Below are positions 1 through 36,799 of a stretch of DNA of 36,799 nt, piece by piece; the first letter of the stretch is position 1; the number at the start of each line of letters is the position of its first letter. Where the stretch lies: positions 1-36,799 of the IMG/VR virus record IMGVR_UViG_3300048691_000223; one strand, 5' to 3'. The notes beneath the pieces were generated by a model. The model made no database searches. It saw only the letters and a list, made by a program, of their open reading frames with translations, and was not told the origin of the DNA. The translations under genes were made by a program, and so were the position numbers. This stretch comes from a virus.

Positions 1-91
1 ACGCTCGTTAGTGCATTTTAAAAGAATGAAATTTGGTTTTTGTATCATAATACATTGAAAATCAATTTTTTAGGATTAAAAACATAATAAT

Positions 92-138
92 AGCCCTTTT
101 TTAGTAGGGCAGTTCTTTCGTTTCCTACTAAAGGGGCT
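92..138 (+). promoter_or_regulatory. Structured leader upstream of the portal operon
   Basis: Imperfect inverted repeat: arm 92-108 ends in TTTAGTAGG and pairs with arm 124-138, which begins CCTACTAAA. The loop holds most of a 16-mer (GTAGGGCAGTTCTTTC, 104-119) that recurs at 25991-26006 ahead of the other late operon. No T-run follows the right arm, so a regulatory leader fits better than a terminator. The rest of 1-175 is AT-rich and I see no gene in it. Confidence 0.45.
104..119 (+). repeat. 16-bp late-operon repeat, copy 1
   Basis: GTAGGGCAGTTCTTTC is repeated exactly at 25991-26006. Both copies lie within about 100 bp of the first gene of a virion operon (176 here, 26090 there). A binding site for a late activator or a packaging-related site are inferences; the repetition itself is seen directly. 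Confidence 0.55.
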
Positions 139-175
139 ATGTAGAACTTTGCACTTAAATTAACAATCGTCAATA

Positions 176-460
176 ATGCCAATACATCTACGTCAAGTCC
201 TTGCAGAAATGGACACTTATGAGGCAAATGGAGAAGAAAAGAAATTCTCTCTCCTTTACGCTCAAAAAGACGGCTCTTTGCTACATATAGCAGAGGCGAG
301 TAAAGGCTGGAAAAGTGGCAAAGAGGGTATCAAGTCAAATTTTGGCTATAACTTAAAATCAAAGGGTGCGCGGCTAATATTTGACCACGACGCAAAGCAT
401 CCAAGAACCATCATAATAGATGGTATTTTAGAGTTTAACGGTATGAAAGTTTTAGAATAA
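176..460 (+). CDS. Small hypothetical protein at the head of the portal operon
   Basis: A 94-residue, highly charged soluble protein with no signal peptide or membrane segment. I do not recognise its family. The ATG follows a structured leader by about 40 bp, and the TAA stop at 458-460 shares one base with the ATG of the portal gene, so the two are translationally coupled. Position between terminase (at the far end of the window, if circular) and portal fits a small accessory of head assembly or packaging, but nothing in the residues proves it. Confidence 0.6.
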   Translation: MPIHLRQVLAEMDTYEANGEEKKFSLLYAQKDGSLLHIAEASKGWKSGKEGIKSNFGYNLKSKGARLIFDHDAKHPRTIIIDGILEFNGMKVLE

Positions 461-1743
461 TGGACAATAATCAAGCGGGTTTCGATGTATTTTTTCTCTA
501 TGATAGCCAATCTGTTTTAGAGTTTTCTATCAATACCGACAGACTAACATCTGACAACGGTAAGGATAAAACCATATCAACAGAATGGGTCCCATGGTAT
601 TCAACAAGTAAGAATTTAGAACCCGACAATATTGTAAGACTTTTAACCCAAAATAATATCAATCCTCCTTTGTTGGATACTAAAAGAGATTTTATCATCG
701 GTAGCGGTGTAAAACTTTATGAGAGTAAATTCACAGATGGGAAGATTGAAAAGCATTTGTTAGACCCGAAAAAATATACCGCAATAGCCGATTTTTTAGA
801 AGCAAACCGAATTGATATTGTCTTTGGGCAATTGTGTAAGGACTTGCTTTGGTTTGGTAATTTCTTTGCAGGGCTTACGTATAAAGGGCAGGGAAGAAAG
901 ATAGGTATTGATAAAATCTATCATCTTGATGCCACTACGGTTCGCGCTGCAAAGATGGAATCTGGAGAAATTCCAGCTTATTTCGTTTGTGATGAATGGA
1001 CGTTACCCCGTTGGGATGCCGATAAACCCAAAGAAGGTAATGTTACACGGCTAAAATCTTATAACCGTGCAGAGCCTAAAAAGTCGCAACCTCATGCCGT
1101 TTGGCATGGCAAAGAATATATGGCAGGGTTTCCATATTATTCTTTGCCAAGTTGGTATGGGGCTAAAACATGGATTATGCTTGCCAATACGATTCCTGTT
1201 TGGCATTTAGCGGGTATCAAAAACGGCTACCATATTAAGTATCATATCAAGATACCGTTGGCGTATTTCGACAAGTTTCCTCCAGAGTTACGGGAACAAA
1301 AAAAGGTGGATTTACGCAATGAAATGAACAAATGGTTATCAGGCGCTGAAAACGTAGGTAAAGCGTTCGTCTCATTCAAAACCCAAATGGGTGTAGAGGC
1401 AGTTGATTGGGATATAGTGCCAATTGACGCGGCGTTACATGACGAAGCCTTCACGCAGCTTTTTGAACAATCTAATTTAGCAATGACATCGGCGCATAGT
1501 ATGCATCCATCAATCGCAGGGGTGCAATTACCAGGTAAGCTGGGCAATGCTTCGGAGCAACGAATTGCTCATGATATTTACGTGGCTTTGAAGACGCCTA
1601 ACATTCGCCGTATTTTATTAGAACTGCTATACGAAGCTAAAAAAGTTAATGGTTGGGACAAAAACGTGGAGTTTGGGTTTGAGAATATTCAACCAACGAC
1701 ACTGGACGTAAACCCAACGGGTACACAATCAATTATGAATTAA
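460..1743 (+). CDS. Phage portal protein
   Basis: A 427-residue protein of the usual portal length. The portal forms the dodecameric ring at one capsid vertex through which DNA is packaged and ejected. The C-terminal third has the Bacteroidota phage portal pattern: an HPSIAGVQLPGKLGNASEQR stretch (about residues 349-368), followed by a helix with several basic residues and a closing segment with FGFENIQPTTLD. The N-terminal half is rich in aromatic residues (LLWFGNFFAGLTY near 128-140), as in portal clip and stem regions. It overlaps the gene before by one base and the gene after starts one base past its stop. Its place just after (circularly) large terminase supports the call. A diverged minor head protein is the alternative. 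Confidence 0.8.
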   Translation: MDNNQAGFDVFFLYDSQSVLEFSINTDRLTSDNGKDKTISTEWVPWYSTSKNLEPDNIVRLLTQNNINPPLLDTKRDFIIGSGVKLYESKFTDGKIEKHLLDPKKYTAIADFLEANRIDIVFGQLCKDLLWFGNFFAGLTYKGQGRKIGIDKIYHLDATTVRAAKMESGEIPAYFVCDEWTLPRWDADKPKEGNVTRLKSYNRAEPKKSQPHAVWHGKEYMAGFPYYSLPSWYGAKTWIMLANTIPVWHLAGIKNGYHIKYHIKIPLAYFDKFPPELREQKKVDLRNEMNKWLSGAENVGKAFVSFKTQMGVEAVDWDIVPIDAALHDEAFTQLFEQSNLAMTSAHSMHPSIAGVQLPGKLGNASEQRIAHDIYVALKTPNIRRILLELLYEAKKVNGWDKNVEFGFENIQPTTLDVNPTGTQSIMN

Positions 1744-1744
1744 G

Positions 1745-2734
1745 ATGCTATTTCAAACAATTGAGCAATTTAAAGAATACACGACGGTCCAAAAAAACAT
1801 GTCGTTTAAAACCCTTACTGATTCCATTGGCGAAGCAGAAGAGCGATTTTTATTGCCACTGATAGCACCCCCTCAATATCTTGATTTGTTACGGCTTGTT
1901 GACCCAAATAATGAAGAATTGCCCACAGCGTTTGACGAAGCGGTTTTCATCGCACAGGCTAAGGATTTGGGTTTGTTATTGAAAAAAGCCCGTAAGGTTG
2001 TTGCAAAGGCTGCTATGTATATTGTTTATCCAAGCCTAAATGTTACAGAGGGTGACATGGGCATACAGCAAAATAAAGCCGCTAATGATACGAGTTTGCC
2101 GTCTCAACAATGGGCGTATAACGGGGCAAGGTCAGGGTATTTAGAGGGCATTTCTACGGCTTCGGAATTGCTTTTGTCGTTCTTACAGGACAATAAAGCA
2201 AAGTATCCAAAGTGGGTAAACAGTAGGGCTTATTCGGAATACAATAGCTTATTTATTCGCAATAACAGCGAATTAGGAAGGTATATAAATACACAGGATT
2301 CAATTAGGGCTTACATGGCTCTTCGACCATATTTGCAATTATCTGAGGAAAAGTACATCCTGCCAATTGTGCCAAAGGTTACGATTGAAGTTTTAAAAGC
2401 GGCTATTAAAACTAATAACATCAATGCTGAACAACAAACGGCGATTGACCAAATTAGAAAAGTAACGGCGTGGTATGCCCTTTTTGAATCTTTACCATTT
2501 GGCAATATTCGCATGGAAGGTATGGCTATCAGTGTCCCCATTATTCAAGATGGCACGACAAAATATGGTGTACCAACCGACAAGGACAAAGCTATTTTAT
2601 TAAGTGCTGTCAAAGAAAATGCCTTGTTGTTTTATACCCAACTCCAAGAATTTTATAAACCTCAGAAAGAAGCAGAAGCCCCCCAAACCATATCAACATT
2701 TGTTAACTCTAACAAACCCGATTTTTGGGTTTGA
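1745..2734 (+). CDS. Putative head-tail connector-region protein (DUF6712-like)
   Basis: A 329-residue, mostly helical protein. Its N-terminus resembles the DUF6712 proteins that sit next to the portal in many Bacteroidota phages: an opening FQTIEQFKEYTTV, then an E-rich helix ending in a FLLPLI motif (residues 35-41). The middle part, around residues 195-270, repeats this layout loosely (YLQLSEEKYILPIVP), which suggests an internal duplication. It begins one base after the portal stop. The exact role is not established in the family; connector or adaptor is inferred from position. The family assignment is from memory of the pattern, not from a search. Confidence 0.6.
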   Translation: MLFQTIEQFKEYTTVQKNMSFKTLTDSIGEAEERFLLPLIAPPQYLDLLRLVDPNNEELPTAFDEAVFIAQAKDLGLLLKKARKVVAKAAMYIVYPSLNVTEGDMGIQQNKAANDTSLPSQQWAYNGARSGYLEGISTASELLLSFLQDNKAKYPKWVNSRAYSEYNSLFIRNNSELGRYINTQDSIRAYMALRPYLQLSEEKYILPIVPKVTIEVLKAAIKTNNINAEQQTAIDQIRKVTAWYALFESLPFGNIRMEGMAISVPIIQDGTTKYGVPTDKDKAILLSAVKENALLFYTQLQEFYKPQKEAEAPQTISTFVNSNKPDFWV

Positions 2735-2747
2735 AGCCCATGCACTC

Positions 2748-2972
2748 ATGTTCTCTGAAAAATTATTTGAAATCCTAAAAAGACAGGGTATTTCTTTTCT
2801 CCTTTTAGGTATTGCAGTCTGGTATTTTTATACCGAAAACAAGGAATTGCGCGGTGAATTAAAGGATTTGCAGAGCGATGTTATCCGTAATTATCAAAAC
2901 GATAACGCCAAAATGCGCGAAGCCATTGACCGCAATACATTCGTTATTCAATCTCTTTTAAAGCGGCATTAA
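2748..2972 (+). CDS. Small single-membrane-span protein, holin-like
   Basis: 74 residues. I chose the ATG at 2748, 13 bases after the previous stop, because a longer reading from upstream would run out of frame through the end of the 1745-2734 gene. One hydrophobic segment (ISFLLLGIAVWYFY, residues 15-28) is followed by a charged helical tail with heptad character. This N-terminal-anchor plus coiled-tail plan is seen in BhlA/UviB-type holin-like proteins and also in small spanin or tail-associated proteins. It lies inside the connector genes rather than in a lysis cassette, so the holin role is only one option. Confidence 0.55.
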   Translation: MFSEKLFEILKRQGISFLLLGIAVWYFYTENKELRGELKDLQSDVIRNYQNDNAKMREAIDRNTFVIQSLLKRH

Positions 2973-2976
2973 GTGA

Positions 2977-3753
2977 ATGAAACTCCCTAAATCGTGGTAT
3001 CAATTGACAGAAGCCCAAGCGTTTGCGGCTGCACCGTACATCTTACAGGAAATGAGTATTTCTAATAAGATGAAAGTCTTTGAGGTGCTTATTGCACCCG
3101 AAGATGTACCAAAATATGTCAAAATGACACCCGATAAGGTATTGATTCAGCTAAAAAGGATTGAATTTCTATGGAAAACAAACCTTGTTGAGCCAATTGT
3201 TGAATCGTTTTCTATTGACAATGTGCCGTATTTCTTCCCTGCACACCGTTTTACGACGCTCTGTATTGCAGAATTTGCCTTTGCTTGTGATTATTTTGAT
3301 GCCATGTTGGCACAGGGGAACTACAAATCAGAAAAAGCACAGCCCGAAATGCTCAATTCTATCATGGCGGTACTTTGCCGACCTGCTAAATTGGAAAGTG
3401 ATAACGGTGATGTACGCGAAAAATTCAACGAGTCGGCGATTGAAAAAAGGGCTAAAATATTTGCTTTAGCACCCCCTCAGTATAAAGCCTATTTTTTGCT
3501 CTATTTCTTGGGCTGTAAGAAAGCGTTGTCTGAACAGTTTTCGGTTTTGTTCAAAAAGCCCCTAAAAGAAAACGGTGCAAAAACCTATCAGCGTCCAATT
3601 GATTACGCGTGGTTTAAAATCATTTTTGATTTATCTGAAGAAGGCACTTTTGGAAAGTATGAAGATGTGTGTTACCAAAATCTGTACACCATTCTCCATT
3701 ATCTGACCAATAAATACTACGATTTACAAGAATTAAAATATGAGTCGAAATGA
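2977..3753 (+). CDS. Conserved-looking phage structural-region protein, function unknown
   Basis: 258 residues, soluble and helical, starting LPKSWYQLTEAQ. The C-terminal part (DYAWFKIIFDLSEEGTFGKY through NLYTILHYLTNKYYDLQ) has the look of a family seen in Bacteroidota phages between connector and tail genes, but I know no function for it. The start is four bases after the previous stop. The end overlaps the next start in an ATGATGA arrangement, showing coupling. An assembly chaperone for tail proteins is possible given position; nothing catalytic can be seen. Confidence 0.6.
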   Translation: MKLPKSWYQLTEAQAFAAAPYILQEMSISNKMKVFEVLIAPEDVPKYVKMTPDKVLIQLKRIEFLWKTNLVEPIVESFSIDNVPYFFPAHRFTTLCIAEFAFACDYFDAMLAQGNYKSEKAQPEMLNSIMAVLCRPAKLESDNGDVREKFNESAIEKRAKIFALAPPQYKAYFLLYFLGCKKALSEQFSVLFKKPLKENGAKTYQRPIDYAWFKIIFDLSEEGTFGKYEDVCYQNLYTILHYLTNKYYDLQELKYESK

Positions 3754-4235
3754 TGAATTCACCCGAAGCCATAACCGCCTATTTTGAAAAAATGGTGACG
3801 GATTCAGCCACAAACGCGCAATTTGCAGGGCTTGTAATCATTAGTTTTATTGAAGGAGATTCACGCCGATTAATAGAACAAAGTCGAAGTGAATTAACGT
3901 ACCCCTGTCTGTTTGTCGAAATACCAAGTTTTGTCTTGGGTCAAAATTTCAAATCAAATCAAACGGGTTCGACACGCTTTGGTGTCTCTATTTTGTATAA
4001 TTCAGAAGTAGGTGACTACGCCCAACAGCGCATCATTCGCCAGCAAGCGTATCTGACCATCTTACGCATACTTGGGCAACTTCAAAAAGACAGCCTACAA
4101 ATGGGCTTCTACGTTCAGCTTGACAATACACCCATTGAGCCAATAAACTCATGGTTCGTTGATAATGATTACGGCTACCGTGCTGAAATCAATTTAGAAA
4201 AAATCGGATTTGTTAACCTCAATATTTGCTCATAA
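3750..4235 (+). CDS. Probable tail terminator/completion-type protein
   Basis: 161 residues with mixed alpha/beta character. Size, position (after the connector genes, before two large tail proteins) and the pattern of an N-terminal helix, a central YPCLFVEIPSF strand and a C-terminal strand pair (FYVQLDNTPIEPI, YRAEINLEKIGF) fit small tail terminator or tail completion proteins, which cap the tail tube and join it to the head. This is inference from size and order. Two ATGs lie side by side at 3750; the first overlaps the previous stop. The next gene starts directly after the TAA. Confidence 0.5.
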   Translation: MMNSPEAITAYFEKMVTDSATNAQFAGLVIISFIEGDSRRLIEQSRSELTYPCLFVEIPSFVLGQNFKSNQTGSTRFGVSILYNSEVGDYAQQRIIRQQAYLTILRILGQLQKDSLQMGFYVQLDNTPIEPINSWFVDNDYGYRAEINLEKIGFVNLNICS

Positions 4236-5759
4236 ATGCTCTCTATCATCAAACAGCCCAACGCCATTAATTTTTCTAAAAATCCTATTACGTTGGAGGT
4301 ACAAGCGGCTTCGATTTGGCAAATTGAGGCGCGAGGCAAACAGGCAAATACACAGTTGGCTTTTGCTAATCTGTCGGATATTGTTGTTGGTTCGTACATC
4401 AATATCAAATGGAATACTAACGAAATTCAATTTGATGCGGTGGATAGTGTAGATGCCAATAATACAAATAACGAATTTGAAGCATACAGCAATCAGCCGC
4501 TATTCGTACAACTGTTAGCCGATTTTCTAAGCCGTAATTGGGAGGTTCGACATGCCATGAGCATTCAATATACACCTATCTTGGGCAATTTATTGACGTT
4601 TAACATGAGTGGTGAGCCATGCGATAATTTAACTATTACTACCAATATTCCAAATACCACTATTCAAAATCAGCAAGGCGTTATCCCAATGCCACTTGCC
4701 GATTACTTCATTATTGCAAAAGTATTTGTTGGTACATCTACTTTTGAATCCATTGCAGACATCGAAATACAGCCAACGGATAAAACCCCATTTACTGCAA
4801 GTTTATACATTGAAGAATTTTTAAATGATACCTTTTCGCCACAGCCACCAACGGTTGCAACTTGGACAAATATACCGATTCAACAGTTTTTTATTCGTTT
4901 CACAGATAAGCGAAACGGCAAGGGAAGACATATTTTTGAGACACCAAAATACTTTTTACTGAGGGGGGGCATTCAATGGTATAATTGTCCATCTGATTTT
5001 TTAACGCATCCTTTTAGTGATATTATTAACAGTTTACGCCTTTTAACACAACAACCGTCTGTTAAATTATCTGTGCCAACTGCCCAAGAGTATCTACATG
5101 TCTTAGCACATGAAACGATTAACGGCGTTTTTATTGAGACCGAAGCCACATGGCAAAATGGCACTAAAACAACGCATATTCAAAACGTGCCTGCACTTCA
5201 AAGCCGTCATCTATATGTTTTGCCTTGTGGATTCAATGCGCTCAATATCACAAATGGCGCGTTAAAAATTCAGTCATGGACAGTACGCATAAAATGTAAT
5301 TTCGTAGATTTTTTAGGGCAGTCAAGCATTTTTGCGTTTCCACAAAAGCAAACCTACCAAGTGCCTTACACCTGTTCAGAGCAGCCGACTATTTTTATTT
5401 TTGAAAATACGTTGGGTGGCTTCGATACCCTTGTTTGTACTGAGGGGGTGCAAAGGGGCGGTAAAATTGAGCAAGAATTAAGCGTTACAAACGTCAACGG
5501 CGTATGGTCGCCTAATGGAAATGTGAGCATTTTTAGAAAGGAAACAATGCCAATGTTTAAAATTGGAACGGGATGGCTCGACACGGCGCATATACTTTGG
5601 ATACAACAAGAATTTTTAGAATCAGAGAATGTATGGCAACTTATGCCCGATGGTCGCCGATTACGGGTGATTGTAAAAACGGATAATATCCCTCCTATTT
5701 TTCTACGGGAGGATATTCATAGAATTGAATTTGAGTACGCTTACGCTTTTCAAGAATGA
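4236..5759 (+). CDS. Phage tail protein (distal tail or baseplate region)
   Basis: 507 residues, rich in beta-strand-forming residues (I, V, T, N, F), with no signal peptide. The opening (residues 5-24, NAINFSKNPITLEVQA) and the later FIFENTLGGFDTLVCTEGV (about 386-404) match a pattern I associate with Bacteroidota phage tail proteins upstream of a distal tail protein. It follows the tail-completion-like gene with no gap and overlaps the next gene by four bases (ATGA at 5756-5759), so the two are coupled and probably made together. Two copies of the TACTGAGGGG repeat fall inside it (4957, 5438), read as LRG and TEG. A side-fibre role is the main alternative. Confidence 0.6.
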   Translation: MLSIIKQPNAINFSKNPITLEVQAASIWQIEARGKQANTQLAFANLSDIVVGSYINIKWNTNEIQFDAVDSVDANNTNNEFEAYSNQPLFVQLLADFLSRNWEVRHAMSIQYTPILGNLLTFNMSGEPCDNLTITTNIPNTTIQNQQGVIPMPLADYFIIAKVFVGTSTFESIADIEIQPTDKTPFTASLYIEEFLNDTFSPQPPTVATWTNIPIQQFFIRFTDKRNGKGRHIFETPKYFLLRGGIQWYNCPSDFLTHPFSDIINSLRLLTQQPSVKLSVPTAQEYLHVLAHETINGVFIETEATWQNGTKTTHIQNVPALQSRHLYVLPCGFNALNITNGALKIQSWTVRIKCNFVDFLGQSSIFAFPQKQTYQVPYTCSEQPTIFIFENTLGGFDTLVCTEGVQRGGKIEQELSVTNVNGVWSPNGNVSIFRKETMPMFKIGTGWLDTAHILWIQQEFLESENVWQLMPDGRRLRVIVKTDNIPPIFLREDIHRIEFEYAYAFQE

Positions 5760-7504
5760 AGTTAATCGCTAATGGCATACAGTTGGACCTAAATCAAGGC
5801 ACAGCTTTCAATTTTGAATTTACTTCACCTTTGTTCAAAACAAGTGTGGAGGCTGAGGCGTATTCTTACCCGGTTGAATTGCCAAATACAATTCGCAATC
5901 GTCAGTTTTTCAAGTATTTAAACCGTCCTGATAGCAGTGCGAAATTTGTAGAAATACCCTGTATATTACGAGATTCGACGGATATACTGAGGGGGCAAAT
6001 CCATGTCTTAAAAGCCACTGAAAAAGCGTTTTCTATATCCATTTTAAAAAATGCGTGGGATGCAGATATTTTAGAGAAAAGTTTGCGGACAATCAATTTA
6101 GGTGGCATCCGTCCCGTCGGCGACATGTTGACCCATGCAAATTGGACGGTTACAAAGTCGGTTGACCAAGCGGATTATGTCTTTTTCCCTGTTTATAATC
6201 CAAATTTCTACGACCAGTCAGGTAATTTTTTAGGCATTGTTAATAATTGGAGTGTTCTAAATCAAACATTTATAAACAATCCTTTACTCGATGCGAATAG
6301 TAGTGGCAATTCGCCTTATGACCCCAATCGAAATACGCTTGTGCCGTTCCCATATCTTGTTTATGTCTTAAAACAAGTAGCGGCTACTTTTGGCAAAACG
6401 TTATCGGGTTCTTTCGCCCATAATAGCGAGATTAAAACCCTCGTTGTTTACAATACGTTTGCCGTTGATGCTATTACCGAAGACATAAACGGAGGCTATT
6501 TTGCCAATACTTTTAAAACGACTATTGATGTTGCCAATCATGTTCCAGACATCACGATTGCAAGCCTTTTAAATGGTTTGATGCGCCAGTTTAATTTGTC
6601 TATCCAAATCACAGAGAATAATTTAGAAATTGATTTTAAAGAATCATTTTTAAACCAATCTGTCAAATACGATATGTCAAATATTGCCGAACGATACCCC
6701 TCAGTAGAGCCGTTCCGTAGCCAAGCTGCCAATGGGTATAAATTTCAAATGGGTGTAGATACGTCTGACGAATTATGGAAAGAATTGGAAAAAAATGTCC
6801 TTCGCAAAGGCGAAACTTTTAATCCCGTTCCCTATCGGGGGAATTTACCAACCTCTACAGTTGCCAACCAAACGCAATTTGTTATCTACTACAATGCGTG
6901 GTATCGCGCTACATCAGTCGGCACATTCAAGTTAGACTTTGTAAAAACCGACGATGTAGGGTATGCCCCTCAGTATATCACTGGGCAAGGAAAAGAAGTC
7001 ATACAAACGGATATTGGCACTTTGGTTATGCGAAAACACGTGCCTGCCATTAATGAAATTCTCGACATCAAAGACTTTGGACTATTGCCGTCTGCACTGC
7101 AAAAAGGCAATAGTCCAGAGGAACAGTTTGGTATTGGGGCTAAAAACGAGTATGGTTTGCGCTTGCTTTTTTATCGGGGTTTACAGCCCAATTTTGATGC
7201 ACAACTCTACCCTCTTGGTTCAAGCGATATTTACAATACCATGTCGGCAAACAATGGCGCGGTTGGTCAAAAAGGCATGTTGTTAGAAAATATCTATCAG
7301 CAAAACTATAAGTCCTGGCTTGATATAGTGGACAATGCCAAAGCCTTAAATCTTGAATTGGGTCTTGATGCCGCAAAACTATCAGCGTTCGATATGACGG
7401 CTAAATACCGTGTTAACCAACAAAATATTTTGCCCGAAAAAATGTCCGTGTCATGGACAGATAAAGGCGTAAAAAAAGCCCGTATGAGGGCATTAAAATT
7501 CTAA
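5756..7504 (+). CDS. Phage tail protein (distal tail/hub-like)
   Basis: 582 residues. The N-terminal domain carries the pattern typical of Bacteroidota phage tail-tip proteins: FNFEFTSPLF (residues 19-28), then a YSYPVELPNTIRNRQFF segment. The middle and C-terminal parts are beta-rich with a few amphipathic helices (EIDFKESFLNQSVKYDMSNI). Such proteins are thought to form the tail tip or baseplate hub that carries fibres; the exact role is not established for this family. It overlaps the upstream tail gene by four bases. Three TACTGAGGGG repeats sit inside (5985, 6697, 6966), in both orientations and in different reading frames. Confidence 0.65.
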   Translation: MKLIANGIQLDLNQGTAFNFEFTSPLFKTSVEAEAYSYPVELPNTIRNRQFFKYLNRPDSSAKFVEIPCILRDSTDILRGQIHVLKATEKAFSISILKNAWDADILEKSLRTINLGGIRPVGDMLTHANWTVTKSVDQADYVFFPVYNPNFYDQSGNFLGIVNNWSVLNQTFINNPLLDANSSGNSPYDPNRNTLVPFPYLVYVLKQVAATFGKTLSGSFAHNSEIKTLVVYNTFAVDAITEDINGGYFANTFKTTIDVANHVPDITIASLLNGLMRQFNLSIQITENNLEIDFKESFLNQSVKYDMSNIAERYPSVEPFRSQAANGYKFQMGVDTSDELWKELEKNVLRKGETFNPVPYRGNLPTSTVANQTQFVIYYNAWYRATSVGTFKLDFVKTDDVGYAPQYITGQGKEVIQTDIGTLVMRKHVPAINEILDIKDFGLLPSALQKGNSPEEQFGIGAKNEYGLRLLFYRGLQPNFDAQLYPLGSSDIYNTMSANNGAVGQKGMLLENIYQQNYKSWLDIVDNAKALNLELGLDAAKLSAFDMTAKYRVNQQNILPEKMSVSWTDKGVKKARMRALKF

Positions 7505-7509
7505 ATCCC

Positions 7510-7896
7510 ATGACTGATATACCAAGTTTTTACGAATCCTTAAATCGGGAATTGGATTTTATTATGGAGTCCAATTTTGATATTGAGATAAAAAGTTCTC
7601 AAATCAACCAACTCCGACTATTTAAAACAGGCGAGGCAACCAGACGGGCAGACAAATTGATTCAAGACTTATTCAATCATGGTCAAATTATCAATATCTC
7701 AACAAGCCACCGTCCGAATTTATCGGCGGCTCAAAGCCTATTCGACCGTATTCAAGAACGTTTAACGGCTGAATACACCGAGACAACTTTTCTATATGAC
7801 CGTGAGAATCTCTCTATCAAATGGGCAGATTATCCCCCAAAAGTAGCTTTTCATCAGCGTTGTGAGGCACTACTTAAAACATTTTCACATCTGTAA
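7510..7896 (+). CDS. Hypothetical protein after the tail genes
   Basis: 128 residues, soluble, predicted mostly helical with a basic middle (FKTGEATRRADKLIQDLF). No family recognised. It starts five bases after the tail gene stop and probably belongs to the same transcript. After it the spacing widens and the genes become small accessories, so it may be the last gene of the tail operon proper. It could be a tail-tip assembly factor; this is by position only. Confidence 0.5.
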   Translation: MTDIPSFYESLNRELDFIMESNFDIEIKSSQINQLRLFKTGEATRRADKLIQDLFNHGQIINISTSHRPNLSAAQSLFDRIQERLTAEYTETTFLYDRENLSIKWADYPPKVAFHQRCEALLKTFSHL

Positions 7897-7927
7897 TTAT
7901 TTTTTTAAACATTTAAAATTTTATATT

Positions 7928-8227
7928 ATGCCGTTATTGAATTATGGTGAAGCAATTGAATTTGCTAAAATTGGTTTTCGTATCGCTCGTTATGATTGGA
8001 AGGACAATGTATTTGTATTTCAACGTCCATCAGATAGGCTTGCTAAAGGTTTTTTACCTAATTTTAAATCTCTACCTAATAGTACAAAAGAGTTCTTGAT
8101 TGCATTAAAAACAGACATAGCCTTTAATAGTTATCTTTGTTTGAAAGATGAATCAAATAACGTTGTAAATGGGTGGACACCAACACAAGAAGATATGTTT
8201 GCAAACGATTGGTACTCAAAAGATTAG
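7928..8227 (+). CDS. Tad2-like anti-Thoeris protein (DUF2829 family)
   Basis: 99 residues, the usual length of the family once called DUF2829 and now known as Thoeris anti-defence 2. Seen here: an N-terminal NYGEAIEFAKIGFRIARYDW (residues 5-24), matching the family's FGEAL..L..GK.VAR..W box, and a C-terminal GWTPTQEDMFANDW (82-95), matching its W.PSQ.DLLA.DW box. Tad2 proteins act in the infected cell by binding the cyclic ADP-ribose signal (1''-3' gcADPR) made by Thoeris ThsB, so that ThsA is not switched on; some members bind other signals. The ATG at 7928 puts the box at the expected distance from the N-terminus; a reading from 7862 would overlap the previous gene. An AT-rich 31-base gap precedes it. 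Confidence 0.85.
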   Translation: MPLLNYGEAIEFAKIGFRIARYDWKDNVFVFQRPSDRLAKGFLPNFKSLPNSTKEFLIALKTDIAFNSYLCLKDESNNVVNGWTPTQEDMFANDWYSKD

Positions 8228-8281
8228 TATCTATTCATGATAAGCATATTTTATTTATTCATCTATTAAATTCATCTAATC

Positions 8282-8521
8282 ATGCTATTTTCAGCAGCTA
8301 ATTTTAAAAAAATGGAAGGCACAGTTCGAGACTGTGATGCCCTCGTGACGGACATTGTAGAAATTGTCAATGACTTTAAACAAAAGAATTTCTTAGGTAT
8401 GGTCGTTTCCATCGCCAAGTTTATTGCCGATTTGACAGGTAGAATCAAAGAATTTAAAGACCGTCAAAGTGCCAATTTACTTGCACTCAATGACCCTAAG
8501 TACGTTAAAAAACAAGTATAA
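8282..8521 (+). CDS. Hypothetical small helical protein
   Basis: 79 residues, with two amphipathic helices: one acidic (VRDCDALVTDIVEIVNDF) and one with a hydrophobic face (FLGMVVSIAKFIADL). It has a basic tail. No family recognised. It lies in a run of small genes between the tail operon and a bidirectional terminator, a common place for moron or lysis-related genes. The hydrophobic helix (about residues 37-51) could lie on a membrane, so a holin accessory is possible but unproven. Confidence 0.45.
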   Translation: MLFSAANFKKMEGTVRDCDALVTDIVEIVNDFKQKNFLGMVVSIAKFIADLTGRIKEFKDRQSANLLALNDPKYVKKQV

Positions 8522-8543
8522 ACTCTTTAAAATTGCTTGAAAA

Positions 8544-8741
8544 ATGGCACAATACAAATCAGAAAACGGAATTAGTTTCTTTGGGTATCTCGGCTTGCTA
8601 TTCATCACTTTGAAATTGACCTATTACATTGATTGGTCATGGTGGTGGGTTTTATTGCCTTTCTATGGCGGTATTGCTGTTATCGCTGTTATTTTCCTAT
8701 TTGCCTTTGTCTTGGAGAAAATTATGGAGCGGTGGAACTAA
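8544..8741 (+). CDS. Small two-span membrane protein (transmembrane Fragile-X-F type)
   Basis: 65 residues with two hydrophobic segments (about 11-27 and 33-57) separated by a turn with WSWWW. The GYLGLLFITLKLTYYIDWSW stretch (residues 14-33) matches the small phage proteins often named transmembrane Fragile-X-F. Their function is unknown despite wide spread; the name reflects an annotation tradition, not a known tie to the human protein. Size and topology would also suit a class II holin, and this is one of the few holin candidates in the window. It is the last plus-strand gene before the hairpin at 8740-8788. Confidence 0.7.
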   Translation: MAQYKSENGISFFGYLGLLFITLKLTYYIDWSWWWVLLPFYGGIAVIAVIFLFAFVLEKIMERWN

Positions 8742-8788
8742 AAAAATTACCCCCTCAGTATGAGATACTGAGGGGGTAAATTTTTTTA
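8740..8788. terminator. Bidirectional terminator built from two inverted TACTGAGGGGG repeats
   Basis: Arm 8748-8760 (TACCCCCTCAGTA) and arm 8766-8778 (TACTGAGGGGGTA) are perfect complements with a 5-nt loop. A-run before, T-run after: works as an intrinsic terminator in both directions. It lies between the convergent genes ending at 8741 and 8801. Confidence 0.9.
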
Positions 8789-8800
8789 ATGATTTTAAAC

Positions 8801-9154
8801 CTAAAAGCCTTCAACGCTCAAGGCAATATGATGATAAAATTCGTCCTCATCTTCATACATGATTTTGATATTTGCCCCTTTAGCGTTAAAGTCTGATGCA
8901 GCCTTTTCTTTACTACTGACTGGACCTACCAATTTATAAGCGTCTTGACGACCAACCACCAAAATATCTGTTTTAGAACTAACGGCTTTGGTAACTATTG
9001 CGCCAATCTGTTTTAGTATGCGCTCTGCATCAGCCCTGTCTAATTGTACCAATGTGCCTGTAATCACTACCCGTTTTTGATAGAAAATACTGAGGGGGTC
9101 GGGATTTAATTCACTTATTGTTACATTTACTATTTTTTTTATAAATTCATCCAT
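8801..9154 (-). CDS. Stand-alone BRCT-domain protein
   Basis: 117 residues. From about residue 22 the sequence follows the bacterial BRCT pattern known from the C-terminus of NAD-dependent DNA ligase: YQKRVVITGTL, then DRADAERILKQIGAIVTKAV (an RxxAxxxIxxxGA helix), then SSKTDILVVGRQDAYKL, and a closing helix with DEDEFYHHI. BRCT domains bind DNA ends or phosphoprotein partners. There is no ligase or exonuclease domain attached. It follows its upstream minus-strand neighbour by five bases, so the two form a small operon. Role in phage biology unknown; a link to DNA ends in replication or recombination is inference. Confidence 0.8.
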   Translation of the reverse strand: MDEFIKKIVNVTISELNPDPLSIFYQKRVVITGTLVQLDRADAERILKQIGAIVTKAVSSKTDILVVGRQDAYKLVGPVSSKEKAASDFNAKGANIKIMYEDEDEFYHHIALSVEGF

Positions 9155-9159
9155 GAGTT

Positions 9160-9486
9160 TTAATAAGATTTAAAGTATTTATTATTTTCTATTTGTTTTT
9201 GAAATTCAGTATGTAACATAGTTAGGTTGCATAACTCACCATCAGGACAGTTTTCTATATCTCTACGCAAAATAAAATAGTCCGTAAAATCAAGAAAACC
9301 TTGATGATAAGCAACGCTCTTTATCGGCGTGTCCATCAATGGCAAAAGATTAATAAATTGCCAAGCCTGTTCAATATTCCATTTACTCAACAAGGTTTTA
9401 ATCGTTTCTTCCCAAGACAATACCTTTTTAATAAAAGCATCTTCACGTTTACTTTTACCTTTAGGCGCAAGCGGCTGTTCAGTCAT
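9160..9486 (-). CDS. Hypothetical protein paired with the BRCT gene
   Basis: 108 residues from the ATG at 9486, which I prefer to an upstream ATG at 9531 because the extra 15 residues (R- and W-rich) look unlike a natural start and would overlap the antitoxin remnant more. Mostly helical, with a FINLLPLMDTPIKSVAYHQGF core and a Cys pair (CPDGELC). No family recognised. It ends five bases before the BRCT start. No TAnnTTTG-type promoter was found between it and the toxin locus. Confidence 0.5.
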   Translation of the reverse strand: MTEQPLAPKGKSKREDAFIKKVLSWEETIKTLLSKWNIEQAWQFINLLPLMDTPIKSVAYHQGFLDFTDYFILRRDIENCPDGELCNLTMLHTEFQKQIENNKYFKSY

Positions 9487-9500
9487 TTGCGCCCAAACCA

Positions 9501-9662
9501 TTGCCCAACGACGATGCCGAGTGTGTGCCAACCAAAGCCGAATTTTTGGCAGGGCTTCAAGAATCCATTAACGAAATGAACGCCCATATTCGTGGAGAAA
9601 TCGAATTGCCGTCGTTTGAGGATATGATGAAAGAATTAGAGGAGGAGGCGGTTTACGCATGA
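9501..9662 (+). pseudogene. Antitoxin, apparently 5'-truncated
   Basis: The frame that stops at 9660-9662 (TGA, overlapping the toxin ATG by 3 bases) reads back through VPTKAEFLAGLQESINEMNA and ELPSFEDMMKELEEE, an acidic helical tail typical of small antitoxins cotranscribed with RelE/ParE toxins. The frame is open only to 9465 and has no ATG before the internal one at 9576, which would leave 28 residues. TTG at 9501 or GTG at 9525 are the only other starts. The missing N-terminal part, normally the DNA-binding or dimer part, would fall where the minus-strand gene now begins. I read this as a truncated antitoxin; use of a non-ATG start is the alternative. Confidence 0.55.
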
Positions 9663-9982
9663 GGCTGCAACCAACTCGAAAATTTATCCGCGAGACTAAG
9701 CATTTGAATAAAAAATTCCCGTCATTCAGGTCTGATTTAGCCGCAAAAATGGCAGAGGTTCTTGAAAACCCACATGAAGGCGAATCTATTGGACAAAGTT
9801 GCTACAAAGTCCGCATGGCAATCACTTCAAAAGGCAAAGGCAAAAGTGGTGGTTCACGTATTATTACTTGTGTGAAAATCGAACGAGACACCATTTATTT
9901 ACTCACTATCTATGATAAGTCAGAGCGTGAAGACATTTCAGATGACGAACTAAAACAATTACTAAAACAAATTGATGATTAA
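9659..9982 (+). CDS. RelE/ParE-superfamily toxin of a type II toxin-antitoxin pair
   Basis: 107 residues. The layout is that of RelE-fold toxins: two N-terminal helices with FIRETKHLNKKFPSFRSDL, a central strand GESIGQSCYKVRMAI, a basic turn KGKGKSGGSRIITCVKI, and a strand YLLTIYDKSEREDIS before a C-terminal helix. Members act as ribosome-dependent mRNA endonucleases or as gyrase poisons; which applies is not visible. The ATG overlaps the antitoxin stop (ATGA), the usual coupling. Because the antitoxin seems truncated and no promoter is obvious, the toxin may be poorly expressed or inactive in the cell. Confidence 0.8.
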   Translation: MRLQPTRKFIRETKHLNKKFPSFRSDLAAKMAEVLENPHEGESIGQSCYKVRMAITSKGKGKSGGSRIITCVKIERDTIYLLTIYDKSEREDISDDELKQLLKQIDD

Positions 9983-9984
9983 AA

Positions 9985-10016
9985 AAATGCCTCACCATTG
10001 CAATGATGAGGCATTT
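9985..10016. terminator. Bidirectional terminator between toxin and tape measure genes
   Basis: Arms 9985-10000 and 10001-10016 pair over 16 positions with one mismatch (AAATGCCTCA with TGAGGCATTT at the base). Runs of A and T flank it. It sits between convergent gene ends at 9982 and 10041. Confidence 0.85.
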
Positions 10017-10040
10017 CTCGTTTTATACTGAGGGGGCTAC

Positions 10041-13000
10041 TTATTTATTAGCAGCCCTACGCCGTATCGTTGATACCAAATCCTGTGTATCTTCTAAATG
10101 TTGAAAGGACAATTCCGCAGGTCGCGTTTTTTCTTCTTTCACGGCTTGAGTCAGTTCATCCATTTTATTGATAAGCATTTGCAAATCAATATTAACCGTT
10201 GGCGAAGCACCCCTCAGTATATCGCGGTTAAAATTGGGTGTCGTAACCGAACCCGAAAATACACCACCATCGGCATAAATCTTCTTGCCCCCTTCATTGA
10301 TAGACGAATTCAATAAAGCATCAATCACCGCTTTATTGTTCCGATAGGTATTATCAGACAAAATCATGTAAGGCTCACCGCCTTCCATTTCGCCAACAAT
10401 GCCTCCTGTTTTTGAATCTACCATCTTAATTCCACCATCCGAGTGGCTTGCGCCTTGCGTGATACCACCTTTGGCAAACTTTTGAGAATTGATAACCGCT
10501 ATTTGAGCTATCGTATTGGCGGCAATCAAACCTAATTGAATGGCTGTTTTAATACCAAAAGTAAAATCGGGAACAACGAAAACGGCAGTTGCTGCCAATG
10601 CGCCGTTCAATATGGCTTGGGCTATTGACATTCTTTTATTGCGCTCAAATGCCTCTTTTTCAATCAGTTCCTTCTTAGCTTCATACTCTTTTTCAAGTTT
10701 ACTTTTTAGCTTCGTATTATTCTTGGCTGCATCCATTTTAGCCTTATATTCTTTGTCTAAGGCTTTCAATGATACATTTTTTTCCCGTTCATAACGCTGA
10801 TTGGCAATCTGAAAAATGGTATTTGCAGCAGTTCTCGCCAATTCAATACCCGCTTCAAGGTATTGGCGTTGGTCTTCTAAGTCTTTTTTACGTAACTCTT
10901 TTTTATAATCAGCATTATGAATTTTATTATCAACTTGAAACCGAGCTAATTTTTCAGCCAATTCATCATCCTTACTTGGTGCTTCGGTTGTACTTTTTAT
11001 TTCCTTAGCCTTGCCGTCTGTATTGACAGTTTTATTGCCAACTCGCTTTTTTTCTACGTCTAAAACATTGATACGTTTAATCTCTGTAACCTCCGATGTG
11101 CGACCAAAAGCCTCCTTTTGGAGAGCGTTCCGTTTTTCCTCTTCATCATTTATTTTTCTAATAACCTCCAATTGTTTTGTAAACAAATCTTGTAATTGCG
11201 CCTGTTTGGTAAGCGGTGTAGCGTCAATAAGTTTATTTAACTGTTGGTATTGTTCGTTCAACAATACCAATGTTTGAGGCAATGACTCTTCGCGCAATTT
11301 AAAAAGTATCGCCTCTGCCTTGGCAAGGGCTTCGGAGGCTACTTTTTGTTCATTTAGAAGTTTTAGCAATTTTTCCTGTTGCGTAATTGGCGTAGCTTCA
11401 AGTTGCTTACCCAATTCGCTGTATTGTTGCCGCAAAAATCCCACTGAACCCGACAGCATTTCTATCTTTTTCTTATGCTCATCTTTGTCTTGAATCGCTT
11501 TCTTATCAACTTGAGATATTTTCTCGGCAGTATTTACCATCTCAATTTGATTGGAAGATATGTATTTATTGAGCGATTCAATCCGTTTTTCAGTATCGCC
11601 CAATTTCTCTTTATAATTCTCCACGTAAGTCATGGCATTGTTAGCCTCTGCCACCATCGCATTGCCTCCCGACTTAATGTAATTCAGCGTTTGCTGCCCA
11701 AATGAAGCCGTCATGTCCGTTTGACCCGATTTTAAATCAATCAAATCCTTTTCAAGTTCGGTTCTTTTTTGGAAAGCAGCCTCGGATTTTGCTCGTTTTT
11801 CAAGGCTTGATACATATTTGTCCGCGGCTTTTGTGGCTTCATCCGTATTGATTTTTTCTAATGTTAAATTACCTAAATACTGATGGGACAACTCGTTTAG
11901 CTTTTTAACAGCTTCCAAACGGTCTTCTTTACTTCTTTTATCATCCCTCGCAACGGTTAAAAGTTGTTCCAATTCAATTTTTTGAGAAGCAATGTTTTTT
12001 GACGCTGTGGCATTCAGGTCATTTATCATTTTTTGAGACATAACCGCCTCACTTACGCTTTGGCTATACATGGCCCACACGCCCACAGCAGCGGTTACGG
12101 CAGAAATGACCAAGCCGATAGGATTTAGTTTTGTTACTAAATTAAAGGCTTGTTGCGCCACCGTTGCCAAGGTTATTTTACCCGTTAAAATATCAACGAT
12201 GTAATTATAGGCAGTCGTAACGGCTGTTAAAACAACTTGTCGTTTAGCCCATAAATCTAAAACTATTGGTATTAATTTAACCGTTCCGTAGTAAGCCGAT
12301 ACGCTTGTAACGGCAATTAATATGGCTTGCGAATAACCCACAATGGTATCCCAATTCGCTTTTACAGACTTCAAAAAGCCTGTAAAAGCCTGTGTGATTT
12401 GCCGCATAATCGGTTCACCCGACTTTGCTATTTGCCCAAACAAACCCTTTGCAGAATCTTTTAAGTTATCAATGTCATTGCCTAAATTGTTAGACATAAC
12501 GGCAGCTTGACGGTATGCCTCATTTGTCCCGGTTACGGCTTTGGTAAGGTTTGTAAAATTATCTACGCTGTTCAAAAGTTTGCTTGCGGCGGGTACGTTT
12601 GCCTCTTCAAAAACAGCTTTTAAAGCCCCCAAATCATTGGCTAATGGCTTCAATTCTTTGAGCCGTTCAGACAATGGTATGGTGGTATCTTTAATTTTTT
12701 CAAGATTTACGTGGTATTTGGCAAGCGATGCCACCGCGTCTTTACTCAACATTTCGGGCGCTTGGATTTTTAACAACATCGTTTTTAATGCCGTTCCCGT
12801 TTCTTCACCTGTCTTAAATGTTTTGCTCAAAGTTTGCACTAACGCCACGGATTCTTCAATCGTAATATTTGCCGTTTTACTCACAGCACCAAACTTCTGA
12901 ATGGCATCCGATGTATCTTCAATTTCTACGGTGCCCTCCTTTGCGCCCGCTGCCATCGCGTTCATATACCGCGTTGTCTCACTTGCATCCGCACTGAATT

Positions 13001-14063
13001 GGTCTAAAACGGTGGACAAAACCTCCACCGACTTAGGCAATTCCATGCCCGATGCTTGGGCAAAAACAATGGCTTCTTTCGTCATCGCTTGCAGAGCCTC
13101 CGCATTGCCCAACAGTTCGGGCTTGGCAGAGCCGACGAGTTTGAAGGCTTTGAGCATATCCGTTGACGTATTGGTAATAACCTGTCCACTACCAATAGTA
13201 ATACTTGTCAATTCATCGGCTCGGCTTGCCAAATCCTTTAACCCATCGCCACTTACATTCGTAATGGCTTCAAGTTCAGAAAGTGCTTTACCGTAGTCAA
13301 CTACGGCGTCAACAGCCGCGTCAATTCCTTGTTTTACAGCATCAAAAGCGTTAACCCCAATAGCAGTATTGAGTATTTGTTTGAAATCTAAAAGGGAATC
13401 TTTTGTCGGTTCAGTTGCCTTATTTATTTCATCCATACGGTCTTTAACCAAGGCTAATTGTTGGCTCGTTTGGATAAATTCTAAGGTATCGGGAGGCAAT
13501 CGCTTCAATTTGGCATCCAATGCCTCTGCCGAATTGGTCAACTGATTAAGACTTGCCGAGCCGATAACAGCCGCATCTTTAAAGATGCTCCCGTCCAGCT
13601 TCATCTCCTTTTTGACTTGTGCCATTTCATCACGCATTTTGGCAAGTCGCGCTTCGACTTTTGCCAAATTCATCATGTTTTCTTCAAACATATCGTCCTT
13701 TTCGCCTGTGCCTTGTGCCTTCGCACGGGCATGACGACGGAGTTTTTCTAACTCCCGAATACTTGCCGATTCTTCGCCAAACTTTTGCCATATAATTTGA
13801 ATAGACGCATCCGATGTCACCTTACTATCTTTCAGTAAGTCGGAATTGTTCTTTTTCAAGGCATCGTACAACTCATTTGACTTTTGAATGATAGCTCTAT
13901 ACCGTTCATCTTTTGTCAATTCCTCCGAGCCTTTTCCAGCTTTAACAAATTCCTCTGCTAATTTTTGCGCCTCTTTTTGGAGGGTGAGCAATTCTTTTTG
14001 AGCATCAGCCGCTTTGACGGTGATGGACAGTTGTATTTCGTCTTTATTGAGCGTTGATGCCAT
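10041..14063 (-). CDS. Tail tape measure protein (TP901 type)
   Basis: 1340 residues. It sets tail length and fills the tail tube before DNA ejection. Visible from N to C: coiled-coil rich residues 1-220; a TP901-type core domain near 240-480 (GIDAAVDAVVDYGKALSELE, then AAGAKEGTVEIEDTSDAIQ); hydrophobic stretches near 571-608 and 644-667; long coiled coils to about 1140; a hydrophobic segment near 1150-1190; and a Gly-rich tail AKGGITQGASHSDGGIKMVD with VGEMEGGEPYMILS, the typical end of Bacteroidota tape measure proteins. At about 0.15 nm per residue, 1340 residues suggest a tail near 200 nm. It is on the minus strand while all other recognised virion genes are on plus, and has its own promoter-like box at 14096-14103. 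Confidence 0.92.
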   Translation of the reverse strand: MASTLNKDEIQLSITVKAADAQKELLTLQKEAQKLAEEFVKAGKGSEELTKDERYRAIIQKSNELYDALKKNNSDLLKDSKVTSDASIQIIWQKFGEESASIRELEKLRRHARAKAQGTGEKDDMFEENMMNLAKVEARLAKMRDEMAQVKKEMKLDGSIFKDAAVIGSASLNQLTNSAEALDAKLKRLPPDTLEFIQTSQQLALVKDRMDEINKATEPTKDSLLDFKQILNTAIGVNAFDAVKQGIDAAVDAVVDYGKALSELEAITNVSGDGLKDLASRADELTSITIGSGQVITNTSTDMLKAFKLVGSAKPELLGNAEALQAMTKEAIVFAQASGMELPKSVEVLSTVLDQFSADASETTRYMNAMAAGAKEGTVEIEDTSDAIQKFGAVSKTANITIEESVALVQTLSKTFKTGEETGTALKTMLLKIQAPEMLSKDAVASLAKYHVNLEKIKDTTIPLSERLKELKPLANDLGALKAVFEEANVPAASKLLNSVDNFTNLTKAVTGTNEAYRQAAVMSNNLGNDIDNLKDSAKGLFGQIAKSGEPIMRQITQAFTGFLKSVKANWDTIVGYSQAILIAVTSVSAYYGTVKLIPIVLDLWAKRQVVLTAVTTAYNYIVDILTGKITLATVAQQAFNLVTKLNPIGLVISAVTAAVGVWAMYSQSVSEAVMSQKMINDLNATASKNIASQKIELEQLLTVARDDKRSKEDRLEAVKKLNELSHQYLGNLTLEKINTDEATKAADKYVSSLEKRAKSEAAFQKRTELEKDLIDLKSGQTDMTASFGQQTLNYIKSGGNAMVAEANNAMTYVENYKEKLGDTEKRIESLNKYISSNQIEMVNTAEKISQVDKKAIQDKDEHKKKIEMLSGSVGFLRQQYSELGKQLEATPITQQEKLLKLLNEQKVASEALAKAEAILFKLREESLPQTLVLLNEQYQQLNKLIDATPLTKQAQLQDLFTKQLEVIRKINDEEEKRNALQKEAFGRTSEVTEIKRINVLDVEKKRVGNKTVNTDGKAKEIKSTTEAPSKDDELAEKLARFQVDNKIHNADYKKELRKKDLEDQRQYLEAGIELARTAANTIFQIANQRYEREKNVSLKALDKEYKAKMDAAKNNTKLKSKLEKEYEAKKELIEKEAFERNKRMSIAQAILNGALAATAVFVVPDFTFGIKTAIQLGLIAANTIAQIAVINSQKFAKGGITQGASHSDGGIKMVDSKTGGIVGEMEGGEPYMILSDNTYRNNKAVIDALLNSSINEGGKKIYADGGVFSGSVTTPNFNRDILRGASPTVNIDLQMLINKMDELTQAVKEEKTRPAELSFQHLEDTQDLVSTIRRRAANK

Positions 14064-14095
14064 GTTCTAAAAAAAATAAAATGTGGAAAATAGGA

Positions 14096-14103
14096 CAAAG
14101 CTA
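14096..14103 (-). promoter_or_regulatory. Promoter-like -7 box for the tape measure gene
   Basis: Read on the minus strand, TAGCTTTG fits the Bacteroidota -7 consensus TAnnTTTG and lies 32 bases before the tape measure ATG. No clear -33 TTTG was seen at the usual distance, so strength is uncertain. Confidence 0.5.
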
Positions 14104-14132
14104 TCGGACACCCCTCAGTATAAAAACGAAAA

Positions 14133-14164
14133 AAATGCCCCACTGAATGAACAGAGGGGCATTT
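14133..14164. terminator. Terminator after the integrase gene
   Basis: AAATGCCCC (14133-14141) pairs with GGGGCATTT (14156-14164), with an inner CTG/CAG pairing. A-run on the left becomes a T-run for minus-strand transcripts. It separates integrase (ends 14171) from the tape measure promoter. Confidence 0.8.
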
Positions 14165-14170
14165 GTATAT

Positions 14171-15397
14171 TTATAAAATACGCTTTTGATATTGCCTAAT
14201 TTCGGGTGTAATCATCGAATCATGGTAATAAATAAGTGTTATTTTCGGGTCGGAATGCCGTGCATGAAGCGACGTTTTAAAGATAGATACTGAGGGGTCA
14301 TTGGCAAAATCCGTAATACCTGTATCCTTCCAAGAATAGAAAGAAATTCCCGTCGTATCACCCAAAATACCCTCTGCTTTCAACTTATCTAAAACGGCTC
14401 TATGCCGATTATTAAACCAATTTTCAGCAACAGGTTTAATCGCATTTGGTACAAACTTATCACCAAATACCAAATAGTTTGTTGGATAAGTGATAAAATC
14501 ATCCCCATCAAGAAGATATTTTAAAGCAATAGAAGGAATAGTTAAAACAGCCGCTTTACCATTTTTAGTAATATCGGCTGATAATCGAATTGTACCTGAC
14601 TGACAATCAAAGTCCTTAAACCGAAGCCTTGCCAATTCCGAAGGGCGAATCAGCATATAATATTGAAGGACAATTGCCCTAAATAACCATTTATCATTAT
14701 CGTTACAATATTGAGCAATGTCTTTACGCTCCTTTTCGGTCAAATTTCGCCGTAATTTTGGCGACTTCTTTTTGTATTTAATATCCTTAAAAGGATTTTT
14801 ATCCGTGTATTCACGCCGTATCAATTCTCCCCAAATAATATTCATACACAGCAAATTATTATTATAAGTGGTGTTAGAATGACCTTTCATAACAATTGTA
14901 TCCATAAAAGCAATTGCCTCCCGTTTTGACATTTCAGATACCGAAAGCGTCTCAATATTTTTAGTAATCATGTACTTACTAAAACTATTGAGCATATACC
15001 TATAAGATTTTTTAGAATTTTTATTGTCGGTCTGACATTTAAGGTCAATAATAGACTGAAACGCCACTTTAAGCGGCGTTCTAAAAAGCGGATAAGGGTC
15101 AGAAGCAAATTTAATGCGTCCCCGTCCATGCTTTTTAATATCTGCAATAATCACATTCGCAGGGATACCTTTACCCAACATCTCGTTAAGATATTCGATA
15201 ATTTCATCGGCACTATTTTTACGTTCTTTTTTGGACTCAATGCGATTGATGTCAAATGTAGGGCGGTATCGTATCATTTTCTCTGATGCTCCCTGCCAAA
15301 ATTCGATATGCCATCTATCAGCTTTGATAAGTTTAGCCTCTTTGTAGGCTGTGTAGGACGCCAAAACGTTCGTTTTAGGCAAATTTTTTTTATCCAT
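14171..15397 (-). CDS. int: Tyrosine recombinase / phage integrase
   Basis: 408 residues. It would integrate and excise the phage genome at att sites. A SAM-like core-binding domain lies near residues 125-210. The catalytic domain shows IRPSELARLRFKDFD (Arg I near 247), a strand with KNGKAAVL (Lys near 279), a box II written YSWKDTG (near 352-358) where the classic form is HxLRHT, then ARHSDPKITLIYYH with the likely nucleophile Tyr near 387-388. Box II thus has S, K, D in place of H, R, H. Related substitutions (SxKHTG) are common in Bacteroidota integrases, though D at the last place is less usual to my knowledge. The gene is flanked by a long inverted repeat (15465-15536) and a putative operator (15564-15578) upstream, and a terminator downstream. 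Confidence 0.9.
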   Translation of the reverse strand: MDKKNLPKTNVLASYTAYKEAKLIKADRWHIEFWQGASEKMIRYRPTFDINRIESKKERKNSADEIIEYLNEMLGKGIPANVIIADIKKHGRGRIKFASDPYPLFRTPLKVAFQSIIDLKCQTDNKNSKKSYRYMLNSFSKYMITKNIETLSVSEMSKREAIAFMDTIVMKGHSNTTYNNNLLCMNIIWGELIRREYTDKNPFKDIKYKKKSPKLRRNLTEKERKDIAQYCNDNDKWLFRAIVLQYYMLIRPSELARLRFKDFDCQSGTIRLSADITKNGKAAVLTIPSIALKYLLDGDDFITYPTNYLVFGDKFVPNAIKPVAENWFNNRHRAVLDKLKAEGILGDTTGISFYSWKDTGITDFANDPSVSIFKTSLHARHSDPKITLIYYHDSMITPEIRQYQKRIL

Positions 15398-15464
15398 TTT
15401 CTTGCAATTTCTTGGCGCTGTTTTGACGCACTTTAGAAACGAGAAAATAGTAAATGATTAAAAA

Positions 15465-15536
15465 TCAATTAGTTATGTGTAGGTTTGTGGAGGATAACGG
15501 AGCAAATCCCCAAACCAAAATCACATAACTAATTGA
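15465..15536. repeat. Long nested inverted repeat upstream of the integrase
   Basis: Outer arms TCAATTAGTTATGTG (15465-15479) and its exact complement (15522-15536) are perfect over 15 bp. Inner arms GGTTTGTGGA (15482-15491) and TCCCCAAACC (15507-15516) pair with one mismatch. Placement next to int suggests an att region with integrase arm sites, or a structured leader of the int mRNA. No T-run follows, so a terminator is unlikely. Confidence 0.75.
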
Positions 15537-15563
15537 CTATCAATACCTTACTTTTCCTCTAAA

Positions 15564-15578
15564 TTGTGAAAGTCACAA
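15564..15578. promoter_or_regulatory. Putative repressor operator in front of the integrase
   Basis: TTGTGAAAGTCACAA is a palindrome around a 3-nt centre and contains TGA-N3-TCA, the same core as the four-unit array at 16469-16516. It lies in the 259-bp gap upstream of int. Shared control of int and early genes by one repressor is inferred. Confidence 0.6.
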
Positions 15579-15656
15579 CAAAAAGCGCACTTTTGACAAA
15601 CTATTTTACTGTCTGAATAATCGTACAATTGATATTATTCACACATATTTGAATAA

Positions 15657-15995
15657 TTATCGCCCTTTTTCTATCAGGCTTTGAAGTCTATCTTCTTTTT
15701 CTTTGAGCCGTTCGTCTTTTTCAGATAAGAGGCGTTCGTACAAATCTTTTAAATCTGTATTGCCGTCTCTCGGCTTTGGGTGGAGGATGCTGCTTGGCTC
15801 GGTATCAAAATAGGTACGGTCTATTTCTAATGCCTTACAGATGTCTCGCAATAGTCCTTCGTTGAGTTTTTCTTTCTTGAAATTATTGGGATAATTGTTC
15901 TTGTCTTTGCCCATCAGGTCGCAAAAGCTGCCTTTGCTCATGCCTTTGATGATTAAGGCAATTTCTAATAACTTGCCGTGATTACGATGCGTCAT
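15657..15995 (-). CDS. HTH transcriptional regulator with C-terminal coiled coil (second of a pair)
   Basis: 112 residues. The N-terminal 60 fold like a lambda-repressor HTH in outline: ALIIKGMSKGSFCDLMGKDK, NNYPNNFKKEKLNEGLLRDI, CKALEIDRTYF. The C-terminus DLKDLYERLLSEKDERLKEK is a coiled coil probably used for dimers. It starts directly after the stop of the neighbouring regulator (TAG then ATG), and shares with it the LYERLL.EKD segment, so the two look like duplicated paralogues. It has no protease-type domain for RecA-triggered cleavage. Confidence 0.75.
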   Translation of the reverse strand: MTHRNHGKLLEIALIIKGMSKGSFCDLMGKDKNNYPNNFKKEKLNEGLLRDICKALEIDRTYFDTEPSSILHPKPRDGNTDLKDLYERLLSEKDERLKEKEDRLQSLIEKGR

Positions 15996-16361
15996 CTACT
16001 GTTGTTTGAGTAACTCCTTTAAAAAATTTATTTGCGCGTCTTTTTCGGCTAACAACCGCTCATACAGTGCCTTCATTTCTTCCATCGCAGCATGGCTGCC
16101 CATGCTCTGGCTAACCGATGCCCCATCGTTGCCGTTCGCTTGCTGGCTCTGGTGAACAGAAGGGTGGCGAAATTCATCTAAAAAACTTTTGTCAATTTCT
16201 AATTCCTCCGCGATTTTATCTAAGAGCGAACCATCGACAATGCTCTGCCTTCCCACGATGTAAAGATTGTTACGGGACATTTTTAGCCTTTCTGCAAAAT
16301 CTTCCATCTTAATTCCATGCTGTTTTAAAATTGGTTTTAATTTCTGTTGTAAAGTATTCAT
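15996..16361 (-). CDS. HTH transcriptional regulator, probable lysogeny repressor
   Basis: 121 residues. An XRE-like HTH covers residues 5-60 (LKPILKQHGIKMEDFAERLK, MSRNNLYIVGRQSIVDGSLL, DKIAEELEID). A flexible Q/S/G-rich linker (about 65-88) leads to a coiled coil (MEEMKALYERLLAEKDAQIN). It is transcribed away from the early genes, with the operator array in the divergent gap, the classical place for a CI-like repressor. No cleavable LexA/CI peptidase domain is present, so induction would need another route, perhaps the paralogue next to it. Which of the two binds which site cannot be told from sequence. Confidence 0.8.
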   Translation of the reverse strand: MNTLQQKLKPILKQHGIKMEDFAERLKMSRNNLYIVGRQSIVDGSLLDKIAEELEIDKSFLDEFRHPSVHQSQQANGNDGASVSQSMGSHAAMEEMKALYERLLAEKDAQINFLKELLKQQ

Positions 16362-16437
16362 TGATAATTAATTTATTATACATTATTAAATAAAAATTAT
16401 GTTTTTTGTACTAAAATTTATCTAAAAAAATTAGGAC

Positions 16438-16463
16438 TTGTTCAGTAATTCATTTTACATTTG
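16438..16463 (+). promoter_or_regulatory. Probable early promoter
   Basis: TACATTTG at 16456-16463 fits TAnnTTTG exactly and is followed by C. A TTG lies at 16438-16440, 15 nt upstream, slightly closer than the usual 17-23. The start of transcription would fall at about 16470, at the edge of the operator array. Confidence 0.6.
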
Positions 16464-16468
16464 CCCTT

Positions 16469-16516
16469 ATGAAAGTCACAATGAAATTCACAGTGACTTT
16501 CACAATGAAATTCACA
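16469..16516. promoter_or_regulatory. Operator array: four 12-bp units with TGA-N3-TCA
   Basis: Units: ATGAAAGTCACA, ATGAAATTCACA, GTGACTTTCACA, ATGAAATTCACA, placed end to end at 16469, 16481, 16493 and 16505. Each has TGA and TCA three bases apart, so each is a short palindrome. The array lies over the expected start of the early transcript between divergent regulator and early genes. Confidence 0.8.
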
Positions 16517-16536
16517 AACGGCAAAATTAAAAAAGT

Positions 16537-16803
16537 ATGTCAATGCAGAGTATTTCGCAGGTAAAAAAAATGCCGTTGCAAAAACGGTTGTTGTTGAAGA
16601 AACAACTTTGGGGTCACACGGAGGATGTGGCAGTTATCGCAGGGGTGAGTTACAACACGGCTTGCATGACCATTTCACGGTTTATCGAAACGGGCGAATG
16701 GCGCAATATGAATGTGCTCGCGGCGGTCAATGCGACTTTAGACCGCATCAACACCCCCTCAGTAGAGGAGCTTGTTTTATCTCAAAAATTGGAGGATTCA
16801 TGA
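16537..16803 (+). CDS. Small HTH-like early protein
   Basis: 88 residues, first gene of the early transcript, as cro is in lambdoid phages. The middle reads as a helix-turn-helix: HTEDVAVIAGVSYNTACMTI (residues 27-46), followed by SRFIETGEWRNMNVLAAVNA. The layout resembles small Bacteroidota HTH proteins ending in a helix after an N-x-x-V-L-A-A motif. It likely binds operators in the gap just upstream, but this is inference. The end overlaps the next gene by four bases (ATGA). One TACTGAGGGG repeat (minus sense) encodes TPSV near its C-terminus. Confidence 0.6.
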   Translation: MSMQSISQVKKMPLQKRLLLKKQLWGHTEDVAVIAGVSYNTACMTISRFIETGEWRNMNVLAAVNATLDRINTPSVEELVLSQKLEDS

Positions 16804-17192
16804 GTAAAGAACAAAATGCCATTGATAATATCGGGTCCATTATCAATCAATCTGTCCGAGAACAACGGGATAAAAAACGGTTTGGAAAAAACACGGCTAA
16901 AAAAATGGAGACCAACGAAGACGACGGGGCAATAGTGTCCTTCGATGGAACGAAAGTATTTGCGATGATTGCCGAGCAGTATGAACCAACAGCCGATTTT
17001 TCGCACGATGGCAGTATTTGGTTTATGACCACGCCCGATATTCAGTCCATCATTCAGACCTTTTCGGGGGTTCGCCCATCGGCGGTGGAATTGATGGTAC
17101 ACATGCAAGCCTTAGGGTTTAAGTGCTTTTTTTGGGCAGAGCCGTTTATGACACCCGATTTTTATTGGTTGTTGAAGAAAAAGATTTTTTAA
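16800..17192 (+). CDS. Hypothetical early protein
   Basis: 130 residues from the ATG at 16800, which overlaps the upstream stop by four bases. The basic N-terminus (QREQRDKK-like, KRFGKNTAKKM) is followed by an alpha/beta part with ADFSHDGSIWFMTTPDIQSI and AVELMVHMQALGFKCFFWAE. No family recognised. The length and coupling suggest it works with the HTH-like protein. An antirepressor or a replication accessory are both open. Confidence 0.5.
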   Translation: MSKEQNAIDNIGSIINQSVREQRDKKRFGKNTAKKMETNEDDGAIVSFDGTKVFAMIAEQYEPTADFSHDGSIWFMTTPDIQSIIQTFSGVRPSAVELMVHMQALGFKCFFWAEPFMTPDFYWLLKKKIF

Positions 17193-17218
17193 TGCTTTTT
17201 TTATTCACTGTACCTTTT

Positions 17219-17230
17219 TTTTGAAATAGT
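17219..17230 (+). promoter_or_regulatory. TTTTGAAATAGT element, copy 1
   Basis: Same 12-mer at 17398, 17470 and 25392. Here it lies 16 bases before the ATG of a 32-codon reading frame. Confidence 0.6.
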
Positions 17231-17246
17231 TAAAAACTTTAAAATC

Positions 17247-17345
17247 ATGCACTTCTATCAGATGACCCAACAAGGTATCACACTTATCACGGCGATTTCA
17301 AAGCAGAAAATGAGTGAAACCAAAAGGGTTGTTCAAGCTGCCTAA
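17247..17345 (+). CDS. Possible 32-residue leader peptide
   Basis: ATG at 17247 to TAA at 17343-17345. The peptide starts MHFYQMTQQGITLITAISKQ and has a basic tail. It is preceded by a copy of the TTTTGAAATAGT element and followed by two overlapping hairpins, then by two more copies of the element ahead of the TOPRIM gene. This is the order expected of a leader peptide with attenuation, but there is no run of identical codons to suggest an amino-acid signal. It may be an ordinary small protein or chance. Confidence 0.35.
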   Translation: MHFYQMTQQGITLITAISKQKMSETKRVVQAA

Positions 17346-17350
17346 GTTTA

Positions 17351-17386
17351 GCCCCAAACAAAAAATGCCACACTTGGGGCGTGGCA
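17351..17386 (+). promoter_or_regulatory. Two mutually exclusive hairpins
   Basis: Hairpin A pairs GCCCCAA (17351-17357) with TTGGGGC (17374-17380). Hairpin B pairs TGCCAC (17366-17371) with GTGGCA (17381-17386). B's left arm lies in A's loop, so both cannot form freely. B has an A-run in front, as other terminators in this window have, but no clear T-run. Terminator/antiterminator switching is inference. Confidence 0.5.
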
Positions 17387-17397
17387 CTCAACGAAGT

Positions 17398-17409
17398 TTT
17401 TGAAATAGT
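17398..17409 (+). promoter_or_regulatory. TTTTGAAATAGT element, copy 2
   Basis: Second copy, between the leader peptide and the TOPRIM gene, 72 bases before copy 3. Confidence 0.55.
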
Positions 17410-17469
17410 TTTCTTTAAAAAACTGACGCAAAGTTATATTTTTTAAAGCAAATAAAGGTAAAAATTATT

Positions 17470-17481
17470 TTTTGAAATAGT
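17470..17481 (+). promoter_or_regulatory. TTTTGAAATAGT element, copy 3
   Basis: Third copy, 14 bases before the ATG of the TOPRIM gene at 17496. Confidence 0.6.
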
Positions 17482-17495
17482 AAATTTATAAAACG

Positions 17496-18509
17496 ATGTT
17501 CGATTTATCCGTTCGATTAACAGACAAAAAACTCAAGGAGTTTGCTGTGTATGTCCAAGACATTCAGTCAAAACTCGATTTCCGCATCTCTGCACGGGGT
17601 TGGTGCTATCAGTTGGAACAGGCGCGGTTAATCAATAAAGACCAATTTGATAAGGTCGAAAATGCGATTAACAATGCCCGTAAACGCGGCTATTTGCCTG
17701 TTGATTTTATCGCCGAAGAGGATGCACGGGCATTCTCTGGTGTGGAAACGCCTTCTACCCTTTCCCTTCGCAGATTATTGGCTATTAACCTTGATGATGT
17801 CATTGAAGGGCATAAATTCTTTATGCCTGATTGGTGGAAAGGTGAGGAATACTACATTCAAATCGTGGTCGAAAAGATTGACCTTAAAAGCCTTTTTGAG
17901 CCTGTTTGCCGTGAATTTCATATTCCGATTGCCAACGCTAAAGGGTGGCAGTCTGTTCTACAACGGGCTGAATATACCCGCCGATTCAAGAAAGCAGAGG
18001 AACAAGGGCTTAAATGTTTGTTGCTGTATTGCGGCGACCATGACCCCGATGGTGGACGAATCTCGGATACGCTTCGCAAAAACATTGAAGATTTGAAAGA
18101 CATTGTTTGGAGCGATGGTACTGAGGGGTATGACCCTGTGAATTTGGAAATTGAAAGGTTCGGGTTGAACTATGATTTTATTCAATCCAATGGGTTAACC
18201 TGGATTGATAACCTCATTACGGGTTCGGGCAAAGATTTGAATGATGCCAAGCATCCTAATTTCAATTTGCCGTATTTGGTCAGTTACAAAAACCAATACG
18301 GCGCTCGAAAATGTGAAGCAAATGCCATTGTGGTCATTCCGCGCCAAGCGCGGATCTTGATGCGTGAAACAATCGAAAACTATTTGGGTCAAGATGCCAC
18401 ACAACGGTTTAGGGCAAAAACGCGAAAGGTCAGGGAGGATTACACGGAGATTTTGGAAGAAACGGGCATTTTGAGCGCCATCAATGACGCTAAAGAGTTG
18501 CTTGATTAA
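17496..18509 (+). CDS. TOPRIM-domain protein related to topoisomerase VI A / Spo11
   Basis: 337 residues. The N-terminal winged-helix-like part has SARGWCYQLEQARLINKDQF and ARKRGYLPVDFI (residues 33-75), the pattern of a phage/mobile-element family with the form Y-Q-L...G-L-I...R..G..P. The TOPRIM fold follows: an acidic strand IQIVVEKIDL (Glu near 125), AKGWQSV, and LLLYCGDHDPDGGRISDTL with the DxDxxG metal site (near 180-187). The DPDG form is close to the DPSG of Spo11/TopoVI-A. The usual catalytic Tyr of Spo11 in the winged-helix domain could not be assigned. Likely role: DNA nicking or a primase-like step in replication, given the primase-helicase next door. A run of nine 7-bp repeats begins at its stop codon. 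Confidence 0.7.
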   Translation: MFDLSVRLTDKKLKEFAVYVQDIQSKLDFRISARGWCYQLEQARLINKDQFDKVENAINNARKRGYLPVDFIAEEDARAFSGVETPSTLSLRRLLAINLDDVIEGHKFFMPDWWKGEEYYIQIVVEKIDLKSLFEPVCREFHIPIANAKGWQSVLQRAEYTRRFKKAEEQGLKCLLLYCGDHDPDGGRISDTLRKNIEDLKDIVWSDGTEGYDPVNLEIERFGLNYDFIQSNGLTWIDNLITGSGKDLNDAKHPNFNLPYLVSYKNQYGARKCEANAIVVIPRQARILMRETIENYLGQDATQRFRAKTRKVREDYTEILEETGILSAINDAKELLD

Positions 18510-18566
18510 TGATTAATGATTAATGATTAATGATTAATGATTAATGATTAATGATTAATGATTAAT
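18504..18566 (+). repeat. Nine tandem copies of GATTAAT
   Basis: Perfect 7-bp repeats over 63 bp, starting in the last codon of the TOPRIM gene. The stop TAA lies in the first unit, so copy number changes do not alter the protein beyond it. AT-rich; could be a melting or binding element near the replication genes, or a slippage product. Confidence 0.95.
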
Positions 18567-18580
18567 GGGGCATAAAAAAA

Positions 18581-18604
18581 GCCAATGTAAAGAACTGCAT
18601 CGGC
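18581..18604 (+). terminator. Weak terminator-like hairpin after the TOPRIM gene
   Basis: GCCAATG (18581-18587) pairs with CATCGGC (18598-18604) with one mismatch, behind a 7-A run, the pattern of other terminators here. No T-run follows, so efficiency is doubtful. Confidence 0.35.
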
Positions 18605-18651
18605 AAGCTGTGATGAATTTTTAAAAATTGTGCCGTTAGGCATTGCAAAAG

Positions 18652-18689
18652 TAGGTGTAAAGGCGCGGTTATCCAAGCCTTTACACCTA
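18652..18689 (+). promoter_or_regulatory. Perfect 13-bp hairpin just before the primase gene
   Basis: TAGGTGTAAAGGC (18652-18664) and GCCTTTACACCTA (18677-18689) with a 12-nt loop. It ends 17 bases before the primase ATG, too close for a useful terminator of the upstream transcript without a T-run. Translational control of the primase or a single-strand initiation site are possible. Confidence 0.7.
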
Positions 18690-18706
18690 AAATCCCACAT
18701 ATAAAA

Positions 18707-21601
18707 ATGACTAATAAATTAAAAGCATCCTATCAGTTTGAGAAAAATAAGCCGAAAGGCGAATGTCCTGTTTGTGGCAAACCCCGTGTTTTTAGGTATT
18801 ACGAAGGCTTGCCACGTGAGTTTGGAATCTGTGAGCGCTTGAATAATTGTGGACATCACAACAAACCAGACGGGTCTATTAAGCCTTCGGAAGTGCCAAA
18901 GGTTGAGCCGAAACCACAAGTGTATGTAGTAGAGGAAACTAAAGTTCAAATGTGGTTAGATAACCTTACATCGAACTTTCATACGTACTGTTTGGGGCTT
19001 GGTATTTCGATGGAACACCTCCAAAAGTGGCGCATTGGAACAGACAGAGGACAAACGGTTTTTGTCCATCAAAACGCAAAAAACGAGTTTTCGACGGCTA
19101 AATTCATCGCTTATACTGAGGGGGGTAGCCGAAGCAAAGAACGCGATGCGTATTACATGAAATCCCCAAAAGAGGGGCGTTATGTAGTCAGCTTGTTTGG
19201 CGAACACCTGCTAAGAACGGATTTTCCCATTATAAAGAATATGGGAATTGACGATATAGAACAGGAATTTACAAGCGACTATTTGCGGCGTGTCTGTATT
19301 GTTGAAAGCGAAAAAACGGCAGTTATTGCCTCCTTTTTTTATCCCGATTATGATTGGGTGGCTTGCGGTTCTAATGCAGGGCTGACCGATGAAAAGACGG
19401 GAAGTTTGGTGGGAAGGGAGGTTTACAACCTTCGGGATGCGGATATTGCAGGGCGCTCTACATGCTCTTTGAAGAAATTAGAAGACTGTAAAACACCGCT
19501 TAAATGTTCGACTTGCAAAATTCCACATATTGAAAAAAGATTGATTCAATGGAATATCAAATACACAGGGCTTGATTTGTTTCCAGAGGATGAAAGCGGG
19601 TATGACCTTGCAGATGCGATTAAAGACGGGGTTTTTCCTGACATCGCGCAAGCTGAAACGGAGGCTATTACAAAAGCATTTACAGAGAGTTTACCGAATA
19701 GACAGACAGATACAGCAAAAGAAACAACGGCAAGTACACAAATTGATGAAGATATAGACGATGAACTAAACTACTTTGAAAAACAAGACAGACGATATTA
19801 CCTACGCTCACTTTTACCAAGAGGTGTAGATGTGGACAATGTTATTGAATATGGGTTCTACGAGCATAAACAATGCTATTACATGGCAAAAAAAGAGGAC
19901 AGTTACGAAAAAGTGTCCAATTTTACAATGAAAGTGCGCTTTTTGATTGTCGGTGTCAATCCTAAACGCATTGTGGAAATTACGAATGTGCATAAAAAAA
20001 CGGTGGTTATTGATTTTTCAATTGAAGATTTGATTTCGACCGCAAAATTTAAAGCACGAATTGAATCCGTTGGCAATTTTCTTTTTGAAGGCAAAGACAG
20101 CGATTTGAGCCGAATCAAAAACAAGTTGTACAACTTGGAAAAAGCATCGAAAGAAATTTCAACGCTTGGCGCACATAAAGACGGGTTTTGGGCTTGGGCA
20201 AATGGGGTGTATGATGGGGCAGCATTTACAGAGATTGACGAACATGGTATGGTAGAATGGAAGGGGGAACATTATTTTATTCCCGTATTCGGCTCAACAA
20301 CGAGCGTGGACGATGACGATTTGAGAAATTATAGAAAGTTCCAATACAAGCAAAATGAAGCCATGAACTTTAATAAATGGGCGAAACAATTTATTAAAGT
20401 TTATGGCAATAACGGGCGGGTGGCTATTGCTTTTTACTTGGTTTCGATATTTCGGGACATCATTCAAGCGAAAGTAAATTTTACGCCGATGCTGTTTTTG
20501 TTCGGGCAGCGCGGCTCTGGAAAGTCAGAGATGGTCAAATCGTTGATGTGCCTGTTTGGTGAAGCCCAAGACCCACTTATGTTGGGGGGCGCATCAACAG
20601 TTGTGGCTTTCATGCGAAAGCTCTCACAGTTCAGAAATACCATTGTTTGGTTTGATGAATATAAAAACGACATCGGTGAGAAGAAAATTGAATCACTGAA
20701 AAACATTTGGGACGGAGTTGGTTACGAGCGTGGTGTTAAAGATAATTCTAACAAAACGACTACGAGCCAAATTAGAAGCGCCGCAATTCTATCAGGTCAA
20801 GAGATGCCGAACGCTGAACCCGCTTTATTTAGCCGTGTATCGCTTTTGGAGTTTCAACAAACACAGTATTCACAGACTGAAATTAAGGAATACAACATAT
20901 TGAAACGGATGCAAAACGATGGTTTGACCGATGTGACGCATGAGGTTTTGAATTTCAAAGAAACAATTACCACCGAATTTAAAGACAAATTCGATGAAGT
21001 AGCCGAAATGTTTAGAACAGTTTTCACGGGGACAGATGTGATTGAAAGGCAAATAAATAACTTTTCGGTTATGGTCACAATGGTTTGGCTTTTGGAAAAA
21101 CAATTGAATATCCCCTTTTCGCATGTAGATATGATTAAGATTTCAGAGAAGCTGATACCACAACAATCGGCGATGATGCGGACATCAAACGAGGTGCAAC
21201 AGTTTTGGGAAATGGTCGCTTTTCTGTGGCAAAACCACATGATTACTGAGGGGGTGGACATTCAATTTAAGGATATTGTTTCACAGGAAATTAAGGGCAA
21301 ATTGGTTTATACGGATGGTTTGGTTATGATTCGATTGGCAACAATGTTCCCTTTGTACCGAGATTATTCACGCAGACAAGGACAAAAGGCATTGGACAAA
21401 GGCACTTTAGTCCGTTATTTGAAGGCTGACGGCGCGTTTTCAGAAGCGGAGAGCGACAAATCACGTAGATTTGAAAAGCTGCCTAATCCTACAAATGCGT
21501 TCGTTTTCCTACAACCTAAGATGATAAAACTACACAGCATGGATTTAACCGATTTTAGACCAAAGGTTAAGAATGATACTCAAAACGTTGATAATCAATA
21601 A
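18707..21601 (+). CDS. Primase-helicase (zinc finger, TOPRIM, AAA/SF3-like ATPase)
   Basis: 964 residues. N-terminal zinc finger with Cys20, Cys23, Cys42 and Cys48 (CPVCGKPRVF then GICERLNNCGHH), a form common in Bacteroidota phage primases (DUF6371-like). A TOPRIM-like part around 194-225 begins VCIVESEKTAVIASF. A second Cys cluster (CSTC near 272) follows. The C-terminal ATPase has a Walker A LFGQRGSGKS (near 597-606) and a Walker B NTIVWFDEYKN (near 644-654), with an arginine-finger-type SRVSLLEF after it. Together these make RNA primers and unwind DNA at the phage fork. The gene is preceded by a perfect hairpin and followed by the origin-like gap. It contains two TACTGAGGGG repeats (19114, 21244). 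Confidence 0.88.
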   Translation: MTNKLKASYQFEKNKPKGECPVCGKPRVFRYYEGLPREFGICERLNNCGHHNKPDGSIKPSEVPKVEPKPQVYVVEETKVQMWLDNLTSNFHTYCLGLGISMEHLQKWRIGTDRGQTVFVHQNAKNEFSTAKFIAYTEGGSRSKERDAYYMKSPKEGRYVVSLFGEHLLRTDFPIIKNMGIDDIEQEFTSDYLRRVCIVESEKTAVIASFFYPDYDWVACGSNAGLTDEKTGSLVGREVYNLRDADIAGRSTCSLKKLEDCKTPLKCSTCKIPHIEKRLIQWNIKYTGLDLFPEDESGYDLADAIKDGVFPDIAQAETEAITKAFTESLPNRQTDTAKETTASTQIDEDIDDELNYFEKQDRRYYLRSLLPRGVDVDNVIEYGFYEHKQCYYMAKKEDSYEKVSNFTMKVRFLIVGVNPKRIVEITNVHKKTVVIDFSIEDLISTAKFKARIESVGNFLFEGKDSDLSRIKNKLYNLEKASKEISTLGAHKDGFWAWANGVYDGAAFTEIDEHGMVEWKGEHYFIPVFGSTTSVDDDDLRNYRKFQYKQNEAMNFNKWAKQFIKVYGNNGRVAIAFYLVSIFRDIIQAKVNFTPMLFLFGQRGSGKSEMVKSLMCLFGEAQDPLMLGGASTVVAFMRKLSQFRNTIVWFDEYKNDIGEKKIESLKNIWDGVGYERGVKDNSNKTTTSQIRSAAILSGQEMPNAEPALFSRVSLLEFQQTQYSQTEIKEYNILKRMQNDGLTDVTHEVLNFKETITTEFKDKFDEVAEMFRTVFTGTDVIERQINNFSVMVTMVWLLEKQLNIPFSHVDMIKISEKLIPQQSAMMRTSNEVQQFWEMVAFLWQNHMITEGVDIQFKDIVSQEIKGKLVYTDGLVMIRLATMFPLYRDYSRRQGQKALDKGTLVRYLKADGAFSEAESDKSRRFEKLPNPTNAFVFLQPKMIKLHSMDLTDFRPKVKNDTQNVDNQ

Positions 21602-21655
21602 ATTGCATTTTTACTTTTTTACTTTTTTATTTTTTTTTACAGGGGTTCAATTTTT

Positions 21656-21803
21656 ACGTCCTACACGTCCTACACGTCCTACAAAAAATATAAAGTATTA
21701 ATTATCAATTATTTATCCTACAATGTTGTCGTTTTTTTTGTAGAATTTGTAGGATTTATGTAGGACGTGTAGAATCTATGTAGAATTGTAGGATGTGTAG
21801 GAC
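21656..21803. repeat. Opposed iteron array, TGTAGGAC type
   Basis: Left: three end-to-end ACGTCCTAC units (21656, 21665, 21674). Right: seven TGTAGRAY units on the other strand sense, starting at 21739, 21748, 21759, 21768, 21779, 21787, 21796 (steps 9, 11, 9, 11, 8, 9). A further TCCTACA lies at 21716. The two halves face each other over a 56-bp AT-rich spacer. Confidence 0.9.
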
Positions 21804-21924
21804 GCTAAAACATATATACGCTGTAAAAAAAAATAAACGAAAAAAATAAAAATAAAAAATTGTAATTATTTGATAATCAATAAGTTAAATAAGATTCTAC
21901 GTTTTTTTTGTCTATTTTTATTTG

Positions 21925-21937
21925 CTTGTATATGCAA
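21925..21937 (+). repeat. 13-bp direct repeat CTTGTATATGCAA, copy 1
   Basis: Exact second copy at 22034-22046, 109 bp away. Inside the origin-like gap. Confidence 0.8.
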
Positions 21938-21981
21938 GTACTTTGATAACGTAACTATTTGATAATCAATTTGTTATCAAT

Positions 21982-22145
21982 ACATGTTAACTTTTATAAT
22001 GCGTTTTTGTGTTTTTTGTTTTTTTGCGATATACTTGTATATGCAAAAACTTTTATAGATTAACTCGTTGATAATCAATTAATTAACCTAAATTTTTGAA
22101 ATTTAAGGCTTTTTATGTCTTTTGACATTATAAAAGTTAACATGT
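21982..22145. repeat. Perfect 20-bp inverted repeat around 124 bp
   Basis: ACATGTTAACTTTTATAATG (21982-22001) and its exact complement (22126-22145). The right arm ends 49 bases before the ATG at 22194. Could form a cruciform, bind a dimeric initiator, or mark the ends of a small MITE-like element. Confidence 0.9.
22034..22046 (+). repeat. 13-bp direct repeat CTTGTATATGCAA, copy 2
   Basis: Exact copy of 21925-21937. It lies between the arms of the 20-bp inverted repeat. Confidence 0.8.
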
Positions 22146-22193
22146 GTTCATTGAATCATTATTCTAATCATTTATTAAAATTACAATTTTCTC

Positions 22194-22451
22194 ATGGCAA
22201 AAAAAGAATTGCACACAGAACTTTCCCAAGCTATCGTCAGTGTTGACGGCTTGACTGACCAACAAATGGTGGTCTTATTCAGTAACTTTAAAGGCGTTTT
22301 AACCCCCATTTGGGATGATTTGTGCGAGATGATTATTATTCACCAACTGCAGGAAAAAATGCCGCTTACAACGCGAAAACGGTTCACAGAATTGATGAAG
22401 CGCAATGAGTTTAATTACCTCGCTGACCTTGAAAAATACGCCGCAAAATGA
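22194..22451 (+). CDS. Hypothetical early protein
   Basis: 85 residues, acidic in the middle, soluble and helical (LTDQQMVVLFSNFKGVLTPI, DLCEMIIIHQLQEKMPLTTR). No family recognised. First gene right of the origin-like gap, so it may have a replication-linked role. Its stop TGA overlaps the ATG of the next small gene, which shows coupling. Confidence 0.55.
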   Translation: MAKKELHTELSQAIVSVDGLTDQQMVVLFSNFKGVLTPIWDDLCEMIIIHQLQEKMPLTTRKRFTELMKRNEFNYLADLEKYAAK

Positions 22452-22531
22452 TGTTGTACTTATTCCTCTTTGCCGCTTTTTTTATCCTTAGCACCTACCA
22501 ATCGGCGCAACGGAAAAAGCAGGGAGGCTAA
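22448..22531 (+). CDS. 27-residue membrane micro-protein
   Basis: Starts ATGATG at 22448, overlapping the stop of the upstream gene by four bases. The peptide MMLYLFLFAAFFILSTYQSA is one hydrophobic span followed by a short basic tail (QRKKQGG). Overlapping start, a well-formed membrane segment and a terminator 10 bases after its TAA support it as real. Function unknown; small membrane peptides of phages can act in lysis control or superinfection exclusion. Confidence 0.5.
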   Translation: MMLYLFLFAAFFILSTYQSAQRKKQGG

Positions 22532-22541
22532 AACAAAAAAA

Positions 22542-22568
22542 GCCCCCGACGCTGGTGGCATCGAGGGC
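22542..22568. terminator. Terminator after the micro-protein gene
   Basis: Left arm GCCCCCGACGC (22542-22552), right arm GCATCGAGGGC (22558-22568); 11 bp with two G-T pairs and a 5-nt loop, with a 7-A run in front. There is no T-run on the right, so it is stronger for leftward transcripts. Confidence 0.65.
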
Positions 22569-22662
22569 AGTTATGATAAATAATAACAGTTATTTCTAAC
22601 TATTTTTATTCACTGAACCGCAAAGGTATTAAAACCTTTCACTTATAAAACTTTTATCGAAA

Positions 22663-23331
22663 ATGGCTATAACATTTAATCAACTCGCTAAAGAGTTAAC
22701 GTACAGCTTTGATACACTGCGCTCCGTGTATAACCGAGCACGGCGGGAAGAACCAGAAGCGAAAGACTTGGCTTCACTCGGACAGGATGAACTTGTACCT
22801 GACAAAGAGCAAGCCTTTATCAGAAAGCGGTTTGGTAGTAAGATGGAAAAACCTAAAATGGTTTTGTCTATGCCAACCATCAACAGCACCCCCTCAGTAT
22901 CGGTGACGGAATTTGACAAATTGAAGGCGCAATTAGCCGCTAAAGAATTGGCTATTGATAGGCTTTCGGAATATGCGGACTATAAAATGCCGATATTCAT
23001 CATACAGGACCCCGACCGCAAATTGCAAGTAGATACACAAGCGCGGATGGTACGTGACTTATTAGTGCAGTCAGGTAATACGCTTTTGAATATTGAAAAC
23101 GATGTACATGAATTGTACTATCGAGACCCAAGACACAAGGCAGCCGTTGAAACACCTGCGGAATATTTGACGCGGGTAGAAGCCTACAAAAAGAAGGTGA
23201 CAGAAGGTTTTATGAATCGGCAATTGAAACAAGTGGGCGATTTTAGCCACTTCAAAAGCATTTATTTCAATCAAGATTTGACACCGCCGACGCCCGTTTC
23301 TCAGCGTTTTAGGTTGTTTAATTGGGGTTGA
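22663..23331 (+). CDS. HTH-like DNA-binding early protein, unknown role
   Basis: 222 residues. The N-terminus MAITFNQLAKELTYSFDTLRSVYNRARREE has the pattern of a short HTH, as in phage proteins that read operator or origin DNA. The middle has a coiled-coil helix (VTEFDKLKAQLAAKELAIDR). The C-terminal part is mixed and ends QRFRLFNWG. It could be a middle regulator or an origin-binding protein; neither is shown by the sequence. One TACTGAGGGG repeat encodes TPSVS near residue 78. Confidence 0.5.
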   Translation: MAITFNQLAKELTYSFDTLRSVYNRARREEPEAKDLASLGQDELVPDKEQAFIRKRFGSKMEKPKMVLSMPTINSTPSVSVTEFDKLKAQLAAKELAIDRLSEYADYKMPIFIIQDPDRKLQVDTQARMVRDLLVQSGNTLLNIENDVHELYYRDPRHKAAVETPAEYLTRVEAYKKKVTEGFMNRQLKQVGDFSHFKSIYFNQDLTPPTPVSQRFRLFNWG

Positions 23332-23350
23332 CAAATATTTTAGAATCAGG

Positions 23351-23408
23351 ATTAGATGGATTTTTAAGGATTTAATAGGATTTTAGATACCTTTTAAATC
23401 CGTCTAAT
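23351..23408. repeat. Inverted repeat between early genes
   Basis: ATTAGATGGATTT (23351-23363) and AAATCCGTCTAAT (23396-23408) pair with one mismatch over a 32-nt loop that itself repeats AGGATTT. This looks like the GGATT-rich intergenic repeats common in Bacteroidota genomes; that comparison is from memory. Confidence 0.6.
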
Positions 23409-23430
23409 TCGCTTAAAATTATTTAATAAA

Positions 23431-23772
23431 ATGTTTAATACTAAAAAAATCACACGCACCAATTCCCAACTGTTTTTTGATAATGTGATGAAAGCAGTGG
23501 CGATTATTGGTGTTTTTATGGCAATTTATTACGCTTATTTGGAATTGCCCAGCTTTGTTACTTTGGATTCTATGACGCCTAAAACAGCTAAAATCTTGCT
23601 TGGCTTGAATGTTTTTATCTGCTATCGGATTTGGCTTAAAAAGCAAAGTACGTTTGTTAGAATTGCATTAAATGTCTTAATTTGGGGCGGTTTGTTCTTG
23701 GGCATCTGCTATTATTTTGACAAAATGTCAACGCTTGATATGATTGATTTCATCTTAAAACTGGCTAATTAA
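23431..23772 (+). CDS. Membrane protein, unknown function
   Basis: 113 residues with about three hydrophobic segments (AVAIIGVFMAIYYAY near 22-36, TAKILLGLNVFICYRIW near 52-68, FVRIALNVLIWGGLFLGICY near 75-94). A basic loop KKQS lies between spans two and three. No family recognised. It is followed two bases later by another membrane protein gene. Together they may form a membrane complex for superinfection exclusion or host takeover; this is inference from topology. Confidence 0.55.
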   Translation: MFNTKKITRTNSQLFFDNVMKAVAIIGVFMAIYYAYLELPSFVTLDSMTPKTAKILLGLNVFICYRIWLKKQSTFVRIALNVLIWGGLFLGICYYFDKMSTLDMIDFILKLAN

Positions 23773-23774
23773 AT

Positions 23775-24038
23775 ATGGAATTGAATCACACAGTTATTGC
23801 CTTAGGCATACCAATCACCGCTTTTTTGTGTTTTTTTTATTGTTTTTTTATTAGCCGTAGCATTAAAAGAACAACGGCAAGGCGTAAAAAATCAGCATCT
23901 GCAGTGTTGAAAAAGGGTATTAAAAATGTTCAAAAGCGGCAAACTACTAATAAAAATCCTGCTGATACTTATAAACCTGACATTATTCCGAAGGGTTATA
24001 AACTTGCTCCAAATGGGGATTTGATTAGGAATAAATAA
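23775..24038 (+). CDS. Single-span membrane protein with a basic tail
   Basis: 87 residues. One N-terminal hydrophobic span (VIALGIPITAFLCFFYCFFI, residues 7-26), then a strongly basic cytoplasmic tail (RSIKRTTARRKKSASAVLKK). It ends in PKGYKLAPNGDLIRNK, a pattern that may fold as a short beta unit. It starts two bases after the previous stop, so the two membrane proteins are probably made together. Function unknown. Confidence 0.5.
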   Translation: MELNHTVIALGIPITAFLCFFYCFFISRSIKRTTARRKKSASAVLKKGIKNVQKRQTTNKNPADTYKPDIIPKGYKLAPNGDLIRNK

Positions 24039-24046
24039 TTTAAAAA

Positions 24047-24075
24047 TACTGAGGGGGTATTCAATTATCCCCTCA
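24047..24075. terminator. Hairpin made from a TACTGAGGGGG repeat and a degenerate inverted copy
   Basis: TGAGGGGGTA (24050-24059) pairs with TATCCCCTCA (24066-24075) over 10 bp with one G-T pair and a 6-nt loop. Same design as the perfect one at 8748-8778. It lies in the gap after 24038. Confidence 0.7.
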
Positions 24076-24104
24076 ATTAATCACTTTTAAAAATCATTTT
24101 AAAA

Positions 24105-24329
24105 ATGGAATTTATTATCAATACTAAATTCATTGCTCAATTCGATTCCTTTATTGATTTGGCAATTACCAAAAAAGGGCTTGACAAATTGCCCAAAAAT
24201 GAAAGCCTTATCTTTATTGATACCAAAGGCAATGTGCTGAATGGACACTTAGATTATATTGCCGCAAGGTTTAATAATCAGTTTCCTGTCCGTTGTTTTG
24301 CCGTAAAAAAGGCTGTGGAAACAATTTAA
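24105..24329 (+). CDS. Hypothetical small early protein
   Basis: 74 residues, alpha/beta, soluble. A strand ESLIFIDTKGNVLNGHLDYI in the middle may form a small sheet. No family recognised. It and the gene at 24354 share nearly the same leader just before the ATG, TTTTAAAAATC followed by TTTAAAATG-like bases, which may be a common translation signal. Confidence 0.45.
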   Translation: MEFIINTKFIAQFDSFIDLAITKKGLDKLPKNESLIFIDTKGNVLNGHLDYIAARFNNQFPVRCFAVKKAVETI

Positions 24330-24353
24330 TTTATTTTTTAAAAATCGTTTAAA

Positions 24354-24551
24354 ATGGTATTAGATAATAATGCTGTCATTGGTTTGCAAGACTTTGTAAA
24401 CCTTGTTGAAAAAATGCGGAATGCCCAAAAGCGGTATTTTCGTAACCGTCAAAATGCGGATTTAGAAGAATCTAAACGGCTTGAACGGATGATTGATAAT
24501 TACATCTCTGAGGCTAAAAAGCCCGTTGAGACGCAAACAAGTTTGTTTTAA
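24354..24551 (+). CDS. Small helical phage protein, unknown function
   Basis: 65 residues, one long helix: LQDFVNLVEKMRNAQKRYFR, then ADLEESKRLERMIDNYISEA. The MR.AQK.YF pattern with a later L..SK.LE..ID segment is one I have seen in short conserved phage proteins from many hosts, without known function. It starts 24 bases after the previous gene in the same run of small genes. Confidence 0.6.
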   Translation: MVLDNNAVIGLQDFVNLVEKMRNAQKRYFRNRQNADLEESKRLERMIDNYISEAKKPVETQTSLF

Positions 24552-24572
24552 TTCACCTTTAAAATTAATAAA

Positions 24573-25226
24573 ATGTGTTATCAAACACGCCCTATTTTGT
24601 TTAATACGCCGATGGTTAAACAAATTTTGTTGGGCAATAAGACCCAAACACGGCGTACAAAAGGGCTTGAATCAGTCAGTAAAATTGATGAAAGGTGGTA
24701 TTTTGATAGGCAGAATAACCATAAAACACCACCTTTTACATTCTTTGATAAGCCCTATTTGGTCCCGTATGGTAAGGAAAAAAAGGTGGAATGTCCTTAC
24801 GGGAAGGTTGGAGATGTGCTTTGGGTACGTGAGACTTTTCAAAATAAGGATTACTCACCTACTGTTTACAAAGCTGGTTTTGATGAGGATTTACTGAGGG
24901 GGTTTGAGGAATTTAAAATGAAGTGGCAACCATCGCTTTTTATGCCTAAATCTGAATGCCGTTTGTGGTTAAAAATTGTGAATATTCGCGTCCAAAAGCT
25001 ATGTACTATCACGGATACTGATGCACTGGCAGAGGGTGTTGAAATTGAGTTTGATGAAGATGGTTTGTACAAAGATTATTTCTCAAATGGTGTTACTTTT
25101 TCGCCTAAAATTTCTTTCAAATCGCTTTGGAAGTCCATTAATGGGGAGTTTTCATGGGTTTTAGACCCGTTTGTTTGGGTGATTGAATTTGAACGGTGCG
25201 AAATGCCCGAATTTTTCTTAAAATAA
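24573..25226 (+). CDS. ASCH/PUA-like domain protein
   Basis: 217 residues. The pattern fits phage proteins of ASCH-like type: ILFNTPMVKQILLGNKTQTR (residues 8-27), CPYGKVGDVLWVRETF (near 74-89), KWQPSLFMPKSECRLWLKIV (near 116-135), TDTDALAEGVE (near 147-157), FKSLWKSINGEFSW then DPFVWVIEFER at the end. The ASCH fold is related to PUA and is thought to bind RNA or modified nucleotides; in phages its target is unknown. One TACTGAGGGG repeat encodes LRG within it. A strong intrinsic terminator follows. Confidence 0.75.
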   Translation: MCYQTRPILFNTPMVKQILLGNKTQTRRTKGLESVSKIDERWYFDRQNNHKTPPFTFFDKPYLVPYGKEKKVECPYGKVGDVLWVRETFQNKDYSPTVYKAGFDEDLLRGFEEFKMKWQPSLFMPKSECRLWLKIVNIRVQKLCTITDTDALAEGVEIEFDEDGLYKDYFSNGVTFSPKISFKSLWKSINGEFSWVLDPFVWVIEFERCEMPEFFLK

Positions 25227-25263
25227 AGTTAGTTCATAAATGAATTAATGCTGTTTTCGGTAG

Positions 25264-25294
25264 AGCCTTTGCAGAAATGCGAAGGCTTTTTTTT
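25264..25294 (+). terminator. Intrinsic terminator of the early/middle operon
   Basis: AGCCTTTGC (25264-25272) pairs with GCGAAGGCT (25279-25287) with one G-T pair and a 6-nt loop, followed by an 8-T run. Confidence 0.9.
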
Positions 25295-25349
25295 ATAGGT
25301 TCAAATACTATTTTATTACGAATTTTAATAAAAACAATATTAAAAACGG

Positions 25350-25357
25350 TATATTTG
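25350..25357 (+). promoter_or_regulatory. Promoter-like -7 box before 25430
   Basis: TATATTTG fits TAnnTTTG. It lies just after a terminator and 72 bases before the next ATG, with a TTTTGAAATAGT element (25392) in between. No matching -33 box seen. Confidence 0.5.
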
Positions 25358-25391
25358 TTGTAGTTACTTTAAAAGCACTCTTTTAAGTTTA

Positions 25392-25403
25392 TTTTGAAAT
25401 AGT
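25392..25403 (+). promoter_or_regulatory. TTTTGAAATAGT element, copy 4
   Basis: Fourth exact copy, 26 bases before the ATG at 25430; the other three lie at 17.2-17.5 kb before early genes. Confidence 0.6.
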
Positions 25404-25429
25404 TACATTTTTTTAAAGACAGACAGATT

Positions 25430-25903
25430 ATGCCCATAACAACAGAAAAAGCGAAGCCTACAACGCTTCGGATTGTTGAAGTTCCTGTCAAATTGCACGT
25501 TTATAAAGTCCTTACCTGTCTGTATGGCGATGTGGTGAAAGCGCATCACAATACGGTGACAGGTAAGGCTCTTTTCAATTTGATTGGCGATGTACTTCAA
25601 GAAGAATTAGATTTTCCTGCACCCGTACTGAGGGGTATTAAAGTTGAGTTTAATTATAGAGTTGCCCGTTTCTATAACCGTTATGGCTTGTATAAAGTCT
25701 TTGAATTGGGCGGTTATTTTGAAGGTGTGGTACAAATGATGTTGTTTCAACACATCGTCGCTCAAATGCGAAAAGGTGGCACGGCAACGGCAGCGATTGA
25801 TGATTTTTATAGGCTCTACGACATTGACGAAGATGATTATGCAAGGGATTGCGCGCTTAGGAATTGGCAGTTTAGAAAAGGGCTTTTTAATGGTAAGACA
25901 TGA
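25430..25903 (+). CDS. Hypothetical protein in a single-gene unit
   Basis: 157 residues with alpha/beta N-terminal half (TTLRIVEVPVKLHVYKVLTC) and helical C-terminal half. The end (FYRLYDIDEDDYARDCALRN) has an acidic D-E-D-D-Y patch followed by an aromatic helix. It reminds me of proteins of unknown role seen in Bacteroidota phages, but I cannot name the family. It has its own promoter-like box and a TTTTGAAATAGT element in front and a strong terminator behind, so it is controlled apart from its neighbours. It could be a switch factor for the late genes that start next; this is inference from place only. Confidence 0.5.
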   Translation: MPITTEKAKPTTLRIVEVPVKLHVYKVLTCLYGDVVKAHHNTVTGKALFNLIGDVLQEELDFPAPVLRGIKVEFNYRVARFYNRYGLYKVFELGGYFEGVVQMMLFQHIVAQMRKGGTATAAIDDFYRLYDIDEDDYARDCALRNWQFRKGLFNGKT

Positions 25904-25944
25904 GTTTTGAGTTTAGATAAAAGTTTAAAGGTTATGAGTTTGAG

Positions 25945-25979
25945 AATGGCTATGTCGCAAGATGTAGCCATTTTTTTTT
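25945..25979 (+). terminator. Intrinsic terminator before the capsid operon
   Basis: AATGGCTA (25945-25952) pairs with TAGCCATT (25965-25972) and is followed by a T-run to 25979. It isolates the late operon from 25430-25903. Confidence 0.8.
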
Positions 25980-25990
25980 GTGGTTTTTGG

Positions 25991-26006
25991 GTAGGGCAGT
26001 TCTTTC
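25991..26006 (+). repeat. 16-bp late-operon repeat, copy 2
   Basis: GTAGGGCAGTTCTTTC, identical to 104-119. Followed by a TTTG (26035-26038) and TAATGTTT (26059-26066), 20 nt apart, a promoter-like pair close to the Bacteroidota form. The capsid protease ATG is at 26090. Confidence 0.55.
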
Positions 26007-26089
26007 ATTTTGTAGGGTGTTTTTATGCCTCACTTTTGTACTACTTATTAGTAATGGCTAATGTTTTTAATCACAATCCTAATTTTATT

Positions 26090-27220
26090 ATGGTCAAAAT
26101 CAAAGAATTAGACTTAGAAAAGCAGCAACGAGAAGGCTTTGAACGCCAATTGAAAGCCACACGTGCCTTTCGTGCGACGGGCAAAAAGCAAGATTTTCGG
26201 CAAGAAGTAGATAAGGAAAATGGCTGTATTTATGGCGTTTCAGTCTGCACAGAAGGGGAGGCGTTGGGTCACGGCTGTTGGTTGGACAGTCAATTTATTG
26301 ACGATGTAACGAAATTGGGCAATAAAAACAAAGCTGGATTAAAAGCCCGTTTTGGACACCCTGCCATGTCGGGTGAATCTTTTGGCACATTCGTAGGTCG
26401 TTTTCACAATTTTAGAACCGAAGGCATACAAGTATTTGCAGATTTATATTTTGATGAATCGGCAAAGCATACGCCAAATGGTGATTTACAAAACTACATT
26501 TTAAGCCTTGCTGCGAGTGACCCCGAGGCATTCGGTACAAGCATTGTTTTTACTTCTAAAGGCTATTTCTATAAGAAAACCAATGGTGAGAATATATCAA
26601 CTTCTGACCATTCGGATAATCAAGACAAAGGCACGGTAAATTATGAATTAGAACTTGATGAAAATGGTTACTCGAAGTATTATATTGAGATGGGTGAATT
26701 GTGGGGCTGTGATATGGTAGATGAACCCGCCGCAAATCCCAACGGCTTATTTTCATCAAAGAGTTTTAATAAGGACAAATTCGCTGTTATTGCTACGGAA
26801 TTTTTGGATACAAACCCTAAAATTGCCAAATTCCTTACTGCCAATCCACACAAACTGTCCGAGTTTTTGAGCCGTTACAATGCCCTTGAAACGGGAACGG
26901 GTGTAGATGCTACAGCCGAAAACGAAGCCGACACAACCGAAGAAAAGGAAGTCAAGGAGGAACATACTGAGGGGGGCGATGCACCCGAAAATGAAGACGA
27001 AAAGCCCGAATTATCAGCCTATAAAAAGACGGTAGCTGCTGAATTTGCGGCGATGAAAGCAGACATAAAAAGCCTATTAAGCCGCATAAACGAACTTGAA
27101 GATAAACCCGCCGACACGCCTTTAAAGATTTTGCCTAAAGGCGATGCTAAATTAGGGAAACCAGAGGAGGAATCTTCATGGGTGAAAGCAGCTAAGGCGA
27201 AGATTGGTAAAAATAAGTAA
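26090..27220 (+). CDS. Prohead protease with scaffold-like C-terminus
   Basis: 376 residues from the ATG at 26090. A longer reading from 25907 would run through the terminator and the promoter region and add a hydrophobic stretch, so I reject it. The N-terminal half carries the pattern of Bacteroidota phage prohead proteins: FRQEVDKENGCIYGVSVCTE, GHGCWLDSQFIDDV, KARFGHPAMSGESFGTFVGR, and DPEAFGTSIVF. Which residues are catalytic cannot be settled by eye; the His in RFGHP and Ser in MSGES are candidates. The C-terminal 120 residues are acidic and low-complexity (ENEADTTEEKEVKEE) with a coiled coil (FAAMKADIKSLLSRINELED), typical of scaffolds cut away on maturation. It lies directly before the capsid gene. 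Confidence 0.8.
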   Translation: MVKIKELDLEKQQREGFERQLKATRAFRATGKKQDFRQEVDKENGCIYGVSVCTEGEALGHGCWLDSQFIDDVTKLGNKNKAGLKARFGHPAMSGESFGTFVGRFHNFRTEGIQVFADLYFDESAKHTPNGDLQNYILSLAASDPEAFGTSIVFTSKGYFYKKTNGENISTSDHSDNQDKGTVNYELELDENGYSKYYIEMGELWGCDMVDEPAANPNGLFSSKSFNKDKFAVIATEFLDTNPKIAKFLTANPHKLSEFLSRYNALETGTGVDATAENEADTTEEKEVKEEHTEGGDAPENEDEKPELSAYKKTVAAEFAAMKADIKSLLSRINELEDKPADTPLKILPKGDAKLGKPEEESSWVKAAKAKIGKNK

Positions 27221-27254
27221 TCAATAATTGTTAATTCTAAAAATTATCTAACTA

Positions 27255-28190
27255 ATGACTGACTCAATTAATATTGAAGAGCTTGGAGTCAAACTTGGGG
27301 ACCATTGCCGCGAGAATAAGGTAGAATTATTCCGTCGCGCCTTATTGACCGAAGATTATGTTAATGAATATGACGTGTTGGCTGATGTCAATGATGAAGT
27401 ACCATTGCCAAGCATGAAAATCAATGACATAATCAAAGCGGGTAGTACCACATTTACGCCAACTGATGATGCTTTTGAAATAGATGCCCGCATGTTGAAG
27501 GTGAAGCATTTGGCGACACACCTCCGAATTGATCCTTACAAATATTTTCAATCATGGATGGCACATTTGCTGTCCTTTAAAATGAACCCCGAAGAATTCC
27601 CATTAGAAGCCTTCATCATGACGGCAGTCGTGGACAAAATCAAAGAGGAATTTCGTTTCAAACACTTGTATCGTGGCACGACACTCATGCCAGGTTATTT
27701 GAAAATCATTGAGAATGAAATTGCATTGGGTGAATTGTCGGCAGAAAATGAGAACCTTGTAGATACGGGTGTTATCGGACAAACGAATGTGATTGACAAA
27801 TTTGAAATGATTTACGACAATTTGAACTCTGTCTTAAAGATGAAACCAACGGTTATGCGTGTTAATCCCGATTTGTTCCAAAAATATCGACGCGCTTATC
27901 GTGGTGAATTTGGGGGCAATACGAACTACGGTGGCATGGCCAAAGACATGTCAGAAACGCTTGACGGCTCAATGTGTAAAATCGTTCCCGAAATCGGTTT
28001 AGTAGGCAGCAACCGGGTTATTGTGACCGAAGCCAAAAACTATAAAATTGGCGTCAAGAACTTACAAGATATGGCAACTCCACGGATATTGGTTCAACAC
28101 TATACCATTGACATTATGGTTGATTACCGCATAGGTGTTGAGTTTGGCTATGTCAAAGAGAAATGTTTGGTCGTGAATAACCAAGCCTAA
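27255..28190 (+). CDS. Major capsid protein
   Basis: 311 residues, the usual length of HK97-fold capsid proteins. It opens with a helical arm (SINIEELGVKLGDHCRENKV), passes a long spine-like helix region (KVKHLATHLRIDPYKYFQSW), and ends with beta-rich segments around IVPEIGLVGSNRVIVTEAKN and RILVQHYTIDIMVDYRIGVE. The VTEAKNYKIGV pattern with a following DYRIGVEFGY is what one expects near the C-terminus of such proteins. It follows the protease/scaffold gene by 34 bases and is followed by a terminator, so capsid mRNA can be made in excess. The assignment rests mostly on order and size. Confidence 0.8.
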   Translation: MTDSINIEELGVKLGDHCRENKVELFRRALLTEDYVNEYDVLADVNDEVPLPSMKINDIIKAGSTTFTPTDDAFEIDARMLKVKHLATHLRIDPYKYFQSWMAHLLSFKMNPEEFPLEAFIMTAVVDKIKEEFRFKHLYRGTTLMPGYLKIIENEIALGELSAENENLVDTGVIGQTNVIDKFEMIYDNLNSVLKMKPTVMRVNPDLFQKYRRAYRGEFGGNTNYGGMAKDMSETLDGSMCKIVPEIGLVGSNRVIVTEAKNYKIGVKNLQDMATPRILVQHYTIDIMVDYRIGVEFGYVKEKCLVVNNQA

Positions 28191-28202
28191 AAAAACGAAC
28201 TG

Positions 28203-28237
28203 TTTTTGAGCCTTCCCTTTCTCGTAAGGCTCAAAAA
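28203..28237. terminator. Terminator after the capsid gene
   Basis: TTTTTGAGCCTT (28203-28214) and AAGGCTCAAAAA (28226-28237) are perfect 12-bp complements with an 11-nt loop. No long T-run follows, so it may be partial and let some transcripts pass on. Confidence 0.75.
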
Positions 28238-28270
28238 TGGTTATTTTCAAACCCTTTTAATTTTATTCTA

Positions 28271-28801
28271 ATGTGTAATTTGACAGGTACATTGCCAAAG
28301 TCTTGTGGCACGAATCCACAGGGCGTTACGGAAATTATCCTTTTAAATCGACTCGATGTGCTAAGTGTTGGCACGATGAACGCCGATACACAAACCATTA
28401 CTGTTGCTATTTCTCTTGTTGCTACTAAAAAAGGTTATGCGATTCAGTTTACTGAGGAGACGGCAGAGGCGCACGACAGTTTGGCAGGTGATGTAGATGC
28501 GAATCACATCATGCAACAACTTTTGTTCTCGGTGGCGGGTCAAAAATCGGTTTTGGTGGCACGTGTTCAACAAATGGTTGGCGGTCGTTTCTTGGCTTTG
28601 GTTCGGTTTGCAAATGGCGATGTCCGTTTATTTGGAACATTGGCAGCGCCGCTTCGGTTGAAAAAAGCAGAGGGCAAATCAGGTAAATACGGCTCGAACG
28701 ATATGCGGGGCTATGCCTTTGAATTGAGTTGCTCGGCGGCTATTTTTCCACCTTACTATCCATTCGCTTACGACGATATTGCGGACAGAAATTTTATTTA
28801 A
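28271..28801 (+). CDS. Putative tail tube/major tail protein, zero-frame product
   Basis: 176 residues. The pattern (N-terminal GTNPQGVTEIILLNRLDVLS, a central helix HIMQQLLFSVAG, strands LALVRFANGDVRLFGTL, then GYAFELSC) suits a small beta-barrel tail tube subunit, and the size and the place after the capsid gene agree; a head decoration protein is the alternative. The last codons AGA AAT TTT ATT TAA contain the heptamer A_AAT_TTT (28789-28795), so that a -1 slip would replace the last residue and stop with a further 74 residues (see 28795-29019). Stop use is expected to give the main form. Confidence 0.65.
   Translation: MCNLTGTLPKSCGTNPQGVTEIILLNRLDVLSVGTMNADTQTITVAISLVATKKGYAIQFTEETAEAHDSLAGDVDANHIMQQLLFSVAGQKSVLVARVQQMVGGRFLALVRFANGDVRLFGTLAAPLRLKKAEGKSGKYGSNDMRGYAFELSCSAAIFPPYYPFAYDDIADRNFI
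28789..28795 (+). promoter_or_regulatory. Predicted -1 frameshift site 1 (A_AAT_TTT)
   Basis: Slippery heptamer of the X_XXY_YYZ form in the zero frame, two codons before the stop. A stem AACCCCTG (28800-28807) with CAGGGGTT (28874-28881), 8 bp and perfect, begins 4 nt downstream. The same design is found at 29831-29837. Confidence 0.7.
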
Positions 28802-29019
28802 CCCCTGCGACCAATATAGATTACGGTGGTGAGTTCTCTGACGAATTCTCTGACGAATTTGATACGGGAGGCACAGGGGTTACGCTCAATACCACAACAA
28901 AGAATTCGACGACCAACACGACGGTTACGCTCGGTGGAACATCGTTAGAAGAGGATATTGAGTTTTACAAACGTTGGCTGTTGAACAAAGTCAACAATGA
29001 GGTTTTACTTTCTTATTAA
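28795..29019 (+). CDS. -1 frame extension of the tail-tube-like protein
   Basis: After the slip the frame reads YLTPATNIDYGGEFSDEFSD, then EFDTGGTG, a Thr/Asn-rich part (TTTKNSTTNTTVTLGG), and a final helix (LEEDIEFYKRWLLNKVNNEV), 74 residues in all, giving a protein of 249. It has no ATG near its beginning; the first in-frame one is far inside, and the only upstream start is a TTG at 28729 within the tail gene. A frameshift is therefore the best explanation, and the parallel in the next gene supports it. An Ig-like or fibre-binding extension on a minority of subunits is known for other phages, but here the fold is not identifiable. Confidence 0.65.
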   Translation, partial: YLTPATNIDYGGEFSDEFSDEFDTGGTGVTLNTTTKNSTTNTTVTLGGTSLEEDIEFYKRWLLNKVNNEVLLSY

Positions 29020-29057
29020 TTTCTTTTTATTTTTAATCTTAAAAATTTTATTCACAC

Positions 29058-29843
29058 ATGAGTGCATTATTTCAAGCATTTTATTTTGTTATTGAAGCGG
29101 CAATGTTGCGTTTGTGGGCATCAGTCAAAGCATGGAGCTTTTCTAAAAGTCAATCGGATGCCCGTTATTGGCAAAAAGCAGAAGAGGTTGTTGCAACAAC
29201 GCTTTCAGCCCCTGCACGTTTGGCAATTGTCAATGAAGTAGAGGCAGATGCAGACCTCAAAATTAAATCGTTGGGTGATTCGGTTTTTACATCACTTGGG
29301 GGCAAATTAGGCATCGGTTCAACGGCTGCAAATGCTGACCAGTTAGGTGGTATAACGCTTACAGCGTTAATGAATCAAATCAGTGGTCAAATCACGACAG
29401 CAACTAATCAGGTTTTACAAACGGCTAAAAATGCGTTTGCACAAGGCGCAAAAGACTTTGGTTTGGTCATTATCGAAAGCTCAAACAACGTTGAAACGAT
29501 GACGTTTGACGCGTTCTTTACGGCTGCTTTTGGTCCAATCATAGTAGGCGCATGGAACGATGGTCCTTATCATGCTCAATTATTGTTGAAAGCTGTTAAT
29601 GTTAGCCGTGAGTTGGAGGTTACAATGCCAAACGGCTCTACCCAAAAGTTGAACAACTTGGACAGCTTGGTTTTTAACGTAACAGATAATGCCATTACAA
29701 GCGTGACTTTTGTGGATGACCCAATTGTGGAACTTATTGCCAATAACAAAACTGAAATTGCAACGGAGCGTGTGCGTATTGACACCATTGTTGATGGTTT
29801 TACAGGCATCATTGCACAAATGAATGCCCTAAATTTTACGTAA
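29058..29843 (+). CDS. Fibre-like virion protein, zero-frame product
   Basis: 261 residues. It begins with a helical, aromatic N-terminus (FQAFYFVIEAAMLRLWASVK) that may anchor it, then KSQSDARYWQKAEEVVATTL. A middle stretch GIGSTAANADQLGGITLTAL follows the A-D-x-L-G-G linker pattern typical of phage tail fibres, and helical repeats follow (ISGQITTATNQVLQTAKNAF). The C-terminal part is beta-rich. The final codons CTA AAT TTT ACG TAA include A_AAT_TTT (29831-29837), and a -1 slip would extend the protein by 19 residues (see 29837-29896). Fibre or head-fibre protein is the best reading. Confidence 0.6.
   Translation: MSALFQAFYFVIEAAMLRLWASVKAWSFSKSQSDARYWQKAEEVVATTLSAPARLAIVNEVEADADLKIKSLGDSVFTSLGGKLGIGSTAANADQLGGITLTALMNQISGQITTATNQVLQTAKNAFAQGAKDFGLVIIESSNNVETMTFDAFFTAAFGPIIVGAWNDGPYHAQLLLKAVNVSRELEVTMPNGSTQKLNNLDSLVFNVTDNAITSVTFVDDPIVELIANNKTEIATERVRIDTIVDGFTGIIAQMNALNFT
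29831..29837 (+). promoter_or_regulatory. Predicted -1 frameshift site 2 (A_AAT_TTT)
   Basis: Same heptamer as site 1, two codons before the TAA at 29841-29843. Stem GCCCTG (29844-29849) with CAGGGC (29886-29891) starts 6 nt downstream. Bases around both sites agree as AAATTTTA-nn-TAA-n-CCCTGCG. Confidence 0.7.
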
Positions 29844-29896
29844 GCCCTGCGGAGTTTGATAACCAGTTTGGTGATGAATTTCAGACAGGGCAGTAG
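29837..29896 (+). CDS. -1 frame extension of the fibre-like protein
   Basis: After the slip the frame reads YVSPAEFDNQFGDEFQTGQ and stops at 29894-29896; the full protein would have 279 residues. The join NF-YVSPA matches the join NF-YLTPA of site 1, and EFDNQFGDEFQTG matches GEFSDEFSDEFDTGG. Likeness across the join itself, with one part coded in the zero frame and one in the -1 frame, argues that the fused product is the one under selection. No start codon of its own is present. Confidence 0.65.
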   Translation, partial: YVSPAEFDNQFGDEFQTGQ

Positions 29897-29913
29897 GGCT
29901 TATTTCGTAAATA

Positions 29914-29953
29914 AAAAAGTAGCCAAAATTTGTAAGGCTTTTGGCTACTTTTT
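29914..29953. terminator. Strong bidirectional terminator
   Basis: AAAAAGTAGCCAAAA (29914-29928) and TTTTGGCTACTTTTT (29939-29953) are perfect 15-bp complements with a 10-nt loop. It ends 18 bases before the next ATG, so the next gene needs read-through or a promoter hidden in this gap. Confidence 0.9.
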
Positions 29954-29971
29954 TTAACACATTCTTTGCGT

Positions 29972-30208
29972 ATGAAAACGGTAAAAGTTTTAAAAAAAGG
30001 GGTCGTAAGTGATTTTTACGGTAAGCAATACGACCTTGAAAAAGTAACTATTTGGGACGCTGAACACTTGATTAGAGAGGGCTGCAAAGACCTTGAAATT
30101 GTAGAAAGTGAACCAAATACAGTTATAATTTCCCAAAATACTGAGGGGGTACATTATACTGAGGGGGGCAAAGTGAAAGTACCAACGATTTTAACACCTT
30201 CTAAATAA
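29972..30208 (+). CDS. Hypothetical protein whose tail is coded by two repeat copies
   Basis: 78 residues from ATG 29972 (a TTG six bases upstream is less likely). The first 50 residues look like a small alpha/beta domain (KTVKVLKKGVVSDFYGKQYD, KVTIWDAEHLIREGCKDLEI). The C-terminal part TEGVHYTEGGK comes from two TACTGAGGGG repeats 18 bp apart, at 30139 and 30157, the closest direct pair in the window. That makes the last 20 residues likely a recent addition rather than a folded part. The position just before a head-tail protein suggests a head or connector accessory, as short proteins of this kind often sit there. Confidence 0.55.
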   Translation: MKTVKVLKKGVVSDFYGKQYDLEKVTIWDAEHLIREGCKDLEIVESEPNTVIISQNTEGVHYTEGGKVKVPTILTPSK

Positions 30209-30218
30209 AAAAAACTTC

Positions 30219-30632
30219 ATGCAAGCAGATGATTTCAATAGTTACGTCACGGAGATTGTAGAGCAATGGACGCGGCAATTAGAACAAAAGTTATTATCGG
30301 CAATGATGGCAGAGGGCTTGGTAGATACGGGAAAATTGCAACAATCGCTTAGAGCAAAAGTATTTGGCGCGGTCAATAACGCCACTTGCGAGATGCAATT
30401 GAGTTTTAACAGCTATGGACGGGTATTGGATATGCAGCGTAGTGGACACGTACCGACGCACACAAACGCCCACAGTCGAGCTGTATTAGGGGCAGGGCGT
30501 ACCCTTCGGAATCGAGAACGGACTTGGTACAATCGGGTGTGGTATTGTGAAAAAAACACGCTGATTCCTACGCTCATGGGTGACGTGATGAAACTTACCC
30601 ATAAGAATTTCTTAAATTGGTTAACAAAATAA
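30219..30632 (+). CDS. HK97 gp10-like head-tail / tail completion protein
   Basis: 137 residues. N-terminal helix (FNSYVTEIVEQWTRQLEQKL), the motif EGLVDTGKLQQSLRAKVFGA (residues 33-52), a strand with MQLSFNSYGRVLDMQRSGH and a basic, aromatic end (RERTWYNRVWYCEKNTLIPT). The GL..TG.L..S pattern followed by SF..YGR..D is common to gp10-type proteins that close the connector or join the tail. It starts ten bases after the previous stop and is followed by the secreted fibre gene by twelve bases. Confidence 0.65.
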   Translation: MQADDFNSYVTEIVEQWTRQLEQKLLSAMMAEGLVDTGKLQQSLRAKVFGAVNNATCEMQLSFNSYGRVLDMQRSGHVPTHTNAHSRAVLGAGRTLRNRERTWYNRVWYCEKNTLIPTLMGDVMKLTHKNFLNWLTK

Positions 30633-30644
30633 TCCTTAATAAAG

Positions 30645-32087
30645 ATGAAAAAGTTTATGTTTTTCGCCCTGTTTGGGCTTTTTATCGTCGATTTGTCAGC
30701 ACAAACCCCACAACAATTGCGCGATACGATTAACTACCGTTTTCGGACACGCCCAATGGACAAATCATTTGGCACGGCTGACCTCCGTGCAGCAACATTG
30801 CCGATTGTAGATATGATTGAAGCCAATAAAATCAATGCTGATGCGACGTATGCGACTAAAAATGGATTGGCAGACAGCGTATTTGTTTTGAAATCTGCTA
30901 TGGCTTCAAAAGCAAATCAAACAGATATTGACGCTACGAATAGTACTGTGTCAGGATTAACAGCGGCTGTTTTCTCTAAGTCTTCACTTACACAACTTAG
31001 AGATTCAATGGCAAAGGTCAGTGCAGCGGGGCGAACAGGAAGTTATTTAGATTTAACGAATAAACCTGTTTTAGCTTCTGGAGGCGATAGTACGTTTCAC
31101 ATGGTAGGAACGACTAACGTAAAAAGTGGTGTAGATGCTTTGTATTATGTTACTACTGGCTTATATAATACTGCTACGGGCGCTGCTGCGCTTAACAAAA
31201 ATACAACTGGTAATAGCAATACAGCTTCGGGCTACTATTCATTGCTAAACAATACTGTAGGGTTTAACAATACAGCTTATGGATATCAATCAATGTATGC
31301 GAATTCAACAGGAAACTATAATGTTGCAACTGGTTGGAGGTCTCTTTATGGTAATTCTACAGGTGGTAATAATACGGCAACAGGTTATCAGTCCATAGCG
31401 GGTAATTCGACGGGTATGTATAATACTGCATCTGGTTATCAAGCACTTATGAGTAATTCAACGGGTTCTGATAACGTTGCTATCGGTAATCAGGCATTGT
31501 TGTATAATACAACAAGCAATTATAATACAGCCGTAGGGTCATATTCGCTTTGGAAAAATTTGGGAACTAATAATACAGCAGTAGGATTCAGTGCATTAGG
31601 AAATTGTATTGGAGGGGCGCATAATGTTGCAATTGGCTACCTGTCAGCAGCAGGCTATACAGGGGGCGCATATAACACATTTCTTGGTTCTATGTCTGCC
31701 TATTCAGTAGCGGGGATTGGTTCGTCGAATACGTATCTTGGGCATACTGCTGGAAGTTTGGGGAGTAACAATACTGCAGTTGGTAGAATGTCACTGCAAA
31801 GTGTTACAGGCTCGAACAACACCGCGATTGGTTATAGTGCAGGGCGTTATATTACGTCAGGGAACTATAATATAACAATTGGTAATGATGCGCAAGTGTT
31901 AGACCCCACATCACACAATCAACTTTCCATCATGAACAGAATCTATATCAGCGCATCAGGTGCGTTTATATATGACCTTAGTTCATTTACTTATGCTGAT
32001 GACCAAGCAGCCGACAATGACCCAAATCTACCCCAGAAAGCTTTTTATCGCTTGACGGGTTCGCGGGGTGTTTTTCAAAAACCTTAA
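30645..32087 (+). CDS. Secreted repeat adhesin / tail-fibre-like protein with signal peptide
   Basis: 480 residues. The first 20 (MKKFMFFALFGLFIVDLSAQ) are a typical Sec signal peptide with a likely cut at LSA-Q. A helical stalk follows (to about 150), then from about 170 to 420 a run of roughly 16-residue repeats of the form N-T-A-x-G-x-x-A/S-L...N-x-T-G, like the head repeats of YadA-type adhesins and of some phage fibres (examples NNTATGYQSIAGNSTG, YNTASGYQALMSNSTG). The end (about 430-480) lacks a recognised endosialidase-type chaperone. A virion fibre would not need export, so either it is sent to the host surface, or the gene was taken from a host adhesin and the signal is retained. Repeats are also visible as related but diverged DNA units. 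Confidence 0.75.
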   Translation: MKKFMFFALFGLFIVDLSAQTPQQLRDTINYRFRTRPMDKSFGTADLRAATLPIVDMIEANKINADATYATKNGLADSVFVLKSAMASKANQTDIDATNSTVSGLTAAVFSKSSLTQLRDSMAKVSAAGRTGSYLDLTNKPVLASGGDSTFHMVGTTNVKSGVDALYYVTTGLYNTATGAAALNKNTTGNSNTASGYYSLLNNTVGFNNTAYGYQSMYANSTGNYNVATGWRSLYGNSTGGNNTATGYQSIAGNSTGMYNTASGYQALMSNSTGSDNVAIGNQALLYNTTSNYNTAVGSYSLWKNLGTNNTAVGFSALGNCIGGAHNVAIGYLSAAGYTGGAYNTFLGSMSAYSVAGIGSSNTYLGHTAGSLGSNNTAVGRMSLQSVTGSNNTAIGYSAGRYITSGNYNITIGNDAQVLDPTSHNQLSIMNRIYISASGAFIYDLSSFTYADDQAADNDPNLPQKAFYRLTGSRGVFQKP

Positions 32088-32109
32088 AACCTTTGTAATT
32101 TTTCATAAA

Positions 32110-32454
32110 ATGAAATATTTTACCTTATTCCTATTCTTAATTCTCTTTAATACGTTGCTCACTGCCCAAACATTTAATAGAGAATTCAATTGCGAGTTTG
32201 ATACTGACTGTGGTATTACTTCTGTTGACCCCCTCAGTATAGGTGATGTATTTATCTATCCAAACCCTTGTATAGATGAATTTTATATTACAACTATTGA
32301 GGCATTAGAGGTTAGTATTGTAGATATTCAAGGTAAGGTTTTGATACGTTCAAAAGACAAATGGATAAATGTTTCTGCTTTATCAAATGGGCTTTACATA
32401 GCCGTTGTTAAGATAGGCGATAAGGTATTTTATTTGAAATTTATTAAGATATAA
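32110..32454 (+). CDS. Mini-protein with signal peptide and type IX secretion sorting domain
   Basis: 114 residues from ATG 32110; the frame is open upstream but that part overlaps the fibre gene. Residues 1-20 (MKYFTLFLFLILFNTLLTAQ) are a signal peptide. A linker TFNREFNCEFDTDCG resembles the EF..EF.TG extensions at 28795 and 29837. From about residue 47 it has the T9SS C-terminal sorting pattern: VFIYPNPCIDEFYI, then VSIVDIQGKVLI, then VSALSNGLYIAVV and a closing FYLKFIKI. Such domains direct proteins through the outer membrane by type IX secretion, after which they are usually removed. Here there is almost no cargo besides the short linker. It follows the fibre gene by 22 bases and so is probably co-expressed. 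Confidence 0.8.
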   Translation: MKYFTLFLFLILFNTLLTAQTFNREFNCEFDTDCGITSVDPLSIGDVFIYPNPCIDEFYITTIEALEVSIVDIQGKVLIRSKDKWINVSALSNGLYIAVVKIGDKVFYLKFIKI

Positions 32455-32465
32455 CAACAACAAGT

Positions 32466-32531
32466 GGGCTGAATGGATATAGCGAGACTTAATAATGTAC
32501 AAAATCGTCAAAAGCTATTGAAGTTCAGCCC
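32466..32531. promoter_or_regulatory. Large stem-loop after the T9SS gene
   Basis: GGGCTGAA (32466-32473) pairs with TTCAGCCC (32524-32531), and ATAGC (32479-32483) with GCTAT (32514-32518). No T-run directly follows. It may slow or end the late transcript before the methyltransferase unit. Confidence 0.5.
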
Positions 32532-32548
32532 CATACTGCTTTTTAAAA

Positions 32549-32640
32549 CCTACAAGCCTACAAAATGCTTATTTTTTAAATTTCCTAATTATTTGATAAT
32601 CAAATAATTATAGTTTTGTAGGGCGTGTAGGTTGTGTAGT
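32549..32640. repeat. Second opposed TGTAGG iteron locus
   Basis: Left: CCTACA at 32549 and 32557. Right: TGTAGG at 32617 and 32626, TGTAGT at 32635. The spacer of 54 bp holds the palindrome ATTTGATAATCAAAT (32591-32605). A -7 type box TAGTTTTG (32611-32618) overlaps the first right-hand unit. Same layout as 21656-21803, with fewer units. Confidence 0.8.
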
Positions 32641-32673
32641 TTGCCAAATCAAGGTTTCCCAAAAATTATTTCT

Positions 32674-34038
32674 ATGCGTGATAAAAACTTTGAGATGCAA
32701 ACTGAAAAATTGCATTTCCACACTGAACAACGAAAGGTTATTGACCTTATTCCTTATGAGAAAAATCCACGTTTTCTCACACCCCAACAAGAGATTGACC
32801 TTACCGAATCCCTTTCTAAGTTTTCGCTTGCCGAAATTCCTGTTATTGATACTGACAATAAGTTAATTGCAGGGCATCAACGGGTAAAAATCTTATTAAA
32901 ATTAGGGCGTGGTGAAGATGTAATTGATGTCCGCGTACCTAATCGCAAGCTGACCCAAAAGGAGTTTGACGAATACAATATCCGAAGTAATGCTAATACT
33001 GGTTCTTGGAACGTGGAGATGCTCTCCACAGAATTTGCATTGTCAGACCTTGAAAATTGGGGTTTAGAAGCGACAAAACTAAAAGGTTTTGCAACGCCTG
33101 TAATGGTTGACGAAGAAAACGACATACCCCTCAGTGCATCAACACCATTGGTCAAACGGGGTGATATTTTCAAGTTGGGACACCATATTTTGATGTGTGG
33201 CGATGCTAAAAGTGGCAGCGATGTTACAGCATTGATGCAAGGACAATTGGCTAAAATGGTGTTTACTGACCCTCCGTATAATGTTAAAATTTCAAGTATT
33301 GGGAGTAGTTCAGTTTTCGATAAAACAATAAATAAAAACCGTAAACAAACGACAGGTATCAAGCAAATACATGGTGAATTTGTAGAAGCAAGTGGCGAAA
33401 TGTTAGAAAGTGAATTTACAGACTTTTTGAGTGTAATAATTACGAATTTAATAGAACATTCCGAAGATGGGGCGATTCACTTTATTTGCATGGACTGGCG
33501 ACATATTCAAGAACTATTGTCGGCTTCAAAAATGCCTAATTATGCGTTTAAACAATTATGCGTTTGGAACAAAGACAATGCAGGAATGGGGACTTTTTAC
33601 AGAAGTAAACATGAGTTTGTGTTTGTTTTCAAAAAGGGGCAAGGTAAGCACATCAATAATTTTGAATTGGGGCAATATGGGCGATATAGAACGAATGTTT
33701 GGGACTATCCAATTGTTACAAGTTTTTCCAATATCAATAAAGGCGAATCGAAATTACATCCAACCGTAAAACCACTTGACTTGGTAGCTGATGCTATTTT
33801 AGACTGTTCAAATCATAAAGATTTGATATTAGACCTATTTTTAGGAAGCGGCACAACGTTGATTGCTTCGGAGCGTACAGGACGTGTTTGTTATGGGATG
33901 GAATTAGACCCAAGATATGTTGAAGTGTCTATTCAACGATTTTACCATTATATGGCGCAACAAAGTCAAACGATTGATTTTGAACATCTTAACGGGTCTT
34001 TAACGCTTGAACAAATCGTTGAAAATGGATACAATTAA
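32674..34038 (+). CDS. ParB-like domain / DNA methyltransferase fusion
   Basis: 454 residues from ATG 32674; a TTG at 32632 would put the start inside the iterons. The N-terminal 100 residues have a ParB/sulfiredoxin-like pattern: VIDLIPYEKNPRFLTPQQ, then VIDTDNKLIAGHQRVKILLK (GHxR motif) and TQKEFDEYNIRSNAN. The C-terminal part is an amino-methyltransferase with motif IV FTDPPYNV (DPPY near 199) before motif I LDLFLGSGTTLIASE (near 386-400), so of the permuted beta type. DPPY suits N6-adenine or N4-cytosine transfer; target unknown. Such fusions are common next to phage terminases and may protect DNA from host restriction or mark packaging DNA. No partner endonuclease gene is nearby. Confidence 0.88.
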   Translation: MRDKNFEMQTEKLHFHTEQRKVIDLIPYEKNPRFLTPQQEIDLTESLSKFSLAEIPVIDTDNKLIAGHQRVKILLKLGRGEDVIDVRVPNRKLTQKEFDEYNIRSNANTGSWNVEMLSTEFALSDLENWGLEATKLKGFATPVMVDEENDIPLSASTPLVKRGDIFKLGHHILMCGDAKSGSDVTALMQGQLAKMVFTDPPYNVKISSIGSSSVFDKTINKNRKQTTGIKQIHGEFVEASGEMLESEFTDFLSVIITNLIEHSEDGAIHFICMDWRHIQELLSASKMPNYAFKQLCVWNKDNAGMGTFYRSKHEFVFVFKKGQGKHINNFELGQYGRYRTNVWDYPIVTSFSNINKGESKLHPTVKPLDLVADAILDCSNHKDLILDLFLGSGTTLIASERTGRVCYGMELDPRYVEVSIQRFYHYMAQQSQTIDFEHLNGSLTLEQIVENGYN

Positions 34039-34741
34039 GGCTTGGTTGACATCAGAACGGGTTTATAGTGAGGGGGTTAAATTGTATGCTCAATTTGGCA
34101 AAAATAGCCGATTATTGAGTACTTTTCTATTCAAAGAAAATGCTTTTAATGTTGAAAAATTGGTTTATGAGTTGTCCAAAATAGCTGATGCTGTTGTGCC
34201 GATTGTCGAGCAAAAACAAGTTATTAAGTTCAATAATGGAGCTAAAATCCTTCTTGAAACGCCTATAAAACCGCCGACAAGAGGTTTAAGCATTGAAAAT
34301 ATCGAAATATCTTCTTTTCCAAAAGAACTGGAAGATATGATAGTTTTAAGAGGTTATTTGACGAATAAAAAAGCCATTATTCACAATTCGATGCACAATT
34401 TGGAAGCAACGGACAATGAAGGCAGAAAAGCCAAAATGACAGAAATGATAGACATTCGGAATCAAATTATTGAGATTGACAACGCCGAATACCATTTTAA
34501 AAAGAATGGTAAAATGCCTGATGCACCGATTGTTGACGAAAAAATAAGTGACCTTGATACACCTCTACCAACTGACCCTGTTGCTTTGTTAAAATTTCAA
34601 AAATCACTTCGGGAACGCAAATCAAAAGCAATTGCCAAGATGAAACCATTTCCCGAAAAACACCCCAATAGAATCCCATTAGAGAATAAAATAGCCAAGA
34701 TTGATGCGAAACTTAAAGACATTGAAAAGCAATTTGCCTAA
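34025..34741 (+). CDS. Conserved-looking protein before small terminase, unknown function
   Basis: 238 residues from ATG 34025, which overlaps the methyltransferase end by 14 bases. The N-terminus (IKAWLTSERVYSEGVKLYAQ then FGKNSRLLSTFLFKENAFNV) follows a pattern I recall from Bacteroidota phages in the same position: a short W-L-x-S/T segment, then EGVxLY..FG.N. A basic helical coiled-coil end follows (ALLKFQKSLRERKSKAIAKM). It may help the terminase or packaging, by position only. It contains a near match of the dispersed repeat (TAGTGAGGGGG at 34065). Confidence 0.55.
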   Translation: MDTIKAWLTSERVYSEGVKLYAQFGKNSRLLSTFLFKENAFNVEKLVYELSKIADAVVPIVEQKQVIKFNNGAKILLETPIKPPTRGLSIENIEISSFPKELEDMIVLRGYLTNKKAIIHNSMHNLEATDNEGRKAKMTEMIDIRNQIIEIDNAEYHFKKNGKMPDAPIVDEKISDLDTPLPTDPVALLKFQKSLRERKSKAIAKMKPFPEKHPNRIPLENKIAKIDAKLKDIEKQFA

Positions 34742-34757
34742 GCCCCAAGCCCGTGAA

Positions 34758-35237
34758 ATGACGCGCATGGATAAACTAAAAGCGCACTATTTAGAGGGTA
34801 GGAAGTTGCCAAAATCGCTTGAAGAAACGCTCCAAAACTTAGAAAAAGCCAACGGGCTACTATGCTCTGGTTACTCAAAAGAACAGGCTGTAAAATTCAT
34901 CATGGAACGCGATGGCATGAGTAAATCGAATGCTTATAAAATCCTACGTGATTCGATGGAACTATTTGGCGATGTGACAAAAGCAAGTAAAGACGGCTTA
35001 CGGCATATTGCTACGGAGAATCTCATGCAGATATACAACCAAGCAAGGTCTGTAAAAAACCTCGAAATGGCTGAACGCGTATGGGACACCATTTGCAAGC
35101 TGAACGGCTTGTATGGACGTGATGAAGGCACAACGAACAATAATTTGCAAATGAATATGCAATTTGTGTTCAGCACTGACCCCTCAGTATTAACCCAAGA
35201 ATCCCCAATTGAATTGCCCGAATTTTCAATAGAATGA
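34758..35237 (+). CDS. Terminase small subunit (probable)
   Basis: 159 residues from ATG 34758, 16 bases after the previous stop; ATG 34704 is possible and would add 18 residues with an overlap of 38. An HTH-like region is visible: GLLCSGYSKEQAVKFIMERD then GMSKSNAYKILRDSMELFGD (about 34-73), the DNA-recognition type of helix pair seen in small terminases. Helices follow (HIATENLMQIYNQARSVKNL, MAERVWDTICKLNGLYGRDE), often used for ring formation. The end is acidic and flexible. It overlaps the large subunit by four bases (ATGA), the usual order. It would bind pac or cos DNA and load the large subunit. Confidence 0.75.
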   Translation: MTRMDKLKAHYLEGRKLPKSLEETLQNLEKANGLLCSGYSKEQAVKFIMERDGMSKSNAYKILRDSMELFGDVTKASKDGLRHIATENLMQIYNQARSVKNLEMAERVWDTICKLNGLYGRDEGTTNNNLQMNMQFVFSTDPSVLTQESPIELPEFSIE

Positions 35238-36757
35238 CCCTAAAAAAAAGCCGAAAGGCAGTATATCTTAACCCCAAGCAGTATGAGTACATCAAAGCCA
35301 CACAAAAGGACAAAGCCTTTTGCGGTGGTCGAGGGGCTGCAAAATCAACATCAAACGGGGTGTTGAGTGCAATTAACGTGGTTGAGATGCCACGTAGTAA
35401 AGGGGCATTTCTTGGGCTTACCTATAACCAAATACTAACAAAATTCCTTCCACCAGTCGTTGATATGTGGGAGAATTTAGGCATTTTTGAGCATACTGAC
35501 TATAAAGAAGGGCATTTTGTGATAGGTAAAATGCCCCCTGCACATTGGGAGCGACCTTACCAAGCACCAAAAGTTTATAATAATGTCATTTCATTTCGGA
35601 ACGGTAGCTGTATCGAATTGATTTCTTTCGATAGAAAGAATGTCAATCGAGGCGGTAATTATGACTGGATGATTATTGACGAAGCTCAATTGCTACCTAA
35701 AGACAGATTTGATAAGGAAATACGCCCCTCAGTACGAGGTAATATTTACCGATTCAACTCACCGCGTCATCATTCGATTTGTTATACAGGCTCAATGCCC
35801 TGGCTTCCCTCTGGTATGTGGTTTCCCGACATGGAGAAATTGGCTAAAGCCTTCCCAAAAGAGTATTTTTATATCAGTGCGACGGCATGGGATAACGTCC
35901 ATGTGTTAGGAGAGCCGTACCTTAAACGACTTGAAAAGTCATTGCCATTACTAACATATCAAGTAGAGGTAATGAACTATCGTATTACGAAGTTGCCCAA
36001 TTGTTTTTATGACGAGTTTGATGAAACCAAGCACACCTATCCTGAATGGTATCACTACAAAGATATTGATGGGGGTGTAGAGGTGCTTGGAGATGCAGAC
36101 TATGACCAACATAAGCCATTAGAGATTAGTATGGACTTTAACGCTAAATTTACCTCTATGCTCGTAGGACAGGAGCATAAAGAAAAGGGATGGGAATTTA
36201 GATTTATCAATGAGTTTTATGATAAGAAAGATGCAAATGCAGCTATACATTATGACCCTAAATTAGAATTACATAAAGACGTTATTACGCGGGCTGTGCA
36301 AAAATTTATAGATTATTACCGTTACTCTCATAAATCATACGTCATGGTTTGGGGTGATAGGAATGGTAACAATGCAAGTGCAGGGAGCGCTCTCACCTTC
36401 TATCAACAAATTGAAAAACAATTGACACAAGCAGGCTTTCAAGTGATGCTGATGGTGGATAGGCATTTAGACCCATTGCACCAATTGAAACACCTGACTA
36501 TCAATGCCCTACTGAGGGGGTCTTCGTCAACACCTCGTATTACCTTCAACCAACAGAAGTGTAAGAACGCTATCATATCTATACAAGCCACACCATTAAC
36601 GCCTGATTTCAAGAAGGATAAGCGAAGCGAGGAACAAGATGTACCCCAAGAAGGGGCTACACATTTTGGGGACTGCTTTGACTGCCTCACCTATCAAAAG
36701 TATGGAAATCTCGTTGAGCAAAGCGGCTACGCCGACGACACATTTATGTTTGCCTAA
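35234..36757 (+). CDS. Terminase large subunit
   Basis: 507 residues, typical length. ATPase part: Walker A GGRGAAKST (residues 31-39), Walker B WMIIDEAQLL (near 144-153), and a coupling motif YTGSMPW. Nuclease part: first acidic strand ISMDFNAKFTSM (near 299-310), then VMVWGDRNGNN (near 370-380) and THFGDCFDCLTY (near 476-487), giving the three Asp residues of the RNase H-like site. It packages DNA into the prohead and cuts it. The cut type (pac or cos) cannot be told. Two TACTGAGGGG repeats lie within (35725, 36510). Its stop is followed by a hairpin at the window end. Confidence 0.92.
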   Translation: MTLKKSRKAVYLNPKQYEYIKATQKDKAFCGGRGAAKSTSNGVLSAINVVEMPRSKGAFLGLTYNQILTKFLPPVVDMWENLGIFEHTDYKEGHFVIGKMPPAHWERPYQAPKVYNNVISFRNGSCIELISFDRKNVNRGGNYDWMIIDEAQLLPKDRFDKEIRPSVRGNIYRFNSPRHHSICYTGSMPWLPSGMWFPDMEKLAKAFPKEYFYISATAWDNVHVLGEPYLKRLEKSLPLLTYQVEVMNYRITKLPNCFYDEFDETKHTYPEWYHYKDIDGGVEVLGDADYDQHKPLEISMDFNAKFTSMLVGQEHKEKGWEFRFINEFYDKKDANAAIHYDPKLELHKDVITRAVQKFIDYYRYSHKSYVMVWGDRNGNNASAGSALTFYQQIEKQLTQAGFQVMLMVDRHLDPLHQLKHLTINALLRGSSSTPRITFNQQKCKNAIISIQATPLTPDFKKDKRSEEQDVPQEGATHFGDCFDCLTYQKYGNLVEQSGYADDTFMFA

Positions 36758-36779
36758 TTCATATTACATCAAAAAAAGA

Positions 36780-36799
36780 GGGTTGGCAATTGCCAACCC
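36780..36799. terminator. Palindromic hairpin at the window end
   Basis: GGGTTGGCAATTGCCAACCC is a perfect 20-nt palindrome behind a 7-A run, as in other terminators here. The window stops exactly at its last base, so any T-run would lie outside. Confidence 0.75.

Follow-up and report, generated by a model that had tools for sequence, protein, structure and literature searches.

Most descriptions of C-terminal extensions that frameshifting adds to head and tail proteins concern phages of Firmicutes and enterobacteria, and such extensions are thought to come from the chance landing of modules. The Listeria phages PSA, A118 and A500 use frameshifting in both the coat and the major tail genes (PMC5009743), with +1 signals on proline codons with a pseudoknot or stop in PSA, and with a −1 shift in the coat gene and a +1 shift in the tail gene in A118 and A500. 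For Lactobacillus phage A2, the titles cited in two papers (PMC5009743, PMC10885494) point to −1 frameshifting in the head gene and in the gene of a second major virion protein. In SPP1, the tail tube protein gp17.1 and its frameshift-extended form occur at 3:1, the extension being an FN3/Ig-like domain and the short form a complete protein (PMC8718954), and the 936 phages use a programmed frameshift behind the tail tube protein to append TpeX, a carbohydrate-binding module that binds the host (PMC6669499). Frameshifting at lambda G/GT, which lies just before the tape-measure gene, yields gpGT, an assembly chaperone that leaves the particle (PMC5009743), so that lambda, invoked in an earlier note on the DNA studied here, is not a precedent for virion proteins.

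The window (the whole 36.8-kb stretch analysed) is a virus record that carries integrase, tape measure, portal, capsid and terminase genes, and the hosts of this virus are Bacteroidota bacteria. Two of its neighbouring genes, gene 1 and gene 2, end in the same slippery heptamer and would give C-terminally extended minor forms, resembling PSA, A118 and A500 in that one phage would extend two virion genes, but differing from them in that both shifts would be −1, at the same heptamer, and the extensions are alike. Because two-gene frameshifting is known from these Listeria phages, the novelty that the earlier note saw in paired use has to be narrowed: the element that appears new, and of which we found no description, is the same −1 cassette with matching tags on two adjacent genes. 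Gene 1, as a probable major tail tube protein with a frameshifted extension and a complete short form, would be the counterpart of SPP1 gp17.1, whereas its 74-aa extension has no Pfam or PHROGs match and, being short, acidic and T/N-rich, does not qualify as an Ig or FN3 domain. The likeness to TpeX would lie in a frameshift after the tail tube protein, although the TpeX extension is much longer and concerns one gene only, and unlike lambda G/GT, gene 1 follows the capsid gene, with the tape measure at 10041–14063 on the opposite strand.

The isolates nearest to the window's phage are Polaribacter phage Leef_1, a siphovirus (PMC8776804), and Microcystis phage Mea-Yong924-1, to whose annotated major capsid protein the window's capsid protein is 36–38% identical over its full length. 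Single-sequence scans of viral contigs with gene 1, the capsid, gene 2 and the terminase returned no relatives, and no close relative of the phage was found. Leef_1 (Helgolandviridae) and Bacteroidota prophages have a gene order similar to that of the window (protease, capsid, gene-1 family protein, small gene, terminase), and their gene-1 family protein has the same fold as gene 1, but they are without gene 2, the heptamer at the stop and the extension, all three of which the window has. The tape measure and integrase genes (10041–16361) are on the minus strand of the window and its other structural genes on the plus strand, unlike Leef_1, whose tape measure shares its strand with the remaining genes. 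Mea-Yong924-1, named as a 'Microcystis' phage, is similar to prophages of Sphingobacteriaceae MAGs (the loci compared being L001, L007 and L008), and its true host may therefore be a Bacteroidota bacterium living with Microcystis.

Slippery heptamers and downstream stems

As the earlier note had stated, A_AAT_TTT occurs in frame near the TAA of both genes (Table 1). Its AAT and TTT are the third- and second-last sense codons, the note's 'fourth-last' having counted the stop, and they are followed by ATT TAA at site 1 and by ACG TAA at site 2. The agreement of bases around the two sites was likewise borne out, with 18 of 21 bases identical in a common 21-mer that starts at the heptamer (AAATTTTAnnTAAnCCCTGCG). 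At both 28789 and 29831 we thus found an in-frame X_XXY_YYZ heptamer within the overlap of two frames. The main genes of the window hold 76 in-frame XXXYYYZ heptamers in 11,254 codons, and only three of the 76 lie at most five codons from a stop, two of these three being sites 1 and 2. A scan of viral contigs for the exact cassette gave no match. In Escherichia coli, when a strong stimulator is present, shifting exceeds background at 61 of 64 X_XXZ_ZZN heptamers, and A_AAU_UUU is not among the three exceptions (PMC4066793).

Table 1. Coordinates of features at and around the two candidate frameshift sites, numbered by position in the window
Feature	Coordinates	Strand	Basis or remark
Major capsid protein gene (context)	27255..28190	+	identity to annotated Mea-Yong924-1 major capsid protein
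Gene 1 zero-frame product, 176 aa, probable major tail (tube) protein	28271..28801	+	profile, AF2, BFVD
Slippery heptamer A_AAT_TTT, site 1	28789..28795	+	in frame, two sense codons before TAA
Zero-frame stop TAA, site 1	28799..28801	+	sequence
−1 frame extension of gene 1, 74 codons + stop	28795..29019	+	coding score
Putative stimulatory hairpin, site 1	28802..28879	+	fold z + stem background
Gene 2 zero-frame product, 261 aa, without known relatives	29058..29843	+	coding score 0.31
Slippery heptamer A_AAT_TTT, site 2	29831..29837	+	in frame, two sense codons before TAA
Zero-frame stop TAA, site 2	29841..29843	+	sequence
−1 frame extension of gene 2, 19 codons + stop	29837..29896	+	coding score + likeness to extension 1
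Putative stimulatory hairpin, site 2	29844..29891	+	fold z + stem test
Inverted repeat + T run 3' of gene 2, likely terminator	29913..29954	+	perfect 16-nt arms

The GC stems noted just downstream of the two heptamers proved real: each has a 6-bp stem with five or six G-C pairs that starts exactly 6 nt after the heptamer. Stems of this kind (at least 6 bp, at least five G-C pairs, start 4–8 nt downstream) are found at 0.34% of window positions. At site 1 the arms are AACCCCTG (28800–28807) and CAGGGGTT (28874–28881); the 6-bp core, CCCCUG/CAGGGG, encloses 66 nt and the stem becomes one of 8 bp, AACCCCUG/CAGGGGUU (28800 to 28881), if two A-U pairs are counted. At site 2, GCCCTG (29844–29849) and CAGGGC (29886–29891) enclose 36 nt, and the predictions include an alternative 11-bp stem, GUAAGCCCUGC, whose 3' bases reach about 29903. 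Compared with shuffles, the predicted folds gave z of −2.66 to −2.9 at site 1 and, depending on the segment, −2.3 to −3.1 at site 2, scores that place both sites only in the lowest 4–8% of all windows. Six-base stems are short for a strong stimulator, which counts against frameshifting. An SD-like stimulator of the published types was not seen upstream of either site, and none would be expected because Bacteroidota rarely rely on Shine-Dalgarno pairing. One study that searched bacteria for frameshift hairpins set a start 4–10 nt after the motif and a length of 17–140 nt (PMC4066793), and the hairpins at both sites fall within these ranges.

Elsewhere in the window, an AAAAAAA heptamer (7471–7477) lies nine codons before the stop of gene 5756–7504, and from it the −1 frame is open into ORF 7510–7896, a possible third frameshift; this ORF has its own ATG directly after that stop. 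Another candidate site, at 16563, was rejected, as the ORF that follows it starts with an ATG of its own.

Coding signal of the −1 frame extensions and alternative readings

Few stretches of known genes in the window are open in the −1 frame for at least 74 codons (3 of 6,861 codon positions). The codon-usage score computed for extension 1 was 0.33, against a maximum of 0.199 among 584 off-frame windows of 74 codons, and that for extension 2 was 0.28, against a 95% off-frame limit of 0.157; with an in-frame mean of 0.24, both −1 stretches match known genes. Aligned in the −1 frame, the two extensions gave a BLOSUM62 score of 51, which 1 of 20,000 shuffles reached, whereas the same DNA read in the 0 and +1 frames scored 19 and 16. 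The −1 peptides are as the earlier note gave them, and their likeness does run across the frame join: with the residues before the join added the score rose to 63, reached by none of 20,000 shuffles. Both tails start with Y[LV][TS]PA ... EF..[EQ]F.DEF.TG, and within the matched residues there are five silent differences (TAT/TAC, TTC/TTT, GAC/GAT, ACG/ACA and GGA/GGG, for Y, F, D, T and G). As plain DNA the two extensions are only modestly alike: among 19,793 random pairs from the window, 69 score as well. The silent codon differences and the frame-specific scores therefore suggest that the likeness has been held at the protein level in the −1 frame, as it would be in translated sequence. The likeness that the earlier note described is mainly one of protein, with no copied block of DNA. 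By its coding scores and its frame-specific peptide likeness, the new frame appears to be coding at both sites.

With this coding potential and likeness, the heptamer and a well-placed hairpin at both sites, we regard programmed −1 frameshifting in both genes, as the earlier note had proposed, as the best explanation and a likely one; it would give minority C-terminally extended forms. If instead a base had been lost from the A3T4 run at both sites by sequence or assembly error, the real genes would be single in-frame ORFs; the two sites do consist of identical homopolymer runs, and a single added base would bring either extension into frame. Yet intact genes elsewhere contain AAATTTT without a reading error, as at 20476 in the primase gene and at 24622 in the phrog_874 gene, the long genes of 1340, 964 and 507 aa show no breaks, the relatives of gene 1 stop at the same point, and a heptamer and hairpin at identical spacing would have to be coincidence. 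Since AAATTTT is correct in other genes, and the hairpins and a complete short product fit frameshifting, we regard such an error as quite unlikely. An unlikely reading, too, is that of real mutations which left extensions once translated, in frame or by frameshifting, as untranslated relics, with gene 2 carrying a copy of the gene-1 cassette that has since decayed. This would agree with the unequal lengths of the extensions (74 and 19 codons), with relatives that are without extensions and with a plausible duplication of a 3' end, but both extensions have kept a gene-like codon usage, both are free of stops and silent changes make up many of the differences at matched residues, so that selection would have acted in the −1 frame until recently.

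Two further readings are very improbable. Transcriptional slippage on the A3T4 run, giving −1 frame mRNAs, would result in the same proteins, but none of the tool results speaks for it, the hairpins would be superfluous, and three A and four T make a run far shorter than those known to cause slippage. Nor are the −1 frames likely to be small genes that start independently: the first of them does have a TTG upstream, at 28729, that opens it, but neither extension has an ATG, as the earlier note had observed, the second is without any usable start, and the likeness begins exactly at the slip site.

Scanning with both extensions returned one identical match, of 12–13 residues containing EFSDEFSDEFDT, in an unrelated tail-region protein (L070:258-905); its match to extension 1 has silent codon differences and was judged to be convergent or a common loop motif. 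Many relatives of gene 1 end in TPA or PA, and the −1 peptide FYLTPA was considered as a restored C-terminal end of the family; because the extension adds no profile score, this stays a hint. Extension 1 also contains a 12-bp in-frame tandem duplication (28834–28857), of a length divisible by three, which yields the repeated peptide EFSDEFSD.

Gene products and a proposed tagging mechanism

The family to which gene 1 belongs has about 50 proteins, encoded after the capsid gene in Leef_1-like phages, and in the window, too, gene 1 sits after the capsid gene. A profile computed from 47 distinct homologues, built without gene 1, matched it with an E value of 1.7e-20 against the window ORFs. The same place downstream of the capsid gene is taken by homologues in L001, L003–L005, L007 and L008, in prophages of many bacteria and in those viral contigs whose terminases are related. 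The AF2 model of gene 1, a confident one (pLDDT 89), resembles a protein of Leef_1 (TM 0.82) and one labelled as a major tail protein (TM 0.69), both in BFVD. Matches to solved structures were weak (TM at most 0.47) but almost all to tail-tube-type or tail-associated proteins; the profile itself matched no solved structure. Gene 1 is hence, by position and modelled fold, a probable virion protein, and we infer from the model matches that it is probably a major tail protein. For gene 2, no match was found in PHROGs, Pfam, viral contigs, phage records or 390 genomes of one bacterial order, and a single-sequence structure prediction was useless (pLDDT 37). The earlier note's 'two virion genes' thus holds as probable for gene 1, and is only a guess for gene 2 because the latter has no relatives.

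Of some 58 homologues of gene 1 that were scanned, nearly all, many of them 171–197 aa long, stop near the position of its zero-frame stop, and the short product is therefore complete in itself, with the extension a module added on. None of these homologues, which are distant, has a slippery heptamer in the last 15 codons before its stop, a point that tells against frameshifting. Two members of the family, L014:2575-3702 (375 aa) and the reverse complement of L045 2060-2932 (290 aa), carry a long in-frame C-terminal addition after the same point, comparable to the frameshifted module but fused, and the family thus tolerates modules there.

We infer that the majority of ribosomes would terminate at TAA to give the 176-aa and 261-aa proteins, and that a minority, held by the GC hairpin starting 6 nt downstream with AAT TTT in place, would slip together to AAA TTT, back one base, and enter the −1 frame. 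The slipped ribosomes would lengthen the probable tail-tube protein by 74 aa and the gene-2 protein by 19 aa and, since the two tails begin alike, the minority forms of two neighbouring proteins would bear the same kind of C-terminal tag. The tag is probably exposed on the virion and, by analogy with SPP1 and the 936 phages, the extended tail protein would decorate the tail; a common docking or binding function of both tags is a guess. More tentatively, it is possible that a recoding cassette comprising slippery site, stop, hairpin and tag start was duplicated between adjacent virion genes, so that one signal sets the tagged share of two structural proteins with the same C-terminal docking or binding tag. 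If true, the matched pair in a Bacteroidota phage would clearly exemplify how a recoding signal can spread between genes together with its module, and would offer a ready test of how well A_AAU_UUU works where ribosomes seldom depend on Shine-Dalgarno pairing. In annotations made by gene callers, 74 residues of one protein and 19 of the other would be missing.

Some phages, among them those of L092:583-1053, L085:3054-3524 and L081:3050-3514, encode a second, smaller protein upstream of the capsid gene. It matches the gene-1 profile with an E value of about 1e-8, which suggests a paralogue sharing the gene-1 fold in phages of this type.

Follow-up and report, generated by a model that had tools for sequence, protein, structure and literature searches.

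An intact phage gene joins a signal peptide to a T9SS sorting domain

The window, a 36,799-nucleotide stretch of DNA covering positions 1 to 36,799 of IMG/VR virus record IMGVR_UViG_3300048691_000223, carries an intact open reading frame at 32110-32454 (+; ATG, 114 codons, TAA) for a 114-aa type IX secretion system (T9SS) protein, hereafter the mini protein. Its first 19 residues (MKYFTLFLFLILFNTLLTA; 32110-32166, +), followed by QTF, look like a Sec signal peptide on visual inspection and under a crude hydrophobicity rule only, with a helix at residues 3-16 in the structure model; they end in TA before a glutamine, as is usual for Bacteroidota. A linker with two cysteines (residues 20-48; 32167-32253, +) leads to a T9SS type A sorting domain, or C-terminal domain (CTD), at residues 49-114 (32254-32451, +). 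Because the usual CTD lead-in (GITSVD...) lies within the linker, the real cargo amounts to only ~15 residues.

The original prediction had proposed a signal peptide, a short linker and a T9SS CTD encoded by a phage, and had called for a profile search for the sorting domain. Both the architecture and the phage setting were borne out. The product scored 43.1 bits against Pfam PF18962 (cut-off 27; E 5e-11; residues 49-111, profile positions 1-73 of 75) and 46.6 bits against NCBIfam TIGR04183 (cut-off 23; E 2.5e-12; residues 49-113, profile positions 1-71 of 72), the latter about twice the NCBI cut-off. With matches ending at residues 111-113 of 114, the domain reaches the C-terminus.

Structure prediction was consistent with these assignments. 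A first model built from two sequences was poor (mean pLDDT 57) and was superseded by one whose alignment included CTDs of other viral contigs, in which pLDDT was mostly 80-96 over residues 61-114; the linker was disordered (low confidence) in both. The best solved fold match was the T9SS translocon-bound CTD of NucA (8glk_D; E 8e-4, TM 0.73 over the target), followed by the CTDs of mirolase, FspA, RemA, RemZ and RgpB, and a sequence-profile search of solved structures likewise returned CTDs as the nearest entries, led by that of the NucA endonuclease (8glk_D). In P. gingivalis, CTD function is reported to require a glycine in the L-beta3-beta4 motif and a C-terminal motif with a lysine (PMC11285876); the mini protein has both, G75 in the L-beta3-beta4 motif and K110 near the C-terminus, and both are nearly invariant among its relatives. 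The product thus combines the sorting domain, signal peptide, Ig-like fold and motifs of T9SS type A cargo. A 120-aa protein of an uncultured marine phage (BFVD A0A8D9CC94) gave a weak fold match (E 1.5e-3), which makes it a further candidate for a phage miniprotein of this type.

The GC content of the mini gene is 30.7%, against ~37-45% in phage genes measured nearby and at other sites, which suggests a different origin rather than decay.

A signal-peptide fibre gene lies 22 bp upstream in a probably temperate phage

Immediately upstream, on the same strand, a 480-aa fibre gene (30645-32087, +), the probable partner of the mini gene, ends in a stop codon 22 bp before it. The original prediction had described a protein with almost no cargo; this holds for the ~15 residues of the mini protein itself and overlooks the neighbouring fibre, which by the same crude rule begins with a signal peptide of its own (MKKFMFFALFGLFIVDLSA, followed by Q). 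Its body consists of NTAxG head-type repeats and its C-terminus is a phage-type YADD segment; a Pfam search returned no match, hence no Peptidase_S74 domain, and neither the phage records nor the fetched loci held a homologue of its N-terminus.

Its matches to PHROG 23837 (virion structural; 1.9e-56) and PHROG 4636 (tail spike; 7.8e-31), together with its position among late genes and next to a connector-like gene, would fit an ordinary virion protein with a hydrophobic start that does not act as a signal peptide, the mini gene being an unrelated late accessory gene. We consider this unlikely, as the N-terminus, with its lysines, hydrophobic core and SAQ, is a textbook signal peptide of Bacteroidota type. 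Such a peptide is missing from the repeat-fibre homologues in phages related by large terminase (TerL; loci L029 and L031), whereas under the crude rule it is present in 53 of the 63 chromosomal homologues of the first genome sample described below.

Close phages differ in the equivalent stretch: two (L007, L009) have nothing between their equivalents of a small gene at 29966-30208 and of 34007-34741, and a third (L008) has a signal-peptide fibre-like gene directly before its equivalent of 34007-34741. Downstream of the mini gene, a structured intergenic region with two long hairpins by RNA folding (32455-32676) is a possible operon end; the fold of 32455-32640 has -53.3 kcal/mol (z -5.1), a stability equalled in 0 of 200 shuffles, and the region matched no Rfam family. 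CCTACA/TGTAGG inverted repeats lie within 32455-32650, and similar words recur at 15342, at the start of the integrase gene, and at 21666-21811, in the 21.7-kb intergenic region; the structured segment could be a regulatory or recombination site.

A tyrosine integrase (14171-15397) and a Cro/C1-type HTH repressor-like protein (15996-16361) indicate that the phage is probably temperate, and the TerL relatives in named genomes, which are Hymenobacter and Pontibacter prophages at 44% identity, point to a Bacteroidota bacterium as host. Elsewhere the phage encodes a RelE-type toxin (9659-9982, +), a small BRCT-domain protein (8801-9154, -) and a DNA methylase with a ParB-like N-terminal part (32677-34038, +). 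Two related phages encode a conserved 544-547-aa signal-peptide protein without CTD, upstream of the head genes (L011 1663-3297, L012 1398-3041), so that phage-encoded secreted proteins recur in that group.

Close relatives of the mini protein were absent from IMG/VR, as was a close sibling among 50,697 phage records, and a single-sequence search of IMG/VR with the terminase returned no close relatives. An alignment search for TerL relatives, of which the best 80 of 207 were kept, enlarged the comparison: the mini gene was absent from all 49 TerL relatives of the phage, and T9SS domains occurred in one of 50 TerL-related virus records, within 719- and 1429-aa frames that we attributed to host DNA or large cargo.

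The window also contains a dispersed 11-mer, TACTGAGGGGG (reverse CCCCCTCAGTA; mostly ATACTGAGGGGG), in 19 copies on both strands against 0.005 expected under a second-order Markov model (3472, 4957, 5438, 5985, 8750, 8766, 9088, 10026, 16754, 19114, 21244, 22889, 24047, 24892, 26965, 30139, 30157, 32229 and 36510). The copies lie mainly within genes in varying frames, and the CCCCCTCAGTA copy at 32229 encodes part of the mini linker. The word was absent from TerL-related loci and not enriched in 395 Bacteroidota genomes (at most 3 per genome).

Bacteroidota chromosomes encode miniproteins of the same architecture

T9SS CTDs had been expected to belong to large proteins. This is only partly so: a profile search recovered full-length or nearly full-length members of a signal-peptide-CTD family, with frames of 103-157 aa, in ~25 of 296 sampled Bacteroidota genomes, in some as tandem copies. 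Most CTD proteins of one Hymenobacter and one Pontibacter genome are long, and each of these genomes has one signal-peptide-linker-CTD protein of ~118-125 aa; a well-conserved family of 109-117 aa occurs in further genomes. Eleven minis gave an alignment too divergent to be used against viral sequences, and no viral relatives of the chromosomal family were found.

The best full-length match of the phage mini protein was a chromosomal one (L173; 33% identity over residues 1-112, E 3e-9). Architecture, length and alignability over the whole length are common to the phage protein and the chromosomal family (A11; L169, L170, L171, L173), but the neighbouring genes differ, and in place of the family signature IEGLxxYPNPVxNGKxYI...ATRKLI the phage protein has SIGDVFIYPNPCIDEFYI...YLKFIK. 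By these sequence features it may work like the chromosomal proteins, and we do not file it as a member because the signature is missing. In four Flavobacterium-like loci (L170, L171, L277, L278), the mini-CTD gene follows a gene for a secreted or lipoprotein beta-helix-type protein and precedes a LuxE-like gene; the beta-helix-type protein has no recognisable CTD, so that a CTD-less secreted protein again stands beside a bare CTD.

These relatives bring in the main rival explanation, in which the mini protein stands alone and acts on the T9SS, as a decoy competing with host cargo, a PorA-like signal or a surface tag, and the adjacent fibre is coincidental. The conserved chromosomal family, the best full-length match within it and the precedents of Fjoh_0547 and PorA (PMC7712824) speak for such a protein. 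Against it, such a role would leave unexplained why a signal-peptide fibre gene lies only 22 bp away and why chromosomes show the strong pairing described below, and a single mini-cargo would probably compete weakly unless abundant, given that CTDs are exchangeable and cargo is abundant. On balance we regard a stand-alone role as somewhat unlikely.

Chromosomal fibres pair with sorting-domain genes

Homologues of the phage fibre were found in 27 of the 296 Bacteroidota genomes searched, and 48 loci were fetched from genomes with such homologues as a first sample. Eight of its 63 fibre genes carried their own CTD. We defined tight neighbours as non-fibre genes on the same strand within 60 bp. 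Among tight downstream neighbours of fibres, 14 of 22 had a CTD, against 4 of 76 other genes within those loci (Fisher p 2e-8) and 2 of 34 other genes with a signal peptide (p 4e-6). About ten genomes contributed the 14 pairs, some of which are not independent of one another. NCBIfam models confirmed all 14 partners (12 type A, 2 type B). Several of the pairs overlap by 4 bp.

A second sample comprised one locus from each of 40 Bacteroidota genomes outside the first. Searched downstream only with a home-made CTD HMM, it gave 0 of 9; this HMM had failed to detect type B domains and divergent type A ones, and CTD genes also lay directly upstream of the fibres. With the criterion widened after seeing the data (NCBIfam models, both sides, matched controls), 11 of 18 tight neighbours had a CTD (7 type A, 4 type B). 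Neither CTD family was within the 25 most frequent among the 78 control operon genes of these loci, which bounds each at 3 or fewer; the contrast of 11 of 18 with no more than 6 of 78 corresponds to a Fisher p of at most 3e-6. The CTD partner lay upstream as often as downstream. Because the criterion was changed post hoc, we take the second sample as support for pairing on either side of the fibre.

Peptidase_S74 is the chaperone of endosialidase. By Pfam, this domain forms the C-terminus of 18 of 24 paired fibres and 53 of 75 other fibres, and a CTD in cis occurs in 8 of these 75; where the fusions were inspected, the CTD comes after an S74-type C-terminus and a coiled coil. A CTD that is fused to the fibre in some genomes and encoded by a neighbouring gene in others is a classic sign of a functional link.

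The phage locus has the same arrangement, a signal-peptide fibre gene and a signal-peptide CTD gene 22 bp apart on one strand, as in the chromosomal pairs in which a signal-peptide repeat fibre is directly followed by a signal-peptide CTD gene (L134, L154, L122, L135). It differs in two respects. The chromosomal partners, ~156-163 aa overall at the small end (157 aa in L134 and L154), carry an extra domain of ~50-60 aa, whereas the phage mini protein has only its 29-aa linker; and most chromosomal fibres end in a Peptidase_S74 chaperone, whereas the phage fibre ends in its YADD segment.

Longer T9SS cargo recurs among phages

A tblastn search of the phage records with a consensus CTD returned only two huge phages. 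Together with a third, these have 186-199-aa signal-peptide-CTD genes (L003, 5647-6207, LR756502; L006, 5605-6204, LR745206; L177, 5668-6240, IMGVR_UViG_3300049793_000366), each flanked by a DnaJ-like gene in front and a very long gene of opposite orientation behind, in records of 508-642 kb. Like the window phage they encode a signal peptide and a CTD in a small protein; unlike it, they carry a further ~90-aa domain and have no signal-peptide fibre alongside. Scanning IMG/VR with the bacterial partner proteins yielded 28 loci, in many of which signal-peptide-CTD genes adjoin phage genes; the complete cargo genes examined encode 236-1544 aa, none as small as the mini protein. Three viral contigs share a 646-647-aa signal-peptide T9SS cargo gene (L263 4396-6339; L265 and L272 4369-6309) directly before a gene for a small holin-like membrane protein; this cargo forms a conserved phage T9SS family.

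The abundance of longer cargo genes in viral contigs, the hypervariability of such genes in Cryophage (PMC7468147) and the singleton status of the mini gene in the collections searched could suggest a longer T9SS cargo gene that lost its middle, leaving a functionless signal peptide and CTD. The original prediction had likewise raised a remnant of a longer gene, a suggestion that this one phage sequence does not support: the frame is unbroken, the 22-bp gap contains no cargo debris and the upstream fibre has its own terminal segment, and we therefore rejected a frame-broken longer gene. The CTD is moreover complete with both functional motifs, and proteins of similar size are conserved in chromosomes, with 186-199-aa ones in the three huge phages. 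We regard decay of a cargo gene as unlikely.

Discussion

We tentatively favour, at less than even confidence, a two-gene surface-fibre cassette in a temperate phage, in which the mini protein is the T9SS signal or anchor for the fibre. This reading draws on the complete CTD with its conserved motifs, the 22-bp spacing, the chromosomal pairing and the fusions, and further on the temperate lifestyle and on the AT-rich mini gene, which at 30.7% GC might have been acquired. It is tempered by a fibre homology that rests largely on NTAxG repeats and by the richness of many sampled genomes in CTD genes. The two differences from the chromosomal pairs, the position of partners on either side in the second sample and the absence of the mini gene from the 49 TerL relatives also count against it.

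If the cassette is of the chromosomal type, the fibre and the mini protein would each reach the periplasm through their own signal peptides, and the host T9SS would recognise the mini protein through its CTD. The mini protein might then serve the upstream fibre in one of two ways: it could bind the fibre and lend it a T9SS signal in trans, or it could anchor or cap the fibre on the outside of the cell, so that a lysogen or infected cell would show a phage-chosen fibre; such a display would fit adhesion, receptor masking or superinfection exclusion. Co-transcription of the two genes, binding of their products, export in trans and a benefit to the phage are steps that we infer from this arrangement. 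Receptor masking, superinfection exclusion and a decoy for the host T9SS, as envisaged in the original prediction, are possible outcomes; exclusion or masking through a change in the host surface is plausible.

By current description, T9SS cargo carries its sorting signal as a domain at its own C-terminus. A broader and more speculative possibility is that Bacteroidota have a two-component T9SS substrate, in which a CTD-less fibre, its C-terminus often occupied by a self-cleaving S74-type chaperone, is carried or anchored together with a small partner providing the CTD in trans, and that the phage has minimised this partner and dresses the host surface with it. Genomic comparison establishes the pairing; delivery in trans is our proposed reading of it. 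If a neighbour can supply the CTD, many CTD-less secreted Bacteroidota proteins would call for a second look as T9SS substrates, and a module of 60 residues could be used for surface display; the fibre-partner pairing makes trans supply of the sorting domain directly testable. For phage biology, the locus would be a minimal case of a phage using the host type IX system to alter the host surface.

The signal-peptide-CTD architecture is less odd than first thought, and the fibre-CTD pairing is the novel part. Small CTD proteins are known from chromosomes. Fjoh_0547 of Flavobacterium johnsoniae, a 112-aa CTD protein reported to be secreted even without SprA or PorV (PMC7712824), resembles the phage protein, as described, in its signal peptide, CTD and length of ~112 aa, and differs in being chromosomal. 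PorA of Porphyromonas gingivalis is likewise a small CTD protein, whose main role is T9SS regulation rather than an enzymatic one; unlike the phage protein it has a FimH-like domain before the CTD (246 aa in all), and its authors consider it restricted to Porphyromonas (PMC7712824). Sorting domains are also carried by some crAss-BACON phages (PMC6949934). Phage T9SS cargo itself is already published and recurs in viral contigs: Cryophage has three variable T9SS cargo genes (Bellas et al. 2020, PMC7468147), which, like the mini gene, end in T9SS type A sorting domains and are thought to use host secretion. The Cryophage cargo proteins are large enzymes or PA14 proteins, whereas the phage described here encodes a sorting domain with almost no cargo and, alongside it, a fibre with a signal peptide of its own.
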